Origin: Candidatus Gastranaerophilus phascolarcticola
GTDB lineage: Bacteria; Cyanobacteriota; Vampirovibrionia; Gastranaerophilales; Gastranaerophilaceae
Length of the DNA: 64,000 bases
Assembly: GCA_001899335.1 (NCBI GenBank)
Contig: MOYE01000008.1
Coordinates: 131,759-195,758, forward strand
Reading direction: 5' to 3'
Shown here: piece after piece, positions 1 to 64,000 of the stretch
Layout: each line of letters starts with the position of its first letter
How positions within the stretch are numbered: the first letter of the stretch is position 1
Notes under the pieces: model-generated
What the model saw: only the letters and a program-made list of their open reading frames with translations
Databases searched by the model: none
What the model was told of the DNA's origin: nothing
Position numbers and translations under genes: made by a program

Positions 1-84
1 TCCCCCCCCCCTGTCCATGTCGATACATTTTTAATTTGATTCATTTATTTACCCTTCCTTTCTAGTATTATTATAAAACATGTT

Positions 85-1632
85 TCATTTATTTGCAAGC
101 TCTGTGACTTCTGAAATCCTATATTGAAATGCCTGCATTAAATGCCCCGTTTTAATCTCTACTGACCCGTCCAAATCGGCTATAGTTCGCGCTAATTTTA
201 AAACCCTGTCGTATTTCCTGCCGGATAGCTGATAACGCGTTATCGCAGCTTTTAGCACACATTGCCCCTCACTATCCAATTTACAATATTTACGTATTAA
301 TTTTGTATCTAATTCAGAATTTGTTAAAATTCCGTCATTTATATAGCGTTCCGCCTGGATTCGGCGAGCTTTAACAACACGCGCACGAATATCCGCAGAG
401 GTTTCTTTTGCCGGAGACATATTTAAAAGTTCATCAGGCGTAAGCCTTGTAACGTCAACCTGCAAGTCAATTCTATCCAGAAGCGGACCGGAAATTCTGG
501 AAAGATAGCGGTTTATTTGCGACTCTGTGCAGGTGCAGGTTTTCTCTTTATCACCTAAGAAACCGCAAGGGCAAGGATTCATAGCGCCTAAAAGTATAAA
601 TTTTGCGGGATAGGTAATTGAGTGTTTTGTACGTGAAATTACTATTTTAGCATCTTCCAGCGGTTGACGCATTACTTCAAGTACGGAACGCGGAAATTCT
701 ACCATTTCGTCGAGGAAAAGTACGCCTCTGTGAGCAAGTGTAATTTCGCCCGGTTTTGGATTAGAGCCGCCGCCGATAATTCCATTTGCGGAAGCGGTAT
801 GGTGAACTGTACGGAAAGGTCGTTTCACGACGAGAGGTTCCCGACCGCTTAAAAGCCCTGCAATACTATAAATTTTTGTAAGTTCAAGCGACTCCTGACG
901 CGTCAACGGCGGCAGGATAGATTCAAAACATTTTGCAAGAAGAGTTTTGCCGGCGCCCGGAGAACCAACCATTAACATATTATGCCCGCCTGCGGCTGCA
1001 ATTTCCATTGCACGCTTTGCTTTTTGCTGACCTTTTACGTCTTTAAAGTCGTAAAAATAATCTTCCTCCGCAGCATCTTCCAAATAAGCCCCTAAATCTA
1101 CATGAGTTTGGACAATAGGCTCATCAATAAAGTGATGCACGACTTGATTTAAAGAATTAGCCCCGTAAACATTTATGCCTTCTACAAGTGCAGCTTCTTT
1201 TACGTTATCTGTCGGCACAATTACGTTTTCAATTCCCAAACTTTGAAGTCCGATAACTAATGGCAGAACGCCTCTTACGCTGCGGATTGCGCCGTCAAGC
1301 GAAAGCTCACCCAGAAACGCGTAGTTTACGAGTTTTTCTTTTGAAATTACATCTTCCTCACCTAAAATCCCAACTGCCATAGGCAAATCAAAATGTGTAC
1401 CGACTTTTTTCAAATCAGCAGGCGCAAGATTGACAATAATCTTCTTGGACGGGAAATTTAGCCCTGAATTTTTAATTGCCGACTTAACCCTTGATGCAGC
1501 CTCGTTTATAGCGGTATCGGGCAGACCGACAATCACAATGCCTTGCTGCATTGCGGTAACAATATCAATTTCTACATCGACTTTAAAAGAATCCAGGCCT
1601 ATTACGCTTGCGGTATTAATCTTAATTACCAT
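85..1632 (-). CDS. comM: YifB/ComM family Mg-chelatase-like AAA+ ATPase
   Basis: 515 aa ORF; Walker A GSPGAGKT, VLFLDEMVEF, C-terminal YQLSGRKYDRVLKLARTIADL typical of YifB/ComM. Confidence 0.93.
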   Translation of the reverse strand: MVIKINTASVIGLDSFKVDVEIDIVTAMQQGIVIVGLPDTAINEAASRVKSAIKNSGLNFPSKKIIVNLAPADLKKVGTHFDLPMAVGILGEEDVISKEKLVNYAFLGELSLDGAIRSVRGVLPLVIGLQSLGIENVIVPTDNVKEAALVEGINVYGANSLNQVVHHFIDEPIVQTHVDLGAYLEDAAEEDYFYDFKDVKGQQKAKRAMEIAAAGGHNMLMVGSPGAGKTLLAKCFESILPPLTRQESLELTKIYSIAGLLSGREPLVVKRPFRTVHHTASANGIIGGGSNPKPGEITLAHRGVLFLDEMVEFPRSVLEVMRQPLEDAKIVISRTKHSITYPAKFILLGAMNPCPCGFLGDKEKTCTCTESQINRYLSRISGPLLDRIDLQVDVTRLTPDELLNMSPAKETSADIRARVVKARRIQAERYINDGILTNSELDTKLIRKYCKLDSEGQCVLKAAITRYQLSGRKYDRVLKLARTIADLDGSVEIKTGHLMQAFQYRISEVTELANK

Positions 1633-1660
1633 ACAATTATTTTACAGAAAACACAGGGAA

Positions 1661-3301
1661 TTAGCAATGTGCCTGTTCTTGCTGGTGACGGGCATTGTAT
1701 TCTTTACGATATTTATCCGCAATTGTGCCGGCTTTATTCAATATAAGCCCTGAAACAAGACCAACGAAATGCGACTTCAGACCCGATACAAGCATTGAAG
1801 TAACTACCATTGAGGTAAGCATTCCACCAATTGCCGGGATACCGTATTTTAAAGCAACAGAGGCTTGAGTGTCTTTATCATCAGTGCTTGCGAGCCCGAT
1901 ACCCAGCGAACCGAAACCAACAAGAATCGTCAGAATATCTGTCGGCGCTGAACCAAGAGTTAGGTCTCTAAGTTTGTCAAAATATTCAACGCTTTCAATT
2001 CTAATACTTGTATCAAGGGCTTTTACGCTTTCGCGGACTTCTTTTTGAAGTTTATGGTATTCTTTTTCAGGTAGTAAATTTTTATAAATATCAAGCATTT
2101 CGTCAAGTTTACCTCTTTGAGAGGATTCCAAAATTTCTTTTATGATACGGTTATGTTCGCCAACGGCACCGACAATTTTATCATCGTATTTGTAAATATC
2201 TTTTGCAATTGAAACGTTCTTTTTCAACGCATCAAGATTTTTGAGTATTTCCTGTTGAAGAACTTCGTATCTAGGTGAATGTATGTCACAGCCAGACAGT
2301 TCGGACAATTGTTTGCTTAATTCTCTGAACAATTTTTCTGAAACCGTATCTTTAGGGTTCAACATTCTCTTATTGACTTGTAGAAGTTCACTGGCAGCTT
2401 TGGTTTTATCAAAGATATTGTAAGAAATTTCACTTCGTAATTTATGGATACTTTGTCCTAAATTAGCTTTATCGACAGCTAAGAATTTATCTGCAACAAA
2501 GGTAAAATATGTATCTTTTTTCATAAAGTTGGATTTATCGCCAAAACTTGCAGCCCAAACTCTGTCTTCCAACGTAGACATTATTCTTTCCATATCTTCG
2601 CGGCGTTCACGAATACTTGGCATAGTAAAGTTTTGACTAATTTTATTATTTACGGCTTGGCGTTTAAGACCCAAAATTCTCACCCATTGTGCAACGGTTT
2701 TGGTTTCGCCGTTTATGGTTACATACGCCCCCTTATCTTTGACGAGAAGTTCACGATCAATATTTGATAAAAATTCATCTAAATTTGTAAATTTCTTACC
2801 GGTTGATTTGTAGGAGCGTTTTACCGTAAATCTACCGATACTATTAAACCAGCCGGTAATAGATTGACAAGCCTTATCGACAAACGGAATTTTGTCGGTT
2901 ATTTTCCGTTTAAACCAAATATCTTTGAATGAAACAAGGTTGTTAATTCCTTGGAATTTTTCGCCGGCTTTTAAAGAGCCTCTAAGTAAAGTACGGTAAA
3001 ATATTGCAGTTTTTGAGTTAGTAGCCTCGTTTTCGATTTTCTTTTCCAGGAATTGTTTGAATTTATCAAACTTTTTCACAACGCTTTTAGGCATAGCTTT
3101 AATTGCACCAAAACTTGTCAATCCAACCAGAACAAGCCCTATACCCAACCGTGTCCAAAGTTTTTTCTTATCAATTTTGTCGTCATCGGTCGTAGTATTC
3201 AGGTCAGGCTGAATATAGTAGCCATTTTGCGGCTGCTTAAATTCGCTAAACTTCGTATACGAAGTCGTATTAAAATTACTACTAACCTGATTTACTACCA
3301 T
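1661..3301 (-). CDS. Hypothetical membrane protein, lineage-specific
   Basis: 546 aa ORF; N-terminal TM (LWTRLGIGLVLVGLTSFGAI) and C-terminal hydrophobic segments; no recognised family. Confidence 0.7.
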   Translation of the reverse strand: MVVNQVSSNFNTTSYTKFSEFKQPQNGYYIQPDLNTTTDDDKIDKKKLWTRLGIGLVLVGLTSFGAIKAMPKSVVKKFDKFKQFLEKKIENEATNSKTAIFYRTLLRGSLKAGEKFQGINNLVSFKDIWFKRKITDKIPFVDKACQSITGWFNSIGRFTVKRSYKSTGKKFTNLDEFLSNIDRELLVKDKGAYVTINGETKTVAQWVRILGLKRQAVNNKISQNFTMPSIRERREDMERIMSTLEDRVWAASFGDKSNFMKKDTYFTFVADKFLAVDKANLGQSIHKLRSEISYNIFDKTKAASELLQVNKRMLNPKDTVSEKLFRELSKQLSELSGCDIHSPRYEVLQQEILKNLDALKKNVSIAKDIYKYDDKIVGAVGEHNRIIKEILESSQRGKLDEMLDIYKNLLPEKEYHKLQKEVRESVKALDTSIRIESVEYFDKLRDLTLGSAPTDILTILVGFGSLGIGLASTDDKDTQASVALKYGIPAIGGMLTSMVVTSMLVSGLKSHFVGLVSGLILNKAGTIADKYRKEYNARHQQEQAHC

Positions 3302-3354
3302 ATATAAATAAAAACACTAAAAGCCGCATAGTTGCATAATTTGCAGATGAAATG

Positions 3355-4476
3355 TTACAAAGAGTTAACAATAATTTTTGCAACTTCTTCAGATGAAACT
3401 TTATCAGAAAGCATAGATTTAATTTTACCTAAATCGTTAATGTGATTTGCACGGTAGGATTCGTCGTATAAAAGTTTTTCGGTTTCATTAACAATGTTAT
3501 GCACAGACACTTTGCCTTGAATAATCTCTTTTACGATTTCTTTATCGGCAATAATATTTGGCAGAGAAACTCGTTTGATACATCTTACAAGCAGGTAGAC
3601 AAGGTAAAAGAACCAAGGACCGCGATATGCAATAAGCATAGGGGTTTGGTATAGAGTTGCCTCAAGCGCAACAGTTCCAGACGCCAAAATTAAAGCATCG
3701 GAAACACTCAAAAGCTGTTGGTTTTCGCCTTTGATTACCTTGAATTTAGTATCTTTTAAATATTGACTGTAAACGTCGTCTTTCAAGTTTGGCGCGTGCG
3801 AAATGCAGAATTGCAATTCCGGATGTCTGTGCTGCAATTCTTTTGCAGACGCAACAAAAACATTCATCAATTGTTTAAGTTCAAATTTCCTTGAACCCGG
3901 AAAAATTGAAACAAGTTTTTTATCAGGGTCAAATCCGTGACGAATAAAAAACTCTTTTCTATCTGCCTTTTCTGGCAATTGTGATACTAGCGGATGCCCG
4001 CAATATTCCGTTGAAATTCCTTTATCCTCATACATTTTCTTTTCAAAGGGAAAAATACAAAGGACTTTATCAATAAATTTTTTAATTGTATTCAAACGCC
4101 ATTTACGGCTTGCCCAAACCTGCGGCGGGATATAATAGAAGACTTTTATGCCCGCACGGTGAAGAAATTTTGCGATATTAAGATTAAACGTTCCGTAATC
4201 AATCAACAAAACCAAATCCGGTTTGTATTCTTTTTCCAAATAATCAACGAGTTTTTTGCCAAGCATAAGGTGGTCGATAACGATTTTAGGTGTCAGCCCC
4301 ATTGCAGACATTTTATCGTGTGTTGCAAAAAGTTTAACGCCCTGCGCCACAAGCGCCTCACCGCCGATTGCCTCAACCTCAATATCAGGATTCTTTGCAT
4401 GTAAATGCTCAACAACTTTCGCTGCGTGCATGTCACCTGAATGCTCTCCTGTAACGATAAAAACCCGTTTTGTCAT
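3355..4476 (-). CDS. lpxB: Lipid-A-disaccharide synthase
   Basis: MTKRVFIVTGEHSGDMHAAKVV, YIPPQVWASRKWR, FPGSRKFELKQL motifs. Confidence 0.95.
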   Translation of the reverse strand: MTKRVFIVTGEHSGDMHAAKVVEHLHAKNPDIEVEAIGGEALVAQGVKLFATHDKMSAMGLTPKIVIDHLMLGKKLVDYLEKEYKPDLVLLIDYGTFNLNIAKFLHRAGIKVFYYIPPQVWASRKWRLNTIKKFIDKVLCIFPFEKKMYEDKGISTEYCGHPLVSQLPEKADRKEFFIRHGFDPDKKLVSIFPGSRKFELKQLMNVFVASAKELQHRHPELQFCISHAPNLKDDVYSQYLKDTKFKVIKGENQQLLSVSDALILASGTVALEATLYQTPMLIAYRGPWFFYLVYLLVRCIKRVSLPNIIADKEIVKEIIQGKVSVHNIVNETEKLLYDESYRANHINDLGKIKSMLSDKVSSEEVAKIIVNSL

Positions 4477-4479
4477 AAA

Positions 4480-5295
4480 CTACACCGCCATAATTACAAT
4501 ATTATGTCTATTTGCGTAATCAATTACTTCTTTTTGGTTAACAATAATGGTTTCGTTTGCCTCAACCGCAATCAAAGACGCTTTGTACTTGTTCATAGTT
4601 TTAAGCGTTCTAAGACCAATTGCAGGGATGTCAAAACGTTTATCCTGTGACGGTTTTGAAACTTTAATGATTGACGCGCCCTTTTTAGCAAGTTTACAGC
4701 CGCGTTTAATGCAAACATCTGTTCCCTCAATAGCCTCAACCGCCATAATCATTTTGTCTTTAATAACAACGGATTGACCAACATCAATTTTACCCATTTC
4801 TTTTGCAAGCCAAAAACCGTAGTTTACATCCTGCATTTGCGCTTCTGTAGGTTTAACATCACCCAGCACACCTGCAGGTATCATAAGGTTTTTGATAAAA
4901 ATTGTTTGGTCTAAGGCTGTAATACCAAGTTTATCAAGCTCCTTGATAATTAAAAGCATTACCTGATCATCATTTAATCTTGCAGCCTCTTTAAGTAATT
5001 CAATCGCGCGTGAATCAAATTTATGCAGCTGCAAAAGCACGCGTTTATGAACTTTACCGATAAACGTAAGCTGTTTAATACCCTCATCTTTCAAAATCTT
5101 TTCAATTTTATTAATTTCGCCAGGGTGGCAAGAATAAACCTTGGAACAGTGTTTTCTCAATTCCTTAACATTATCATCGGCAAGCGAAATACAAATAACT
5201 TCGCATCCGTTTTCTTTCGCACATCTTGCAACTTCAACCGGCAAATGCCCGTCGCCTGCTATTAAACCTTGTTTACTATCTAATGTAATTGCCAT
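4480..5295 (-). CDS. lpxI: UDP-2,3-diacylglucosamine diphosphatase LpxI (DUF1009)
   Basis: GLIAGDGHLPVEVARCAKENG, VVIKDKMIMAVEAIEGTD, directly upstream of lpxB in the same operon. Confidence 0.93.
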   Translation of the reverse strand: MAITLDSKQGLIAGDGHLPVEVARCAKENGCEVICISLADDNVKELRKHCSKVYSCHPGEINKIEKILKDEGIKQLTFIGKVHKRVLLQLHKFDSRAIELLKEAARLNDDQVMLLIIKELDKLGITALDQTIFIKNLMIPAGVLGDVKPTEAQMQDVNYGFWLAKEMGKIDVGQSVVIKDKMIMAVEAIEGTDVCIKRGCKLAKKGASIIKVSKPSQDKRFDIPAIGLRTLKTMNKYKASLIAVEANETIIVNQKEVIDYANRHNIVIMAV

Positions 5296-5313
5296 AATAT
5301 TACTTCTGCCTCT

Positions 5314-5937
5314 TTAACTCTTTAATGCAATAATCTCTTTAACTTGTTCATTTGTCAAGTGCTTTGCACCGCCCAACATCTCACAAACCGCAATTGTTTG
5401 CGCATACGATTCGGCAAGTTCAAGTTTCATATAAGCGTCACGCAGGGTCGCAGAGCCTATAATTACACCGTGATTTGCCATTAACACTGCATCGTGTTTA
5501 TCAAAAAACTTCGCGGTCTTATCCACCAAATCCCTTGAGCCCGGAAGACCGTATTCTGCAAGCGGGATTTCGCCAAAATAAAAAACATTTTCCGGCATTA
5601 CCGGTGCGGTTAAATCTTTTCCGCTTGATGCAAATGCACTTAAATAAACCGGATGAACGTGGATAATATAATTAACATCCGGCCGAATTTTGTAAAAATC
5701 CAAATGCAAAAACTTTTCACTGGACGGTTTACCTTTTCCGCTAACGACGTTTCCTGCAAAATCAATCACTACGAAATCATCTTCCGTTAAATATCCGTTT
5801 GCGGAGCCGGAAGTTGTAATGATGACATTATCGCCGTAACGTGCAGAAAGGTTGCCCGAATAACCCGGCGTGAAGTTTTTCTCTCCGGCAAGTTTTCCGT
5901 AATGTATTAACTCTAAAACCTTTTCTCTATAATCCAT
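5314..5937 (-). CDS. Class II aldolase/adducin family protein
   Basis: GNLSARYGDNVIITTSG, IHVHPVYLSAF, LMANHGVIIGS motifs. Confidence 0.9.
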   Translation of the reverse strand: MDYREKVLELIHYGKLAGEKNFTPGYSGNLSARYGDNVIITTSGSANGYLTEDDFVVIDFAGNVVSGKGKPSSEKFLHLDFYKIRPDVNYIIHVHPVYLSAFASSGKDLTAPVMPENVFYFGEIPLAEYGLPGSRDLVDKTAKFFDKHDAVLMANHGVIIGSATLRDAYMKLELAESYAQTIAVCEMLGGAKHLTNEQVKEIIALKS

Positions 5938-8294
5938 TAATCTATTCTTTCCCGATTGTCGTTTTCGTTAATATTAATTACCTGAGCATATTGGAGAGGT
6001 TTAGCCTTAGCCTGTTTTTCGTGCGGAATAAGCCAAAATTCCGGTTGAAGTTCTTCTATATCCTCGCCGTCATTACCTGAAAGTTTGTCAGGGTTTTTAA
6101 TTTCCAGTGTTTTATAGTTTAACGCGGTTCCGGTAGTATTCAATGAGAAACCGAGCGTTATGTAAGTTCTTCTACGCAAAAAGTCGTAACCAAACGTAAG
6201 TTTAACATCTTCAGGGCCTAGAATAAACAGGAACGCATTTTCCTGGAAGAGTTTACCGTTTGATGCGTCATCTGACAATGAAATAGTTCCGCTCCAAGCA
6301 ACAGAAAGGAATTTACAGATTTTCAATGCCTCTCTTACATTCAAACTTGACGTACCGTATCTGTATGCGTCAAATCTGGACATTGGCGTATGGTCATCCC
6401 ACGCGGTCAGGAAGTACGAAATATCCTGCATCCAATATTTATATTGTGAATGCGCGCGTAAGCCCAATCGTCCGATAAACTGTGTATCGCCTGTACCATA
6501 TAACGCTGCACTACCTTGCATTAATGCGCTTAAAGAAAAGGCTCTGAAGTTTTCCATATCATTATATTTATAAAGTTCCTGTTCAACCTGCGCCATGTAA
6601 CGTCCTCTAAACGTACCGATGTTACCACTTTTAAACCTTTCAGCGTACATATTATACATAGAGTTGTGATAATAACCGAAAGTAGCGCGATGTTGATATG
6701 TCAAATCCAGTCCTTTACGGAACGTACTTTTAACCTTATAAGCATCTTTATACGCCAATTCTAAAGCGTATTTAGGCATCATACCACCAAGGAACCATTG
6801 ATCCATGAAGTAGTTCATACCGTAATTTAAGTCCAGTTTATCATCAAGTTTTTGGTGCCCTTTCAATACAAAAATGTCTGAAACAGAACCATAAGACAAC
6901 TCGGTCAGGTTGTGTGCGCTGTGATATCTTAAAGATCCCCCGAAACCGACTGTACTTTTACGATAGTTTAAGAACGGAATGAATTTCAAAGTACCTGCAC
7001 GCGGGACTTCCAAAACAACGCCGGGACCGATAAACATACCTAAACGAGCGATACTACCAAATTCCGGATAATTAGCTTCAAAACTGTTATGCTGCTTATC
7101 CATATACGCTGTCAGTGACGGAATCCTAAAGATTTTATTGTTCCCGTAATGAATTTTTGTATCTTTAAGTGTTACAACATCGTGGTCTCTTTTAGCATTG
7201 ATGATAACCCGTTCGCTATCAAAACGAACATTATCATCTTTGGATAAATAAGGCTGAATAAAGAACTTATCATCCTCGCTAATCGGCATCAAATTGTCAG
7301 GTTGAAAACCTTTGAGCCTACGGGACGGCAAGCCTACACGTTTGTCGCCCTCAGAACTTAAATATCCGTTAAAAAGATACAATGTATTGTTACGTGAAAC
7401 GCCGCTTTCAGCTTTTACAATCGTATTTGGAAATTCTGCGTTCATGTTTTCGAAAGAAATTTCTTCCTCGTTAACATTAACCTGAACATAATCACAGAAA
7501 ATATCCTTTCCGCTATAATTAATTTTTACGTTGCCGATAGCTTTTACTATGTTTGCAGAATTAGAATAAACAAATCTATCCGCTTTCATTGTAATTTTTT
7601 GTTTAGGAAATTTAACTATAGCTTGATTTTCAGCAATTATTTCGTCATCTTCTTCAATATAATAAATATCTTTTGCATCCAAAACAACGAGATTTTCACC
7701 TTTATTTTGTTTCAACTTACCTTTTAATTTGATTGGCTTAGGTGCATCATCTTCAATTTGGACGTCTTCTATTTTACTTTCTGCAGCGTCTTTTTTCTCT
7801 TTTGAAGTGTAGAAAATATCATTGATAAGTTTTTCATTATCTAATTCTTTTTCAAATTCTTCAAGCTGTTGTTTTTCTTTTTCAAGCTCATTGAGATAAG
7901 ACTTTTCTTCTTTACGACGTATCCAGTTCATGAGCTTAATTCTTGTTCTTTTGAAAACCGGTAAATCCTTGGAATTATAAACTTTAACGCGCGGAGCATT
8001 ACCCATTTGCATTGTACGCGGATCTTGGGTCATGATGGAATTATACATAACGGATTGAACAGTTTCATCCCCGTTAAAAAGCCCTTCTTCCAAATCAACA
8101 GCTTGTTCATCCGGAACGAATTTTTCTTTTTTCTTTTTAATCAAAGTAGCTTCAGGGAAGTCATTTCCCGGCAGCATATCATAACCGCCAAGCGCGTCAA
8201 ACGAGCCGGCCATTCCACCCTCAACAGCCCAAACGGTACCGCTTGCGGCGGTAAGAGAAAGTGCTATTAAAGATGTTATTATTAATTTTTTCAA
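5937..8294 (-). CDS. LptD/OstA-like LPS-assembly outer membrane protein
   Basis: Signal peptide, OstA/LptA-like repeat region (AENQAIVKFPKQKITMKADRFVYSNSANIVKAIGNV), C-terminal beta-strand-rich part. Confidence 0.8.
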   Translation of the reverse strand: MKKLIITSLIALSLTAASGTVWAVEGGMAGSFDALGGYDMLPGNDFPEATLIKKKKEKFVPDEQAVDLEEGLFNGDETVQSVMYNSIMTQDPRTMQMGNAPRVKVYNSKDLPVFKRTRIKLMNWIRRKEEKSYLNELEKEKQQLEEFEKELDNEKLINDIFYTSKEKKDAAESKIEDVQIEDDAPKPIKLKGKLKQNKGENLVVLDAKDIYYIEEDDEIIAENQAIVKFPKQKITMKADRFVYSNSANIVKAIGNVKINYSGKDIFCDYVQVNVNEEEISFENMNAEFPNTIVKAESGVSRNNTLYLFNGYLSSEGDKRVGLPSRRLKGFQPDNLMPISEDDKFFIQPYLSKDDNVRFDSERVIINAKRDHDVVTLKDTKIHYGNNKIFRIPSLTAYMDKQHNSFEANYPEFGSIARLGMFIGPGVVLEVPRAGTLKFIPFLNYRKSTVGFGGSLRYHSAHNLTELSYGSVSDIFVLKGHQKLDDKLDLNYGMNYFMDQWFLGGMMPKYALELAYKDAYKVKSTFRKGLDLTYQHRATFGYYHNSMYNMYAERFKSGNIGTFRGRYMAQVEQELYKYNDMENFRAFSLSALMQGSAALYGTGDTQFIGRLGLRAHSQYKYWMQDISYFLTAWDDHTPMSRFDAYRYGTSSLNVREALKICKFLSVAWSGTISLSDDASNGKLFQENAFLFILGPEDVKLTFGYDFLRRRTYITLGFSLNTTGTALNYKTLEIKNPDKLSGNDGEDIEELQPEFWLIPHEKQAKAKPLQYAQVININENDNRERID

Positions 8295-8306
8295 TTAAAT
8301 TTTCCT

Positions 8307-9425
8307 TTAGAATAGGACATAGCTTGTCGGGTTGTTAGGTTTTCCGTTAACTCTAACCTCGAAATGACAGTGAGGTCCGGTACTGTATCCAGTTGAACCC
8401 TCTTTTCCGATAACCTGACCTTTTTTAACGGTTTGCCCGTTGCTGACATTGATTGAAGACATGTGCGCATACAACGTTGTTATAGGCGAATTATTAACAC
8501 TTCCGTGGTCAATAATTACGACCTTGCCGTACCCGCCATACCAGCCGGAATATATAACCTTTCCATCGTTAGAGGCAATAATATTACCGGCGTTAGGACC
8601 TGCAATATCAACTCCGGAATGGAAAGATTTACTTTTGAAAATAGGGTGCGTACGCATACCGAAAGGCGAAGATATTCTGCCTGAAATCGGTCTTACGAAA
8701 CTTGAATTAACCAATTTTGCGTTAGAACCTTTATTATTGAGCATATGCTGTAACTTTGCGGATTGTCCCATAAGTTCGCGTTCTGCTTTTTCATAAGCTC
8801 GTCTGTCGGTTTTAAGTTTATTGATTTTCTTTTCATTAGCCGCAATAGCGCGTCTTAAAGATTCTTTTTGAGAGTGAATGTTTTTTATTGATTTAGCGAG
8901 ATAATTTCTTCTAAGCTGAATGCTGCGTTTCATCATAACAACTTTCTGCGCCTTTGTTTTAACAGAAAGTATTTTGTTAACGTCTTTCTTCAGGATAATT
9001 TTTTCATAATAAACAGCATCCATAAAAGATGTTAAATCTTTTGCCGAGAATAGCAATTGGAGCATTCCTGACCGTTGGTTTTTGTAAATATTTCTTATTT
9101 TATTGTTAAAGTCAACTACCGCGATATTGTATTCACGCATTGCAACATCATAATCTCTTTCAGCACCGGAAAGTTCTGCTTTCAACACATTATAAGTCGA
9201 CTCTGATTTTGCAAGATTTTTTGCTGTATTTTCAAGTTTTTGCTGGTTTTTATGGAGCTTATTCTTCTCAAGCCCTTCTAAAACCTTGATATCTTTAATT
9301 TTTTGGTTAACATTTTTGAGTTTTTTATCAACGACCTGCTGCTGCGAAGGTGCCGCGTACGATACGACAGGTACGCAGGTAAAAACTATGGCTGCCAGTA
9401 TGAAAATCTTTAAAAACTTCTTCAT
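8307..9425 (-). CDS. Murein hydrolase activator EnvC-like, M23 peptidase with coiled coil
   Basis: Signal peptide, long coiled coil, C-terminal GMRTHPIFKSKSFHSGVDIAGP...YAHMSS...GPHCHFEVRVNG (LytM/M23). Start set at MKKFLKIF rather than the ORF-track start (9449). Confidence 0.92.
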   Translation of the reverse strand: MKKFLKIFILAAIVFTCVPVVSYAAPSQQQVVDKKLKNVNQKIKDIKVLEGLEKNKLHKNQQKLENTAKNLAKSESTYNVLKAELSGAERDYDVAMREYNIAVVDFNNKIRNIYKNQRSGMLQLLFSAKDLTSFMDAVYYEKIILKKDVNKILSVKTKAQKVVMMKRSIQLRRNYLAKSIKNIHSQKESLRRAIAANEKKINKLKTDRRAYEKAERELMGQSAKLQHMLNNKGSNAKLVNSSFVRPISGRISSPFGMRTHPIFKSKSFHSGVDIAGPNAGNIIASNDGKVIYSGWYGGYGKVVIIDHGSVNNSPITTLYAHMSSINVSNGQTVKKGQVIGKEGSTGYSTGPHCHFEVRVNGKPNNPTSYVLF

Positions 9426-9452
9426 ATTTCCCAAATCCGGTAAAATCACTTT

Positions 9453-9557
9453 CTATCTAAATAACACAGGTAACATCATTAAGCCTACAGTCCAAGCAAT
9501 AAAGGTTAACGCGATTATTAAAATGATTATTTTTTGGTTTTTTCTAAAAAATTCCAT
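9453..9557 (-). CDS. Small single-TM protein (34 aa), not in ORF track
   Basis: Own translation: MEFFRKNQKIIILIIALTFIAWTVGLMMLPVLFR*; strong SD AAGGGGG upstream of the ATG. Confidence 0.7.
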   Translation of the reverse strand: MEFFRKNQKIIILIIALTFIAWTVGLMMLPVLFR

Positions 9558-9661
9558 ACAAAATCCCCCTTAATAATAAGATTTTACCCGAAACAAACGA
9601 AATGTGCAAATTTTTAAAAATAAAGTTTGCAAAAAATTACAAAATCTATTAATATAACTTT

Positions 9662-12055
9662 ATGAAATACCGCTTTTTACAAGAAAACATTACCGAAGAC
9701 AACATAATTGAAAAAGCCGCTGATATTGCGACATCTGTTTTATTAGAAAACAACAGAGGACAGATAAATAAAATTTTGGACTTTTTCAATTCACAAAACT
9801 CATTACTTCTTGCAACCGGTTTTCTTGGCACAGGTAAAACCTCGGTAATAAAGCACTGTCTTGAGGTTCTCAACGAAGACGCTGTTCTTTTGTGGGCAAA
9901 CTGTTACGAATCTACAAACCTTGATGATATTTTTCTTGAATTTTTTGAAGAATTCAAACACCTTGCATCTCACGATATTATTAAAGTTCCGCAGGCTAAG
10001 TTTGAAAATTTCTCTCAACGAATTAACGCATATTTCTACTCAATTTCAAAGCCAATCGTAATAGTTCTCAACTCATATCAGGCTCTTTTACCGGAAAATG
10101 CAAAACTTTTGCTTGATTTTATAGGACATTTAAGCGAATTTGCCAAAATTAAAACAATTATAATTTCGAGGAATTTTAACACTGAAACCCTGCCGAAAAA
10201 CACAAAATTTGAAAAAATAAGTTTTAAAGCCCTCGACAAAGAACTTTTTCAAAAATACATTACAGCAAACAAAATTCGTATCCACGGTCCCGTATTTGAA
10301 GAATTTTATAAGCTCACAAAAGGCTACTATTTTTACACAACTCTAGCCTTAATTATCATTAATACTCAAAGGATTTCGCCGATAGAACTTATGCAAAAAC
10401 ACGCAAACAGTTTTCTATCCCTAAAAGAATTTCTTTTCCGCGAATTTCTTTCAATGGTCGACTCGGTAGGCGGGCACCTAATCCGTTTTTTAACAGTAAT
10501 TCGCTACCCGGTCAACACAAAACTTCTGCAATCTTTAAACCTTTATGACGAAGCCAGACTGCAAATGTTTGCGGCGAACTATTTAATCGAAATTGAGCAC
10601 GGGAACATCTATCTTAAAGACTATTATAAAGACATAACCGAGGGTGAAATCCCGCCAAATGTACTGGTAAAGCTCCACAAAGCCTGCGTAGAGCTATACG
10701 AAATGCAGCTTCCGCGCAAACCCGAAGAACGCGACCTGCTGATCTCCCGCCGAACAATCAGGCAGGAAATCGAATACCACAAACTTTTCATCCCGAAAAA
10801 AGTCGATTTTTCAAACAGCGTAGAAGTTTACAATGCTCAAGCATTAATGGTTAAGCCTGCAGCCACCCCGCCGGAGCCTAAAAAAGTAGAAAAACCGGCA
10901 ACCCAGCCGCCGGCACCGCCTAAAAAAGAACTCAAAGATTTACTATTTGTTTTCGACGAAAAAGAAGAAGACTCTTTGCTCACCGGGATTGCCGATTCAA
11001 TCAATGAATTTATCGCCGAAGCCCAAGCGCAAGATGAGGCAGAATATCAAATGAGCACTGAAGAACTTCTAAAACTCATCAATGACGCCGAAGACGAATA
11101 CAATTACCAGCGAGTCATTTCACTGTGCGAAAAAATTATACTTAAAAATGAAACCACTAAAGACTTACAAGCGTACTCAAACAACAAAATGGCAATGGCA
11201 TACGCAAACCTTTCTGACGCTTATAACGCGCTAAAACACTTTACCGCAGCGAAAGAACTCTATCAAAGCCTTAATGACACTCAAAATCTTTTAGAAAATA
11301 ACTTCTACATCGCAAAAATGAATTATTTAATGTTCAAACGCGATGCAGCAAAACAAGTTTTAGCAAACCAAACCAAAGATATGCCAAAAGCCCTCCAAAT
11401 AAAAAGCAATCTGCTGCTTTTTGACATATACATGGAAGAGGGAGATGAAGACAAAGCATTTGACACCTGCAAAGAAACGATGAAGTTAGTTGACAAAACG
11501 CAAGAACCTGCAACCATTTGCGAACTTCTCTTCAAATGCGGAGTTATTTTAGAAAGCCGCGGCAACAACTATCGCGCAATTGAAGCCTACGAAAAGGCGC
11601 TTAAATTCAATATTGAGAAATTTTTACCACAAATTTATTCAAACCTCACAACCCTTTACGTTGAGACCGAAAACCTTGAACTTGCGAAGAAATACTGTCA
11701 AAAAGCACTTGAAACAGCGACTTCTACGGAAGAAGTTTATACGGCGAGCCTTAAACTTGCCCAGCTTTCACCTGAAAACGCCGACCAATGCTACGAAACT
11801 GCACTAAAATGTGCGACCGAGCTCCAGGATAACTTCTATATAACCTCTGCTCTCACAGCATACGGAGATTACCTATACAGCAAAACCCAAATAATTGAGG
11901 CACTTGAAAAATACTTGAGCGCACATAAATATGCAAAAAATAATTTTATTAAAGAAAATATTCAAACGATTGAAAAACGGATTTTAGACGTAAAATATCG
12001 CGTTACTGAAGAAATATTTAACAAGAAAGCAAAAGAATTTAACTATGAACAATAA
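9662..12055 (+). CDS. STAND-like P-loop NTPase fused to TPR repeats
   Basis: Walker A GFLGTGKTS, Walker-B-like PIVIVLNSYQAL, Pro-rich linker, C-terminal TPR-like repeats; overlaps rsmG by 11 bp. Confidence 0.8.
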   Translation: MKYRFLQENITEDNIIEKAADIATSVLLENNRGQINKILDFFNSQNSLLLATGFLGTGKTSVIKHCLEVLNEDAVLLWANCYESTNLDDIFLEFFEEFKHLASHDIIKVPQAKFENFSQRINAYFYSISKPIVIVLNSYQALLPENAKLLLDFIGHLSEFAKIKTIIISRNFNTETLPKNTKFEKISFKALDKELFQKYITANKIRIHGPVFEEFYKLTKGYYFYTTLALIIINTQRISPIELMQKHANSFLSLKEFLFREFLSMVDSVGGHLIRFLTVIRYPVNTKLLQSLNLYDEARLQMFAANYLIEIEHGNIYLKDYYKDITEGEIPPNVLVKLHKACVELYEMQLPRKPEERDLLISRRTIRQEIEYHKLFIPKKVDFSNSVEVYNAQALMVKPAATPPEPKKVEKPATQPPAPPKKELKDLLFVFDEKEEDSLLTGIADSINEFIAEAQAQDEAEYQMSTEELLKLINDAEDEYNYQRVISLCEKIILKNETTKDLQAYSNNKMAMAYANLSDAYNALKHFTAAKELYQSLNDTQNLLENNFYIAKMNYLMFKRDAAKQVLANQTKDMPKALQIKSNLLLFDIYMEEGDEDKAFDTCKETMKLVDKTQEPATICELLFKCGVILESRGNNYRAIEAYEKALKFNIEKFLPQIYSNLTTLYVETENLELAKKYCQKALETATSTEEVYTASLKLAQLSPENADQCYETALKCATELQDNFYITSALTAYGDYLYSKTQIIEALEKYLSAHKYAKNNFIKENIQTIEKRILDVKYRVTEEIFNKKAKEFNYEQ

Positions 12056-12644
12056 AGAGAATTATGCAAAATATATGCAGCGTTTTTTAGAAGAAAACGC
12101 AAAAATTAACCTAATTTCAAAGAATGAAGAGAAGTTTTTGTGGGAAAAACACGTTTACGACAGCCTTTCTTTGGAACTATTTTTTGAGAAATTCGGGATT
12201 AAACCGGACGGGAAGAGTTTACTTGACATAGGAACCGGCGGCGGCTTTCCGGCACTTCCGCTTGCAATAAAATATCCGGCGTTAAGGGTTACAGCGCTCG
12301 ATAGTATACGAAAGAAACTGGCTGCAATCGACAATATTGCACGTGATACGGGCGTTTCAAACATTGAAACATTTTGCGAACGGGCAGAAAATTTGAACGA
12401 AAAATATGATTTTATAACCTCACGCGCGGTTGCGACACTGGATAAAATAAGCGCTTATGCCCTGCCGTTATTGAAAAAAGGCGGATATTTCACGGCATAT
12501 AAGTCCAAAAAGGTTCAGGAAGAAATTGACGCTGCGAAACCTGTCATTAAGCGTCTTGGCGGCGAAATCGCAGACATAATTGAATATAGACTACCGTTAG
12601 AAGAAATATATGAAAGAAACTTAGTAATAATAACGAAAAAATAA
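12045..12644 (+). CDS. rsmG: 16S rRNA (guanine527-N7)-methyltransferase RsmG
   Basis: INLISKNEEKFLWEKHVYDSL, LLDIGTGGGFPALPLAIKYP, ITSRAVATLDKI motifs. Confidence 0.96.
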   Translation: MNNKENYAKYMQRFLEENAKINLISKNEEKFLWEKHVYDSLSLELFFEKFGIKPDGKSLLDIGTGGGFPALPLAIKYPALRVTALDSIRKKLAAIDNIARDTGVSNIETFCERAENLNEKYDFITSRAVATLDKISAYALPLLKKGGYFTAYKSKKVQEEIDAAKPVIKRLGGEIADIIEYRLPLEEIYERNLVIITKK

Positions 12645-12699
12645 TCGGGCTTGCATTTTTAAGTTTTTGATGATATATTGAGGAACGTACAAAGAGCTT

Positions 12700-12774
<75 letters not shown>

Positions 12775-12788
12775 ATTATATAATAGTA

Positions 12789-12821
12789 ATAGCAAGAGTT
12801 TTAGACTCTTGCTTTTTTATT
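12789..12821 (+). terminator. Rho-independent terminator after tRNA (element-borne)
   Basis: AGCAAGAGT-TTTAG-ACTCTTGCT followed by a T run. Confidence 0.85.
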
Positions 12822-13132
12822 ACCTATGCGCAGAGCTTAAAAATTGTCGTAAAAATGTCGTAATAAAATTATAAAAAATTAAATAAAAAAACAAAAGATT
12901 TTTCTAAAACGAAACGAAACGCATAAAAAATTTTTTCAAAAAACTACACGACTTTTGGGCTCGCAAGCACCTCAAAATAAAAATTACACCGGAAGAACCT
13001 ACGATAATTTTGACAAAGAAAAGAGGTATTAAAAAAATACCCCCAAATAAGCAAGATAAATTCAATTTATGATACTTGAATACCTGCCGCGCACTAAACG
13101 TTTAAAATTACCCCCTTATTGCAACCGTAGAA

Positions 13133-13375
13133 CTAATATTTTTTTACCTGCGCTCTCATAATTTGAGCTTGTTCTTTCTTCTTTTCCCGTTGCGCCAATT
13201 CTTCACACGTTAAATTGCTTTTTGGTGTCTGCGCAGCGTAATCAATCCCGCGCATAGCGGCACACTTTTTGCAATACTTCCAGCGCGGCGGTATGCTTTT
13301 AGCATTGGTTAAATCTTCATCTATCCAACCGTTATTACATTGTTTGTTCCGACAAAAGTGCATTACATAGGCCAT
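13133..13375 (-). CDS. Small Cys-rich (zinc-ribbon-like) protein
   Basis: CRNKQCNNGW...YCKKCAAMRG Cys pairs; 2 bp downstream of the primase-like gene. Confidence 0.6.
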   Translation of the reverse strand: MAYVMHFCRNKQCNNGWIDEDLTNAKSIPPRWKYCKKCAAMRGIDYAAQTPKSNLTCEELAQREKKKEQAQIMRAQVKKY

Positions 13376-13376
13376 C

Positions 13377-14333
13377 TTATACCTCTTTAAATTCTTTAAT
13401 TGTTTGAGTACATCCCTTTGTATAATGTTCGTTAAAATCCTTACAAGAGCATTGAAACTTTATTATTTCAACATTTTGAAATTCTTCTTTTATTTTCAGC
13501 GCCTCTCGTATTCCGGTTGTATCATTATCTAAAAATATATAAGTTTTTTCGTATTGTTTTAAGACATCCTCTATATTCGGATATTCTTTCAAGTGCTTTA
13601 ACGTGGTATTTTCCCCATTTGTTGATGTTATAATTTGAAAATACTGTTCTTTATTATGTTCTTTAAGCCATTGAAACAGGCTATAACCGTCAATAAAACC
13701 ACCAATAACTATCAAATAACGGGTATTCTCTACATACGAATTTATTTGCGCTAACCCTGTAGGTGTATTTTTCTCTCTATAAAGCCCATTTTTCGATAAA
13801 TCTAGCGGTCGAAATTCAAAAGAAATAACAGTTTGAGCGCTATTAATAGGATTAAACTCAAATATAGGAAATTCAAAACGATTTTTCTTCACGTTCAACC
13901 CAATTTTACAATTCTGTACGGTTTCTTTTGTAATTCGGCGCTTGGTCAATAAGAATTGAAGATATTCTGAATTTCTCAATAATTCTTGATTAGAGATATA
14001 ATTTCTTTTTCTAAAAAGGTCTTTTCGTGCCGCATCCAGTTGAATAATCTTCCTTGGTTCAGTAATTTTATTATCTTTTACCTGAATATGACGAGTAAAA
14101 TTTTTCTTGGATTTATAATTATTCCAATTTTTAAAATACATTTCACGCAGAAATCTTCTACTATGAGAACTATCAGCAAAACAGGTTATTATCTTTTTTT
14201 CTACATTAAATTTCATATTATCTCTATGTGTATCTGTGCAATATGGACACTTAAACACTCGTTCTGCACCCTCAACTTTATAATCTCCTAACACTTCTAC
14301 TAATCTATCTAAATTTAATTCTTCTTTTTTCAT
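13377..14333 (-). CDS. DnaG-type primase-like protein (CHC2-like zinc finger + TOPRIM)
   Basis: FKCPYCTDTHRDNMKFNVEKKIITCF zinc finger; YLIVIGGFIDGYSL...TYIFLDNDTTGIREALKI TOPRIM. Confidence 0.8.
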   Translation of the reverse strand: MKKEELNLDRLVEVLGDYKVEGAERVFKCPYCTDTHRDNMKFNVEKKIITCFADSSHSRRFLREMYFKNWNNYKSKKNFTRHIQVKDNKITEPRKIIQLDAARKDLFRKRNYISNQELLRNSEYLQFLLTKRRITKETVQNCKIGLNVKKNRFEFPIFEFNPINSAQTVISFEFRPLDLSKNGLYREKNTPTGLAQINSYVENTRYLIVIGGFIDGYSLFQWLKEHNKEQYFQIITSTNGENTTLKHLKEYPNIEDVLKQYEKTYIFLDNDTTGIREALKIKEEFQNVEIIKFQCSCKDFNEHYTKGCTQTIKEFKEV

Positions 14334-14450
14334 TGTTATATCTCCTATTTTTTTGTTCTATTACTAATTTTTTAGCCCTGATATAATATTCTTACTTTCT
14401 TAACTTCTTATATAGTGCCTTATTTTGATGTCTTGTTTGATGTATTGTTT

Positions 14451-14783
14451 TTATGAAGTGTCATAGCCTAAAAGTACAATTACATTATGTTTAGAACCTT
14501 TTTTTAGTTGTATTATTTTGGAATTATTTAGATGTATTAAAAACCTGCGGACCTTATCACGACTCCATTTCCAACGCTGCGCTAAACTCTCTTGACTCCA
14601 ACCGCATTCACCTCTATTGATTGTTACTTGTTCATCGTTTCGTAGTTTGATTGTTCCGGCTTTATAGTTCGCCAGATAAAATAAATCGAGCTGCGCCTCA
14701 AAATCGGTATATTTCTTATTTTTATGTAAATTTTGCACGTCAAATAATGAGCGTGGAATTTTAATAAATCCAGCTTCTTTCAT
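14451..14783 (-). CDS. HTH protein, DnaD/replication-initiator N-domain-like
   Basis: CGWSQESLAQRWKWSRDKVRRFLIHLNNSKIIQLKK winged-HTH-like. Confidence 0.6.
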   Translation of the reverse strand: MKEAGFIKIPRSLFDVQNLHKNKKYTDFEAQLDLFYLANYKAGTIKLRNDEQVTINRGECGWSQESLAQRWKWSRDKVRRFLIHLNNSKIIQLKKGSKHNVIVLLGYDTS

Positions 14784-14901
14784 CTGTTTGCCTCATTTCG
14801 GGCTTGTAATTTCATCACATTTTGGGTATATTAATGGTAATTAGATATTACCAAAGGCGCAATAGGCGTCTTTTTCTTTTTTATACCTCACCATGCCGGA
14901 A

Positions 14902-15150
14902 TTAATAACAAGCACGCTCTCCCGTTCCACTATTCACCCATTCAAAAAAATCCGGTACCGAAATATAAATACGTTTTCCTATTCTGCGCACGACTTTAGA
15001 AAATCCGTTCCTATGCCCATAAAAATTGTATTGATACATAGCGTTTTTTGTCGGGTACTTAAAGAAATCATTCCAGCGACTTAACGGGATTAAATTTGGT
15101 ACTTCTTTTGTGTTTGTTTCTACTGATTGAATTACTTTTAATTCGGTCAT
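14902..15150 (-). CDS. Excisionase/AlpA-like DNA-binding protein
   Basis: 82 aa; RWNDFFKYPTKNAMYQY...VVRRIGKRIYISVPDFFEWVNSG resembles helix-turn-helix Xis proteins. Confidence 0.55.
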   Translation of the reverse strand: MTELKVIQSVETNTKEVPNLIPLSRWNDFFKYPTKNAMYQYNFYGHRNGFSKVVRRIGKRIYISVPDFFEWVNSGTGERACY

Positions 15151-15271
15151 AAAAATTCTCCTATATTTTTAATACATCAGCAATTTATTTGCTATGTTTT
15201 GAATATAGAAGAATTTATTTGAATTTATAAGTCTAACTTTTATACGAAGTTATACTAATTTTTATATATTT

Positions 15272-16258
15272 TTATACTTTTTTAAACATCTTACTTATTT
15301 CATAACATGCTTTTTTCTTATCATTATATTTATTACCATTTTTTTTAGTCTTTTCACAATTAAGTAAAACATACAACTCTGGGATTCCTTCTTGTATTCT
15401 GTCAAGTATTCTTGTAATTTGTGCATTAAAGGCGTTTTTAAATTTAACATATTCCTTTAATTTACTTCCATGTACCCCATATTCCTTTAAAACCTCTAGT
15501 TCTTCTGCTTTTATAATTTGTTCTATTTGTTTTTTTAAATCATCATTTTGCGAGTTGTTTGTTTTTTCTACCGTTACATTTAATTCATCATCTTGCATAT
15601 TATAAATATAATCATATAAATCTTGAATAACTTTTAAGGGTGCTATAATAAGCATTTTTAATTGAATGCCGGTTTCAAAAATTTTACTATCTTTTGTAAA
15701 CATTTTGTCAAAGAAAAAGAAGTCTGCGAAATCTGTAAATGGTTTAAAATTATTAGAAATTATTTCTTCAATTTTTAGGATGTCGGAATTTTCCTCACAA
15801 TCATACTCTTTTGCTAACATAAATTTTAAATAGTAGTATAGACCTTTATTGTCAACATATTGCCTGAAAGTATTGACATTCCCCATATAATCATACATTG
15901 TACCAATAAAACTCAAGCTCTCCTTATGTGTAGGGTCGAAAATAAAATAAAGACCGTTTTCAGTTAAATATTTTTTGGATAATCCTTCAAGTGCTTTTTC
16001 ATTATGGAATAAATATTCTACACCCCTTAAATATGTTGAAGTTTGAGCAAATTTATTAAATTCTACAATTCTTTTATTATATTCAATTTGTAAAATTTGA
16101 GTTTTACAAATAAATTTCTTTAAAAGACAACATTTGATTGCAAATTGAGAGATATCAAACTTACCTAACTCTATAAAATTTTTTTCCCATACAGAATATT
16201 CATTTACTATTTCATCTTTAAAAGTACAAAGTTTTTTTAATAATTCTTCCTTACTCAT
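15272..16258 (-). CDS. Unknown 328-aa protein, operon partner of the metallopeptidase
   Basis: ORF with no recognised motif; start overlaps the 3' end of 16251..16619 by 8 bp. Confidence 0.65.
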   Translation of the reverse strand: MSKEELLKKLCTFKDEIVNEYSVWEKNFIELGKFDISQFAIKCCLLKKFICKTQILQIEYNKRIVEFNKFAQTSTYLRGVEYLFHNEKALEGLSKKYLTENGLYFIFDPTHKESLSFIGTMYDYMGNVNTFRQYVDNKGLYYYLKFMLAKEYDCEENSDILKIEEIISNNFKPFTDFADFFFFDKMFTKDSKIFETGIQLKMLIIAPLKVIQDLYDYIYNMQDDELNVTVEKTNNSQNDDLKKQIEQIIKAEELEVLKEYGVHGSKLKEYVKFKNAFNAQITRILDRIQEGIPELYVLLNCEKTKKNGNKYNDKKKACYEISKMFKKV

Positions 16259-16619
16259 AAATCACCTTGCTATTGTTGATAGTATTGTTTAAAACTTTAT
16301 TCATTTCATTATTTAACTGTTTACACAACTTTTTGGTAAAATAACGAGTTCTATACTCACAGAAGTTAACCGTTTGAACATTTTGACAATCATTGAAATA
16401 AATATGTATCAATTCGTGTAAAAGAGAGGTTTTGGGCTTACTTTTACTTTTTGGATTTATTATTAAAGAATACATAATATCCTTTTCGTTTATATATTCA
16501 GGTTTACATATACCACCTATTTCGTACGGCAGTTTTGCCTTATAAACTCTTATATTATCTTGCTTTAAAATGTTTAATAAATCTTTTATCTTCACAGTCC
16601 CCATGCCGGTTCCTTTCAA
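16251..16619 (-). CDS. HExxH zinc metallopeptidase, ImmA/IrrE-like
   Basis: TSLLHELIHIYFND motif in a 122-aa protein. Confidence 0.65.
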   Translation of the reverse strand: MKGTGMGTVKIKDLLNILKQDNIRVYKAKLPYEIGGICKPEYINEKDIMYSLIINPKSKSKPKTSLLHELIHIYFNDCQNVQTVNFCEYRTRYFTKKLCKQLNNEMNKVLNNTINNSKVIYE

Positions 16620-16651
16620 ATATCAACTTCGTACTTGTAGCCTATCGGTAA

Positions 16652-16707
16652 ATACCGCCGGCAAGCCCCCCCCCTTGACGGCGGTATGCTTTTCTTTCGA
16701 AAAGCAT
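16652..16707. repeat. Two adjoining palindromes (C8-loop hairpin + ATGCTTTTC hairpin)
   Basis: ATACCGCCG-g-CAAG-CCCCCCCC-CTTG-a-CGGCGGTAT (16652-16687), then ATGCTTTTC-TTTC-GAAAAGCAT (16686-16707). Confidence 0.85.
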
Positions 16708-16764
16708 TTTCTATATCTGCGCAGGCATGATAATCTTGCTTCTACAACGCCTGCATGGTAATGC

Positions 16765-17007
16765 CTAACCTTCCATTAAATCATCATAATTAATATGATG
16801 CTCTCTTGCATAATCAATAAATCTTGCTTCTTCTTCTGTAAGACGTTTAGTAAATTTCAGGATTTTACCTGTAACAATAGCTTTACGCCCGCTATTTTCG
16901 CGCAAACCGCCTCTTACACGCACAATTTCCGCGGCTACATCCGCTTTAATCTCTGCGCATTCTTCAGGCGTAAGTAATTCTTTCATTAAATCGTCATTTG
17001 TTTTCAT
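16765..17007 (-). CDS. Putative antitoxin of type II TA system
   Basis: Small acidic ORF overlapping the RelE/ParE-like toxin gene end by 14 bp. Confidence 0.6.
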   Translation of the reverse strand: MKTNDDLMKELLTPEECAEIKADVAAEIVRVRGGLRENSGRKAIVTGKILKFTKRLTEEEARFIDYAREHHINYDDLMEG

Positions 17008-17344
17008 TTGTATTATTCCTTATGTATTTGTTTATTCGGTTTACAGCTTGAATTTTGTATCGTTTGGGTGCTTTTTGAGTCTTTTTCAAAGTTATTAGCC
17101 CTATAATGATAATTTGATGCCCTTGATACATAAAATATATTCTGACTTTATCTGTTTTTATTTCAAATAAACCGTCTTTGTTCAATGGTCTACTGTTTAC
17201 ACCTTCTTGACCTAAATACTCAAACAAAGCAACAGCTTTTAAAGTCCGCTTTTTGTCGTCAATATTCAAGTTTTTTAGTTCTTTTTCGGCTTCGTCGGTG
17301 TATTTTGCCGTAAATAATTTTTTATCTTGCATTGTTATCCTCAT
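16994..17344 (-). CDS. RelE/ParE-family toxin
   Basis: AEKELKNLNIDDKKRTLKAVALFEYLG...RPLNKDGLFEIKTDKVRIYFMYQGHQIIIIGLITLKKTQKAP typical of the RelE/HigB fold. Confidence 0.8.
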   Translation of the reverse strand: MRITMQDKKLFTAKYTDEAEKELKNLNIDDKKRTLKAVALFEYLGQEGVNSRPLNKDGLFEIKTDKVRIYFMYQGHQIIIIGLITLKKTQKAPKRYKIQAVNRINKYIRNNTNENK

Positions 17345-17388
17345 TATAACTCATCTTTTTTGATTTCGCAACTTTTTCAAATAAATTA

Positions 17389-17652
17389 TTAAGAGTTGTT
17401 TATCTCTTTATACAAATTAAAAAGCTGCTGTGAAATTTTATTAGCTTCTTCGATTTTATTCTCTACAGAATTAATAAGAGTCATTAATGTGTCAATTTCT
17501 GCTAGTGAAACATTTATTTTCTTTTTGGTATTTTCATACATTCTATCTAAATCTTTGTGAATAAGTGATAAAATTGCACAACACTCTGTTAAGAGCATAT
17601 CATTTTCATCTGTAAGCTCTAACGGCTCATCTTCAATTTCTTTTAAAATCAT
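17389..17652 (-). CDS. Small helical hypothetical protein
   Basis: 87 aa ORF, predicted coiled coil. Confidence 0.5.
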   Translation of the reverse strand: MILKEIEDEPLELTDENDMLLTECCAILSLIHKDLDRMYENTKKKINVSLAEIDTLMTLINSVENKIEEANKISQQLFNLYKEINNS

Positions 17653-17686
17653 AACTTTTCCTTTCTATGCGCATTGTCCGGCATGA

Positions 17687-18796
17687 TTATTTAGCATTAG
17701 TGTTCAATTCAATATTTTTAAACATTTCCTGATTCATTGTTTCTAATACAGTTGCGGTATGTCCTTTTGTAAGGTGCGAATATCTTTGTACCATTACAAG
17801 CGTCTTGTGTCCTAAAATAGTTGCAATTTCCAGTAAACTTGCGCCACCTTTGGCTAAATAACTTGCTGCAGTATGACGTAAATCATGGAAGTGAAAATCT
17901 TTTATTTTGGCGCATTTCAATGCACGTTCAAATTGCCCACGCAAATAAAGAACATTATTTTCATTATTTGAAAACACAAGGTCGCTACCTATTTTCTGAA
18001 CTTTTTTGAACGCTTTCAGCTCATCATAAACATTTGAAGTAATTGCGACTCCTCTATCTTCTCCATTTTTGGTGTTCAGGAAGTGAAATTGTTTATGTTT
18101 CATATCAACATTTTTCCAGGTAAGATTTGTAATTTCGCTATATCGTGCGCCGGTCGAAAGTGCAATCAAGACACACAAATACAACTCATAGGACTCTTTT
18201 TGACATTCTGCGAGCAATTTTGCGACCTCTTTATCTTCTAAAAATCTAACTCTACCCCTAGGCTCTTTCTTTTTTATAACCTTTAGCATGGGGTTTTCCT
18301 CAATCCATCCGTATTCTTTTACGGCAATGCTTAAAACTGTCGATAAAGATGCCATATAACGATTAACAGTGGCGTTGGAACGTGTTTTATCGCTTACTTT
18401 CGGACTCATGCCCTTGCGTGGAATTAAACATTTTTCTTTTGAGAGCTTATCCCTATATTCAGTTAGCATAATATTATCAAGCGCAGAAAGATAATATGCG
18501 CCAATTTGTTTGCGCCACCATTCCAGGTGCATTTTATACTTATCTTTGTCAGATTTTCTATTCGGTAGCTCAAATTCAATATACCTATCAATAAGCTCCG
18601 CAACTGTATGTTTTTGAGATACTGATTCTTTAATGTGTTTTCCTTTTTTGCGTGGCGTTTCATTTTCAGAAATCCAAATTTGCGCATCGGTTAACTTTTC
18701 AAAGGTTGCAGATAAGCTAGGATAACCTTTTATTCTAATAGTTACTGTGTAACTATACTTGCCATTTTTCTTTTTGCGTTTCTTAATTTCCGCCAT
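17687..18796 (-). CDS. int: Tyrosine recombinase/integrase
   Basis: STGARYSEITNLTWKNVD, HFHDLRHTAASYLAKGGASLLEIATILGHKTLVMVQRYSHL catalytic motifs. Confidence 0.97.
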   Translation of the reverse strand: MAEIKKRKKKNGKYSYTVTIRIKGYPSLSATFEKLTDAQIWISENETPRKKGKHIKESVSQKHTVAELIDRYIEFELPNRKSDKDKYKMHLEWWRKQIGAYYLSALDNIMLTEYRDKLSKEKCLIPRKGMSPKVSDKTRSNATVNRYMASLSTVLSIAVKEYGWIEENPMLKVIKKKEPRGRVRFLEDKEVAKLLAECQKESYELYLCVLIALSTGARYSEITNLTWKNVDMKHKQFHFLNTKNGEDRGVAITSNVYDELKAFKKVQKIGSDLVFSNNENNVLYLRGQFERALKCAKIKDFHFHDLRHTAASYLAKGGASLLEIATILGHKTLVMVQRYSHLTKGHTATVLETMNQEMFKNIELNTNAK

Positions 18797-18813
18797 TAGA
18801 TATCACCTTATAA

Positions 18814-18870
18814 AATTTTGTCGGAATTGTCGTAATTTTGTCGTAATAAATTTAAAATTCCGACAAAATT
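18814..18870. promoter_or_regulatory. Integrase upstream region with TTGTCG[T/G]AA repeats and a 15-bp inverted repeat
   Basis: TTGTCGGAA (18818), TTGTCGTAA (18827, 18838), inverted TTCCGACAA (18858); related repeats at 12844 and 12855 at the other end. Confidence 0.7.
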
Positions 18871-18924
18871 GAGTTTTAAGGGTGATTTCCTTTTTGAAAA
18901 TTTTTGAAATTTATATAAACCAAA

Positions 18925-18969
<45 letters not shown>

Positions 18970-18970
18970 T

Positions 18971-19008
18971 AAAAAAAGAAGTACTCTTAACCGAGTACTT
19001 CTTTTTTT
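18971..19008. terminator. Bidirectional terminator hairpin (probably the original tRNA terminator)
   Basis: AAAAAAAGAAGTACTC-TTAACC-GAGTACTTCTTTTTTT. Confidence 0.9.
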
Positions 19009-19013
19009 ATTAG

Positions 19014-19592
19014 TTATAATTTTGAAACAAAATTATCTACTTCTTGTTGGGCATTTGCGCCACCATTTTCATAAATTACAAGAGACGCAACAACCTTTGC
19101 TCCTTTGGCAAGTTTCGCCATATCTTCTGCAATTGTGTATTTACCGCCGCCACCATGCGTGATGAACGGAACAATAGTCTTACCCTCAAAATTGTTTTCT
19201 GATAAGAAAGTTTTAACAGCAGGTGCCATTTCATACCACCAAGCAGGTGTTCCCACAAAAACTACATCATAGGCTGAAACATCTCCATTATCTTTTAATT
19301 CCGGTTTTGTTCCCTCTTCATGCTGTTTTTTAGCAACGCCATACGCTGCCTCGTGGTAATCGGTTGGGTACGGTACGGAAGTTTCAATCCTGAACATATC
19401 GCCACCTACAGTATTGTGAATCTTTTCGGCAATTGATTTTGTATTCCCGCCCCAAGAAAAATAGGCTATTAATATTTTTTTATCCATAAGTATACCCTCC
19501 TTATTCATTGTTTCAGGTTTATTCTGCATCGCAAAAACAATTCCTGTACCTGCAATAACTAATGCTAACATTACTAAAAATATGTTTTTCAT
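19014..19592 (-). CDS. Flavodoxin family protein (with N-terminal signal/anchor)
   Basis: KKILIAYFSWGGNTKSIAEKI, FVGTPAWWYEMAPAVKTFLSE. Confidence 0.92.
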   Translation of the reverse strand: MKNIFLVMLALVIAGTGIVFAMQNKPETMNKEGILMDKKILIAYFSWGGNTKSIAEKIHNTVGGDMFRIETSVPYPTDYHEAAYGVAKKQHEEGTKPELKDNGDVSAYDVVFVGTPAWWYEMAPAVKTFLSENNFEGKTIVPFITHGGGGKYTIAEDMAKLAKGAKVVASLVIYENGGANAQQEVDNFVSKL

Positions 19593-19726
19593 AACCTTAT
19601 CCTCTTTATATAAAACCCCGTGTCTTTATCTTACACAAACCAATCCGCAAGTCAATGTTTCGTAGTTTAATATTTGTGATATAGTATAATTATTCTAGTG
19701 TTGTTTATAATGGTATAGGTGTAACA

Positions 19727-20966
19727 ATGAAAAGACGTGAGTTTATTATTAATAGCGCTTTAGCCGTTGGCGGAGCAGCATTATTGACCGGATGCGGAAA
19801 AAGAGAAGTTATTATCCGTGACGGACAAATTTGTAAAAGAAAATTTCAGGATTTAGAAATCCCGTTGTTAGGTTTTGGCTGTATGCGACTTCCGATGAAA
19901 AGCGAAAACTGAAATTGATATGCAAGAACTTGACAGAATGGTTGATTACTGTATGGATCACGGGGCTAATTACTTTGATACGGCATACATGTATGTTAAC
20001 AGTGAATCAGAAAATGCAATCGGGAAATCTCTTAAAAGATACAAACGGGAGGATTTTATTCTTGCCGATAAAAGCCCTATATACAAAATGAAAACCCAAA
20101 GCGATGTTCGTAGAATTTTTGAAGAACAATTAAAAAAATGTCAGGTTGAATATTTTGATTTCTATATGTGCCACAACATAAACAAGAATACAGTTGACAC
20201 TTATCGTAACGTTAATATGTATGATGAACTTATAAAGCTAAAAAATGAGGGTAAAATCAAATACTTAGGATTTTCATTCCACGGCACACCTGAAATTTTA
20301 AGAGAAGTTGTGAAAGAACATAAATGGGATTTTTGCCAACTTCAGATAAATTATCTTGACTGGGATGTTGTAAAAGCACACGAGCAATATGAAATTGTAC
20401 AGGCAGAGAATATACCTGTTACGGTTATGGAGCCACTAAGAGGCGGCGGGCTTGTTAACCTTAGCGATAAAGCTATGGAAAAATTGAAATCAACATATCC
20501 GGACACAACTGCTGCGGCTTTCGGGTTAAGGTGGGCTGCATCCAGAAAGAATGTTGTAACAGTGCTTTCCGGAATGAGCAATCTTACCCAGGTTAAAGAA
20601 AATATTGCGACTTTTATGAATTATAAAGATATGACAGAGGAAGAAGAAAAAGTTGCAGATGAAATTGCAAAAATTATCCAATCTCAAGGCGAAATAAATT
20701 GTACTGCCTGCAAATATTGTATGGAAGTATGCCCTAGAAGTATAAATATTCCGGCAATTTTTGCGCTGTATAATCAGTATAAAGTTACAAACAATAAAAT
20801 GTTGTTTAAAATTTATTATGAATCGCTTGCTGATAGTGAAAAAGCTGATAAATGTATCAAATGTAATTTATGCAACAAAAATTGTCCTCAAGCGTTAGAC
20901 ATTCCGGGCTTATTGGCAAAAATCAATGATGAATATCAAAAAGTTAGTACATTAGAAAGAAAATAA
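19727..20966 (+). pseudogene. Tat-lipoprotein aldo/keto reductase with 4Fe-4S C-terminal domain, split by an apparent frameshift
   Basis: ORF 19727..19912 (MKRREFIINSALAVGGAALLTGCG...GFGCMRLPMKSEN*) continues in the +1 frame as 19920..20966 (MQELDRMVDYCMDHGANYFDTAYMY...); C-terminal CxxCxxC clusters. Confidence 0.75.
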
Positions 20967-20967
20967 T

Positions 20968-22350
20968 ATGAAAAAAGGTTATTTAATCAGAAAATCTATT
21001 GCAATAATTGTCGGTATATTATCACTTTTGGCTGTATGCGGTGTATTTTATCCTGTTAAATTTATGGATATTCAATTTACACCATTATTACAGCGGTTAA
21101 TTTTTGATTTTTCTATTATAGCTGCGGTATTGTTTGGGCTTGTTATTCTTGCAACGCTGCTGTTTGGCAGATTTTATTGTTCCACTATCTGCCCATTCGG
21201 AATTTTACAAGAATTTGCGGGGGTTATTCGCGGCAAAAAGAAAAATTCTTTACACAAAAATTACTGTCCGAAAAATTCTCGCGATAAGGAACGTGAGCGA
21301 GAATTTGGAGTGGCGTATGAGACAGCGCAGCCGCGGGTTGACCTGCGAGAGCAGGGCAAGCAGGCGGCGGAGAACTGCTTTATTTGGTTCAAATACCTGA
21401 TTGCAGGTTTAACTTTTGGCGGATTGATAGGCGGCTCGGCGTTATTGATAAGATATGTTGACCCTTACACCAATTTCGGTTCTGCAATAAGTTTGTCAGT
21501 ATTTGGTATAATTTTCACTTTAACGGTTTTAGCAATCGTGTTTTTTAAAAACAGATTTTTCTGTACCAACATTTGCCCTGTCGGATGCGCATTAGGAATT
21601 ATTTCAAAATTCTCGTTAAACAAAATTTATATGGATGAAAATTGTGTAAAATGCGGGATTTGCGCAAACAATTGCCCTGCAGGCTGCATAAACCACAAAG
21701 AAAAAACTGTTGACAATGAACTTTGCATAAAATGTTTAAAATGTCTTTCGGTTTGTCCTAAAGGTGCAATAAAATTTGGGCTGCAGCCAGTCAGGTTCAA
21801 CCCTAAGCGCCGGGATTTTCTTGTAGCAGGCGGAGCGTTAGCACTATTGGGCGCAGGCTATGCCGCAGGATTGAACTTTGCCAAAAATATCGCGAGAAAG
21901 GTTAAAGATGTTATTTTGCCAGCGGGCGCAATGAATACTAACCGTATGGCAAACAAATGTTTAAATTGTAATCTTTGTATAAACAATTGTCCGAACGGCA
22001 TTTTAGCAAAAGCGGACGAAACTTTTTCAGTTGTTCATATTGATTATAAAAAAGGCAAGGGCTTCTGTGAATTCAATTGCAATAATTGTTCCGGCGTTTG
22101 TCCATCAGGCGCAATAAAGAAAATATCTTTGGAAGAAAAACAAAATACAAGAATTGCGATGGCAAGTATTTCATCAGAATGTGTCGGTTGCGGCAATTGC
22201 GTAACTGAATGTCCTACAGGTGCGATTTCAATAGTAGAAAAGAAAGCTGTAGTTGACGGTTCCAGATGTATAGGCTGCGGAAAATGTGCAACAGTATGCA
22301 AGCCTGATGCGATTAACATATTTGCAGTAAACTCACAAAGTAAAGTATAA
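20968..22350 (+). CDS. NapH/polyferredoxin-type 4Fe-4S membrane protein
   Basis: N-terminal TMs, [17 protein letters not shown], multiple CxxCxxCxxxC clusters, internal twin-arginine-like [21 protein letters not shown]. Confidence 0.88.
21273..21383 (-). repeat. GC-rich hairpin repeat inserted in-frame in the polyferredoxin gene
   Basis: 10-bp inverted repeat AAATTCTCGC/GCGAGAATTT (21273-21306) followed by a segment whose reverse complement (AAGCAGTTCTCCGCCGCC...CGGCTGCGCTGTCT) matches 43266-43320. Confidence 0.7.
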
Positions 22351-22370
22351 TAATAAAAAAGGAGTTGAAA

Positions 22371-22595
22371 ATGTCTATAGGAATACAAGAAATCACCTTA
22401 ATTTTAATTGTCGTTTTGCTTTTATTCGGCGGAAAGAGAATCCCAGAACTTGCGAGAGCATTCGGCAGAGCAACATACGAATTCAAAAAAGCCAAAGAAA
22501 CTATTAAAAAAGAAGCTGATGAACTGGCTCAAGAAGTTAAGGAACAGCCAAAAGAGTTTAAACCGGAAGATAATCCTCAAGAACCACAGGTGTAA
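22371..22595 (+). CDS. tatA: Sec-independent translocase TatA/E
   Basis: [41 protein letters not shown]; start set at MSIGIQ, two codons after the ORF-track start. Confidence 0.93.
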
Positions 22596-22597
22596 AA

Positions 22598-23317
22598 ATG
22601 CCTGAAATAAAAGATAAGGAAGAATCTTTAATATCACATATTGAAGCATTGAGAAATACTTTAATCAAGTGTTTAGCTGCTGTTGGAATTTTGTTGCCCT
22701 TTATGTTTTATTTTAGCCCTAAAGTTCTTCAATATCTTATAAAAATTCTTGTTTCCGATAATAAACTTACGCTAAACTATTTTGCGCCAATGGAAGTTTT
22801 TATTATTCAGATAAAACTTGCACTTTTAATGGCTGTAATCGCGGCATTCCCTTATATAATCAGACAACTTTGGGAATTTATCCTGCCTGCGCTTTATGAG
22901 CACGAAAGAAAATTTATTAGAAACAGTGTTTTTTTATCAAGTTTGTTATTTATATGCGGTGTTGTATTCTGTTTGTTTATGATTTTACCGTTAATTATCA
23001 GGTTTGGGATGTCTTTTGCAGGCGATAATATACAGGCAATGTTCGGGATTTCAAATATTATAAATCTTGCATTGTGGCTTTGTTTTACATTTGGCTTAAT
23101 GTTTCAGGTGCCGCTAATTGTACATTTGCTTATTAAATGGGGAATTTTATCTTATGAAACCGTAAGTTCAAAAAGGCCCTATGTTGTTGTAATTTTGCTT
23201 GTGTTAGCAGCTCTTTTAACGCCTCCTGATATTATCAGTCAAATTTTATTGTTCACACCGACATATTTATTATTCGAACTCGGATTAGTATTTTCAAAGG
23301 GAGTTAAACATGTATAA
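22598..23317 (+). CDS. tatC: Twin-arginine translocase subunit TatC
   Basis: SLISHIEALRNTLIKCL..., FAPMEVFIIQIKLALLMAVIAAFPYIIRQLWEFILPALYEHERK. Confidence 0.96.
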   Translation: MPEIKDKEESLISHIEALRNTLIKCLAAVGILLPFMFYFSPKVLQYLIKILVSDNKLTLNYFAPMEVFIIQIKLALLMAVIAAFPYIIRQLWEFILPALYEHERKFIRNSVFLSSLLFICGVVFCLFMILPLIIRFGMSFAGDNIQAMFGISNIINLALWLCFTFGLMFQVPLIVHLLIKWGILSYETVSSKRPYVVVILLVLAALLTPPDIISQILLFTPTYLLFELGLVFSKGVKHV

Positions 23318-23984
23318 AGATATAGGTTTTGCAAAACTTGATACTGAACGACTTTGCCGAAGAGGTTACCCGGAAGCGGTATTTTGTGAATGTAAAACTA
23401 CTGATGAACTTATAAAAATCTTTCAAGCCTTAAAAGATTCGGGACAAAATATTTTAGGGACACGCGCGTCAAAAGAACAGTATGAGGCATTAAAAAAAGA
23501 GTTCCGGGGTATTGAATATAACGCTAAAGCAAGGACATTGACTCTTATTGAAAACCCGGTTAAAAAGACAGGTGAAGTTGCAATTTGTACCGGCGGGACA
23601 GGCGATATTCCCGTAGCAGAGGAAGCTGCGGTGAGTGCGGAATTTTATGGAAGTAATGTAAAACGATATTATGACGTGGGCATTGCGGGTATTCACCGGC
23701 TTTTGGATAACATAGAGGATATCAAAAAAGCAAATGTTATTATTGCTGTTGCGGGGATGGAAGGAGCCTTAGGCGGCGTCATAACGGGGATGGTAGACGT
23801 TCCGGTTATTGCGGTTCCGACTTCTGTTGGCTATGGAACCTCTTTAAAGGGGGTTTCGGCACTCTTAACAATGCTAAACTCTTGCGCCGAGGGTATGACT
23901 GTTGTAAATATAGATAACGGCTTTGGTGCCGGTTATAGTGCAAATTTAATTAATCAAAAAATTATGAAAGGTAGAGATGAGTAA
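23310..23984 (+). CDS. larB: Nickel pincer cofactor biosynthesis protein LarB
   Basis: GFAKLDTERLCRRGYPEAVFCECKT, VAICTGGTGDIPVAEEAA, VPTSVGYG. Confidence 0.94.
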   Translation: MYKDIGFAKLDTERLCRRGYPEAVFCECKTTDELIKIFQALKDSGQNILGTRASKEQYEALKKEFRGIEYNAKARTLTLIENPVKKTGEVAICTGGTGDIPVAEEAAVSAEFYGSNVKRYYDVGIAGIHRLLDNIEDIKKANVIIAVAGMEGALGGVITGMVDVPVIAVPTSVGYGTSLKGVSALLTMLNSCAEGMTVVNIDNGFGAGYSANLINQKIMKGRDE

Positions 23985-24699
23985 TTTATATTTTGAATGT
24001 GGAAATGGAATTTCAGGTGATATGTCGGTTGGAGCTTTGTTGGATTTGGGAGCTTCAAAGGAAAAACTTGAAACCGCTTTAAAATCAATGGGGTTAGATG
24101 ACGAATTTACTTACAAAATAAGCGATGTGAAAGTTAATTCAATAAAAGCAACCGATTTTGATGTAATAATGCATGAACACCATCATCATCACAGGAACTT
24201 AAATGACGTAATTTCAATTATTAATAAGGCTGATGCGACTGAAAATGCAAAAAATCTTGCAAAAAAAATATTTAATATTGTCGCAGTTGCTGAATCAGCA
24301 GTTCACGGACTTCCTATAGATGAAGTTCACTTTCACGAAGTAGGGGCAATTGATTCAATTGTTGATATTGTAAGTTTTTCGGTCTTGCTTGATGATTTAA
24401 ACCCGCAAAAAGTTTATTTTAAAACTTTAACAGAGGGTCAAGGTACCATTGAATGTCAGCACGGAACAATGAGCGTACCGGTTCCTGCGGTGTGTGAAAT
24501 CGCATCAAAATACAAACTTCCACTTAAAATAACAGATAATGAGGGAGAAATGATTACACCAACGGGTGCTGCAATTGCTGCGGCATTATACACAGGTGAA
24601 AAACTTCCTGAAAGTTTTATTATCGAACGCGTTGGAAACGGTTCGGGTAAAAGACCTTATAAAAATCCGGTTTTAAGAGTAATTAGTATAGGAGAATAA
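23977..24699 (+). CDS. larC: LarC family nickel insertion protein, N-terminal (LarC1) part only
   Basis: YFECGNGISGDMSVGALLDLGA, MHEHHHHHRNLNDV, FHEVGAIDSIVDIV; ends after ERVGNGSGKRPYKNPVLRVISIGE. Confidence 0.92.
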   Translation: MSNLYFECGNGISGDMSVGALLDLGASKEKLETALKSMGLDDEFTYKISDVKVNSIKATDFDVIMHEHHHHHRNLNDVISIINKADATENAKNLAKKIFNIVAVAESAVHGLPIDEVHFHEVGAIDSIVDIVSFSVLLDDLNPQKVYFKTLTEGQGTIECQHGTMSVPVPAVCEIASKYKLPLKITDNEGEMITPTGAAIAAALYTGEKLPESFIIERVGNGSGKRPYKNPVLRVISIGE

Positions 24700-24702
24700 A
24701 TT

Positions 24703-25599
24703 ATGCATTTAGGAAATTCTATTATTTGTCCTGTTACAGGGATTCCAATGATTGTTGCGATGGGTGCAGCTGCGGTATGGGCTTTTAAAAAAGCCAGAAA
24801 AGATTTTACGCAAGATAAAATTCTGCCGACAGTTATGTTAACAGCACTGGTGTTTGGACTTCAAATGATTAACTTTTCAATTCCGACAACCGCCTCAAGC
24901 GGACACATTATAGGTGCGGTTTTACTTTCGGCAATTTTAGGACCGTATGTAGCTTTCTTATCTATGTGTTTAATATTAATTATCCAAAGTTTATTCTTTG
25001 CTGATGGCGGAATTTTAGCTTTGGGATGCAATATTTTCAATATGGGATTTTTGGCTTGTTTTGTTGCATACCCTATTGTTTATAAAGCAATAAATAATAA
25101 ATTTTTGGCTTCTGTTTTCGCTTCAGTTGCAGCATTACAGCTTGGCTCAATCGCGGTTGTAATTGAAAGCGCTATTTCAGGTTCAATGACTAACATATCA
25201 ATGTTCACGTCTTTGATGTGCTCAATCCACTTGGCAATAAGTGTTATTGAGGGTATTGCAACAGGTGCGGTTGTTGCAATAGCGAAAAAAACAAACCTGT
25301 CAAAAATGTTTTCATATTCAATGGGTGGTGCCGCACTTATTTTATCCGGAATAATTTCTAACTATGCCTCAACGAAACCGGATGGTTTGGAATGGTCATT
25401 ATTAAATATGTCCGACAGTTTTGTTGCACAAACACAGGGACAAATTTATGCAATATCAGAAGTTTTGCAGACAAAAACGGCGATATTAACAAACTTGCCT
25501 TCTGTTGCAGCGAATTTAACAGGATGTTTGACACTTATTCTTTTGGCATTTGTAATGTTTCGTTCATGCTGCCAGTACGGTAACCAATCAAATCCATAG
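24703..25599 (+). CDS. CbiM-like energy-coupling-factor metal transporter component
   Basis: MHLGNSIICPVTGIPMIVAMGAAAVWAFKKA, TASSGHIIGAVLLSAILGPYVAF. Confidence 0.88.
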   Translation: MHLGNSIICPVTGIPMIVAMGAAAVWAFKKARKDFTQDKILPTVMLTALVFGLQMINFSIPTTASSGHIIGAVLLSAILGPYVAFLSMCLILIIQSLFFADGGILALGCNIFNMGFLACFVAYPIVYKAINNKFLASVFASVAALQLGSIAVVIESAISGSMTNISMFTSLMCSIHLAISVIEGIATGAVVAIAKKTNLSKMFSYSMGGAALILSGIISNYASTKPDGLEWSLLNMSDSFVAQTQGQIYAISEVLQTKTAILTNLPSVAANLTGCLTLILLAFVMFRSCCQYGNQSNP

Positions 25600-26341
25600 T
25601 GATATATGCAAAACCAAATTCTTTTAATTTATGGACAATCGTTTCACGGTTGTCCATTAGTTTGCCAAACTCTTCCGGCAAAACTTCAATTCTTGCGATG
25701 TTAGAATGAATTCTAACTCTTACCTGTTTAAAACCTAAATCTAAAAGCAGTTGTTCCGCTCTGTCAACCATTTTTAATTTTTCTTCGGTAATTGTCTCGC
25801 CGTAAACGAAACGAGAAGCAAGACAGGCAAAAGAGGGCTTTTCATACGTTGAAAGTCCCAAGTCTTTGGATAAGTTTCTAATATCACTTTTCGTAAACCC
25901 AAGTTCTCTTAGAGGACTTTTTACGCCTAATTCTTCAACAGCTTTCAGCCCCGGTCTGTAATCTCCGTTGTCATCAAGGTTTGAACCCTCAACAACATAT
26001 TTAATATTATTTATTTTTGCAACATCCAAAAGCCTTGTAAACAATTCTTTTTTACAGATATAGCAACGATTCGGCGGATTTTGACAAAAGCCCTCAATCT
26101 TGAGTTCGTCAACTTCTACAATAATGTGTTTTATCCCCTCTTTTTGGCAAAATTCTTTAGCTTCAGTTAATTCCCGATTAGGGAAAACACAAGATTTTAC
26201 GGTTACCGCAATAACATTATCTTTTAAAACATCATGTGCTGTTTTTAACAAAAAAGTAGAATCAACGCCTGATGAAAACGCAACAACAACACTTTCAAGA
26301 TTTTTTAAAAAGTCTTTTAATTCTTCTAATCTGTCTTTCAT
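25535..26341 (-). CDS. larE: ATP-dependent sacrificial sulfur transferase LarE
   Basis: VVVAFSSGVDSTFLLK PP-loop, NPPNRCYICKKELF, SFACLASRFVYGE, GYRTGSMNE. Confidence 0.95.
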   Translation of the reverse strand: MKDRLEELKDFLKNLESVVVAFSSGVDSTFLLKTAHDVLKDNVIAVTVKSCVFPNRELTEAKEFCQKEGIKHIIVEVDELKIEGFCQNPPNRCYICKKELFTRLLDVAKINNIKYVVEGSNLDDNGDYRPGLKAVEELGVKSPLRELGFTKSDIRNLSKDLGLSTYEKPSFACLASRFVYGETITEEKLKMVDRAEQLLLDLGFKQVRVRIHSNIARIEVLPEEFGKLMDNRETIVHKLKEFGFAYITMDLIGYRTGSMNETLQMPKE

Positions 26342-26366
26342 TACAGGGATATTATAGCATAAATAT

Positions 26367-27476
26367 TTAATCTAACTTTCGTTTGAAAGTCCAGCTTGCA
26401 AGGGATAATGTTATTATTGCAATTATGATTAGCGGGATTAAATTTACAAAAACATCCTGAAATTCCATTCCTTTTAAGAAAATTCCTCTTGTTAAAACCA
26501 TAAAAAATCTAACCGGATTTAACCAGGTTAAATATTGCCAGAATAACGGCATATCTTCTATTGGGGATATGAAACCCGATAAAAGAACGGCAGGCATTTG
26601 AAAAGTTATTACCCCTAAAATTGCTTGTTGCTGGGTTTTTGAAATTGAAGATATAAAAAGTCCTATACCGACAATTGACAATAATGAGACGAAAACCGAA
26701 ACTAAAAACAACCAAATTGAACCGGCAAACGGGACTTTGAAACAGGTTACAACTATCAAGGTCATAAGAATTGTCAAAGCAAGAGCAATAACAAGCGGCG
26801 GGATTGTTTTACCGAGTAGGATTTCAAAAGAAGACAACGGGCTTACGATAAGCTGGTCAAACGTTCCCATTTCACGTTCACGCGCGATTGAAAGCGCTGT
26901 AAGAAGTAACGTTATAACAAGTGCAAGCATTGATATGATTACCGTTAAAATATACCAGCGGTATTCCAAATTCGGGTTAAACCAGTTTCTTATAACTGGA
27001 TTTATTGATGCGCCTTTGACACCTGCGACCTCTGAATTATAGCTATTTATAATTTGTGTGGCATAACCTCCGGCAATTGCCGCGGAATTTGTTTGTCTGC
27101 CGTCAGCAACAACGAGTACGCTTGTTGGTTTTTGAGATTTTACCGACTCCGCAAAATCGTTATTAATATAAAGTCCTATTTGAACTTTTTGATTATCAAT
27201 TTTTTCTTTAAATTCTTTCCCGTTATCTACATAATAAAATTTTCTAAATCTTGGAGAATGCTCAAATCTTGATATAAGTTCCCGCGATTCAACAGAATTT
27301 GAACGGTCAATCAGTGTGACATCAATATTTTTGACTTCCATAGTAATCGCATTTGCAAAAACAAAAAGCTGTAAAAGCGGCATTGCAATAATTATCCCGC
27401 GGGATTTCGGGTCTTTCCAAATTGTAATGAATTCTTTTTTAATAAGTGCAAATACGCGACGTAAGTACTCTATCAT
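26367..27476 (-). CDS. ABC-2 type transporter permease (YbhR-like)
   Basis: FALIKKEFITIWKDPKSRGIIIAMPLLQLFVF; paralogous to the adjacent permease. Confidence 0.9.
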   Translation of the reverse strand: MIEYLRRVFALIKKEFITIWKDPKSRGIIIAMPLLQLFVFANAITMEVKNIDVTLIDRSNSVESRELISRFEHSPRFRKFYYVDNGKEFKEKIDNQKVQIGLYINNDFAESVKSQKPTSVLVVADGRQTNSAAIAGGYATQIINSYNSEVAGVKGASINPVIRNWFNPNLEYRWYILTVIISMLALVITLLLTALSIAREREMGTFDQLIVSPLSSFEILLGKTIPPLVIALALTILMTLIVVTCFKVPFAGSIWLFLVSVFVSLLSIVGIGLFISSISKTQQQAILGVITFQMPAVLLSGFISPIEDMPLFWQYLTWLNPVRFFMVLTRGIFLKGMEFQDVFVNLIPLIIIAIITLSLASWTFKRKLD

Positions 27477-28582
27477 CCCTTTAACCTCATATCTGTACTT
27501 TTATAAACCAGAGCAAACAAAATCAGCCCTAAAACAGTTAAAAATACAGCGTTTACAAAAACAAGCCTCCACACAGTGCCTGCCATAAACTCACTTTCAA
27601 TAAAAGTTATAAAATATCTTGGCGGAAGAATCCCGGTCAGGATTTGGAAAAATTTTGGCATAGAATTTATCGGGAACATCAGTCCTGAAAGTAATAGCGC
27701 AGGCAAAAAACCAATTCCGAGTGAAACCTGGCTTGCAAGAAACTGATTTTTAAGTTTTGAGGAAATCGTCAAGCCAACTCCGAGCAGCGTGAATAAAAAT
27801 AAAGCACTTACGGTAAAAAGAACCAAATAATTTCCTCTAAACGGAACTTTAAAAATTCCGACGCAGAGAAAAACGTTAAACATCATCGAAACCATTCCGA
27901 GAGTAAAATAAGGAATATATTTACCCAAAACTATATCAATCTTTCTTACCCGTGTGCTTAAGAGAGCCTCCATTGTGCCGCGTTCCCACTCACGGGCGAC
28001 TACAAGCGCGGTAAGCAAAATTCCGATAAGCGTCATTGTAACGGAAATCGAACCCGGCAAGATAAAGTAGTGGCTGTTTAAATCCTGATTATACCAAACC
28101 CGAAGTTCTGAATTTACCACAGGCGTAGGGGTAAATCGTTGAAATTTGCTTGTATTTAACCACCCGTTTGCGATTGCCGTTGAGTAACTTTGAACATAGT
28201 TAGCGGTATTAACTTCGGAGCCGTCTGTGATTATTAACAAATCACCAGCCTGCGCTCTTGATAATTTTGTTGAAAAATCATTAGGGATTATTACGGCACC
28301 TTTAATTTTTGAACGTGTTATTGCTTCAGTCAAATCTTTTTCATTGTCAAAGACAATAGAGTTAACATATTTACTATGCCCGAAAGATTTGACAAGTGTC
28401 GAGATTTCTGAATTTGCATCATCATTTTTGATACCAAGAGTAACCTTAACAGAATCAAGATTAACCCCGTACATATAAATCAAAATTGACAACAACGGTA
28501 AAACAAACGCGATTATAATACTTGACGGGTCGCGGATTATTTGCAGAAATTCTTTTTTAATTAAGGCAGTTAATATTTTCAT
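27473..28582 (-). CDS. ABC-2 type transporter permease (YbhS-like)
   Basis: ALIKKEFLQIIRDPSSIIIAFVLPLLSILIYMYG. Confidence 0.9.
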   Translation of the reverse strand: MKILTALIKKEFLQIIRDPSSIIIAFVLPLLSILIYMYGVNLDSVKVTLGIKNDDANSEISTLVKSFGHSKYVNSIVFDNEKDLTEAITRSKIKGAVIIPNDFSTKLSRAQAGDLLIITDGSEVNTANYVQSYSTAIANGWLNTSKFQRFTPTPVVNSELRVWYNQDLNSHYFILPGSISVTMTLIGILLTALVVAREWERGTMEALLSTRVRKIDIVLGKYIPYFTLGMVSMMFNVFLCVGIFKVPFRGNYLVLFTVSALFLFTLLGVGLTISSKLKNQFLASQVSLGIGFLPALLLSGLMFPINSMPKFFQILTGILPPRYFITFIESEFMAGTVWRLVFVNAVFLTVLGLILFALVYKSTDMRLKG

Positions 28583-30060
28583 TTTCCGGACTCCTTAATC
28601 AAGGTTATAAATGCATCTTCCATGGTTGAAGTGTGAGCCTGTTGCTTTAATTCTTCAGGAGAGCCGACAGCAATAGCTTCGCCTTTATAAAAAAGGCTTA
28701 TACGGTCGCAAAACTCGGCTTCATCCATAAAGTGTGTTGTTACAAGAATTGTGACGCCTTTTTTCGCAAGTGAAGTGATGTGATTCCAAAACTCTCGTCT
28801 TGCAATGACATCAACCCCGGATGTCGGTTCATCCAAGAACAAAATCGGCGGATTATGAATTAACGCACACGCCAGTGACAAGCGTTGTTTGAACCCGAGC
28901 GGTAAATCTTCCGATTTCTGGTCTTGAACGGTTTGGAAGTCAAAAACCTCAATAATTTCATCAACTCTCTTTTTACGATCAAGTAAACCAATCCCGTATG
29001 CGGCTGCAAAAAATTCAAGATTTTGCCTTACGGTTAACTGACCGTACAGAGAAAACTTTTGTGCCATATACCCAAGATTAGAACGAGCCTTTGCCGGGTT
29101 TTCAAGGATATCAATACCCATAATCCTTGCTGTTCCGGAAGTTGGTTTGGCAAGTCCGCACATCATTTTGAAAGAAGTAGATTTTCCGGCACCATTTGGT
29201 CCTAAAAGCCCGAAGATTTCACCGCGTTTTATGCAAAAAGAATTATTTTTAACAGCATAAAAATTCCCGTATTTCTTCTCTAAATTGTCAGCAACGACCG
29301 AACATTCCAATTCATAATCAATTGGTGTATAGTTTTGAGCAATTTTTGACGGTTCATTTTTGTAACCACCCATAAGTTCAATAACTTTTTCTTCAAATTC
29401 CTGTGGTGTAGACGCCAAATCATGGGGTTTGCCATTATATATACATTTCCCCTTGTCGAGAACAACCGCGGTATCAAAACTGTGAGCCTCATCAAGATAA
29501 GCCGTTGACCATAAGACCGTTGTTTCAGGTGAAATCATATCACGAACCATTTTCATCAAATCCCTGCGTGAAATCGGGTCAACGCCGACAGACGGCTCGT
29601 CAAGCAGCAGAAATTCAGGAGTGCCCAAAAGTGTACAGGCTAAACCGAGTTTTTGTTTCATCCCGCCTGATAAAGCGCCGGCAAGCCTATCCTGAAACGG
29701 TGTGAGAGAGGTAAATTCTAACATTTTTTCAAAATCATAAGGCTGACTTTTCAAATCAGCATAAAGGCGTAAATTTTCAATAACTGTCAAATCCTCATAC
29801 AGCCCGAATTTTTGCGGCATATAGCCGATTTTTGAAACGAGTTCCGGCTTTTGTGTAAAAGGATTTAGCCCTAAAATGTCGATATCACCTTTATCCGGCA
29901 AGAGCAAACCTATAATCAAACGGATTAAAGTTGTTTTGCCGGCACCGTCCGCACCGATTAAACCTGTAATTTTACCTTTTTCTATATCAAGTGAAAGGTT
30001 ATCAATCGCAGTTGTTTTATTGAAAGTTTTTGTAAGATTATTAATCCTGACTGTCTGCAT
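28579..30060 (-). CDS. ABC transporter with two fused ATPase domains (YbhF-like)
   Basis: Two Walker A motifs (GADGAGKTTL, GPNGAGKST), two signature regions, LLLDEPSVGVD / LFLDEPTSGVD. Confidence 0.95.
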   Translation of the reverse strand: MQTVRINNLTKTFNKTTAIDNLSLDIEKGKITGLIGADGAGKTTLIRLIIGLLLPDKGDIDILGLNPFTQKPELVSKIGYMPQKFGLYEDLTVIENLRLYADLKSQPYDFEKMLEFTSLTPFQDRLAGALSGGMKQKLGLACTLLGTPEFLLLDEPSVGVDPISRRDLMKMVRDMISPETTVLWSTAYLDEAHSFDTAVVLDKGKCIYNGKPHDLASTPQEFEEKVIELMGGYKNEPSKIAQNYTPIDYELECSVVADNLEKKYGNFYAVKNNSFCIKRGEIFGLLGPNGAGKSTSFKMMCGLAKPTSGTARIMGIDILENPAKARSNLGYMAQKFSLYGQLTVRQNLEFFAAAYGIGLLDRKKRVDEIIEVFDFQTVQDQKSEDLPLGFKQRLSLACALIHNPPILFLDEPTSGVDVIARREFWNHITSLAKKGVTILVTTHFMDEAEFCDRISLFYKGEAIAVGSPEELKQQAHTSTMEDAFITLIKESGK

Positions 30061-30901
30061 TTGAACTCAAATCCACTTTAATTGTTACAGGCATTCCCTG
30101 ACGTAAATATTCATCAATATCGTCAATATAAACCCTGATTCTGTATACCAAATCCGTTCTCAAATCGGTTGATTGAACTGTTTTAGGCGTAAATTCCGCA
30201 ACAGGTGAAATAAATCCGATTTGCCCCTGGTATGTCCGAAGTTCCCCGGTGTTAGGATTAACGGTGTCTGTATTAACCTTTACCATCTGACCGTATTTGA
30301 TATTGCCTAAGTCCGTTTCATTAACGTAAGCTCTTACCCAAACGGGCTTATTTTTTGAGATTGAATATACTATCTGCCCTTTATTAACGGTTGCGCCCGG
30401 TTCTTGGACCCTAACCATAACAATTCCGTCGTCAGGTGCATAAATTTTTGTGTAATCTAACTGGTTTTGAGCGTAATTTTTTGCGGCTACCGCTGAATCG
30501 TAATCAGCTGCACTTTTGTCGCGGGTATTTTTCAACGTATCATATTCTTGTTTTGAAATAGTATCATCCTCAACCAGCGGCGCGTTACGATTAAATTTTT
30601 CTTCACTATCATTTTTCAGCGCAAGCGTTTTTTCTACTTCTGCCTCGGCTTTTTCAAGATTTGATTTGTAATCTCTTGAATCCAATATTGCAAGAAGTTC
30701 ATCTTTTTCCACGCTATCGCCTTCTTCTTTGAACATTTTTTCAATTATTCCGCCGACTTGAAAACTCAAGTCAACCTGACGGATTTCAATATTACCGTAA
30801 AGCGTAAGTTCATTCGGGTTTTCCTTATTTCTTGTTAAAGCGAAAACCGCAATCCCTATTATCAAAAGGATTAAAACTAATATAATTATTTTTTTCTTCA
30901 T
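30041..30901 (-). CDS. HlyD-family membrane fusion protein (YbhG-like)
   Basis: TM anchor, biotinyl-lipoyl-like halves, coiled coil. Confidence 0.92.
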   Translation of the reverse strand: MKKKIIILVLILLIIGIAVFALTRNKENPNELTLYGNIEIRQVDLSFQVGGIIEKMFKEEGDSVEKDELLAILDSRDYKSNLEKAEAEVEKTLALKNDSEEKFNRNAPLVEDDTISKQEYDTLKNTRDKSAADYDSAVAAKNYAQNQLDYTKIYAPDDGIVMVRVQEPGATVNKGQIVYSISKNKPVWVRAYVNETDLGNIKYGQMVKVNTDTVNPNTGELRTYQGQIGFISPVAEFTPKTVQSTDLRTDLVYRIRVYIDDIDEYLRQGMPVTIKVDLSSNADSQD

Positions 30902-32214
30902 ACCGCGCCTCCGGTTGCCTTATATAATGTAAAATAATTTACTAATCTTTGATTTTTTGTTTGAATGGCTTCTTTTTGAACTTCTATAAATCCTGACAAC
31001 TCATTTAAGTATTCAGGAGCAGATATTGTTCCGCGTTCATATTTCTTACGCGAATTTTCCAAATTTTTGTACTCATATTGAACTTTTGAAAGCGTATTTT
31101 TATCAACCTCCGAATCGTGTTTTACGAAACACAATGCGGTATTAACTTCTTTTACGGCTTCAAGATTTGTCTGCCTGTATTTTTCAAAGAGTTCTTCAAA
31201 TCGTGCTTTTTGAATTTTCAAATTAGCAATCTTTCTTCCGCCGGTAAAAATATCCTGACTCGCGCCTGCAATTATTGCTGCGAGGGAAGATTCCCAAGAG
31301 AAAAACGACCCGGGAGCTATCGTATTAAAAACCCATAACCCGGTTATATTAAAAGTCGGCAAAAATTCTTTTCTCGCAACACGAACATCAATTTTTGCTT
31401 TTTCTAACATCTTTTCAGCCTGCATAACATCCGGTCGCGAAAAAATAACATCCGATTTAACTTCATCAGGAATTGTATTTTGGTATTCAAATACTTCAAA
31501 CTTTCCACGCTTTAAATCAGAAGTACAATCCGCAGATTTTCCCGTTAGCACCGCAAGCTGCATTAGTAAAACTTCCTGCTGTTTTTGAAAATTTTCGAGT
31601 TCATTCTTAGCGGTTTCAAGATTTTTTGCAGATGTGTTAAGCTGTGATGTGCTAATCGTTCCACGGGCAAACTTTTTCGTATCCCGTTTTAAAATCGCCT
31701 CGTAAATATCAACTTTCTCCTGCGAGAGCGCTAATAGTTCGTCATACTCTAAAATATTGGTATAAACAGTTGCGACATCAGACAACAGCGAAATATAAAC
31801 CGCTTTTTCTTCAAATTGTGAAGCCTCATAAGATTTCTTTTCGCTTTTTGTTTTATCTCTGTTTTTTAAAAGAAAGTCTGCCTCATAATTTGCCATAAAC
31901 GGTAATATAAAAGCGTTTTTCTTTAATTGAAAATTATCCAGCTGCGGAACTTTTATACCGAGATAGTTTGCCGCAACACTAAATCTTGGAAGTTCTTTTG
32001 AAAATGAATACTTAACCTGCTGCCTGTATTGCTCAACACGAAATGATGCCTGCTTGGCGTCAGGATTGTTCTCAATTGCCTCGTTAATGTAATAATAAAG
32101 GCATTCGTCATTAAAGCGAGAGAAAAATTCCGGATTAAGCTCATTTCTGTCGACCGCAAGAACAGATTGACCGATAGCTATTATTGATAACGCCAAAACG
32201 ATTTTTCTAAACAA
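30898..32214 (-). CDS. TolC-family outer membrane efflux protein
   Basis: Signal peptide, SRPDVMQAEKMLEKAKIDVRVARKEFLPTFNITG typical of OEP. Confidence 0.92.
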   Translation of the reverse strand: MFRKIVLALSIIAIGQSVLAVDRNELNPEFFSRFNDECLYYYINEAIENNPDAKQASFRVEQYRQQVKYSFSKELPRFSVAANYLGIKVPQLDNFQLKKNAFILPFMANYEADFLLKNRDKTKSEKKSYEASQFEEKAVYISLLSDVATVYTNILEYDELLALSQEKVDIYEAILKRDTKKFARGTISTSQLNTSAKNLETAKNELENFQKQQEVLLMQLAVLTGKSADCTSDLKRGKFEVFEYQNTIPDEVKSDVIFSRPDVMQAEKMLEKAKIDVRVARKEFLPTFNITGLWVFNTIAPGSFFSWESSLAAIIAGASQDIFTGGRKIANLKIQKARFEELFEKYRQTNLEAVKEVNTALCFVKHDSEVDKNTLSKVQYEYKNLENSRKKYERGTISAPEYLNELSGFIEVQKEAIQTKNQRLVNYFTLYKATGGAV

Positions 32215-32836
32215 TGCCCGCCTCCTTAATTAGTGCATTGATATATAGTTTTACATTTGCTTTTATGATTTTAATATCTTCTTGAACAAAATCATCTTGC
32301 CCAAGCAGGCTAAGCGAGAAACCGCGCATAATTCTAGGCGAATTAACCTGGGAAATTATAAACAATGTTTTAAAAATGGTTTCTCTGTCATTTTCCGCAA
32401 GATTAAAAATCGTACCGACGAGCTTCCTCAAATATAAATAGGTAGGCGTATTAATCACGAAATCTTCATTCATCTGTGCTTTCAAAAGAAAAACTATTAA
32501 GTCTTTTGAAATGTTTTCGGAATAAAAGAACGCGATAAACTTATCCATTATGTTCATCAAAAGGTCAATTTGGCTCTTTTTATCCAATGTTTCAGGATTG
32601 CGATTGAAATCAATAAAAGTTTTCGCGTATTCGGTTTGCCTAATCTGCAAATCTTCAATAATACCGTTGTAAAGTTCCTTTTTCCCGCCCCCAAAATACG
32701 AAATCATACAAATATTAGCGTCAGCCTCCTTACAAATCTGCCTAATACTAGTCGCGTCGTACCCATTTTGCGCAAAAAGTTTTACGGCTGCATTCAAAAT
32801 CCTCTGTTTAGAATTTTCATCATCAATCTTTTTCAT
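32207..32836 (-). CDS. TetR/AcrR family regulator (CecR/YbiH-like)
   Basis: RILNAAVKLFAQNGYDATSIRQICKEADANICMISYFGGGKKELY; start set at MKKIDDEN. Confidence 0.93.
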   Translation of the reverse strand: MKKIDDENSKQRILNAAVKLFAQNGYDATSIRQICKEADANICMISYFGGGKKELYNGIIEDLQIRQTEYAKTFIDFNRNPETLDKKSQIDLLMNIMDKFIAFFYSENISKDLIVFLLKAQMNEDFVINTPTYLYLRKLVGTIFNLAENDRETIFKTLFIISQVNSPRIMRGFSLSLLGQDDFVQEDIKIIKANVKLYINALIKEAGIV

Positions 32837-32848
32837 ACCCGAATTATA

Positions 32849-32864
32849 AAACAATCGTTTGATT
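32849..32864. promoter_or_regulatory. Candidate TetR-family operator
   Basis: AAAC-AATC-GTTT-GATT: two interleaved half-site palindromes 13 bp upstream of the tetR start. Confidence 0.5.
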
Positions 32865-32958
32865 TAGTCAAGAGGAGAAGTTACAATTTGTAAAATTAGC
32901 AGCAAAAAAGTAAAGTTAAGCGGGGAAATTGTCGACAGAATTTTTATAAGGAGCTGCA

Positions 32959-34224
32959 ATGCAAATAGGCGAACCGATGCTCCAGCTGCTTTTGTATAAG
33001 AAAGCGCAAAACGAGCAAAACAAAATTATACCAGAGAAAGACACATTGCCAGAGGCGGCGCAAGCCGGCTCTGGCAATAGCAGTGCTGCTATTGTGACTT
33101 CCGAAGATTATAAAATCGCCAATGATTTTGCGATGAATAATTTGGATGAAAAGCAGCGAATTGCAGCTGCCGCGTCTGACACTGTTGTTATAAACACACA
33201 CGCGGTTACACTTTCATCGCTTTCTGACGCCGAAATTTCTAAAATAAAACAGGTCATTTATGACTTACATCACCCTAAAACGACGCCGACCGAGCCGGAT
33301 ACACCGACACCAACTCCAACACCGTCAGCAGGTCAGATAGGGTTTATGAACGATTTTAGCAGCGTTGATGAAATGTTTGATTATATCAACACGATTGATT
33401 CTTCCGTGACAAAAGACACCGGACTTGACAGCAATGCTTTATGGCAATTAACCCAACGCGATGATTGGGAAGAAAATAACAATAATTTCTTTGGAATTTT
33501 AAACCACGGGTTTGATCTCGTCGATACCAACGGCGACGGAACCTTGTCATACGATGAAATTTCTAATTTTATCGGTGATGAAATGAGTACCGCAGATGAA
33601 TATTTAGCCAAGGTAGAACAGTATTCAAACGAGCTGCAGAGAGATTTTGCCAGCATGACCAGCACGCAAAAACTAAACTTTGCAATCGACCGTGCAAAAG
33701 AATATTTCCAACAAGTTGGTTTAACAGAACAACTTCAGGCTCTAAACAGACTTATTGCAGAAAATAAACTTGGGTTTATGGATTTGAACCCGGGAAAAGA
33801 TTATAACACATACACCGGCGGCTGGGTTTTGGGAGCATATATGTCTTTGCAATATGAAGATGGTTCTTGGGCAGACGATCCTTTGACATACCCGGGAGAA
33901 CCGGATTATCACGGCGGTATCTGGCTTGATGAATATTATTATTGCGAAAGAAGCGATGCGACTTGGTATGACTTAGTCGGAACGCTTATACACGAAGTTA
34001 CACACGCAACAGCATTTTTACACGCAAATGATGAAACCGCCTGGGGTGAATATGTTGCATATCAGGTAGAAGAAGATTATCTTGATAGTATTGCCTGCGG
34101 TCAATGGAGCGGTTCTGCAGAAAAAAACAGTATTACAAATCACATTGATACTTACTATAATGATGCAACCTACACAGAACCTGTTCCTACAGGTAAATGG
34201 TGGACCTATGGCGACTACGCTTAA
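32959..34224 (+). CDS. HExxH metallopeptidase-like protein with EF-hand-like calcium motif
   Basis: DTNGDGTLSYDE EF-hand loop; LIHEVTHATAFLH zinc-peptidase motif; TPTPTPTP linker. Confidence 0.7.
   Translation: MQIGEPMLQLLLYKKAQNEQNKIIPEKDTLPEAAQAGSGNSSAAIVTSEDYKIANDFAMNNLDEKQRIAAAASDTVVINTHAVTLSSLSDAEISKIKQVIYDLHHPKTTPTEPDTPTPTPTPSAGQIGFMNDFSSVDEMFDYINTIDSSVTKDTGLDSNALWQLTQRDDWEENNNNFFGILNHGFDLVDTNGDGTLSYDEISNFIGDEMSTADEYLAKVEQYSNELQRDFASMTSTQKLNFAIDRAKEYFQQVGLTEQLQALNRLIAENKLGFMDLNPGKDYNTYTGGWVLGAYMSLQYEDGSWADDPLTYPGEPDYHGGIWLDEYYYCERSDATWYDLVGTLIHEVTHATAFLHANDETAWGEYVAYQVEEDYLDSIACGQWSGSAEKNSITNHIDTYYNDATYTEPVPTGKWWTYGDYA
33045..33095. repeat. Tandem palindromes in coding sequence
   Basis: ATTGCCAGAG-N14-CTCTGGCAAT (with GGC-GCAA-GCC inner stem) overlapping CAATAGCAG-TG-CTGCTATTG. 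Confidence 0.75.
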
Positions 34225-34321
34225 AATGTAAACTTTTGCAATAAATAACCCATATTTCTTAAAGAAAAGTGTCAAAAATGCCGACACGATTCATGATAGT
34301 ACTAATTTAAGGAAATCAACA

Positions 34322-35779
34322 ATGGGTATGGCGGCATCTCAAGCTCGTTTCCTGGGCTTGACAGCTAGAATGAATAACATAGAATTTGAAGGACAGCAAA
34401 TTAACCAACAAAGAACTGCCCTTTCAAATAAATCTGCTTCATACTACAGCGATCTTTTAGGTATGGCAGTGCCGACCGCGCCATCTGTTGAAGAATATAC
34501 TCAAACGGTTTATACATTTAACGACGGTGCACTGACGAACCAAATCACCTCTCTTATCGCTGACACCGCAAACCCCGGCAAATATAACGTAAGTTATATT
34601 AAATCCTGGACAGATGATTTTTCAATTGTTTCTGCGTCACCAAGCATTATAACAAATGTCGGCGGCGGGACTTATAACATCGGCGGGACAAAACTTAGAT
34701 TACTCGGTCAAGTAGGCGGCGGCACAACTGTTGGTAACTCAATCAGTATCAACGGCGAAACATACGCGGTTAACAACGATGCGGGCGGATACTATATCAA
34801 CGAAAACGTCAAAACAAAAGGTTTACAAAAATGTACTGCAGCTGAAATTGCAAATCTTGAATACTACAAGTTCAATTCAGACTACACAAGTGCAGAACAA
34901 TTATACAAAGAGGCAGACGGGTCTTACTATACGCTTGATGACGCGGGTAACAAAGTTCCGCAAACTGGCGTAAATGAAAATGATTTAATTATGTGTCTTT
35001 ACGATGACACAGCAACAAACCCTGATGATGCTGTAATTTTAGTTCAAAAAGATACAGACGGCGGCTACAGCAAAGAAGCGGAAATTGTTACACCGACAAA
35101 GAAATATTTAACAACCGCACAGGTAAACAGTATTACAATTTACAATGATGCAGCAAATGACCCTTACTTGAAGACACTTAGTACCGATCAGGTTACAAAG
35201 CTCATTGCAGAAGAACAAGAAATTCTCAAAAAATTAAATAATGATTTAAACAACGGCGACCAAACAGGTCAATGGTTTGTAAGATATGTACAAAACACTT
35301 CCACCGGCGAATACGAAGGCGTTTACTATAAAGCCTCCGAGGTTACCGGCGCGACTTGGGATTCAAAAAATAATTCACAATCATTTATAGGAGCTTACAA
35401 ACTCGGTTCTGCAGACAGAGTCGAAGAAATTAAAGGCATTGGCGGCTGTGAACTTGAACAAGATTCTACAGGACGTTACATTAACATCACGTTTAACGAC
35501 AACGGTTCCAAAAAGACTTATGCGCTTTCTACCAACACTATCACTGACCAAGATGCTTATGAAGATGCCATGAACCAATACGAATACGACAAAGCTCTCT
35601 ACGACCAATCTATTGAAGAAATTAACGCTAAAATCGAAATAATTCAAGCTGAAGACAAAAACCTTGAACTTCGCCTTAAACAACTCGATACCGAACACAA
35701 CGCCATCTCTAACGAAAAAGATGCCGTTTCTAAAGTTATCGAAAAAGCTGTTGAGAACGGTTTCAAAACTTTTGGCTAG
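34322..35779 (+). CDS. Hypothetical protein, lineage-specific, coiled-coil C-terminus
   Basis: 485 aa; MGMAASQARFLGLTARMNNIEFEGQQINQQRTALSNKSASYYSDLL N-terminus; no signal peptide. Confidence 0.75.
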   Translation: MGMAASQARFLGLTARMNNIEFEGQQINQQRTALSNKSASYYSDLLGMAVPTAPSVEEYTQTVYTFNDGALTNQITSLIADTANPGKYNVSYIKSWTDDFSIVSASPSIITNVGGGTYNIGGTKLRLLGQVGGGTTVGNSISINGETYAVNNDAGGYYINENVKTKGLQKCTAAEIANLEYYKFNSDYTSAEQLYKEADGSYYTLDDAGNKVPQTGVNENDLIMCLYDDTATNPDDAVILVQKDTDGGYSKEAEIVTPTKKYLTTAQVNSITIYNDAANDPYLKTLSTDQVTKLIAEEQEILKKLNNDLNNGDQTGQWFVRYVQNTSTGEYEGVYYKASEVTGATWDSKNNSQSFIGAYKLGSADRVEEIKGIGGCELEQDSTGRYINITFNDNGSKKTYALSTNTITDQDAYEDAMNQYEYDKALYDQSIEEINAKIEIIQAEDKNLELRLKQLDTEHNAISNEKDAVSKVIEKAVENGFKTFG

Positions 35780-37155
35780 AAATCTCTTGGTTTAACTCCT
35801 TTAAGCCAGTTACGTTCTATTTGTTCGAGCGAAATCCCCTTTGTTTCCGGAACAAAGAAGTAAACGAATATTATACATAGGAGCGAGACAACCCCAAACA
35901 TCCAAAATGTCAGTGCGCCGCCTATTCTGTGTAAAAGGACCGGAAAACTTGCAACGACAAAGAAATTAAACGCGAAGTTGGAGACTGTACAAATACTCAT
36001 TGCAATCCCGCGGATTTTGAGCGGGAAAACTTCCGATACCAAAATCCAGCCGATTGGTCCCAAACTCATTGCAAAACATACAATATAAGTTACCAAACTT
36101 CCGACAGCAACCCATTTTAGGTTATCACCCAAAAGAGCTTCAAACTGGAATGCAGAACCAAGTGCCAATAAACTTAGCATTACGCCTGTTAATCCGAAAT
36201 ACAATAGCGGCTTTCTGCCTAAACGGTCTGTAAAATAAATAGCCACAATTGTCATCAAGAAATTCACAACACCAATTCCGGTTGTTGCGTAAATTGCACC
36301 GAGATTTGAGTCAAAACCGGCGGTTTTGAAAATTGTCGGGGCGTAGTAAATAATAGTATTTATGCCCGTACAAATTTGCGCAAACATAATTCCTATACCC
36401 ACAACAAACGGCATTATCATCCATTTACGAAAACGGAATTTCTTTTCGGTAGTTTCAGATTGCGCGATATTATTTTTAATCTGCAGGATTTCCGCATCAG
36501 CATCAACATCAGGCTCAATCCTGTTGAAAACTCTTTTTGCCTCTTCATCTCTGCCTTTACTTACAAGCCAACGCGGCGTGTCAGAAAGAAAAAGCATTCC
36601 TATCAAAAGAACCGCCCCCGGTACAACACCGGCAAAAAGCATCCAACGCCAATTGTATACGGCTTGTGCAAAAACCGCGTTTATCAAATACGAGAACAAA
36701 ATTCCTGAAGTTATTGCCCATTGATAGAGCGAAACAAGGGTTCCGCGCAGATGTTTTGGCGAAACCTCCGAAAGATAAAGCGGAACAACAAAGTTTACAA
36801 TACCAACCGCGAAACCAACGAATAAACGAGATAAAATAAGTACATATACATTAGGTGCAAATGCGCACGCAATTGAGCCAAGAATAAATATCACTGCCGT
36901 TGCAATAATAATTTTCTTTCTGCCGAACAAATCCGCAAGAACCCCGTTGGTTGCCGCTCCAATTACAGCACCGATTAGAACGGAGCTTACCAAAATTCCC
37001 TGCAGAGAATCACTCAAATTCCACGAATCATTAATAAACAAAAGTGCGCCTGAAATAACACCCGTATCATAACCGGATAAAAGCCCACCTAAAGACGCAA
37101 TAATTGCCACCACATAAAGCAGAAAATATTTCATCTTCTTAACTCCCGTTTTCAT
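35776..37155 (-). CDS. MFS sugar porter (XylE/GalP-like)
   Basis: GYDTGVISGALLFI, GRKKIIIA, PETKGISLEQIE. Confidence 0.94.
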   Translation of the reverse strand: MKTGVKKMKYFLLYVVAIIASLGGLLSGYDTGVISGALLFINDSWNLSDSLQGILVSSVLIGAVIGAATNGVLADLFGRKKIIIATAVIFILGSIACAFAPNVYVLILSRLFVGFAVGIVNFVVPLYLSEVSPKHLRGTLVSLYQWAITSGILFSYLINAVFAQAVYNWRWMLFAGVVPGAVLLIGMLFLSDTPRWLVSKGRDEEAKRVFNRIEPDVDADAEILQIKNNIAQSETTEKKFRFRKWMIMPFVVGIGIMFAQICTGINTIIYYAPTIFKTAGFDSNLGAIYATTGIGVVNFLMTIVAIYFTDRLGRKPLLYFGLTGVMLSLLALGSAFQFEALLGDNLKWVAVGSLVTYIVCFAMSLGPIGWILVSEVFPLKIRGIAMSICTVSNFAFNFFVVASFPVLLHRIGGALTFWMFGVVSLLCIIFVYFFVPETKGISLEQIERNWLKGVKPRDF

Positions 37156-37253
37156 TAGACCGCTTACTATTATTATAACTTATTTTTGTAAGTTTTCAAT
37201 AATCTTTGCATTTTAATTTTTTTAGATTAATATTTACATCAGGAGATTTTGAA

Positions 37254-38132
37254 ATGCACAGGTGGAAAATCACAGGCGCGTTATATGGTGCGGCAGCTGC
37301 CGCGTGTTACGGGATGAACCCGCTTTTTGCATTGCCCCTGCTTGCTGCTGGAATTGGGGTCAATTCGGTTCTCTTCTATCGTTATGTTTTAGCAGTACTG
37401 ATTTTTGGACTATGGATAAAGTTTGTCAAAAAAATTCCGCTAAGAATTAACCGAACAGAGTTTATATCTCTTTTCGCAATGGGCTTATTATTTTCATTTT
37501 CATCTTTAACATTATTTATGAGTTACAACTTTATGGACGCAGGGATTGCGTCAACTCTTCTATTCATATACCCCGTAATAGTAGCGGTTTTAATGGCTAT
37601 ATTCTTTAAAGAAAGACTTTCAACAAGCGCAATATTATCAATTATCCTGACAACTTTAGGCATCGCTCTTTTATACAAAGGCAAAGACGGGCAAGACCTT
37701 AATTTTATCGGTGTTTTGCTGGTCTTCATTTCTTCGCTTACATACGCGCTTTATATTATCGGCGTCAAAAACATAAAAGCACTTAAGCATATCAATACCG
37801 CAAAATTAAGTTTTTACGTAATGCTTTTTGGGCTTTTGGTATATATTTTCAACCTAAAATTTTGTACAGAGCTCCAGATAATCAACAAACCAGTTTTGTG
37901 GTTAAGCGCATTCGCGCTTTCAATACTTCCGACGATTGTTTCTCTTGAAGCAATGACGATTTCAATAAAACTAATAGGTTCAACCTCCGCTGCGGTTCTT
38001 GGAGCGTTGGAACCTGTTACTGCTATTTTCTTCGGTGTCGTTGTGTTCCACGAACAGCTAACCCCGAGAATTATTGTCGGAATTATAACAATCTTAACCG
38101 CTGTTCTGATGATAATCCTTTCGCGCAGGTAG
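37254..38132 (+). CDS. EamA/DMT family transporter
   Basis: 10-TM DMT pattern; GSTSAAVLGALEPVTAIFFGVVVFHEQLTPRIIVGIITIL. Confidence 0.9.
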   Translation: MHRWKITGALYGAAAAACYGMNPLFALPLLAAGIGVNSVLFYRYVLAVLIFGLWIKFVKKIPLRINRTEFISLFAMGLLFSFSSLTLFMSYNFMDAGIASTLLFIYPVIVAVLMAIFFKERLSTSAILSIILTTLGIALLYKGKDGQDLNFIGVLLVFISSLTYALYIIGVKNIKALKHINTAKLSFYVMLFGLLVYIFNLKFCTELQIINKPVLWLSAFALSILPTIVSLEAMTISIKLIGSTSAAVLGALEPVTAIFFGVVVFHEQLTPRIIVGIITILTAVLMIILSRR

Positions 38133-38163
38133 CAACTTTTATTTTTACAGTTGTTAACAGTGT

Positions 38164-38922
38164 ATGAGAATTTCGCCTGTTGCATATTTTAATACCTGCC
38201 GTCCTATTGTTCCGTCTTTTAAAAGTAACGAACTGGAAACGTTGAATGAAAACGGTGAAGTTGTAAACCGTAATGTAACCGAACTTTTCAGAGCTGATTT
38301 GAGGTGGCAGGAATTTACGGAACTTTTAGCAGAGAAATATTATAATACCGATAGGATTAATATTGTCGATTATGCCTGCTCTGACGGTTCGGAAGCGTAC
38401 ACATTGGCGTTATCATTGATGAATTATGCACCTGAAATTTGTGAGAAAAGTTTTCCGATTATCGCAAAAGATTTTGACAAACATATTTTGAGACAAGCCA
38501 TAGCCGGACCTTGTAATGTATTCAATAGCGACATTGATGCAATTAATGACCATACAAATAATAGATTTGACGATTATTTTAATATTGTTCCGGCACAAGA
38601 TTCAGATTTTATTTTTGCGATACGTCCTAAAAAAATTTTAAAAGATAAAATATTTTTTGAACACGCAAATATTCTTGAAGATGTTCAAAGACTTCCGGAT
38701 GAGAATAACGTAATTTTATGTCGAAATTGTTGGGAATATCTTGGAAAACAAAATTTCCATTACTTAGCAGAACAGCTATATGAGAAAACAAAGAATAACG
38801 GTTTACTAGTCATTGGTAAACACGAAGAAAAATTTGGTGTGCCGGAAGTTTTGAAAAAACACGGGTTTCGAGAAACACAAGTTAAACATGTTTATGAACC
38901 CGTAAAAAGAATGACGGCCTAG
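38164..38922 (+). CDS. CheR-type SAM-dependent methyltransferase-like protein
   Basis: NVTELFRADLRWQEF, IVDYACSDGSEAYTLALSL, VILCRNCWEYLGKQ resemble the CheR catalytic domain. Confidence 0.75.
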   Translation: MRISPVAYFNTCRPIVPSFKSNELETLNENGEVVNRNVTELFRADLRWQEFTELLAEKYYNTDRINIVDYACSDGSEAYTLALSLMNYAPEICEKSFPIIAKDFDKHILRQAIAGPCNVFNSDIDAINDHTNNRFDDYFNIVPAQDSDFIFAIRPKKILKDKIFFEHANILEDVQRLPDENNVILCRNCWEYLGKQNFHYLAEQLYEKTKNNGLLVIGKHEEKFGVPEVLKKHGFRETQVKHVYEPVKRMTA

Positions 38923-38934
38923 AGACCGTCATTC
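38909..38934. terminator. Hairpin terminator between convergent genes
   Basis: GAATGACGG-N8-CCGTCATTC. Confidence 0.7.
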
Positions 38935-38942
38935 CTGATTTA

Positions 38943-39914
38943 TTAAGCCTGTACCGGTTTAGTCTGTTTGTCGTTCCAAAATTCAATAAGCATTGAACAG
39001 AAGAAGATACTTGAATAAGTACCGATTGCGATACCTAAAATCATCGCCAAAACGAAATCTTTTGTTGTGACACCGCCAAAGAAGTAGAGCGCCAAAAGGG
39101 TTAATAACGTTGTCAAAGAAGTATTAATACTTCTTGCCAAAGTTTGATTAACAGACGCGTCAACGATTTCGCCAAAAGTCATTTTCTTAGAATAGTATCT
39201 CAGGTTTTCACGGATTCTGTCGAACGTAACGATTGTATCGTGAACAGAGAAACCGATTACGGTAAGAACCGCCGTGATAAATAACCCATCGATTTGAACG
39301 TTAAACAACAAGCCCAAAATTGAGAATACACCGACAACGAAAAGTACGTCGTGCGCAACACCCAAAATCGCAGCGAGTGCGTAATCAAATCTAAATCTTA
39401 CAGAAAGATAAGCTACTATACCTAAGAAAGCCAATGTTAAAACGATTAAAGAATTTTTGAACAATTCTTTACCAAGAGTAGGACCTACCGAACTTACAGA
39501 AATCAATTCAGAAGACGGAAATTCTGACTGCATAACAGTTGTAATTTTATCCAAATCTTGAGAATCTTTGTCGATAAATTTAGTTCTGATTGAAATAATT
39601 GTTTCAACATTTTTGTTTTCAGCCGTTGGGGTTACGCCCAAAATCTGAATATAAGGGTTTTCAATTCCCGCGCCGTCCAAATTGTGACGCAATGTCGCAA
39701 GCTGGTCTTTATCGTCAATTCTTACTTTTTCCGGAACCGCGAATTGTGAAATTGTACCGCCGGTGTAATCAATACCGACTTTCAACGGTGCGTGGTTTGG
39801 ATATGTTGCCATTGAAATGCCCATTGCAATAAGTCCCGGCAACAATAGAAGTGCGGATAAAACCATCCACAACCATCTGTATTTAACTACGTGAACTATA
39901 TGTTTATTACTCAT
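38943..39914 (-). CDS. secF: Protein translocase subunit SecF
   Basis: IDYTGGTISQF, VIGFSVHDTIVTFDRIRENL, SINTSLTTLLTLLALYFFGG. Confidence 0.96.
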   Translation of the reverse strand: MSNKHIVHVVKYRWLWMVLSALLLLPGLIAMGISMATYPNHAPLKVGIDYTGGTISQFAVPEKVRIDDKDQLATLRHNLDGAGIENPYIQILGVTPTAENKNVETIISIRTKFIDKDSQDLDKITTVMQSEFPSSELISVSSVGPTLGKELFKNSLIVLTLAFLGIVAYLSVRFRFDYALAAILGVAHDVLFVVGVFSILGLLFNVQIDGLFITAVLTVIGFSVHDTIVTFDRIRENLRYYSKKMTFGEIVDASVNQTLARSINTSLTTLLTLLALYFFGGVTTKDFVLAMILGIAIGTYSSIFFCSMLIEFWNDKQTKPVQA

Positions 39915-39925
39915 CTGTTTTCTCC

Positions 39926-41233
39926 TTAATCCAAAATACCGAAACGAGCTTTTTCACGTTTAGTTTCACTAGCCGTATAAGCCGAATCAATTTCATCTTT
40001 ACGTAATCCGAAGAGTTGCGGATATTTCAACTCACCTGTTCCGAAGATCAAGTGCATAAAGTTTTTGGTTATTGTAATCGCACTAAACATAGAAACCATT
40101 ACACCTAACGCCAATGTTAAAGCGAAACCTTTAACAATGCTTGTGCCCCAGAAATAAAGGATTGCACAGGTAATGATTGTTGTCATGTTTGAGTCAAAAA
40201 TACTTGTGAACGCTCTGTCAAAGCCTGAATTAATCGCTGTATAGAGGTTTCTGCCTGCGCGAAGTTCTTCTTTTGTACGTTCAAAAATCAGGATATTTGC
40301 GTCAACCGCCATACCGATACTCAGGATAAAACCTGCGATACCAGCAAGCGTAAGCGTTACCGGAATTGTTACGAACAAAGCGAACAAAATCAAGCTATAA
40401 ATTATAAGTGCAATGTTTGCAATCATGCCGGGAACTCTATAATAAGCAAGCATAAACAGCATTACGAGTCCTAAGCCCAAAAGTCCTGCGAACTTGGATT
40501 TTTCCAAACTGTCTGCACCAAGCGTTGGTCCAACGATGTTTTCTTCAACGATATCCGCCGGAACCGGAAGCGCACCAGCGTTAAGAAGTTTTACCATTCT
40601 GTCCGCCTCTTCGTAAGCGAAGCCGTCGCTGCCTGAAATTTGAGCACGTCCGAGTAAAATCGGCTCACGGATTACAGGCGCGGATTGGAGGTCTCCGCCA
40701 AAGAAAATTGCCATTTGTTTACCAACCAAATCAGTTGTTAATTGAGCAAACTTTTTGGTACCTTCCGCGTTGAATTCCAAATCTACAACCCATTTTCCGG
40801 CACTGTCGGTAGAAAGAATAGATTTTGACAAATCCTTACCGGTTAAGCCTGTAGCTTCCCAAATCTGATTGCCGTTTTTATCAACGCCGTTTTCTTTTTT
40901 AAATTCCAATTCAGCGGTATCACCAATGAACGCTTTTGCCTCTTTCAAGTCAGAAACGTTAGGGATTTCAACCAATAAACGTTTTTCACCGACCTGCTGA
41001 ACAACAGTTTCCGCAACGCCCAGTTTGTTTACACGGTTTTCGATAGCGAATTTCAATCTATCCATAACTTCAGGCGTAATTTTTGCTAAAGTATCTGTAG
41101 TTTTCGCCTCCAAGGTCAATCTGGAACCGCCGATTAAATCCAGCCCGAGTTTTGGCGGATTTAAACAAATTACGACAATTGAGGCAATAGTTATTGCCAC
41201 AATCACCCAGAACATAATCAATTTGTTTTTCAC
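39926..41233 (-). CDS. secD: Protein translocase subunit SecD
   Basis: LGLDLIGGSRLTLEA, LSIGMAVDANILIFERTKEELRAG. Confidence 0.96.
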   Translation of the reverse strand: MKNKLIMFWVIVAITIASIVVICLNPPKLGLDLIGGSRLTLEAKTTDTLAKITPEVMDRLKFAIENRVNKLGVAETVVQQVGEKRLLVEIPNVSDLKEAKAFIGDTAELEFKKENGVDKNGNQIWEATGLTGKDLSKSILSTDSAGKWVVDLEFNAEGTKKFAQLTTDLVGKQMAIFFGGDLQSAPVIREPILLGRAQISGSDGFAYEEADRMVKLLNAGALPVPADIVEENIVGPTLGADSLEKSKFAGLLGLGLVMLFMLAYYRVPGMIANIALIIYSLILFALFVTIPVTLTLAGIAGFILSIGMAVDANILIFERTKEELRAGRNLYTAINSGFDRAFTSIFDSNMTTIITCAILYFWGTSIVKGFALTLALGVMVSMFSAITITKNFMHLIFGTGELKYPQLFGLRKDEIDSAYTASETKREKARFGILD

Positions 41234-41300
41234 TTTTTTATTCCTCTTTTACTAATAATTTTAAATCATATTCCTAACAAGAAAACTATAGCCCATAAGA

Positions 41301-42200
41301 CTATAGTTCATCTTGATAAAACGCGTCAATTACCGCAAATAATTCAGCTTTTGCCTCGTCTGAAAGCTCAACCAGCGGACGTCTGACATATTCTTCAATA
41401 ATTCCTTTATGAGCAAGAACCGCTTTGACAGGAATTGGGTTCGGTGCCATAAATAACTTTCTGAAACTTGGGAAAAGTTTTCTGTGCATATTCAATGCAA
41501 CGTTAAGGTTTCCTGTTTTGAAGTTTCTAATCATAGACTTCATTTCACAGCCAAACACGTGAGATGCAACAGAAATTACGCCTTGCGCACCGAGTGCCAT
41601 CATTGGGAGAGTAAGGCTGTCGTCGCCTGAATAGATAACAAAATCTTCCGGACAAATGCACTTCATTTCGCTAATTGCATCCATATCGCCGCAGCTTTGC
41701 TTGATTGCAGCGATATTTGAATATTTGTTTGCCAATTTAGCAACTGTTTCCGGCAGCATATTCACACCTGTTCTGCCCGGAATGTTGTAAAGAATAATCG
41801 GCAAATCTGTACTTTCCGCAATTGCAGAAAAGTGTTCAATCATTCCTTGTTGATTAGGCTTGTTGTAATACGGAACAACAGATAAAAGCGCGTCAACATC
41901 TTCTTTTTGCGCCAATTTGGCAGTTCTGCAAGCCGTTTTAGTACAATTTGAACTAGCGTTCATAATAACTTTGCATGCATTTGCTGATGCACGTTTAACA
42001 GTACTTAAAAGTTCAATTTCCTCCTCGTGCGTAAGAGTAGGGCTTTCGCCTGTAGTACCTGCAACCAGAATACTGTCACTACCGTTATTTAATAAATGCT
42101 TAACTAAAATTTCAACCTTGTTATAATTAATCTCTCTTTTAGCGTCAAACGGCGTAACCATTGCGGTAATAACTTCACCTGCATCAATTCTGTATTCCAT
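41301..42200 (-). CDS. dapA: 4-hydroxy-tetrahydrodipicolinate synthase
   Basis: VAGTTGESPTLTHEEE, VVPYYNKPNQQGMIEHF, YNIPGRTGVNM. Confidence 0.96.
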   Translation of the reverse strand: MEYRIDAGEVITAMVTPFDAKREINYNKVEILVKHLLNNGSDSILVAGTTGESPTLTHEEEIELLSTVKRASANACKVIMNASSNCTKTACRTAKLAQKEDVDALLSVVPYYNKPNQQGMIEHFSAIAESTDLPIILYNIPGRTGVNMLPETVAKLANKYSNIAAIKQSCGDMDAISEMKCICPEDFVIYSGDDSLTLPMMALGAQGVISVASHVFGCEMKSMIRNFKTGNLNVALNMHRKLFPSFRKLFMAPNPIPVKAVLAHKGIIEEYVRRPLVELSDEAKAELFAVIDAFYQDEL

Positions 42201-42287
42201 AAAATACCTCGCTTTACAATAATCCCATAATCGTAACTATTATACGACAAAAGAAAGCGAATAACCTAATATATTAAGAAGAATTAA

Positions 42288-43139
42288 TTATGAAAACAAT
42301 TTTTGCATTTTAGAAAACATTGAAACTAAGTCCTCTTTGTAATAATTTCCATTGAGAACTACATCAACTTTTTCTTTATGCGGTTTAATATGAAGTTCAG
42401 CGGAAGCTGTCATATATTTCCACATTTGAAGCGCCTCTTCTTTTGTTTTATCACGGCTTGCCGCACGCTCAACGTGACGGGTCAAACGGGTTTCTTCATC
42501 CAAATCCACGTAAATTGTAACGTCAAATTTCTTATCTAAATCATTCCACATTGAGGCGATACCCTCAACGAGAACAACCTTTGCAGATTTTACGGGCGTT
42601 TGATTTTTGATGCAAACCCCGTTACTTAAATTCATTTTCGGAATACAAATATCTTTGCCGTGAGCAATATCATCAAGCGCACGTTCAAGTTCATCCAAAT
42701 CAAACGCGCTCGGACCTTCAAGGTCAACGCCGGCAGCTAAAGCATTACCGTAATTTCCGTATTTTTCATAATAGCAGGAGATATCCTGATAAAAATTATC
42801 GCAGCTGATAAATGAACATTCAATGCCCATATCAAGAATAAATTGTTTTAAATTCTGCGTAAAACAAGATTTTCCGCTTGCGCTCTCACCGGTAATCGCA
42901 ATCATTATCGGACGCTCTTGTTTTAATAAACGTTGTATTTTATACAAAAAATCCGATTTCAAAGAAACGAAAACCGGATTTTCAATTTGATTATTATATT
43001 TTAAAAGAGACTTCATTTCCTCATGTTTTCTAAACATTTCAAGAGGCAACACATGAGAAATTGGTTCGTTTGCGCTTTTTAGCGCTTTTTCTGCTGACAA
43101 CAAACTAACTTTTTCCATAATAGATTTATCTACCGCCAT
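42288..43139 (-). CDS. Uridine kinase/phosphoribulokinase-like P-loop kinase
   Basis: AITGESASGKSCFTQNL, SCDNFYQDISCYY, VEGIASMWNDLDKKFDVTIYVDLDEETRLTRHVERAASRD. Confidence 0.85.
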   Translation of the reverse strand: MAVDKSIMEKVSLLSAEKALKSANEPISHVLPLEMFRKHEEMKSLLKYNNQIENPVFVSLKSDFLYKIQRLLKQERPIMIAITGESASGKSCFTQNLKQFILDMGIECSFISCDNFYQDISCYYEKYGNYGNALAAGVDLEGPSAFDLDELERALDDIAHGKDICIPKMNLSNGVCIKNQTPVKSAKVVLVEGIASMWNDLDKKFDVTIYVDLDEETRLTRHVERAASRDKTKEEALQMWKYMTASAELHIKPHKEKVDVVLNGNYYKEDLVSMFSKMQKLFS

Positions 43140-43265
43140 ATAAAAATTCCTTGTTTAACATTATATCAAAAACACCTAAAAAAAATTATTGCGTGGCAAA
43201 TATATGAATTTTTGTAAACATTCTTGATACCTTGCGAACCTTCTAAAATATGTTATAATAATAAA

Positions 43266-43337
43266 AAGCAGTTCTTCGCCGCCCCGCCTCGCTGAACCGC
43301 GAGTCGTGCACGGCTACGCTGTCTAGTAGCATAAAGG
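43266..43337 (+). repeat. Second copy of the GC-rich hairpin repeat (intergenic)
   Basis: AAGCAGTTCTTCGCCGCC...CTCGC-TGAACC-GCGAG...CGGCTACGCTGTCTAGTAGC; matches the reverse complement of 21320-21383. Confidence 0.7.
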
Positions 43338-43346
43338 GAGTAAAAT

Positions 43347-44825
43347 ATGTTCAAAAACAAGAAAATGCAATACGTTATCAAAACCTGTTCAAGCGAAGAC
43401 ACACAGGCACTTCAAAATTTGCTTAACGAAATGTCTATGAACGGCTGGGAACTTTATACGATTAACGAAGTTGAAGTTGATGAAGGCTATCAATACAATT
43501 GCATTTTTATGATGGAGGCGGAAGATGAAAACTACGCCCAAAATACGGACGAAATAAATATTTCTAATTTCAAAAGCCAAATGGAAAAACTTCTTTCTCC
43601 AAAACTTACTCCGTACGAGGCGTGCCTTGAAATTCAGCAAAAAATCAAGGAAGTAAAGGGCAAAATTGCCAAGGCTAAAAAGGAACTTGAGAACGAGGCA
43701 CCGGCATCTCTTGGCAGAAAGCGGCTTAATGACCGGATTTCGGCGGGATTACGCGAGCTTGAAGAGCTAAAACGCCAGCTTGCAGAAACGACTTCTCCTG
43801 ACGGGATGTACAAAAAACTTCGCGAAGACAAACTTTCAATTTCTTTGAGTGAAGAAATTTTAGGCTATATTGATGCGGAACAAGATATTGATGAAGAGGA
43901 ACTTGTTGCTGAAACGGTCAAACTTCGTCTCAAACTCACGGAAGAACTCGGGTATGTTATCCCGAAAATCATTTTCAAAGACGACGAGACTTTAAGCCCT
44001 TATGAATACGCAATAAAAATTCGCGGTTTAGAAGTCTTTAGGGGAACGGTTTATCCTAACCATCTTATGTTTTTCGTTGATAATCTTTTGACTAACAAAA
44101 AAATTAAAGACGCAATTTATGATATTGACCCGATTACTGAAAAGAAAATCGTTTGGATCGCGAAAGAAAAATGCAAAGATTTTTGGGAAAAAGGTCTTTC
44201 CGGTGCGCAATGCATAACGCGTGCGCTGGAATTTATTGCGGTAAAATTTGTTGATGAAATTCTCGACTACAATGAACTCGATAATTACATTGAAGTTGTT
44301 GACGATAACAATTCTTATCTAATCGAAAACTTAATCCCTGAATACCTAACATTAGCGGATTTAAGATATATTTTAACAAGCCTTATCACCGAAAAAGTTT
44401 CAATAAAAGATATTACGTTTATTTTGGAAAAAATAAATGATTTTGCAAACGACTGCGACAAAACGGATATTTTAAGAAAGCTGCGGCTTTCAATCGGACG
44501 CCAGATTACGAAAAGTTACGTAAATGAAGATGGAATTATTCCTGCACTTGAAATTACGGAGGATTCATTGTTAAATGTTTGTGAAACCGCTGTTGAGGAA
44601 GATGAAGCAGAAGAAATCATCAAAATCGACGCAAAATACGCAGACCAGCTGGCGAAAAAGATTGAAAAACTTATGAAAAAATACGATTGCAGAACGATAA
44701 TTGTTCCGTTGGAATTTAGACACCTGATTTTCAAGATGCTTTCAAGTTATTTCAACGAAGTTTCAGTACTGGCGCGTGAAGAGGTTTCATTCTACGCACC
44801 GATTGAAATCTTTGAGGAACTCTAA
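43347..44825 (+). CDS. Soluble FlhA C-terminal-domain-like (FHIPEP) protein with N-terminal DUF4177-like domain
   Basis: LRLKLTEELGYVIPKIIFKDDETLSPYEYAIKIRGLEVFRGTVYPNHLMFF; LIPEYLTLADLRYILTSLITEKVSIKDITFILEKINDFA; TIIVPLEFRHLIFKMLSSYFNEVSVLAREEV resemble FlhA cytoplasmic domain motifs; no TM region. Confidence 0.75.
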   Translation: MFKNKKMQYVIKTCSSEDTQALQNLLNEMSMNGWELYTINEVEVDEGYQYNCIFMMEAEDENYAQNTDEINISNFKSQMEKLLSPKLTPYEACLEIQQKIKEVKGKIAKAKKELENEAPASLGRKRLNDRISAGLRELEELKRQLAETTSPDGMYKKLREDKLSISLSEEILGYIDAEQDIDEEELVAETVKLRLKLTEELGYVIPKIIFKDDETLSPYEYAIKIRGLEVFRGTVYPNHLMFFVDNLLTNKKIKDAIYDIDPITEKKIVWIAKEKCKDFWEKGLSGAQCITRALEFIAVKFVDEILDYNELDNYIEVVDDNNSYLIENLIPEYLTLADLRYILTSLITEKVSIKDITFILEKINDFANDCDKTDILRKLRLSIGRQITKSYVNEDGIIPALEITEDSLLNVCETAVEEDEAEEIIKIDAKYADQLAKKIEKLMKKYDCRTIIVPLEFRHLIFKMLSSYFNEVSVLAREEVSFYAPIEIFEEL

Positions 44826-44828
44826 TTA

Positions 44829-45347
44829 ATGGCAAACCGTATAGTAATATTTTCAGGCAAACAGTTTTCAGGTAAGGATACACTTGCAAAGATAATGTTG
44901 GAAAAGATGCCGACATTCAGACGTTTCGCAATGGGGGACGTAATAAAAGACACATTCGCGAAACAAAAAGGCTTAACTGTTGCTGAAATTGAAACAAATA
45001 AACCTTTCTACCGTCCGGAACTAATAAAACTCGGTGACTGGGGACGGGCTCAAGATCCTGATTTTTGGTTGAAAAAGATTATCTCCCAAGACGGTGATAT
45101 TTTTGTAACAGACGTTAGAAAGCAGCACGAATACGATGTTTTTAAAGCGGCAGGTGCAAAATCAATCCGCGTAGAATCTCCGCGTGAAATGCGTGCGCAA
45201 CGCGGGCAACTTGTGAACGAAAACGACCTTACCGAAACCGAACTTGATAACGTCAAAGACTGGGATTTTGTCGTTCACAATGATGCCGGTCTTAATGAAC
45301 TCAAAGAAAAAGCGATGCATATTATTCAGGCATTAACACAGAAATAA
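44829..45347 (+). CDS. P-loop nucleoside monophosphate kinase-like protein
   Basis: IVIFSGKQFSGKDTLAKIML, DIFVTDVRKQHEYDVFK. Confidence 0.75.
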   Translation: MANRIVIFSGKQFSGKDTLAKIMLEKMPTFRRFAMGDVIKDTFAKQKGLTVAEIETNKPFYRPELIKLGDWGRAQDPDFWLKKIISQDGDIFVTDVRKQHEYDVFKAAGAKSIRVESPREMRAQRGQLVNENDLTETELDNVKDWDFVVHNDAGLNELKEKAMHIIQALTQK

Positions 45348-46647
45348 CAGCGTTATTGATGTCTAAATATTTACGTACTGCGGTTTCAAGGTCTTCAATT
45401 GTGATATTTTCAAGGTCACGCAAATACTCTTCTACGAGTTTTAAATCTCCGCAAACTGTCATATAATAACCGATTGTTTCGCCAATTTCGCTTACGGTTT
45501 CAGCGTTTTCTGCAAAACGGGATTTCGTTTTCTTCTTGGCTTTCATCAATTCTTCTGCCGTAATTTTTTCACTCAAAAGTTTAGCGAGTTCTGCCTTAAT
45601 CATTTCGATAACAGTGTCTTTCTTTTCAGGGCGGAAGTTCGCCTGAATAAAGAAATTATTTCCGTCTTTAAACTGATAGTGCGTTGAATCCGCATAATTA
45701 ACAACAGGTTCCGCAACTTTTTCAATTAAGTTTTGATAAAGTCTTGAACTTGTACCCTCGCCGAGAATAATACTGATTAAATCAAGCGCAATATTGTCTT
45801 TCAGCTCGCGCGCTTTCGGACCGAGGAACCCGAACATTACATATCCGGTGTTTGCATTTGTCGTATTTTCAACGACTTTTGTTTCACAAACCGGCGTATC
45901 AATTACGTTTTCGCGCTGCGGAGCTTTTTTCGTACCGCTAAAGTCAAAACCTTTTTCAACCGCTGCAAGAACTTTTTCTTTGTCAAAATCGCCGACAACA
46001 ATAGTCGTAATATTTTCAGGCGTGTAGTGGGTTTTGTAATAATCCATGATTTGCGCTCTGGTCACCTGCGAAATAATTTCAGGCGTTCCGATAACATCAC
46101 GCTTGTACGGATGCTGCGTATACATATTGTAATTGCAAGCATTATAAACCTTTGTCCAGTTTTGGTCTTTGCGCATTCTGATTTCTTCGATTACAACGTG
46201 GCGTTCGCGCTTGTCTGTAACGGCAGCGTCGTTCAAATCAAACGGTGCGCCAATTTCAACATCAGGCAAAATCGCACCGGTCATCATATCTGCGTGCAAA
46301 TCAATTGCCAGATAAAGGTTTTCATCATTCTCACCTTTTGGAAGCGTTACATAATAGAATGTGTAATCTTTCCAGGTCGCCGCGTTTACAATTCCGCCTT
46401 TTGCCTCTAAAATTCTGTCAAATTCTCCAACCTTAAATCTTTCTGTGCCCTTGAACATAAGGTGTTCAAGGAAGTGTGAAATCCCGTTATTAGAGTCATC
46501 CTCGTTAATAGAACCTGTTTTTACCCAGCTAGAAACGTTAACGAGTTCACCCTCTTTGTGCGCAAGAATAATTTTATGCCCGTTCTCGCGTTCATAAACC
46601 TCTACATTCTCTGTCAGGTACGGATATTCAACAAAACTTTTTTTCAT
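45322..46647 (-). CDS. M16 family zinc metallopeptidase
   Basis: GISHFLEHLMFKGTERF (HxxEH), processing-peptidase architecture; start set at MKKSFVEYPYL. Confidence 0.95.
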   Translation of the reverse strand: MKKSFVEYPYLTENVEVYERENGHKIILAHKEGELVNVSSWVKTGSINEDDSNNGISHFLEHLMFKGTERFKVGEFDRILEAKGGIVNAATWKDYTFYYVTLPKGENDENLYLAIDLHADMMTGAILPDVEIGAPFDLNDAAVTDKRERHVVIEEIRMRKDQNWTKVYNACNYNMYTQHPYKRDVIGTPEIISQVTRAQIMDYYKTHYTPENITTIVVGDFDKEKVLAAVEKGFDFSGTKKAPQRENVIDTPVCETKVVENTTNANTGYVMFGFLGPKARELKDNIALDLISIILGEGTSSRLYQNLIEKVAEPVVNYADSTHYQFKDGNNFFIQANFRPEKKDTVIEMIKAELAKLLSEKITAEELMKAKKKTKSRFAENAETVSEIGETIGYYMTVCGDLKLVEEYLRDLENITIEDLETAVRKYLDINNAVISVLMPE

Positions 46648-46712
46648 AAAAACTTCCTTTACAATTAACAATATTATAACGCAAACAAAAATTTTTGGAT
46701 TATAATTTATGA

Positions 46713-47399
46713 ATGGGTATTATTAATCGTTTGAAAAATAAAGTTGTTGTGTCCTGTCAGGCGATGCCAAACGAGCCGTTTTACAATGAGATGTGTATGA
46801 TTGCGATGATGAAATCCGTTGTAAAAGGCGGAGCCGGCGGACTTCGTGTCGCAGGAGCGCGTGATGTAAGAAATGCAAAAGGGCTTTTTGACCTGCCTGT
46901 AATCGGGCTTACAAAACCAGCTGTAATCCCTGCGAACTGGAAAGAGATTGTTTATATAACGCCGTCAATTAAGGATACACTGGAGCTTATCAAAGCTGGC
47001 GCAGATATTGTTGCATTTGACGGAACCCAGCGTCCTCACGAGGGCTGCACAATTGAGGAAATAATCAAATATATTCACATAAATCAGCGGCTTGCGATGG
47101 CGGATATTTCAACGCTTGAAGAGGGAATATTGGCGGAGAAAGCCGGAGCGGATATAATTTCCACAACGCTTTCGGGATATACACAAAACTCACCGAATGA
47201 GGGTGACGGACCGGATTTTGAGTTATTGGAAAAACTTGTCAAAAACGTAAAGGCACCAGTTGTGCTTGAGGGAAGAATTTGGACACCTGAACAGGTTCAG
47301 GAGGCGTTCAGCCTGGGCGCTCACTGCGTGGTAATAGGTTCGGCAATAACACGCCCGCAGCTTATTACAAAAAGATTTGTGCAAAATAGAGGGATATAA
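46713..47399 (+). CDS. nanE: N-acylglucosamine-6-phosphate 2-epimerase
   Basis: VVSCQAMPNEPFYNEMCMIAMMKSVVKGGAGGLRVAG; ADIISTTLSGYT; APVVLEGRIWTPEQV. Confidence 0.95.
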   Translation: MGIINRLKNKVVVSCQAMPNEPFYNEMCMIAMMKSVVKGGAGGLRVAGARDVRNAKGLFDLPVIGLTKPAVIPANWKEIVYITPSIKDTLELIKAGADIVAFDGTQRPHEGCTIEEIIKYIHINQRLAMADISTLEEGILAEKAGADIISTTLSGYTQNSPNEGDGPDFELLEKLVKNVKAPVVLEGRIWTPEQVQEAFSLGAHCVVIGSAITRPQLITKRFVQNRGI

Positions 47400-48265
47400 T
47401 GAAAACAGCATTGGTTATTGATATTGGCGGAACAAAAATTTATAACACAATCATCAACGAAAACGGCGAAATCATCGCTGATATTGAAAAACGTCCGACT
47501 CCAAAAACTTTTGGTGAAATAAGAGCAGCGTTTGAAGAAATTATCAGAAAGCACGAGGACAAAGTTGATATCATCGGGGTTTCAACGTGCGGCGCCGTAA
47601 ACAATGAAAACACAGGGATTTTAGGTTCAACAGGAAACATTGCTGCAGACTACCCGTCAATGGATTTCCAATCACTTTCAAAGAAACGTGTTTTTGTAGA
47701 AAACGACGCCAACGCAGCAGCGTGGGCTGAACACGTAATCGGAGCATCAAAAGGTATGCCGTACTCAATAATGCTGACATTTGGAACAGGAGTAGGCGGC
47801 GGTATTATTGTAAATAACAAACTTTATAAGGGCAAAAGCGGCGCCGCAGGCGAAATGCACTTTAAATTACGCACTGACAAACACCGCAAATGCACCTGCG
47901 GCGCCTGGGACTGTTTTGAAATTTACACCTCCGGCACCGGGCTAAAAATTACCGCCGAGGAAATGAGCGGGAACCCTAATATTACGACTTATGACGTTAT
48001 AGAGGGCAAAATGACCGACATCATTAACCGTTGGCAAAACGATGTTTTAGCGGGTTTAATTGGCTTAGCAAACCTTTTCGACCCGGATGTTATCGTGCTT
48101 TCAGGTTCGCTCGGGGACTTTTTGGACGCGGAATATTTAGAGCGCGAAGTAAACAAAGAAATCGTAACCCAGCCGTTAAAAGTTCGCCACGCAACGACAG
48201 GGAACTATTCCGGAATGATTGGAGCAGGACTTCTAGCACTGGAGAAAACTCTTACCGACCAGTAG
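47399..48265 (+). CDS. ROK-family kinase (NanK-like)
   Basis: VIDIGGTKIYNTII, VENDANAAAWAEHV, LTFGTGVGGGIIV; overlaps the nanE stop. Confidence 0.93.
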   Translation: MKTALVIDIGGTKIYNTIINENGEIIADIEKRPTPKTFGEIRAAFEEIIRKHEDKVDIIGVSTCGAVNNENTGILGSTGNIAADYPSMDFQSLSKKRVFVENDANAAAWAEHVIGASKGMPYSIMLTFGTGVGGGIIVNNKLYKGKSGAAGEMHFKLRTDKHRKCTCGAWDCFEIYTSGTGLKITAEEMSGNPNITTYDVIEGKMTDIINRWQNDVLAGLIGLANLFDPDVIVLSGSLGDFLDAEYLEREVNKEIVTQPLKVRHATTGNYSGMIGAGLLALEKTLTDQ

Positions 48266-48304
48266 AGGCATTTTACAAACATCGTGACGAATAGGAGAAA
48301 AACA

Positions 48305-48523
48305 ATGGGTAAAGCTAAGAAAAGGAGTTTTCAACTTGGGATTTATGACCGGTTTTCAAGCCTTAGCCGTGAGGATGCCGTGAAAACGGTTGTAAAACTT
48401 TTAGAAGAAAACCACCGTGATGCAGATAATCTTATAACGCTTTTTGGTATGAGTGCAGAAGAAATTTTAGAGGCAGGCGCGAGTTATGAAGCCGTCAAAA
48501 GCAAAGAAGGGCTTTTGAAATGA
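48305..48523 (+). CDS. Small hypothetical protein
   Basis: MGKAKKRSFQLGIYDRFSSLSREDAVKTVVKLLEENHRDADNLITLFGMSAEEILEAGASYEAVKSKEGLLK; overlaps the UbiA start. Confidence 0.6.
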   Translation: MGKAKKRSFQLGIYDRFSSLSREDAVKTVVKLLEENHRDADNLITLFGMSAEEILEAGASYEAVKSKEGLLK

Positions 48524-49476
48524 GCACTGTCAAAGACTGGTTAGAGTGCGTCAGGGCATATTCAATTCCTATAACTGTAATGTCGTGGGCGGTTGTTTTT
48601 GTCTACGGGTTAAAAATGGGCGGTAACGTTTGGCTTGGACTTCTTGCCGGCATCGGCATAGAACTTGCACACCTCGCAACAAACCTTGTTGATGATTATC
48701 TGGATTACAAAATCATTATGCGTGACCAGAATTTCCATAACACCGTTCAAAAGGGTAAATGCAGACTTATTTGTCAAAACATCATAAGCCACAAACAAAT
48801 CGGCATAGCAATAATAATCCTTTGTTCAATAGCGGCACTAATCGGCGTAACGCTGTTTTTTCTAAGCGGTCCGCACGTTTGGTGGCTTATGGCAATAGGC
48901 GCTGCCGCAGTACTTTTTTATCAAAAATGTTCACTCATTGGCTGCAGCGAACTCGCTGTCGGGATTGTATATGGTCCATTGATGTTCGAGGGAACTTATT
49001 ACGTAATGACCGGAAACTTTTCGTGGGAAGTCCTAATCCTTTCACTTGCAAGTGTTATGTTTTCGGAACAATTTCTTTATACCCATACACTTCTTGATTA
49101 CGATGGCGATATGATTTCGCACAAGAAAACCCTCGCTTGCCGCATCGGCGACAAAAATAAAGCCCTTTGGCTTTTGGGCGGATTTTTTACAGTCGGATTT
49201 ATTGCACTTGCGGCACTGGCAATTCTAACCCATAATTGGTTCTATCTGGCGGGGTTTGTGACTTTGCCTTATATAGTTTGGCTTTTCAAAGAATTACGCC
49301 AATTCAACACGGATAAAACCGTCCTGCCGCAAATAAACAAATTAAACTTTCCGCTTGATAACTGGGAACAAGTGGTCAAAGACAACGCAGAAAGTTTCTA
49401 TTTCCGTCTGCTTTTATCGCGCAACATAATGATGTATATGTCAATAATCCTTATTTGCGCTACATTAAAAAATTGA
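48520..49476 (+). CDS. UbiA family prenyltransferase
   Basis: LAHLATNLVDDYLDYK, HTLLDYDGDMISHKKTLACRIGDKNKA. Confidence 0.88.
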   Translation: MSTVKDWLECVRAYSIPITVMSWAVVFVYGLKMGGNVWLGLLAGIGIELAHLATNLVDDYLDYKIIMRDQNFHNTVQKGKCRLICQNIISHKQIGIAIIILCSIAALIGVTLFFLSGPHVWWLMAIGAAAVLFYQKCSLIGCSELAVGIVYGPLMFEGTYYVMTGNFSWEVLILSLASVMFSEQFLYTHTLLDYDGDMISHKKTLACRIGDKNKALWLLGGFFTVGFIALAALAILTHNWFYLAGFVTLPYIVWLFKELRQFNTDKTVLPQINKLNFPLDNWEQVVKDNAESFYFRLLLSRNIMMYMSIILICATLKN

Positions 49477-50250
49477 GCTGTATGACGTCAGATAATCCTG
49501 AATTACGTTAAAAAGCATCGGCAAAATCCAAACCATTATCGCCGCGCCCAAAACAGGTTTAAACAGGAAACTTAATTGGAAAACGTTTACCTGTGGCGCG
49601 GTCTTGGAGATTACACCCAGAATAATATCTTGTCCAAGCGTTGCCAACAGCACAGGTGATGCCAATTGCAGCCCCATATAAAGAACATTTGACGTAATTT
49701 TGACCAAATAATCGAGATTTACAATCTTCTCCAGCGGAATAGAAACCGCGTAAATCGGAAATACCTCCATACTTTTCATAAACGCGTTCATCATCCAATA
49801 AAACCCGCCGATATGAATAAAAATACACAGTGCCAGAAGCGAAAAACATTTCCCCAAAATCGAAACCTGACTTGATGTAGTCGGGTCAAGCACCATTGCG
49901 GAAGATAAACCCATTTGCATATTAATCATATCAGCCCCCGCTTCAATTGCAATAAGTATAACCTGCGCGACATAGCCCAAAAGCCCGCCTACAACAAAGT
50001 TTAAAACAATCGACAACAGTAGCGAATCTTTCAACAGTTCACCAGATGGTTTTGCCACCATTGTAATCACAATAGTTAAAATAAATACAAGACAAAGTTT
50101 TACCATTCCGGGAATTTCTTTTCTGTTCAAAATCGGCGCCCAGCGAGCAAAACCAAGTAAGCGTGAAAATATCAAAATTCCCGCAACCAAACATTTGTCC
50201 AGCTCCGGAAAAATTTTAACTAATTCTGTCAAAAAATCGAACCCGTTCAT
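49465..50250 (-). CDS. fliR: Flagellar/type III export protein FliR
   Basis: FSRLLGFARWAPILNRKEIPGMVKLCLVFILTI; position next to fliQ/fliP. Confidence 0.92.
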   Translation of the reverse strand: MNGFDFLTELVKIFPELDKCLVAGILIFSRLLGFARWAPILNRKEIPGMVKLCLVFILTIVITMVAKPSGELLKDSLLLSIVLNFVVGGLLGYVAQVILIAIEAGADMINMQMGLSSAMVLDPTTSSQVSILGKCFSLLALCIFIHIGGFYWMMNAFMKSMEVFPIYAVSIPLEKIVNLDYLVKITSNVLYMGLQLASPVLLATLGQDIILGVISKTAPQVNVFQLSFLFKPVLGAAIMVWILPMLFNVIQDYLTSYSSIF

Positions 50251-50257
50251 AAGCCGC

Positions 50258-50752
50258 CTATTGACCTCTTATAATTTGATTGGTTTCAATCAAATTAGGA
50301 CGCGGCATAGGAGTTCTGCGTGACGGGTAATATTTCGCCTTTTCGTAATTATCAATATAAGGAACCTTACCCGGATTTTTCATAATCTCGTTTATATCAG
50401 GAACATTTTTGAATTTATCAGCATCCATTTCGCCCTGAAACGGCGTTGTGTACTTGTAATAATCGGATGAAAGCACAAAGCTGTCATTTTTAGGCAGCAC
50501 GTTAAATGCAAGTCCCACGCCCTGAATAAAAAAGTTGCTCAAACTATTCATAAACGCATATCCGCCGATAATAATAACTAAAAATACCCCCAAGATTTTC
50601 GGCGCGGCAGCGATAGTTTGTTCCTGAACCTGTGTAACAGCCTGCAAAATACCGACCACAAGACCAATTCCCGCTGCGACCAAAACGCAAGGCATAGATA
50701 TAGAAAGCATGACCAAAAAGCCTTTTGCTAAATATTCAACCATAAGTTCCAT
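50258..50752 (-). CDS. fliQ: Flagellar export protein FliQ with C-terminal extension
   Basis: LVMLSISMPCVLVAAGIGLVVGILQAVTQVQEQTIAAAPKILGVFLVI; 164 aa versus about 90 aa usual. Confidence 0.93.
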   Translation of the reverse strand: MELMVEYLAKGFLVMLSISMPCVLVAAGIGLVVGILQAVTQVQEQTIAAAPKILGVFLVIIIGGYAFMNSLSNFFIQGVGLAFNVLPKNDSFVLSSDYYKYTTPFQGEMDADKFKNVPDINEIMKNPGKVPYIDNYEKAKYYPSRRTPMPRPNLIETNQIIRGQ

Positions 50753-50770
50753 ATTTCAACCCTCCGTGCT

Positions 50771-51412
50771 CTAATTATAACTTGTTACAAGCCCCTGAAC
50801 AATTAATCCCCAACCGTCAACGGCAATAAATATCAACAGCTTGAACGGCAGCGAAATGATTGTTGGCGACAGCATGAACATCCCCAGTGCCAGCAAAATG
50901 TTTGCAACAACAAGGTCTAACACAATGAAAGGTACAAAAATTATAAACCCGATTTCAAATGCCGTTTTGAGTTCACTCATAATATAAGCCGGTGCGACCT
51001 GCCAAATCGTGATTTCTTCAGGGCTTTTTGGCGGAGTTTTCTGCGAAAGTTCAACAAAAAACGCCAAATCGCTTTCCCTCGTCTGCTTCATCATAAACTC
51101 TTTAAGCGGCTTGGAACCCTCGTTTATCGCCTCAACTATGTTCTGACTCTGTTGATACGGAACAGAGCCCATTTCATACATTTTTTGAAAGGTTGCCCCC
51201 ATTGTATAAAATGTCAAAACCATAGAAAGCCCGATAATTACAATACTTGGCGGAACCTGCTGTGTACCCATTGCGGTTTTCAGCATTGAAAACACAATCG
51301 CAAACCGCAAAAAACTTGTCATACAGCAGAAAACAAACGGAATTAGTGAAAATACCGTCATTACAACAAGTAACTGTAAAACAGGATTTATATCTTTGAT
51401 AACACTATCCAT
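50771..51412 (-). CDS. fliP: Flagellar export protein FliP
   Basis: FLRFAIVFSMLKTAMGTQQVPPSIVIIGLSMVLTFY, LKTAFEIGFIIFVPFIVLDLVVANILLALGMFMLSPTIISLPFKL. Confidence 0.96.
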   Translation of the reverse strand: MDSVIKDINPVLQLLVVMTVFSLIPFVFCCMTSFLRFAIVFSMLKTAMGTQQVPPSIVIIGLSMVLTFYTMGATFQKMYEMGSVPYQQSQNIVEAINEGSKPLKEFMMKQTRESDLAFFVELSQKTPPKSPEEITIWQVAPAYIMSELKTAFEIGFIIFVPFIVLDLVVANILLALGMFMLSPTIISLPFKLLIFIAVDGWGLIVQGLVTSYN

Positions 51413-51800
51413 TTTTTCTCTCTCCGGTACTAATTATATTTCTTAAAATAGCCGTTGCATCTTTTCTAACAATCTCTTCATCCTTGGAGTACAAATTTGC
51501 CATATCAAATTCAATATTTCTGGCATTATTAACCATCGGTCGTTCTTCATCCGCATTTAATTTAGAAAGGAAAGTTGTTCTTTCAGCGTCAGACGCGACC
51601 AAAAACTTTTCACTGCCGGCTCTTACAACATACAATTGTTTACGAACGCCGAGATTAATACAGTCCTCAATTTCTAAGAATTTAGAGGTTGAAATCCGGC
51701 TTTGTGTAACAGAAAACTTTTTATACACAAATAACGCAAGGAAAATTGCGCCAACCATTGCCGTCGTATAAACAGTAAAAGTTAAAAGGTAAGAAGTCAC
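51405..51800 (-). CDS. FliO-like flagellar biosynthesis protein
   Basis: N-terminal TM + LGVRKQLYVVRAGSEKFLVASDAERTTFLSKL; upstream of fliP. Confidence 0.8.
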   Translation of the reverse strand: MTSYLLTFTVYTTAMVGAIFLALFVYKKFSVTQSRISTSKFLEIEDCINLGVRKQLYVVRAGSEKFLVASDAERTTFLSKLNADEERPMVNNARNIEFDMANLYSKDEEIVRKDATAILRNIISTGERKNG

Positions 51801-52969
51801 TAAATATCCTCCTCAAGATCAAAGTCGCTGTAATCAAATTCTTCATCATCACCGCCGCCGGCACTTGCTTCAACACCCGGTACATCAGGCATATCAAGGG
51901 TTTCGCCGACATTTTCCGCTGCCGCCTGCGTACCTGCCTGCTGTGAAACATAGCTTTCTACCGGCGCCTTAGGAGCATGAACCTCCGTAATCTTAACCCC
52001 GTACTTGTCGTTAACAATAACAAGCTCACCTGATGCAATAGGCTTATCCTCAACGGTTAGGGTCACTCTGTTCTGATAAATTGAAGTCAAATCCACAACC
52101 ATACCCGCCTGAATTTTTTTCAATTCGCCAAGCGTAATATCAACAGCATCGAAATTCGCGACCATTTCAACTTCAATACTATCCCAAATATTTATATCTT
52201 TTTCTGACACCTCAGAACCTCCATCATTATCAATAGGTACAACCAAACTCAAGTTAGGTTTCAATAACACATCCGCCTCATAATCACGGAATTTTAATCT
52301 CATTTTATCTGTGCTGCTGGATTCAAAAACGACCATATCCTCAACTTCAAGGTGTTTTAAATCGTGCAGGGTGAAGACGGTTTTTCCGACCTCAAGCGAA
52401 ACCGGAATAGGACTTTTTTCAAACTGATCGACAGGGAAAGTTTCACTAATCGGAATTTGTTCCGGTTCAACCAGGACATCAGGGAGGGTTACGACAAATC
52501 TGCCGGACCTGCCTGTCGAGCGGTCCGTCAGAATAAAGCCCAAGTATACGACATCAAAATTTGTTCTTGTCAATGTTGGCGGGGCTGGTTTCAAAAATCC
52601 CAAAACCGCACGGTACATACAATCATTAAATGTTGTAATAATTTTGGTTTCAAGCTCTGTCAGTTTGCTCAAATCCATTGCCTTGTTGGACTTACCTAAA
52701 ACCTTATCCAAAACAAGCCCGATAGCGGTTTCCGACATTCTGAAAAACAGGTCGTGCTGCTTATCAATTTTGACTTTAGTGACGAAATATGAATCTTTAT
52801 CGGCAAGCGTGTTGACATTTTTGCACACACCGAAAAGGGTAAACGTGAAGTCTTCGGCAAAAAAATCGTCAAAAACCCCCTGTACGACCGGAGGAAATGT
52901 TTTTTGAAACCAGTCGTACTGATAAGATAAATCATGTGAATTTGTTACATTAGCGCTTTGAGTACTCAT
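51800..52969 (-). CDS. FliM/FliN-like switch protein with C-terminal SpoA domain
   Basis: DITLGELKKIQAGMVVDLTSIYQNRVTLTVEDKPIASGELVIVNDKYGVKITEV SpoA-like; operon with fliOPQR. Confidence 0.8.
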   Translation of the reverse strand: MSTQSANVTNSHDLSYQYDWFQKTFPPVVQGVFDDFFAEDFTFTLFGVCKNVNTLADKDSYFVTKVKIDKQHDLFFRMSETAIGLVLDKVLGKSNKAMDLSKLTELETKIITTFNDCMYRAVLGFLKPAPPTLTRTNFDVVYLGFILTDRSTGRSGRFVVTLPDVLVEPEQIPISETFPVDQFEKSPIPVSLEVGKTVFTLHDLKHLEVEDMVVFESSSTDKMRLKFRDYEADVLLKPNLSLVVPIDNDGGSEVSEKDINIWDSIEVEMVANFDAVDITLGELKKIQAGMVVDLTSIYQNRVTLTVEDKPIASGELVIVNDKYGVKITEVHAPKAPVESYVSQQAGTQAAAENVGETLDMPDVPGVEASAGGGDDEEFDYSDFDLEEDI

Positions 52970-53065
52970 TCGTCACCTGTCATTGAAGACAAACTCTCCC
53001 GATATTATTTTAATCTACCTTAGACACGATAACAAATACTTAATAATTTTGTTACATTAATCAAG

Positions 53066-53800
53066 TTATTTCAAAGAAATTAAATTATTGAGCGCGTTAT
53101 AAGACAAATCAATTAATTTTTTCAGATAACCCTCATTACGCAGCTGCCTGAAGATTGAATTTCCCATAGAAAACTCTCCGCCTTGAGCCAGCCCGCTTTG
53201 GCGAAGCGCATAAATTTGCTGAAATAAAGGGGTTATACTTTTAAAATCATTTTTAGCCAAACATTCATCAAGTGACTTTTTTAAGTCTAAATATGTTTGT
53301 GAGCTTGTTACGTCAGGCAACTCAAGTTTTTCATCAAAAACGGGCTTTTTTATCCACTCATCACTCATCAAAGAATATCTTCCCTTTGAATAAGTTTTAG
53401 ACGCCGCGTCTTCTACACTAACTTCTACCGGATGTCCGAAAATATTAAAACTATTTGTATAGTTGAACATATCGCGTTTAGAATTAAAGTAATCTGTTAA
53501 GAATTTTCTATCTGCAGGATATTCCGAGAAGTCAGTAACCAAATGCAAATCAATATCAGAGGCTTTCCCATAATTATAATTTGCCATAGAACCGACAATC
53601 GTCAAATCTTTGCGTTTAAAATTTGATGCTGCTAATGTTTTTTCAAAAGTATCCGCAAGCATTTTCAATCTAATGGCAACGCCTTGTTTTAACGTCTCGC
53701 CAGCCCAGATATCCTGGCATAAAGACTTATTTAAATTCCCTCTAAACCCAATCTGACGTTTGGGCACATTATAATTTTGAATTGGTTGAATCATAAACAA
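53066..53800 (-). CDS. Nucleotidyltransferase-fold protein
   Basis: TIVGSMANYNYGKASDIDLHLV (GS...DxD motif). Confidence 0.75.
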   Translation of the reverse strand: MFMIQPIQNYNVPKRQIGFRGNLNKSLCQDIWAGETLKQGVAIRLKMLADTFEKTLAASNFKRKDLTIVGSMANYNYGKASDIDLHLVTDFSEYPADRKFLTDYFNSKRDMFNYTNSFNIFGHPVEVSVEDAASKTYSKGRYSLMSDEWIKKPVFDEKLELPDVTSSQTYLDLKKSLDECLAKNDFKSITPLFQQIYALRQSGLAQGGEFSMGNSIFRQLRNEGYLKKLIDLSYNALNNLISLK

Positions 53801-53827
53801 GATAAAACCTGTAAAAAAATAAATTTG

Positions 53828-54361
53828 CTAGTAATCTGAAATTACTGCATCATCTTCATCTTCAAGGGAGGAAAGGTCTTTGCTATATACCGCATCAAAA
53901 TCTTCAGGTAAATATTCAGGATCCGGCCAAATTGTATCTTCATCAAATCTTGATGCGTGAAGGTTCACTGATGAAGAAAAATCTGAATTACTCAAGTCTG
54001 CTTCAGAGAATATACAACCTGCAAGGTCGGTATCAGTGAAATTACAATAGCTCAAAACAGAGTAGCTGCAATCGGTTCCGGTCATCAAACTTTCGGAGAA
54101 ATCACATTCGATAATATGCGAACGCGTAAAATCCACAGAGGTCAAATCTGTGTTCGTAAAATTAATCAATGACAGACTGCAATCCGCAAATGAGCTTGAA
54201 TTAAGGTTTACATCGCTGAAATCCACTTCGTTAAGGTTAAGACCTGAAAAGTCCATTTCACTTAAATTAATTTCTTCCTCCTGTTCAGCTTTCCATTCGT
54301 TAAACTTGTCAGGATTCTTTCTCAACAATTCAACTAATTCTTCTCTTGTATAATCTATCAT
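53828..54361 (-). CDS. Pentapeptide repeat protein
   Basis: Repeated [ND]LxxxDFS/xxxF units (LNEVDFSDVNLNSSSFADCSLSLINFTNTDL...). Confidence 0.9.
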   Translation of the reverse strand: MIDYTREELVELLRKNPDKFNEWKAEQEEEINLSEMDFSGLNLNEVDFSDVNLNSSSFADCSLSLINFTNTDLTSVDFTRSHIIECDFSESLMTGTDCSYSVLSYCNFTDTDLAGCIFSEADLSNSDFSSSVNLHASRFDEDTIWPDPEYLPEDFDAVYSKDLSSLEDEDDAVISDY

Positions 54362-54375
54362 TTAAAATTTCTCCT

Positions 54376-54960
54376 TTATAAATCTGTATTCATAGCAACT
54401 AAAATAGCCTGTGTTCTATTAGTTACATTAAGTTTTTTATATATAGAATTCAAATGTGTTTTAACTGTAACCTCTTTGACAACCATTTTGTCAGCTATTT
54501 CTTTATTATTGGCGCCTTTTGCGAGCATTGAGAGAACTTCTTTTTCTTTATTTGTCAAATTTTCAACAGCGAAATTTTTGACATTACCGGCTCTAGGTCT
54601 TGAGCGTCTCATAACTGCTTCCATTCTGGCAAGAAGATTTGGGAGCATAAAGGGTTTTACTATGTAATCATCGGCTCCGTTTTTCAGCCCCAGAACCATT
54701 TTTTGCTCATCATTTACGGCTGTGAGCATTATTACCGGCAAGTGTTCTGTCAATGAATTTTGCCTGATACTGCGAAGTGTTTCCCACCCGTTCATATTCG
54801 GCATCATTACGTCTAAAAGTATAATATCAAAATCAAAATTTTTTGCAAGTGTTTTTAATGCTTGAACACCGTCAGAGGCACAAACAACTTCATAACCGTA
54901 AAACGGCAGCGCATCTTTTAAGTATTTTGAGTTATCATCAACAAGTAAAACTTTTGCCAT
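54376..54960 (-). CDS. LuxR/NarL-type response regulator
   Basis: VLLVDDNSKYLKDAL receiver; LTNKEKEVLSMLAKGANNKEIADKMVVKEVTVKTHLNSIYKKL. Confidence 0.95.
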   Translation of the reverse strand: MAKVLLVDDNSKYLKDALPFYGYEVVCASDGVQALKTLAKNFDFDIILLDVMMPNMNGWETLRSIRQNSLTEHLPVIMLTAVNDEQKMVLGLKNGADDYIVKPFMLPNLLARMEAVMRRSRPRAGNVKNFAVENLTNKEKEVLSMLAKGANNKEIADKMVVKEVTVKTHLNSIYKKLNVTNRTQAILVAMNTDL

Positions 54961-54968
54961 AATACCAT

Positions 54969-55622
54969 TTAAACAATTTTATTTTTTAACGCTTTTAACG
55001 CCGCTTGCAAGCGGTCATCAACTTCCAGTTTCTGTAAAATATTTGCAACGTGAGCTTTTGTTGTATTTATGCTTATAACAAGGATTTGAGCGATCTCCAT
55101 GTTGCTGTAGCCCTCGGTCATAAGTTTAAGGATTTGTGACTCACGGGCTGTGAGGTCATATTTTTTAGCATTATCTGCGGAATTATCGTCCTGAACCTGT
55201 GCCTGACAGCTTGCTTTCAGTACAATGTGTGCAATGCTCGGGTCAAACCACGCCGCGCCGTCTGCAACGGATTGAACTACAGTAATAAGTCTTTGAGGAT
55301 TAATTTCTTTTGAACAATAAGCGTTGGCGCCTGCTTTAAGGCTGCTGATAACTTCTTTTTCGTCGTTGTGGGATGTAAGCATAATAACTTTAACATCTTT
55401 TTTGCGTGAACGAATTTTCTGCGTTGCCTCAATACCGTTCATTCCGGGCAAGCCCAAGTCCATAATGATTACATCAATTTCATTTGCATCAAAAATCTCA
55501 AGCGCTTTTTCGGCAGACTCTGCCTCAAAAATTGATTCCACATAATCTACACCCTCAAAGGTAGTTTTTAAGCCAAAACGAGTAAGTTCATGGTCTTCAA
55601 CGATTAAAATATTCAACTTCAT
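54969..55622 (-). CDS. LuxR/NarL-type response regulator
   Basis: ILIVEDHELTRFGLK; LTARESQILKLMTEGYSNMEIAQILVISINTTKAHVANILQKL. Confidence 0.95.
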   Translation of the reverse strand: MKLNILIVEDHELTRFGLKTTFEGVDYVESIFEAESAEKALEIFDANEIDVIIMDLGLPGMNGIEATQKIRSRKKDVKVIMLTSHNDEKEVISSLKAGANAYCSKEINPQRLITVVQSVADGAAWFDPSIAHIVLKASCQAQVQDDNSADNAKKYDLTARESQILKLMTEGYSNMEIAQILVISINTTKAHVANILQKLEVDDRLQAALKALKNKIV

Positions 55623-57121
55623 ATATTCAACGCCTCTTTTGCCGGTTTAAACTCAGGATTTAACAGCAGAGATTTTTGAAAATTCTGCTCGGCATCGCTT
55701 TTGCGACCCTCTTTATTACATAATAACCCTAAATAATAATAGTATTTAAAGTTGTTTTCGTCAATAGATTTTACTATTTTTAAGTACTTGCCTGCACTGT
55801 CAAGATTTTCTTTTTTCATTTCCGAATCCGCAAGCGCAAGCCAGCCGTCAAGGAACATCATATTTATCGCAACAGATTTGCGCAAATACGGAATTTCCCG
55901 TGCACTGTCAAGTTTGGCAAGGTTATAGTACGAAAGATATGCGTTGTTAGACGCCATTATAACGCTTTCAAATAAATTTTTGGCTTTTGCTGCCTCGCCG
56001 AGTGCAAGATAAGCCTGTGCAAGTTTTTCGCGATATTTCAATTGTTTTTTATCCATACCGCAGGCTTTTAAATAATATTTCACTGCAGATGTGTAATCCT
56101 CTTTGTCGCAATAATAATCGCCCAAGACTTCATTTGCAATTGGAGAGGTTTTGGCTTTTGATGCAAACCCAAAGGCTTTATCAAAATCCTGGGAATCATA
56201 ATAAATCCGAGCCAAGAGTGCATTGACATCTTTATTTTTCTTTTCTATGCCTAAAAGAGTTCTGATTGCTTTTTCATAGGCTTTTTCCCAGTAATAGTAA
56301 TAACCCAGGTGGTAATTTTTCACAGACTCTTTTTTTGCAAGTTTATAGAGAACGTATTCCTGCAAAGAATTAATTTTATTCGTAAACGTTATGGAATAAA
56401 TCTGTTGTTTTTTCAGCTTATTGATGACTTTAAGTGCATCTTTTGGCTGGTTTGTTTCTGCGAGAATTTCAACCTGCAATGCTTGATAATTGATATTTTC
56501 AGGGTTAAGGCTGACTGCTTTTTCTATGTAAGGATAAGCCTTGGCAAAATCATTATTTTTAACGAACGCAAACGCTTGAAGATATGCGGCATAATCCGCA
56601 CCGTCAACAGAAGTGTCGGCTTGGTTAAGCTCATTAATAACTTCTGAAGATTGTTCGTTATAAACAATATTTGAATAGAGTTCTGCGAGATAAAGTTCTT
56701 TTTTCAGACGCATTTGTTGTGCGGGGAAATAATAGTGTTTGATATCCTCGACAACAATATTGGCAATTTCTTTTTCTTTAATTTTACTCATCGCGAGTTC
56801 GGACAGAGAGAAAAAGCCGATATTTGCCATTTCTTCCGCCATTTTCATATAAAAATAGTCGTTTGCTCCCGCATTTTCAAAAAGGTTTTTAAAATCATCA
56901 TAAGCAGGTTTTGTGTTGCTGTTTTTAAAGCGTTCAAACGCTATATTATAGAGTGCAAACGGACTGTCATAGCTGATTGTTACTTTTTTCGGAGGCTCCT
57001 GCGTAAGATTAAGAACATTCTGCATTACAGGGTCAACAAGTCTTAACTGGGAATATAAATCCTCAGCAAACGCAGGCACTGCGGTGAGAAATATTAAACT
57101 TAACGCTAAAAGTTTCTTCAT
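55619..57121 (-). CDS. TPR repeat protein with signal peptide
   Basis: MKKLLALSLIFLTAVPAFAE; tandem TPRs. Confidence 0.88.
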   Translation of the reverse strand: MKKLLALSLIFLTAVPAFAEDLYSQLRLVDPVMQNVLNLTQEPPKKVTISYDSPFALYNIAFERFKNSNTKPAYDDFKNLFENAGANDYFYMKMAEEMANIGFFSLSELAMSKIKEKEIANIVVEDIKHYYFPAQQMRLKKELYLAELYSNIVYNEQSSEVINELNQADTSVDGADYAAYLQAFAFVKNNDFAKAYPYIEKAVSLNPENINYQALQVEILAETNQPKDALKVINKLKKQQIYSITFTNKINSLQEYVLYKLAKKESVKNYHLGYYYYWEKAYEKAIRTLLGIEKKNKDVNALLARIYYDSQDFDKAFGFASKAKTSPIANEVLGDYYCDKEDYTSAVKYYLKACGMDKKQLKYREKLAQAYLALGEAAKAKNLFESVIMASNNAYLSYYNLAKLDSAREIPYLRKSVAINMMFLDGWLALADSEMKKENLDSAGKYLKIVKSIDENNFKYYYYLGLLCNKEGRKSDAEQNFQKSLLLNPEFKPAKEALNI

Positions 57122-58842
57122 TCTTCCCCAGCTCCATTTTTACACGCATAATAAAACTCAAAAACCTCAATCAATTTTTGTTGTTTTTTGGTAGGTTTTT
57201 CAGCATTGAGCGCGTTATACACGTCTAGCAAACAGCTATCACTCAAAACTTTTAAATCTTTTGCTAAAAGCATTTTTTCAGGGCTTTCGCTCAAGAATAC
57301 CTGAATTAATTCCACAAGCGGAATTGCAAGGAACACATCCACGATTGATTTATCAAAATGGGTTCCGGAATCCTTCAACAGGATATTAATTACGTTGCCG
57401 ATTGGCATTCTGTCACGATAGTGACGTTTTGAAGTAATCGCATCAAAGACATCCGCGACCGCCAAAACTCTTCCTCCAAGAGGAATTTCTTCACCTTTAA
57501 GTCCGCGGTAGTAGCCCATTCCGTTATATTTTTCGTGGTGCGAACAAGCGATTTCAGTAATAATTTTGAAGTCTTTTGACATGTGGATTTTATCCAAAAT
57601 GTCGTGCGTAATCCTTGCGTGCTCTTGGATATGCGCATATTCTTCCGGCGTAAGTTTACCTTCTTTCTGCAAAACGGAATCCATAATACCGATTTTGCCG
57701 ATATCGTGAAGAATTGCCGCTTTTTCAATAAGGCTGACATCTTTATCGGAAAGCTCCATTTTGCGCGCAATCAGTACAGAATAAAGTTTTACACGCAGCG
57801 AATGACCTGCCGTAATCTTATCACGCGCATCGACAGATGCCGCAAGCGTATCAATAAAACTTTCAAAAAGTTCTTTTTGTTCTTTATAAAGCTGTTCCTG
57901 TTGCGCAAATAATTGGGCATTCTCAAGCGCAATACTCGCACTTCCTCCGATTGCGACAAGCAAATCCTCATCACTCTTCGTAAAACAACCTTTGAGTTTA
58001 TTCAAGACCTGAAATACACCGATAATTTCCTGATTATTATTCTTAATCGGCAAACATAAAATCGTATTTGTTTTATATCCCGTCTTCAAATCAACTTCCG
58101 GGTTAAAACGTGAGTCATTATAGGCATCTTTAATATTAATACTTTCACCGGTCTTAGCGACATAACCCGCTAAACCTTTGCTTGCAGGGAAACGAATTTC
58201 CTCGCTGTCCATCCCCAGCGCAACCATGGACCAAAGTTCGTCCGTTTCCTTATCCCACAAGAAAACCGTACAACGATCAGCCTGAATAGCATTTTTTGTT
58301 TCTTCAGCAATGACTTTTAAAAGAACTTTGATATCCGTCAGCGCGGTAATAGAACGCCCTATTCTGACAAGCGAAACAAGCGGATCAGCTTTTACCGGGT
58401 GAGAAAAATCAAGCCCGTTATTAATTTGGCTTATACGAATAGTCAACATATCAGAAATATCGTATTCAATATTTTTTTCGGTTGAGAGTTCCTTTGCATT
58501 CAAATAGTGTTTCAGCGCGACTTTCGAATCTCCCTCGCCAAAGTTCAATTCTCCCAAAACAAATTCATTCAGAAGTTTTGCGGACTTGTTATTAGCGTAA
58601 TCAGCAAGAAAAGCCGCCTCATTAATGGTTTCAAGCGAAGATTTAAAATTGTTTTTATCGGCAAGATAATTAGCGAACCCCATTAAACTCATACATTCAG
58701 AGTTTAATTCCGTGCAATTTCTTTCCCTCAAATCATCAGACAGGGATTTTATAGCCGCCAAAGCCTCACCAGCCTCTCTATCCGTAAGCAGAGAAATTAT
58801 TTTCAAAATATCTTTTCTATTCTTCTCGCAAGATTTTACCAT
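57118..58842 (-). CDS. GAF + HD-GYP phosphodiesterase-like protein
   Basis: GAF (TDIKVLLKVIAEETKNAIQADRCTVFLWD); HDIGKIGIMDSVLQKEG...HHEKYNGMGYYRGLKGEEIPLGGRVLAVADVFDAITSKRHYR. Confidence 0.93.
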   Translation of the reverse strand: MVKSCEKNRKDILKIISLLTDREAGEALAAIKSLSDDLRERNCTELNSECMSLMGFANYLADKNNFKSSLETINEAAFLADYANNKSAKLLNEFVLGELNFGEGDSKVALKHYLNAKELSTEKNIEYDISDMLTIRISQINNGLDFSHPVKADPLVSLVRIGRSITALTDIKVLLKVIAEETKNAIQADRCTVFLWDKETDELWSMVALGMDSEEIRFPASKGLAGYVAKTGESINIKDAYNDSRFNPEVDLKTGYKTNTILCLPIKNNNQEIIGVFQVLNKLKGCFTKSDEDLLVAIGGSASIALENAQLFAQQEQLYKEQKELFESFIDTLAASVDARDKITAGHSLRVKLYSVLIARKMELSDKDVSLIEKAAILHDIGKIGIMDSVLQKEGKLTPEEYAHIQEHARITHDILDKIHMSKDFKIITEIACSHHEKYNGMGYYRGLKGEEIPLGGRVLAVADVFDAITSKRHYRDRMPIGNVINILLKDSGTHFDKSIVDVFLAIPLVELIQVFLSESPEKMLLAKDLKVLSDSCLLDVYNALNAEKPTKKQQKLIEVFEFYYACKNGAGEE

Positions 58843-58900
58843 AATCTTCCTCTTGTTAAGATTTTACACCATTAATTAATATTTGTAAATAAGAAATCAA

Positions 58901-58929
58901 AAAAGCCGGCTCTTTTCGAACCGGCTTTT
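58901..58929 (-). terminator. Rho-independent-like hairpin downstream of the pilin-like gene
   Basis: AAAAGCCGG-N11-CCGGCTTTT. Confidence 0.85.
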
Positions 58930-58946
58930 AATATTAAGTTAAAATA

Positions 58947-59915
58947 TTAACGTTTTACGCAACGGGTGAAACCAGCTGTAACGCTGCCAGCTTCAGTGTA
59001 AGCCGGAACTTTGTTACTAGCGATTTTACCTTGCCAGTAAGTGTAAGTATTGGCACTTGTAGCACCTTTTGAAGATGTTAAGTAAGGACCTTCACCGCCA
59101 GATTTAATCAAGTTAGCATTCAAAGACATTGCAGCAGCTTCAAATCTGTTAGGGATTCTGTATTCAGAATCACAAGCAACTGTATCAGATAATGTTGTAG
59201 TTTGAACGAATGGGTTTGGAGCAACTACTGTAGAGTCAACCGGATAGAATACTGTCATAAAGCCAATATCTTTACCAACTGAGTTAGGACCTTTGTTAGA
59301 GTTCAAGTCATAAATCATGTTCAAGCAAACGTGGTTGAACATATCAATAGCATTTGTAGAACCAACTATGCTGTTAGGAGCTTGTTCTTGGTCAGGTGTA
59401 CAATCAGGGTTATAGAACAATACGATTGATTCACCGTTACCAGTTTCAAATGCAGCAACTTGAGCTTTGTTAGCATCAGTCATTTTAGATGCAGTTTGTT
59501 CAGAAGTATCACCAGATGCAGATTGGAATGAGAACTGAACACCGATACCTAAATCAGACCAAGTTTCAGGGAATGTAGAAGTAGTACCGTCAGCAAGTCT
59601 TGCGAATAAGTCTTTGTTAATACCACAATCTTCAATATTTGCCTGAGAACAAACGTTGTTAATTTTAGTAACTGTATTTAAAGCACCAGCAATGAAAGAT
59701 TCAGCATCATCATAGTTGTTAACAGAATCTAACAACGGAATAGCTTGTGACATACGTGCATAAAGAGCTTTCTTTTGAGTAGCCCAGGTTCTTTCATTAA
59801 TATTACCGGTCAAAGACGGTAATGTAATGGCAGCGACAACACCAATAATTGTTAATGACAAAAGAATTTCAGCCATGGTGAACGCGCCAAACGCTTTTGA
59901 GAAAATGTTTTTCAT
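58947..59915 (-). CDS. Type IV pilin-like prepilin protein
   Basis: KAFGAFTMAEILLSLTIIGVVAAITLPSLTGNINERTWATQKKALYARMSQAIPLL; N-methylation motif. Confidence 0.9.
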   Translation of the reverse strand: MKNIFSKAFGAFTMAEILLSLTIIGVVAAITLPSLTGNINERTWATQKKALYARMSQAIPLLDSVNNYDDAESFIAGALNTVTKINNVCSQANIEDCGINKDLFARLADGTTSTFPETWSDLGIGVQFSFQSASGDTSEQTASKMTDANKAQVAAFETGNGESIVLFYNPDCTPDQEQAPNSIVGSTNAIDMFNHVCLNMIYDLNSNKGPNSVGKDIGFMTVFYPVDSTVVAPNPFVQTTTLSDTVACDSEYRIPNRFEAAAMSLNANLIKSGGEGPYLTSSKGATSANTYTYWQGKIASNKVPAYTEAGSVTAGFTRCVKR

Positions 59916-60055
59916 CTTTAATATACCCTCGTAATAAATAATACCGTTTTTATTATAACACTTTTAGCCCAACCGGTCAATAGTAATCTTATTAAAAAGT
60001 GTAAAATAATGTATCTTGCCTTTTGCCGGTTATGTTGTAGAATAAAGAAATAAAT

Positions 60056-60129
60056 GTGCCTGTAGCTCAGTTGAATAGAGTGTTGGTCTCCGAAGCCAAA
60101 GGTCACGGGTTTGACTCCCGTCAGGCACA
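60056..60129 (+). tRNA. tRNA-Arg (CCG)
   Basis: Acceptor GTGCCTG/CAGGCAC, anticodon stem TTGGT-CTCCGAA-GCCAA; no encoded CCA. Confidence 0.92.
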
Positions 60130-60135
60130 AATTAT

Positions 60136-60209
60136 GGGCTCGTAGCTCAGTAGGATAGAGCAACGGTTTCCTAAACCGGAGATCGCGAGTTCGACTCTCG
60201 CCGGGCCCG
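60136..60209 (+). tRNA. tRNA-Arg (CCT)
   Basis: Acceptor GGGCTCG/CGGGCCC, anticodon loop TTCCTAA, T-stem GCGAG/CTCGC; no encoded CCA. Confidence 0.92.
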
Positions 60210-60218
60210 GGTAATACA

Positions 60219-62000
60219 ATGAAAACAGAACTTTTAGCACCGGCAAAAAATAAACAAACCGCATTCACTGCCATAAACTGCGGCGCTGACGCAATTTACA
60301 TCGGCGCATCCAATTTTGGCGCACGGAAGAATGCTCCAAATTCTATCGAAGACATCAAAGAAATCGTTGATTATGCACATAAATTTTATGTCAAAGTCTT
60401 TGTAACCTTAAACACAATCCTCTCCGACAGCGAACTCAAAGAGGCAAAAGAACTTATACAAAAACTTTACGAAATCGGCGTTGACGCGCTTATTATTCAG
60501 GATTTTGGAATTTTAGAGCTTGCAAAAAACGGCGAGCTTCCGCCTATTCCACTCCACGCAAGCACTCAATGCAACAACCGCGACCTTGATAAAGTCACTT
60601 TTTTTAAAGAACTGGGACTTAAAAGAATAATTCTTGCCCGCGAACTTTCGTTAACGCAAATCGAAAAAATTACAAAAACATTAAAACACACAGAAATCGA
60701 AGTTTTTGTCCACGGAGCGCTGTGCGTAAGCTACAGCGGACAGTGCTACTTAAGCCAATATATAGGCGGACGTTCCGCAAACAGGGGTGAATGCGCACAA
60801 CCGTGCCGCAAAAAGTATTCTTTAATAGACGAACACGGCAACGTAATCGCTAAAAACAAACATCTTTTATCCCTAAAAGATTTTAATGCGTCAAAACAAC
60901 TGAAAAAACTTTGCGACATCGGCGTAAAATCTTTCAAAATTGAGGGTCGTTTAAAAGACGAAACCTACATAAAAACAGTCGTAAGCTATTACCGCCGAGA
61001 ACTTGACAAATATTCTTCAAAAAGCTCCTCCGGCAAGGTAATCACAGATTTTCAGCCGATATTAGAAAAAAGTTTCAACCGCGGATTTACAGAATATTTC
61101 CTTGATAAACGCGAAAGATGTTTCAATTTTGAAACCCCAAAATCAATAGGCGAGAAATTAGGCAAAGTAAAAACTATTGGCAAGGATTTCTTTGAACTCG
61201 ACGCCCCGGCAGACTTAAACCCGCAGGACGGCTTATGTTTTATGCGCGAAGACCTTCAGGGGTTCAAAGTAAACAAAACCGCCGGACGAAAAATCTTCCC
61301 GAACCGTATGCCTGCAATAAAAGTCGGCGACATAATCTACCGGAATTTTGACGCAAAATACGAAAAAGAAATCGAAAACGCAAAATTCAGCCGTAAAATC
61401 GGTGTTAATATTGAGATTTCACCGGAGGGCATTACTCTTACGGACGAAGACAAAAATCGTGTCAAAATTGATTTTCCGCAAGGTGAAGTGCCTCAAAACC
61501 AACAAAGGGCAAACGAAACTTTTATCGCACAGATAAAGAAAACCGGTGAGTCGGATTTTGAAATTCAGCACCTTAATGTGACTTGTGACCTGCCATTCAT
61601 GCCGGTTTCAGCAATAAATGAATACCGTCGCAGGGCATTTGAAAAACTTATGGAAGAAAGATTGAAAAACTACCCGCGCAAAATCCAAAATGGTATTAAG
61701 GAAACTATTTTCCCATTGCAGGAAATGGATTATCGCGCAAACGTTTTAAACGAGAGCGCAAAGAAATTCTATCTTGACCACTATTGTGAAATCCAGGAGC
61801 CGGCATTTGAGCGAGAACAACCTTGCAGACAGGTTGAACTGATGCGTACGAAACATTGCCTAAAATATGCATTTGATATGTGCCAAGCTCCGACAAAACT
61901 ATTTCTTGAGGACGAAAAGGGCGTAAAATTCCCGTTAAAATTTGATTGTAAAAATTGCGAAATGGCAATATTAACACCCGTAGAAAGTAAGGACGCTTAA
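60219..62000 (+). CDS. U32 family peptidase
   Basis: KTELLAPAKNKQTAFTAINCGADAIYIG, FVHGALCVSYSGQCYLSQYIGGRSANRGECAQPCRKKY. Confidence 0.95.
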   Translation: MKTELLAPAKNKQTAFTAINCGADAIYIGASNFGARKNAPNSIEDIKEIVDYAHKFYVKVFVTLNTILSDSELKEAKELIQKLYEIGVDALIIQDFGILELAKNGELPPIPLHASTQCNNRDLDKVTFFKELGLKRIILARELSLTQIEKITKTLKHTEIEVFVHGALCVSYSGQCYLSQYIGGRSANRGECAQPCRKKYSLIDEHGNVIAKNKHLLSLKDFNASKQLKKLCDIGVKSFKIEGRLKDETYIKTVVSYYRRELDKYSSKSSSGKVITDFQPILEKSFNRGFTEYFLDKRERCFNFETPKSIGEKLGKVKTIGKDFFELDAPADLNPQDGLCFMREDLQGFKVNKTAGRKIFPNRMPAIKVGDIIYRNFDAKYEKEIENAKFSRKIGVNIEISPEGITLTDEDKNRVKIDFPQGEVPQNQQRANETFIAQIKKTGESDFEIQHLNVTCDLPFMPVSAINEYRRRAFEKLMEERLKNYPRKIQNGIKETIFPLQEMDYRANVLNESAKKFYLDHYCEIQEPAFEREQPCRQVELMRTKHCLKYAFDMCQAPTKLFLEDEKGVKFPLKFDCKNCEMAILTPVESKDA

Positions 62001-62020
62001 TTAAAATTAAGCGTCCTTAC
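61987..62020. terminator. 15-bp perfect hairpin spanning the U32 stop; bidirectional terminator
   Basis: GTAAGGACGCTTAAT-TAAA-ATTAAGCGTCCTTAC. Confidence 0.75.
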
Positions 62021-62025
62021 AAGAG

Positions 62026-62337
62026 TTATTCCAGCTCTTCAAGCCTTGCTCTTAGCGCCGTTGCTTCCGATTCATATAATTCAATATATTCGGTTTCTCC
62101 GGCACGCAATGCCCGAATACTTTTTAAATCAATTTCTTCAAGCTGCGCTTTAATTGTTTCAATTTCGCGCTGTTTAACTTCCTCTTCATCGGGCGCCAAA
62201 ATTTCTTTGATCTCAAAACGGCGGATACCCTCAACTGCGTCTATTTCAGCGATATAACAATCGACTCTGTCGTTACACCACTCTGCCGCTTCCGGCGGAT
62301 ACATCCCCTCAAAAATTTGTCCTATTTCAAATTCCAT
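62026..62337 (-). CDS. Hypothetical, phage-tail-accessory-like small protein
   Basis: 103 aa; GQIFEGMYPPEAAEWCNDR...coiled coil; directly downstream of the tail-like gene. Confidence 0.5.
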   Translation of the reverse strand: MEFEIGQIFEGMYPPEAAEWCNDRVDCYIAEIDAVEGIRRFEIKEILAPDEEEVKQREIETIKAQLEEIDLKSIRALRAGETEYIELYESEATALRARLEELE

Positions 62338-62349
62338 TTTTTCTCCTTT

Positions 62350-63726
62350 CTAATATCCAATTGCAAGCCAATTGACAAGATTTGCATTATAAAAAGTTGA
62401 ACCACCATGACCATGGCTATTAACCCGAAATGTTGTAGTGGTTTTTCCCATAACACAGTTTTGCTCTGATGTATCGACAAGAGGATTAACGGTTACTACA
62501 TAATTTGTACTCGAAAAAGGTACCGGGAATGTTACAGCAGCCCCCGTACTATCTCCTGCAGCTGTTCTAATCCCCCACTGAATAAGAACACCGTTCGGGA
62601 GTTTTGTATAACCATTTGAAGATTTTAGCAAAGGCATATCTGTACGGTTTAGCACATCATTTATATCGGCAAATTTTAATGCGTAAGGCATACCGATATC
62701 GCTAATTGATGCCGTCGTTGAACTTTTTGTTAATTTAGGAAGTATTATTGTATATTTCTTATTCCAGGTTACGCCGCTATCAGAAGTGCTATAAAGTTCA
62801 TTTTCACGTATATTATACCAAGTTGCGTGTTGTCCAAAACCGCTTGGAGGTGTTTCTTGCTCAAAATAATTTGTTACACCATAGCCATATAAAACCAAAG
62901 AATTATTTGAAACTTCTAATTGTCCAAGCCGTGAGGTTTGCGTTGTAAGATTGTTCATCTGTACAGTCTTACTTGTAACTTCCTTATTTTTTAGCGTACC
63001 ATCGGAATTTCTTCCATCTGCAAATAAGGCTCTTACACCAGGCAAAACAAATGTCAGTTTGGCAATAAAGCCCATTCCGTTAAACACATTATCTACATAC
63101 CCGCGCCAACCGATATTTGATTCTCCCGGACGACCTATCATTATAGGTAAAGAACAGATTTGCCAGTTCGCACCGCTGTCTATTGTCGCTTTTATAACTT
63201 TTGTATCTGTGTTGTACCATAGTGCATATCCTGTCAAAAATGTTGTCGGAGCCGTTGCTTGCGCATACGTATAGTCCAAAGCATGCGCTTGCACGCTGTT
63301 TGTATCTGGTACATATACTACGAACAAGGAACGATTATGGGCGGTCGTCCACAACCCACCTGCGCCTTCTGCCGTATCTGAACTTAAAGTAACGGCTTCA
63401 AATGTTCCATTTGTTGAGACATATACTTCTGAACCCGCTTTTAAAATAATACGTCCGGCGCTGTTTATCTCGTAATTTATACGTTCTGGTATCTCCAAAA
63501 TACAATTAGAAATATTCTTACAATTTGACAAGCCGACTTCAAGTTTACTATCCAAAGACTCATCAAGACGTTCTTCAAACTCTGTATTAAACTGTTCTAT
63601 TGCCTCTGTGGTAAATGTTTTACCTTCATCAACGGCTTTGGCAAGAGCTATAAAGTTTGCATTAACTTCACTAGCCATTGCCTTAGTTCCAGGGATAAAG
63701 GAATAAGGTATTAAAGAATTAGCCAT
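62350..63726 (-). CDS. Phage tail-fibre/collar-like protein
   Basis: MANSLIPYSFIPGTKAMASEVNANFIALAKAVDEG N-terminus; YTKLPNGVLIQWGIRTAAGDSTGAAVTFPVPFSSTNYVVTVNP tail-fibre-type C-terminus; start set at MANSL. Confidence 0.65.
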   Translation of the reverse strand: MANSLIPYSFIPGTKAMASEVNANFIALAKAVDEGKTFTTEAIEQFNTEFEERLDESLDSKLEVGLSNCKNISNCILEIPERINYEINSAGRIILKAGSEVYVSTNGTFEAVTLSSDTAEGAGGLWTTAHNRSLFVVYVPDTNSVQAHALDYTYAQATAPTTFLTGYALWYNTDTKVIKATIDSGANWQICSLPIMIGRPGESNIGWRGYVDNVFNGMGFIAKLTFVLPGVRALFADGRNSDGTLKNKEVTSKTVQMNNLTTQTSRLGQLEVSNNSLVLYGYGVTNYFEQETPPSGFGQHATWYNIRENELYSTSDSGVTWNKKYTIILPKLTKSSTTASISDIGMPYALKFADINDVLNRTDMPLLKSSNGYTKLPNGVLIQWGIRTAAGDSTGAAVTFPVPFSSTNYVVTVNPLVDTSEQNCVMGKTTTTFRVNSHGHGGSTFYNANLVNWLAIGY

Positions 63727-63820
63727 AAAAACCTTTCTGACTAATTTAATAAAACAAAAATGCACACATAAATAATATAGCAAAATTTTTCAACTACACA
63801 AGTCCCCAAAATTTGGGACA

Positions 63821-64000
63821 CTATTTAGCTACATCAATATGATATGAGCCTAAAAATCTAAAGAAAGTTGTCTTCTTTTTCATTTCTTCAACGGTTTTCA
63901 AAATTTGATTAGTGCTTGTATGCCCGTCAAAGTTCACGATAAAAATATATTCGCCGAATTTATGTTTTGACGGACGCGAAGAAATATATGAAAGATTAAT
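63821..64000 (-). CDS. pheA: Prephenate dehydratase, C-terminal ACT domain (partial)
   Basis: Own translation: INLSYISSRPSKHKFGEYIFIVNFDGHTSTNQILKTVEEMKKKTTFFRFLGSYHIDVAK*. Confidence 0.85.
   Translation of the reverse strand: MNLSYISSRPSKHKFGEYIFIVNFDGHTSTNQILKTVEEMKKKTTFFRFLGSYHIDVAK

Follow-up and report, generated by a model that had tools for sequence, protein, structure and literature searches.

A probable two-hairpin mobile element carried in frame by a membrane ferredoxin gene of Candidatus Gastranaerophilus phascolarcticola

A 40-codon insert in a membrane polyferredoxin gene

The window, a stretch of 64,000 nt from Candidatus Gastranaerophilus phascolarcticola (assembly GCA_001899335.1, contig MOYE01000008.1, positions 131,759 to 195,758), carries a gene for a membrane-bound polyferredoxin (Table 1), directly followed on its 3' side by genes that, judged from their sequences, resemble tat genes. 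Between the N-terminal transmembrane (TM) part and the next conserved part of this frame lies a stretch of 40 residues, encoded by a 120-nt segment that starts with TGTCCG, ends with CTGCTTTATT, and has a GC content of 0.57, compared with about 0.3-0.4 in the neighbouring gene. The first-pass annotation had placed a GC-rich hairpin repeat at 21270-21385; the location was right, the exact ends were not, and its single hairpin proved to be two. Indeed, the element strand folds into two hairpins, both as RNA and as single-stranded DNA (folding z = -2.9 and -4.8, respectively), the stem of the first being AAATTCTCGC-N14-GCGAGAATTT. Both hairpin parts, as well as the partner copy that had been proposed at 43266, were found in the sequence, the latter being a real match that covers the 3' half only. 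Word-level chance controls are weak for this pair taken alone. The short copy is located between a TATAAT-like sequence (~43253-43258) and the ATG at 43346 of the adjoining plus-strand gene, and may form a hairpin in the 5' leader of that gene. A promoter and terminator scan across the insert gave no signal above expectation that would assign it a clear regulatory role, and Rfam scans of the window and of selected loci returned no RNA family at the gathering score.

Table 1 Features in the window and in-frame copies in six other genes (genomes are designated by G numbers, loci by L numbers).
Feature	Position or genome	Strand or orientation	Reading frame	Description and evidence
Membrane-bound polyferredoxin gene	20968..22350	+		Fer4_5/NapH-like with several 4Fe-4S motifs; 460 aa, 40 of them from the insert
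Mobile element, full form	21265..21384	+	0	120 nt = 40 codons; ends from relatives' copies and empty sites
5' module	21265..21314	+		TGTCCGA + hairpin 1 (10-bp stem, 14-nt loop GATAAGGAACGTGA) + GAGTGGC; R1 match 77.6 bits, E 6e-16; covariation
3' module	21317..21381	+		AGACAGCGCAGCC - hairpin 2 - GGCGGAGAACTGCTTT; R2 match 77.1 bits; alignment fold
Short copy, 3' module only	43265..43327	-		Intergenic, ~14 nt before the start codon (ATG) of the following + strand gene; R2 match 71.6 bits, E 6.6e-18, a score that is not independent, the copy being among the 29 used to build the covariance model
alr (alanine racemase)	G004	same strand	1	PDB chain 4luy aligns on both sides; insert between two domains
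thiL	G000	opposite strand	2	In-frame insertion
NFACT/rqcH	G004	opposite strand	2	Stretch absent in 6/6 congeners
CbiM-like gene	G002	opposite strand	2	Orthologue in the window (24703-25596) without the stretch
pgeF/yfiH	G003	opposite strand	2	In-frame insertion
Unknown gene	G006			In-frame insertion

The 40 extra residues are present only in the window protein and absent from all 22 alignable orthologues (open frames of 394-464 aa), in which the KKKNSLHKN-like stretch that ends one membrane part leads directly into the FKYLIAGL-like stretch that opens the next. The first-pass annotation had set a conserved peptide shared by all orthologues against its own reading of a repeat inserted in frame; the alignment bears that reading out. 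Removal of the 120 nt (TGTCC...CTTTATT) restores N-Y-W-F-K-Y, where the orthologues have N-x-x-(F/V/Y)-K-Y, and hence leaves exactly the two residues that they display at that point. The orthologue of G058 (L044) is lengthened in the same inter-TM loop by a stretch unrelated to the insert; this loop therefore tolerates changes in length.

A dispersed family of modular hairpins

A BLAST search of the segment against the whole 1.8-Mb genome yielded 38 matches, corresponding to about 30 clear separate copies (best other copy, E 2.9e-36), and more were found in relatives; a lack of further copies had been the other outcome named as adverse to the insertion. The aligned copies follow a common plan: TGTCCGAG precedes a first hairpin, which has a stem of about 10 base pairs and, in complete copies, the loop GATAAGGAACGTGA; GAGTGGCGTATTAGACAGCGCAGCC separates it from the second hairpin, after which come GGCGGAGAACTGCTTT and often ATT. 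The short form, exemplified by the second copy in the window, consists of the 3' half alone, and longer elements are extended by extra hairpins, placed within the hairpin 1 loop, the linker or hairpin 2, so that lengths range from about 100 to 340 nt with recurring internal modules. The linker module, CACTCTGCCGAG...GAGAGG, occurs up to twice in a row. The same CACTCTGCCGAG-stem-GAGAGG unit was also detected alone, outside the elements, including in another genus (L157:1199-1240, L162:2998-3039), and may be a separate mobile hairpin family.

The family is present in all seven genomes of the genus, G002 and G004 being by far the richest, with several copies 100% identical; copies in related genomes and sister species are not all independent. 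Searches with the R1 model recovered the 5' module in 29 of the 147 genomes of the taxonomic family, spread over about nine genera, and gave no match in 145 genomes of the class outside it. Elsewhere in the family, other genera combine the 5' module with a different 3' module, ending in GCGACACTRGATTAG. Relative to GC skew, G-rich sense strands are in modest excess (106 vs 60), a count whose copies are too interdependent to be relied on. Exact composite patterns had no match in viral contigs, and a 15-base pattern that did occur there was ignored, as it matched many unrelated contigs.

Hairpin 1 is maintained by compensatory changes, the structure being kept rather than the sequence. Among 19 different 5' modules from four genera, 96.8% of the stem 1 cells are paired, 39 cells display double changes, and covariation reaches 0.580, compared with 0.185 in shuffled alignments and at most 0.2 after sliding. 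The 3' hairpin exhibits the same pattern of kept pairing, in a weaker form. A lone 5' module at L132:13631-13680 is a perfect inverted repeat to both of its ends (TGTCCGAGAAAGACTCGC-loop-GCGAGTCTTTCTCGGACA), likely a product of template switching, and suggests that one arm of a hairpin can be overwritten in this way with a copy of the other. Compensatory stems might thus arise by template-switch correction of palindromes, without selection, rather than by recognition.

When stretches of 20 kb were compared between two sister species, G002 and G004, sites occupied in one proved to be empty in the other. The copy of G004 at L097 is absent from the corresponding G002 locus, L066, with flanks 100% identical; reciprocally, the copy of G002 at L066 is absent from L097 (flanks 99/94%), and the G002 copy at L132:6046 is absent both from L135 of G004 and from the G002 paralogue L133 (flanks 99-100%). 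In two examples, the filled sites CTACGA-[TGTCC...CTTTATT]-TACGGCC and TTTTTGC-[TGTCC...CTTTATT]-TGCAAGG face the empty sites CTACGATACGGCC and TTTTTGCTGCAAGG, respectively, the sole difference being the element. Since related genomes have empty sites, some with 99-100% identical flanks, the element has moved recently.

Insertion is clean. The window gene gained 120 nt, with a duplication of at most one T, and among 78 copies with an ATT end no excess of flank identity over shuffled pairs was observed for target-site duplications of 1-6 nt. Two older copies (L010, L099) have repeats of 3-4 nt beside their ends, which could be due to chance. Target sites are A/T-rich, without a fixed word in the left flank of the 78 copies, and the element ends, TGTCCGAG on one side and AAAGCAGTTCTC or GAGAACTGCTTTATT on the other, are not inverted repeats of each other.

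Copies inside other genes

Intragenic cases were collected by looking, at every retrieved copy, for an ORF that continues across it; the resulting count is small and varies with the detection filter. Seven convincing in-frame cases emerged, the window gene and the six others of Table 1. The host genes read the element in either orientation and in three frames or more, same-strand frame 0 being shared by the window gene and L196. Other copies are disruptive: the RAYT gene of G002 is broken by one, a cas1-like gene of G004 (L118) is probably interrupted out of frame, and a PNPOx-like gene (L150) and an ORF in L132 are probably broken as well. Inserted at random within a gene, these copies would leave the frame open with a chance of 0.16; seven open cases against about four to five clearly disrupted ones (P ~0.001, approximate) are therefore a surplus that fits selection, within a small and approximate count. 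Two matches in UvrD-like genes (L134, L141) were discarded, as they came from a loose motif. At L116:642-755 of G004, an element lies in frame inside the apparent signal peptide of a small secreted protein.

The first-pass annotation had likened the window insert, in its behaviour, to the Rickettsia palindromic elements (RPEs). Within the genus, six more unrelated genes hold an insertion in frame, which supports this comparison and makes the behaviour a property of the family rather than a single accident. One could instead regard the stretch of 37-40 aa as an ancient functional loop of the ferredoxin, its similarity to a DNA repeat being a coincidence or the mark of a recruited regulator. The open frame and the length changes tolerated by the loop, as in G058, agree with such an origin, but the stretch is missing from every alignable orthologue, the roughly 30 further copies are mostly intergenic or at gene edges, and the other genes read the element in different frames. 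The ancient-loop explanation, almost certainly wrong in our estimate, is already contradicted by the genomic copies and the orthologue alignment.

We conclude, with a probability of about 0.85, that the segment 21265-21384 represents one copy of a mobile, non-autonomous element with two hairpins, inserted into a pre-existing ferredoxin gene in the lineage of this genome. The gene survives because the copy measures 120 nt (40 codons), is stop-free in the frame used, and sits in a loop between membrane segments. The longer ferredoxin is the product predicted from the open frame, and the inserted peptide is most likely a tolerated passenger rather than a functional domain. Most intragenic copies that break a gene would be lost by selection, and those that keep the frame would stay, lengthening the protein.

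Candidate mobilisers and known systems

No mobilising enzyme was found among the candidates examined (Y1/RAYT, reverse transcriptase (RT), autonomous version); in particular, about 360 kb of G002 and G004 contain no autonomous version in which left and right ends enclose a gene. It is unlikely that a structured RNA is reverse-transcribed and inserted, in the manner of a bacterial SINE-like retroelement, by an RT acting in trans. The strong structure, the stems conserved by covariation, the clean insertion without duplication and the single RT gene found in every genome of the genus are all compatible with this mechanism, but the RT has as neighbours an Avd-like protein and a gene whose variable end is C-type-lectin-like, and thus looks like the RT of a diversity-generating retroelement; moreover, three element carriers of other genera (G011, G136, G157) have no RT match at the cut-off, several non-carriers have one, and the element ends bear no poly-A or other RT signature. 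The genus RT was thus rejected as the mobiliser, since its presence does not follow the element across genera. At its locus (L380, G000:C1:338500-344500; L386, G006:C32), the variable protein with the lectin-like end, the Avd-like protein, the 401-aa RT and a TPR protein follow one another, an arrangement that looks like a diversity-generating retroelement, conserved in 7/7 genus genomes. In G006, two element copies flank the RT gene, and in G000 part of the variable region reads N.

Slightly less likely than reverse transcription is transfer of the element as single-stranded DNA by a Y1 (HUH) transposase of the RAYT type, as for REPs. This mechanism would share the dependence on hairpins and the lack of duplication, and three carriers (G002, G011, G018) possess RAYT genes. 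However, six of the seven genus carriers lack any Y1 match, including G004 with its fresh insertions, the RAYT genes adjoin a REP repeat of their own, the family lacks the GTAG foot of REPs, and the RAYT gene of G002, the only genus genome with one, is itself interrupted by the element. RAYT as the current mobiliser is largely refuted. The RAYT-like Y1 genes of this bacterial family (L151-L154, L156, L158) have as neighbour a distinct REP-like repeat, GTAGGTTGGGC...GCCCAAC, and a copy of this repeat is nested in an element at L150:4486. More doubtful again is a conventional MITE derived from a DDE-type insertion sequence: the elements are small, dispersed, non-coding and of high copy number, but since their ends are not inverted and no duplication exceeds expectation, the empty sites having clean joints, a DDE transposase is disfavoured.

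We rather favour a non-autonomous element whose folded strand, probably single-stranded DNA, would be moved in trans by an enzyme of the host or of a mobile element that recognises the conserved hairpin loops and the unpaired ends. This proposal is drawn from the anatomy of the element, because inverted-repeat ends and target duplications are missing and the stems are kept by structure, not sequence. In its broadest form, which we advance tentatively and at somewhat below even odds, hairpin modules would combine, as from a kit, into folded single strands, which would be moved in trans by an enzyme that needs neither inverted repeats nor target duplication, and would repeatedly lengthen essential proteins in frame across a bacterial family.

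A family of hairpin DNA that alters proteins while it spreads, in the window gene and in six other genes of related bacteria, is of interest in that most descriptions of palindromic DNA invading genes in frame concern Rickettsia, in which intermediate states are difficult to observe. The present family is active enough for sister species to differ by filled and empty sites between identical flanks, which makes the mechanism, the choice of target and the fate of the peptide directly testable. The insertions in alr, thiL and NFACT/rqcH are natural tests of how conserved enzymes tolerate the sudden addition of 35-50 aa, and the modular build, with stems matched by compensatory changes, suggests that the activity behind the movement lies outside the usual transposase types.

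A search of open-access papers retrieved none on such repeats in these bacteria. MITEs are set apart from it by their terminal inverted repeats and target-site duplications, neither of which was found. Palindrome-associated elements derived from IS200/IS605 have subterminal hairpins and insert cleanly, as does this element; by contrast, it shows no fixed target word on the left, only A/T-rich sites, and 6/7 genus genomes have no TnpA-type Y1 gene. With REPs and REPINs mobilised by RAYTs, the family shares genome-dispersed hairpins and a lack of target duplication, as expected for a single-strand mechanism (PMC3116915), but it is not an inverted REP pair and most carrier genomes have no RAYT, the Y1_Tnp gene being confined to one of the seven genus genomes (G002, interrupted). 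A GTAG-type tetranucleotide at the hairpin foot is absent from alignments A1-A3 and present in the separate RAYT-adjacent repeat.

The BOX elements of Streptococcus are genome-dispersed composites of exchangeable hairpin modules (boxA, a variable number of boxB, boxC) with a strong fold if transcribed (PMC3049150). Compared by description and by the lack of an Rfam match, the present elements (~104-340 nt) have the same modular order of exchangeable hairpins. They differ from BOX in host and probably in sequence, in their many in-frame gene insertions, and in the position of the modules, which occupy the loops of hairpins 1 and 2 and the linker of an element without inverted-repeat ends.

The closest likeness in behaviour is to RPEs, palindromic repeats of about 100-150 bp, in many copies, that lie between genes and in frame in unrelated conserved genes, with tolerated additions of about 35-50 aa. 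The element is likewise a short palindromic repeat read in frame in several unrelated protein-coding genes, seven in all. However, RPEs are described as an ORF with one conserved peptide (review PMC10969869; Ogata 2000, 2002 as reviewed there), whereas here the orientation varies and three frames or more are read. Since the single conserved peptide of that description is absent, we do not file the element as an RPE, both the likeness and the separation being drawn from the review's description. The family further differs from RPEs by its occurrence in another bacterial group, by its two separate hairpins with modular inserts, and by the empty sites between sister species, which reveal recent movement.

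Follow-up and report, generated by a model that had tools for sequence, protein, structure and literature searches.

A soluble paralogue of the FlhA cytoplasmic domain carrying a DUF4177-like head in the Gastranaerophilales

The cytoplasmic domain of FlhA (FlhA-C) forms the ring beneath the export gate of flagella and injectisomes, where chaperoned cargo is received. The normal partners of FlhA-C and its linker include FliJ and the FliH/FliI ATPase complex. Flagellar chaperones dock on FlhA-C, and FliT-FliD binding needs D456 and L461 of FlhA (PMC5932034). The chaperone dimple of Salmonella FlhA consists of D456, F459 and T490, and FliJ is bound by the FlhA linker and the D4 cleft (PMC8166844). 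In non-flagellated Chlamydia, flagellar FlhA, FliI and FliF have been studied (PMC2830194). As far as the available portion of that report describes them, flagellar-type export proteins are kept there without a full flagellar gene set, as is the B-type system below; that portion deals with Chlamydia's own FlhA, FliI and FliF, and the Gastranaerophilales add a soluble paralogue beside the export apparatus. The partial flagellar gene sets of this order have been described as incomplete or as reduction (PMC4040986, PMC3787301). Di Rienzi et al. counted two flhA genes among 13 flagellum-related genes in their MEL-COG set, the second of which may be the gene described here. A literature search that had most subscription papers beyond its reach gave no account of a soluble FlhA-C paralogue, and no published description of a DUF4177 and FlhA-C fusion was found. 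The soluble FlhA-C paralogue is referred to below as C, and the two full-length FlhA types of the order as A and B.

The C gene is located at positions 43347-44825 on the forward strand of the window (the whole 64,000-nucleotide stretch of DNA analysed), within a 1.82 Mb, 14-contig genome of Candidatus Gastranaerophilales, gut bacteria belonging to the non-photosynthetic Cyanobacteriota. The open reading frame list and an FHIPEP match define an intact frame of 492 amino acids with an ATG start. Residues 142-481 align with positions 312-653 of the 657 in Pfam FHIPEP (PF00771; E 9.8e-47, 160 bits against a cut-off of 29.1), a match that covers the cytoplasmic half alone; the transmembrane half, part of the export channel, is absent. 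The FlhA model TIGR01398 also matches (8.7e-45, 153 bits, below its equivalog cut-off of 772), and the closest solved relative by sequence is Bacillus subtilis FlhA-C (3mix, 3.5e-21). An AF2 model built from an alignment of 29 orthologues (pLDDT 80) consists of a small β-α-β-β domain, then helices, and a C-terminal body for which the top Foldseek matches are the FlhA-C structures 6ch1, 6ch2 and 3a5i (E ~1e-22, TM ~0.8 on target; 0.81 over 342 columns for 6ch1). Pfam, AF2 and Foldseek together place the FlhA cytoplasmic domain at residues 151-481 (43797-44789, forward strand). The SctV cytoplasmic domain of injectisomes (YscV, InvA, CdsV) has the same fold, with 7alw, 7qij and 6wa6 among the Foldseek matches, but is the weaker relative in sequence (NCBIfam SctV 5.2e-26 vs FlhA 8.7e-45). 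C shares with FlhA the fold, the linker helix and conserved core residues, but is a separate gene that bears a DUF4177-like head and a coil in place of the membrane half and has lost the chaperone cleft. This identity is well supported, and an earlier note's reading of the gene as a detached FlhA-C without the transmembrane half is borne out by the profile and fold matches. We conclude that C belongs to the FlhA-C domain family and is not an FlhA export gate.

The same note had proposed a small DUF4177-like N-terminus followed by a coiled coil, and this architecture also holds, with the head assigned less firmly than the FlhA-C body. The head spans residues 1-59 (43347-43523, forward strand), as defined by profile, model and orthologue alignment. 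PF13783 (DUF4177) matches the heads of 19 of 29 orthologues, at best with 3.2e-4; the window protein itself is not listed at E values up to 1. Modelled alone, the head forms a β-α-β-β fold with pLDDT 88, and L25, L26, N27, M29, W34, Y37, E41, C52, I53 and F54 are invariant among 28 orthologues. A Foldseek search with the head returned nothing below E 0.06, and a PDB sequence search gave no convincing relative. The head was found in C only, once per genome, in 23 of the 26 genomes searched. In the AF2 model the coil comprises predicted helices at residues 89-115 and 122-149 (43611-43793, forward strand), the second of which aligns with the linker helix preceding FlhA-C in B-type FlhA. Upstream of the gene is a sigma-70-like promoter match, TTGCGA-16-TATAAT (43232-43259, forward strand); six such matches were seen in the region against 5.8 expected, which is not significant.

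The host genome contains two FHIPEP genes, C and a full-length B-type FlhA at positions 79934-81910 of contig C4. A full-length FlhA elsewhere in the genome, which the earlier note had suggested looking for, makes C a paralogue and not a broken gene, and rules out a split of the genome's sole FlhA. The B-type flhA sits with fliE, fliF and fliH and with the gene of a 344-residue protein that occupies the fliG position; FliI and FlhB are encoded on contig 1. The 344-residue protein (L064 718-1752, reverse strand) lies between fliF and fliH of the B-type cluster and has no Pfam match. The name FliG, which its position alone would recommend, was not adopted. The fliR, fliQ, fliP and fliO genes and a FliM/N-type gene are in the window at 49465-52969 on the reverse strand and belong to the only export apparatus found in the genome. 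The earlier description of C as remote from fliOPQR is right in that the two are on opposite strands and in different operons, but the fliR end of the cluster is just 4.6 kb away.

Flagellin_N had no match in the host genome or its six genus-mates; flagellin is present in 34 of 59 relatives. When the match lists were compared by hand, the A-type FlhA (~870 bits) tracked flagellin, and so did a second FliI with a lower score; the FlhA pairing has exceptions in G009 and G020, both incomplete assemblies. The B-type FlhA (~730 bits) and its FliI occur also in flagellin-less genomes. These genomes, the host included, keep the B-type FlhA, FliI, FlhB, FliE/F/H and FliM/N-O-P-Q-R. Rod-type genes of the B cluster (two of FlgE/F/G type, one flgB-like and one flgC-like) are likewise kept in flagellin-less G001 and G036, and the host genome has three Flg_bb_rod matches. 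G007 encodes both export systems in separate clusters. Two flagellum-type export clusters per genome were observed in G007, L166 and L210/L211; one of the two tracks flagellin across the order and the other does not. In L176, from a deeper lineage of the phylum, a flagellin gene adjoins a B-side FlhA, so a non-flagellar role of B is claimed for the Gastranaerophilales only. As a separate observation, a window gene (34322-35779, forward strand; no Pfam match to its product) and a gene adjoining flhA on L063 (15835-17694, forward strand) encode proteins that start MG(M/L)(A/S)ASQAR(F/L)L and are possible export substrates.

Of 58 genomes sampled from families f1-f7 of the order, 55 have C, each as a single copy and at 36-92% identity, and nearly all orthologues are full length with head and coil. 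The f9 class-mates have full-length FlhA only, without C. In an order-wide search of 286 genomes, a B-type FlhA was the sole FHIPEP match, among the matches listed, in G134, G223 and G229; C is therefore dispensable. In G121, G218 and G238 the sole match among those listed has C-like strength, possibly because of assembly gaps, and each of the remaining genomes has at least two among the matches listed. Comparisons between genus-mates gave pS values of 0.72-0.74, near saturation, and pN of about 0.055, indicating strong purifying selection on C, and the head is the slowest-evolving part in most comparisons. The intact reading frame, the purifying selection and the presence in 55 of 58 genomes rule out a pseudogene or an assembly split. 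A mere relic of a flagellar gene set in decay might be expected in a genome without flagellin and in an order whose partial sets have been read as reduction (PMC4040986, PMC3787301). We disfavor this reading as highly improbable: C has an intact new domain architecture under strong purifying selection and is near-universal in flagellin-positive and flagellin-less members alike.

Among the 108 C loci compared, no neighbor is conserved across families, and a function based on operon context was rejected on this ground. The usual f1 arrangement is bamA-skp-nucleoside phosphorylase-C, and in the host genus the C gene comes after a divergent kinase gene. The nucleotide-kinase-like gene directly 3′ of C (44829-45347, forward strand) adjoins it in this genus only and is not a conserved partner. 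Two f7 genomes have C directly upstream of fliJ-fliK-flgD-flgE, an adjacency to fliJ that is limited to one family and to an apparently A-type operon.

Phylogenetic analysis, performed without SctV sequences, placed C and the class's B-type FlhA in one clade with 100/100 support; the node that makes C sister to the B-type FlhA of the order is moderate (UFBoot 79, aLRT 39). AU tests rejected a grouping of C with A-type FlhA (p 0.007, 0.002), and hence derivation from it, and likewise a common origin with other soluble FlhA-C proteins (p 9e-6). C and B-type FlhA are ~33% identical over the aligned part. These comparisons point firmly to an origin that we regard as well supported: in the Gastranaerophilales ancestor, the cytoplasmic domain and linker helix of a B-type FlhA were evidently copied without the membrane half and joined to the DUF4177-like head.

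Since C occurs in flagellin-less genomes that retain the B-type set, its likely partner is B. We tentatively propose, with somewhat less than even confidence, that C, a stable paralogue of B-type FlhA origin, is an accessory subunit or regulator of the export apparatus that the B type has kept from a flagellum. C would act in the cytosol, modulating docking or export by this apparatus; its FlhA-C body would contact the machine at the FlhA ring or at FliJ and the FliH/FliI ATPase complex, and the DUF4177-like head may add another contact or feed in a signal. The position ahead of fliJ in two f7 genomes favors such a role; the dispensability of C and the lack of export genes next to it in the order at large speak against it. 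An alternative that we consider rather unlikely, close to the repurposed ring suggested in the earlier note, is that C co-assembles with B-type FlhA, or forms a nonamer of its own, and thereby tunes or caps the ring that lies beneath the gate on the cytoplasmic side. Nonameric rings are known for both FlhA-C and SctV-C (PDB 7amy and 7alw, among the Foldseek matches), and C descends from B and shares its linker helix and fold core, but the two are just ~33% identical and G368 of FlhA is replaced by Ser or Asn in C.

How the chaperone-binding surface has changed bears on a further proposal of the earlier note, that C is a chaperone dock. The former cleft corresponds in the alignment to residues 261-294 of C (E. 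coli 456-492; 44127-44228, forward strand). D456 is retained in all 10 aligned C sequences, as D261 in the window protein. In the same 10, F459 is replaced by T, S, N or K, L461 by K, R, Q or E (mostly K or R) and T490 by R, K, N, L or E (usually R or K); the window protein has T264, K266 and R292 at these positions. A-type FlhA retains F459, L461 and T490, with Glu at 456 in this phylum, and the B-type FlhA of the order retains D/E456, Y/F459 and T490 and has lost L461; wrong-frame A rows from G307 and G319 were left out of the comparison. The fold core is intact in C (R391, G399, P403, W465, R579, R655 and E676, E. coli numbering), which has largely retained the core residues that A and B share. 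Invariant residues specific to C are W280, at or near the cleft, and D307 and Y308, near the start of D3. The loss of F459, L461 and T490, which A keeps, contradicts the earlier suggestion and makes docking of chaperones via the classical cleft appear unlikely. A soluble dock, or a decoy as the earlier note had also suggested, would collect chaperones with their substrates in the cytosol and either pass them on or withhold them. Such a protein would fit the docking of flagellar chaperones on FlhA-C (PMC5932034) and the retained D456. We regard it as decidedly unlikely, given the three lost positions, two of them (461 and 490) usually basic, C-specific invariant residues that suggest a rebuilt surface, and flagellin-less genomes that offer no flagellin substrate. 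In the accessory role at the B-type apparatus proposed above, C would use FlhA-type contacts away from the classical cleft.

Further soluble FlhA-C proteins were found in the phylum. In 2 of 18 genomes of the sister class, L081 and L080, an HTH_17 domain (E 1.4e-11 and 4.2e-13) is fused to FlhA-C; the genes are at L081 5318-6556 (reverse strand) and L080 4765-6015 (forward strand), and one of them adjoins fliP-fliR-flhB. Three other sister-class members (L075, L076, L078) carry FlhA-C behind an N-terminus of ~200 residues without a Pfam match, and two (L074, L077) behind a short hydrophobic N-terminus. Within the order, a 593-residue protein on L235 (7042-8823, reverse strand) combines an N-terminus resembling the B-operon protein in the fliG position, a hydrophobic stretch and then FlhA-C. 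Shorter FlhA-C pieces of 212-335 residues, which seem to lack subdomain D2 and the C-terminal part, also occur there, at L236 10037-10684 (reverse strand) and 11804-12520 (forward strand), L237 7424-8062, L238 6567-7424, L239 7482-8120 and L205 5972-6979. The soluble forms included in the phylogeny branch on the B side. FlhA-C has been detached independently several times in the phylum, HTH fusions included.

These varied N-termini, the HTH_17 fusion in the sister lineage and the lack of conserved export-gene neighbors would suit a signaling or regulatory protein freed from secretion, in which FlhA-C is a generic binding module and the head a sensor or oligomerizer. Because C and the B-type apparatus occur together in almost the whole order, we consider such a complete separation unlikely. 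A wider idea, possible but doubtful, is that FlhA-C is a mobile interaction module that, in the non-photosynthetic Cyanobacteriota, has been repeatedly and independently cut from the B-type gate and given varied heads (DUF4177-like, HTH_17, a single N-terminal hydrophobic helix or a segment shared with a B-operon protein). The resulting soluble sensors may report the state of an export machine or control it, and direct regulation of genes would be one of their means.

For C we infer a function tied to the B-type apparatus. A free-standing FlhA-C kept across the order, flagellin-less members included, would show that this domain can be used apart from the channel. With the repeated detachment of FlhA-C, its fusion to an HTH domain included, the idea that such proteins sense the export state can be put to a direct test. 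C is a sign that the Gastranaerophilales conserve a flagellum-derived export apparatus, hitherto read as a degenerate flagellum.
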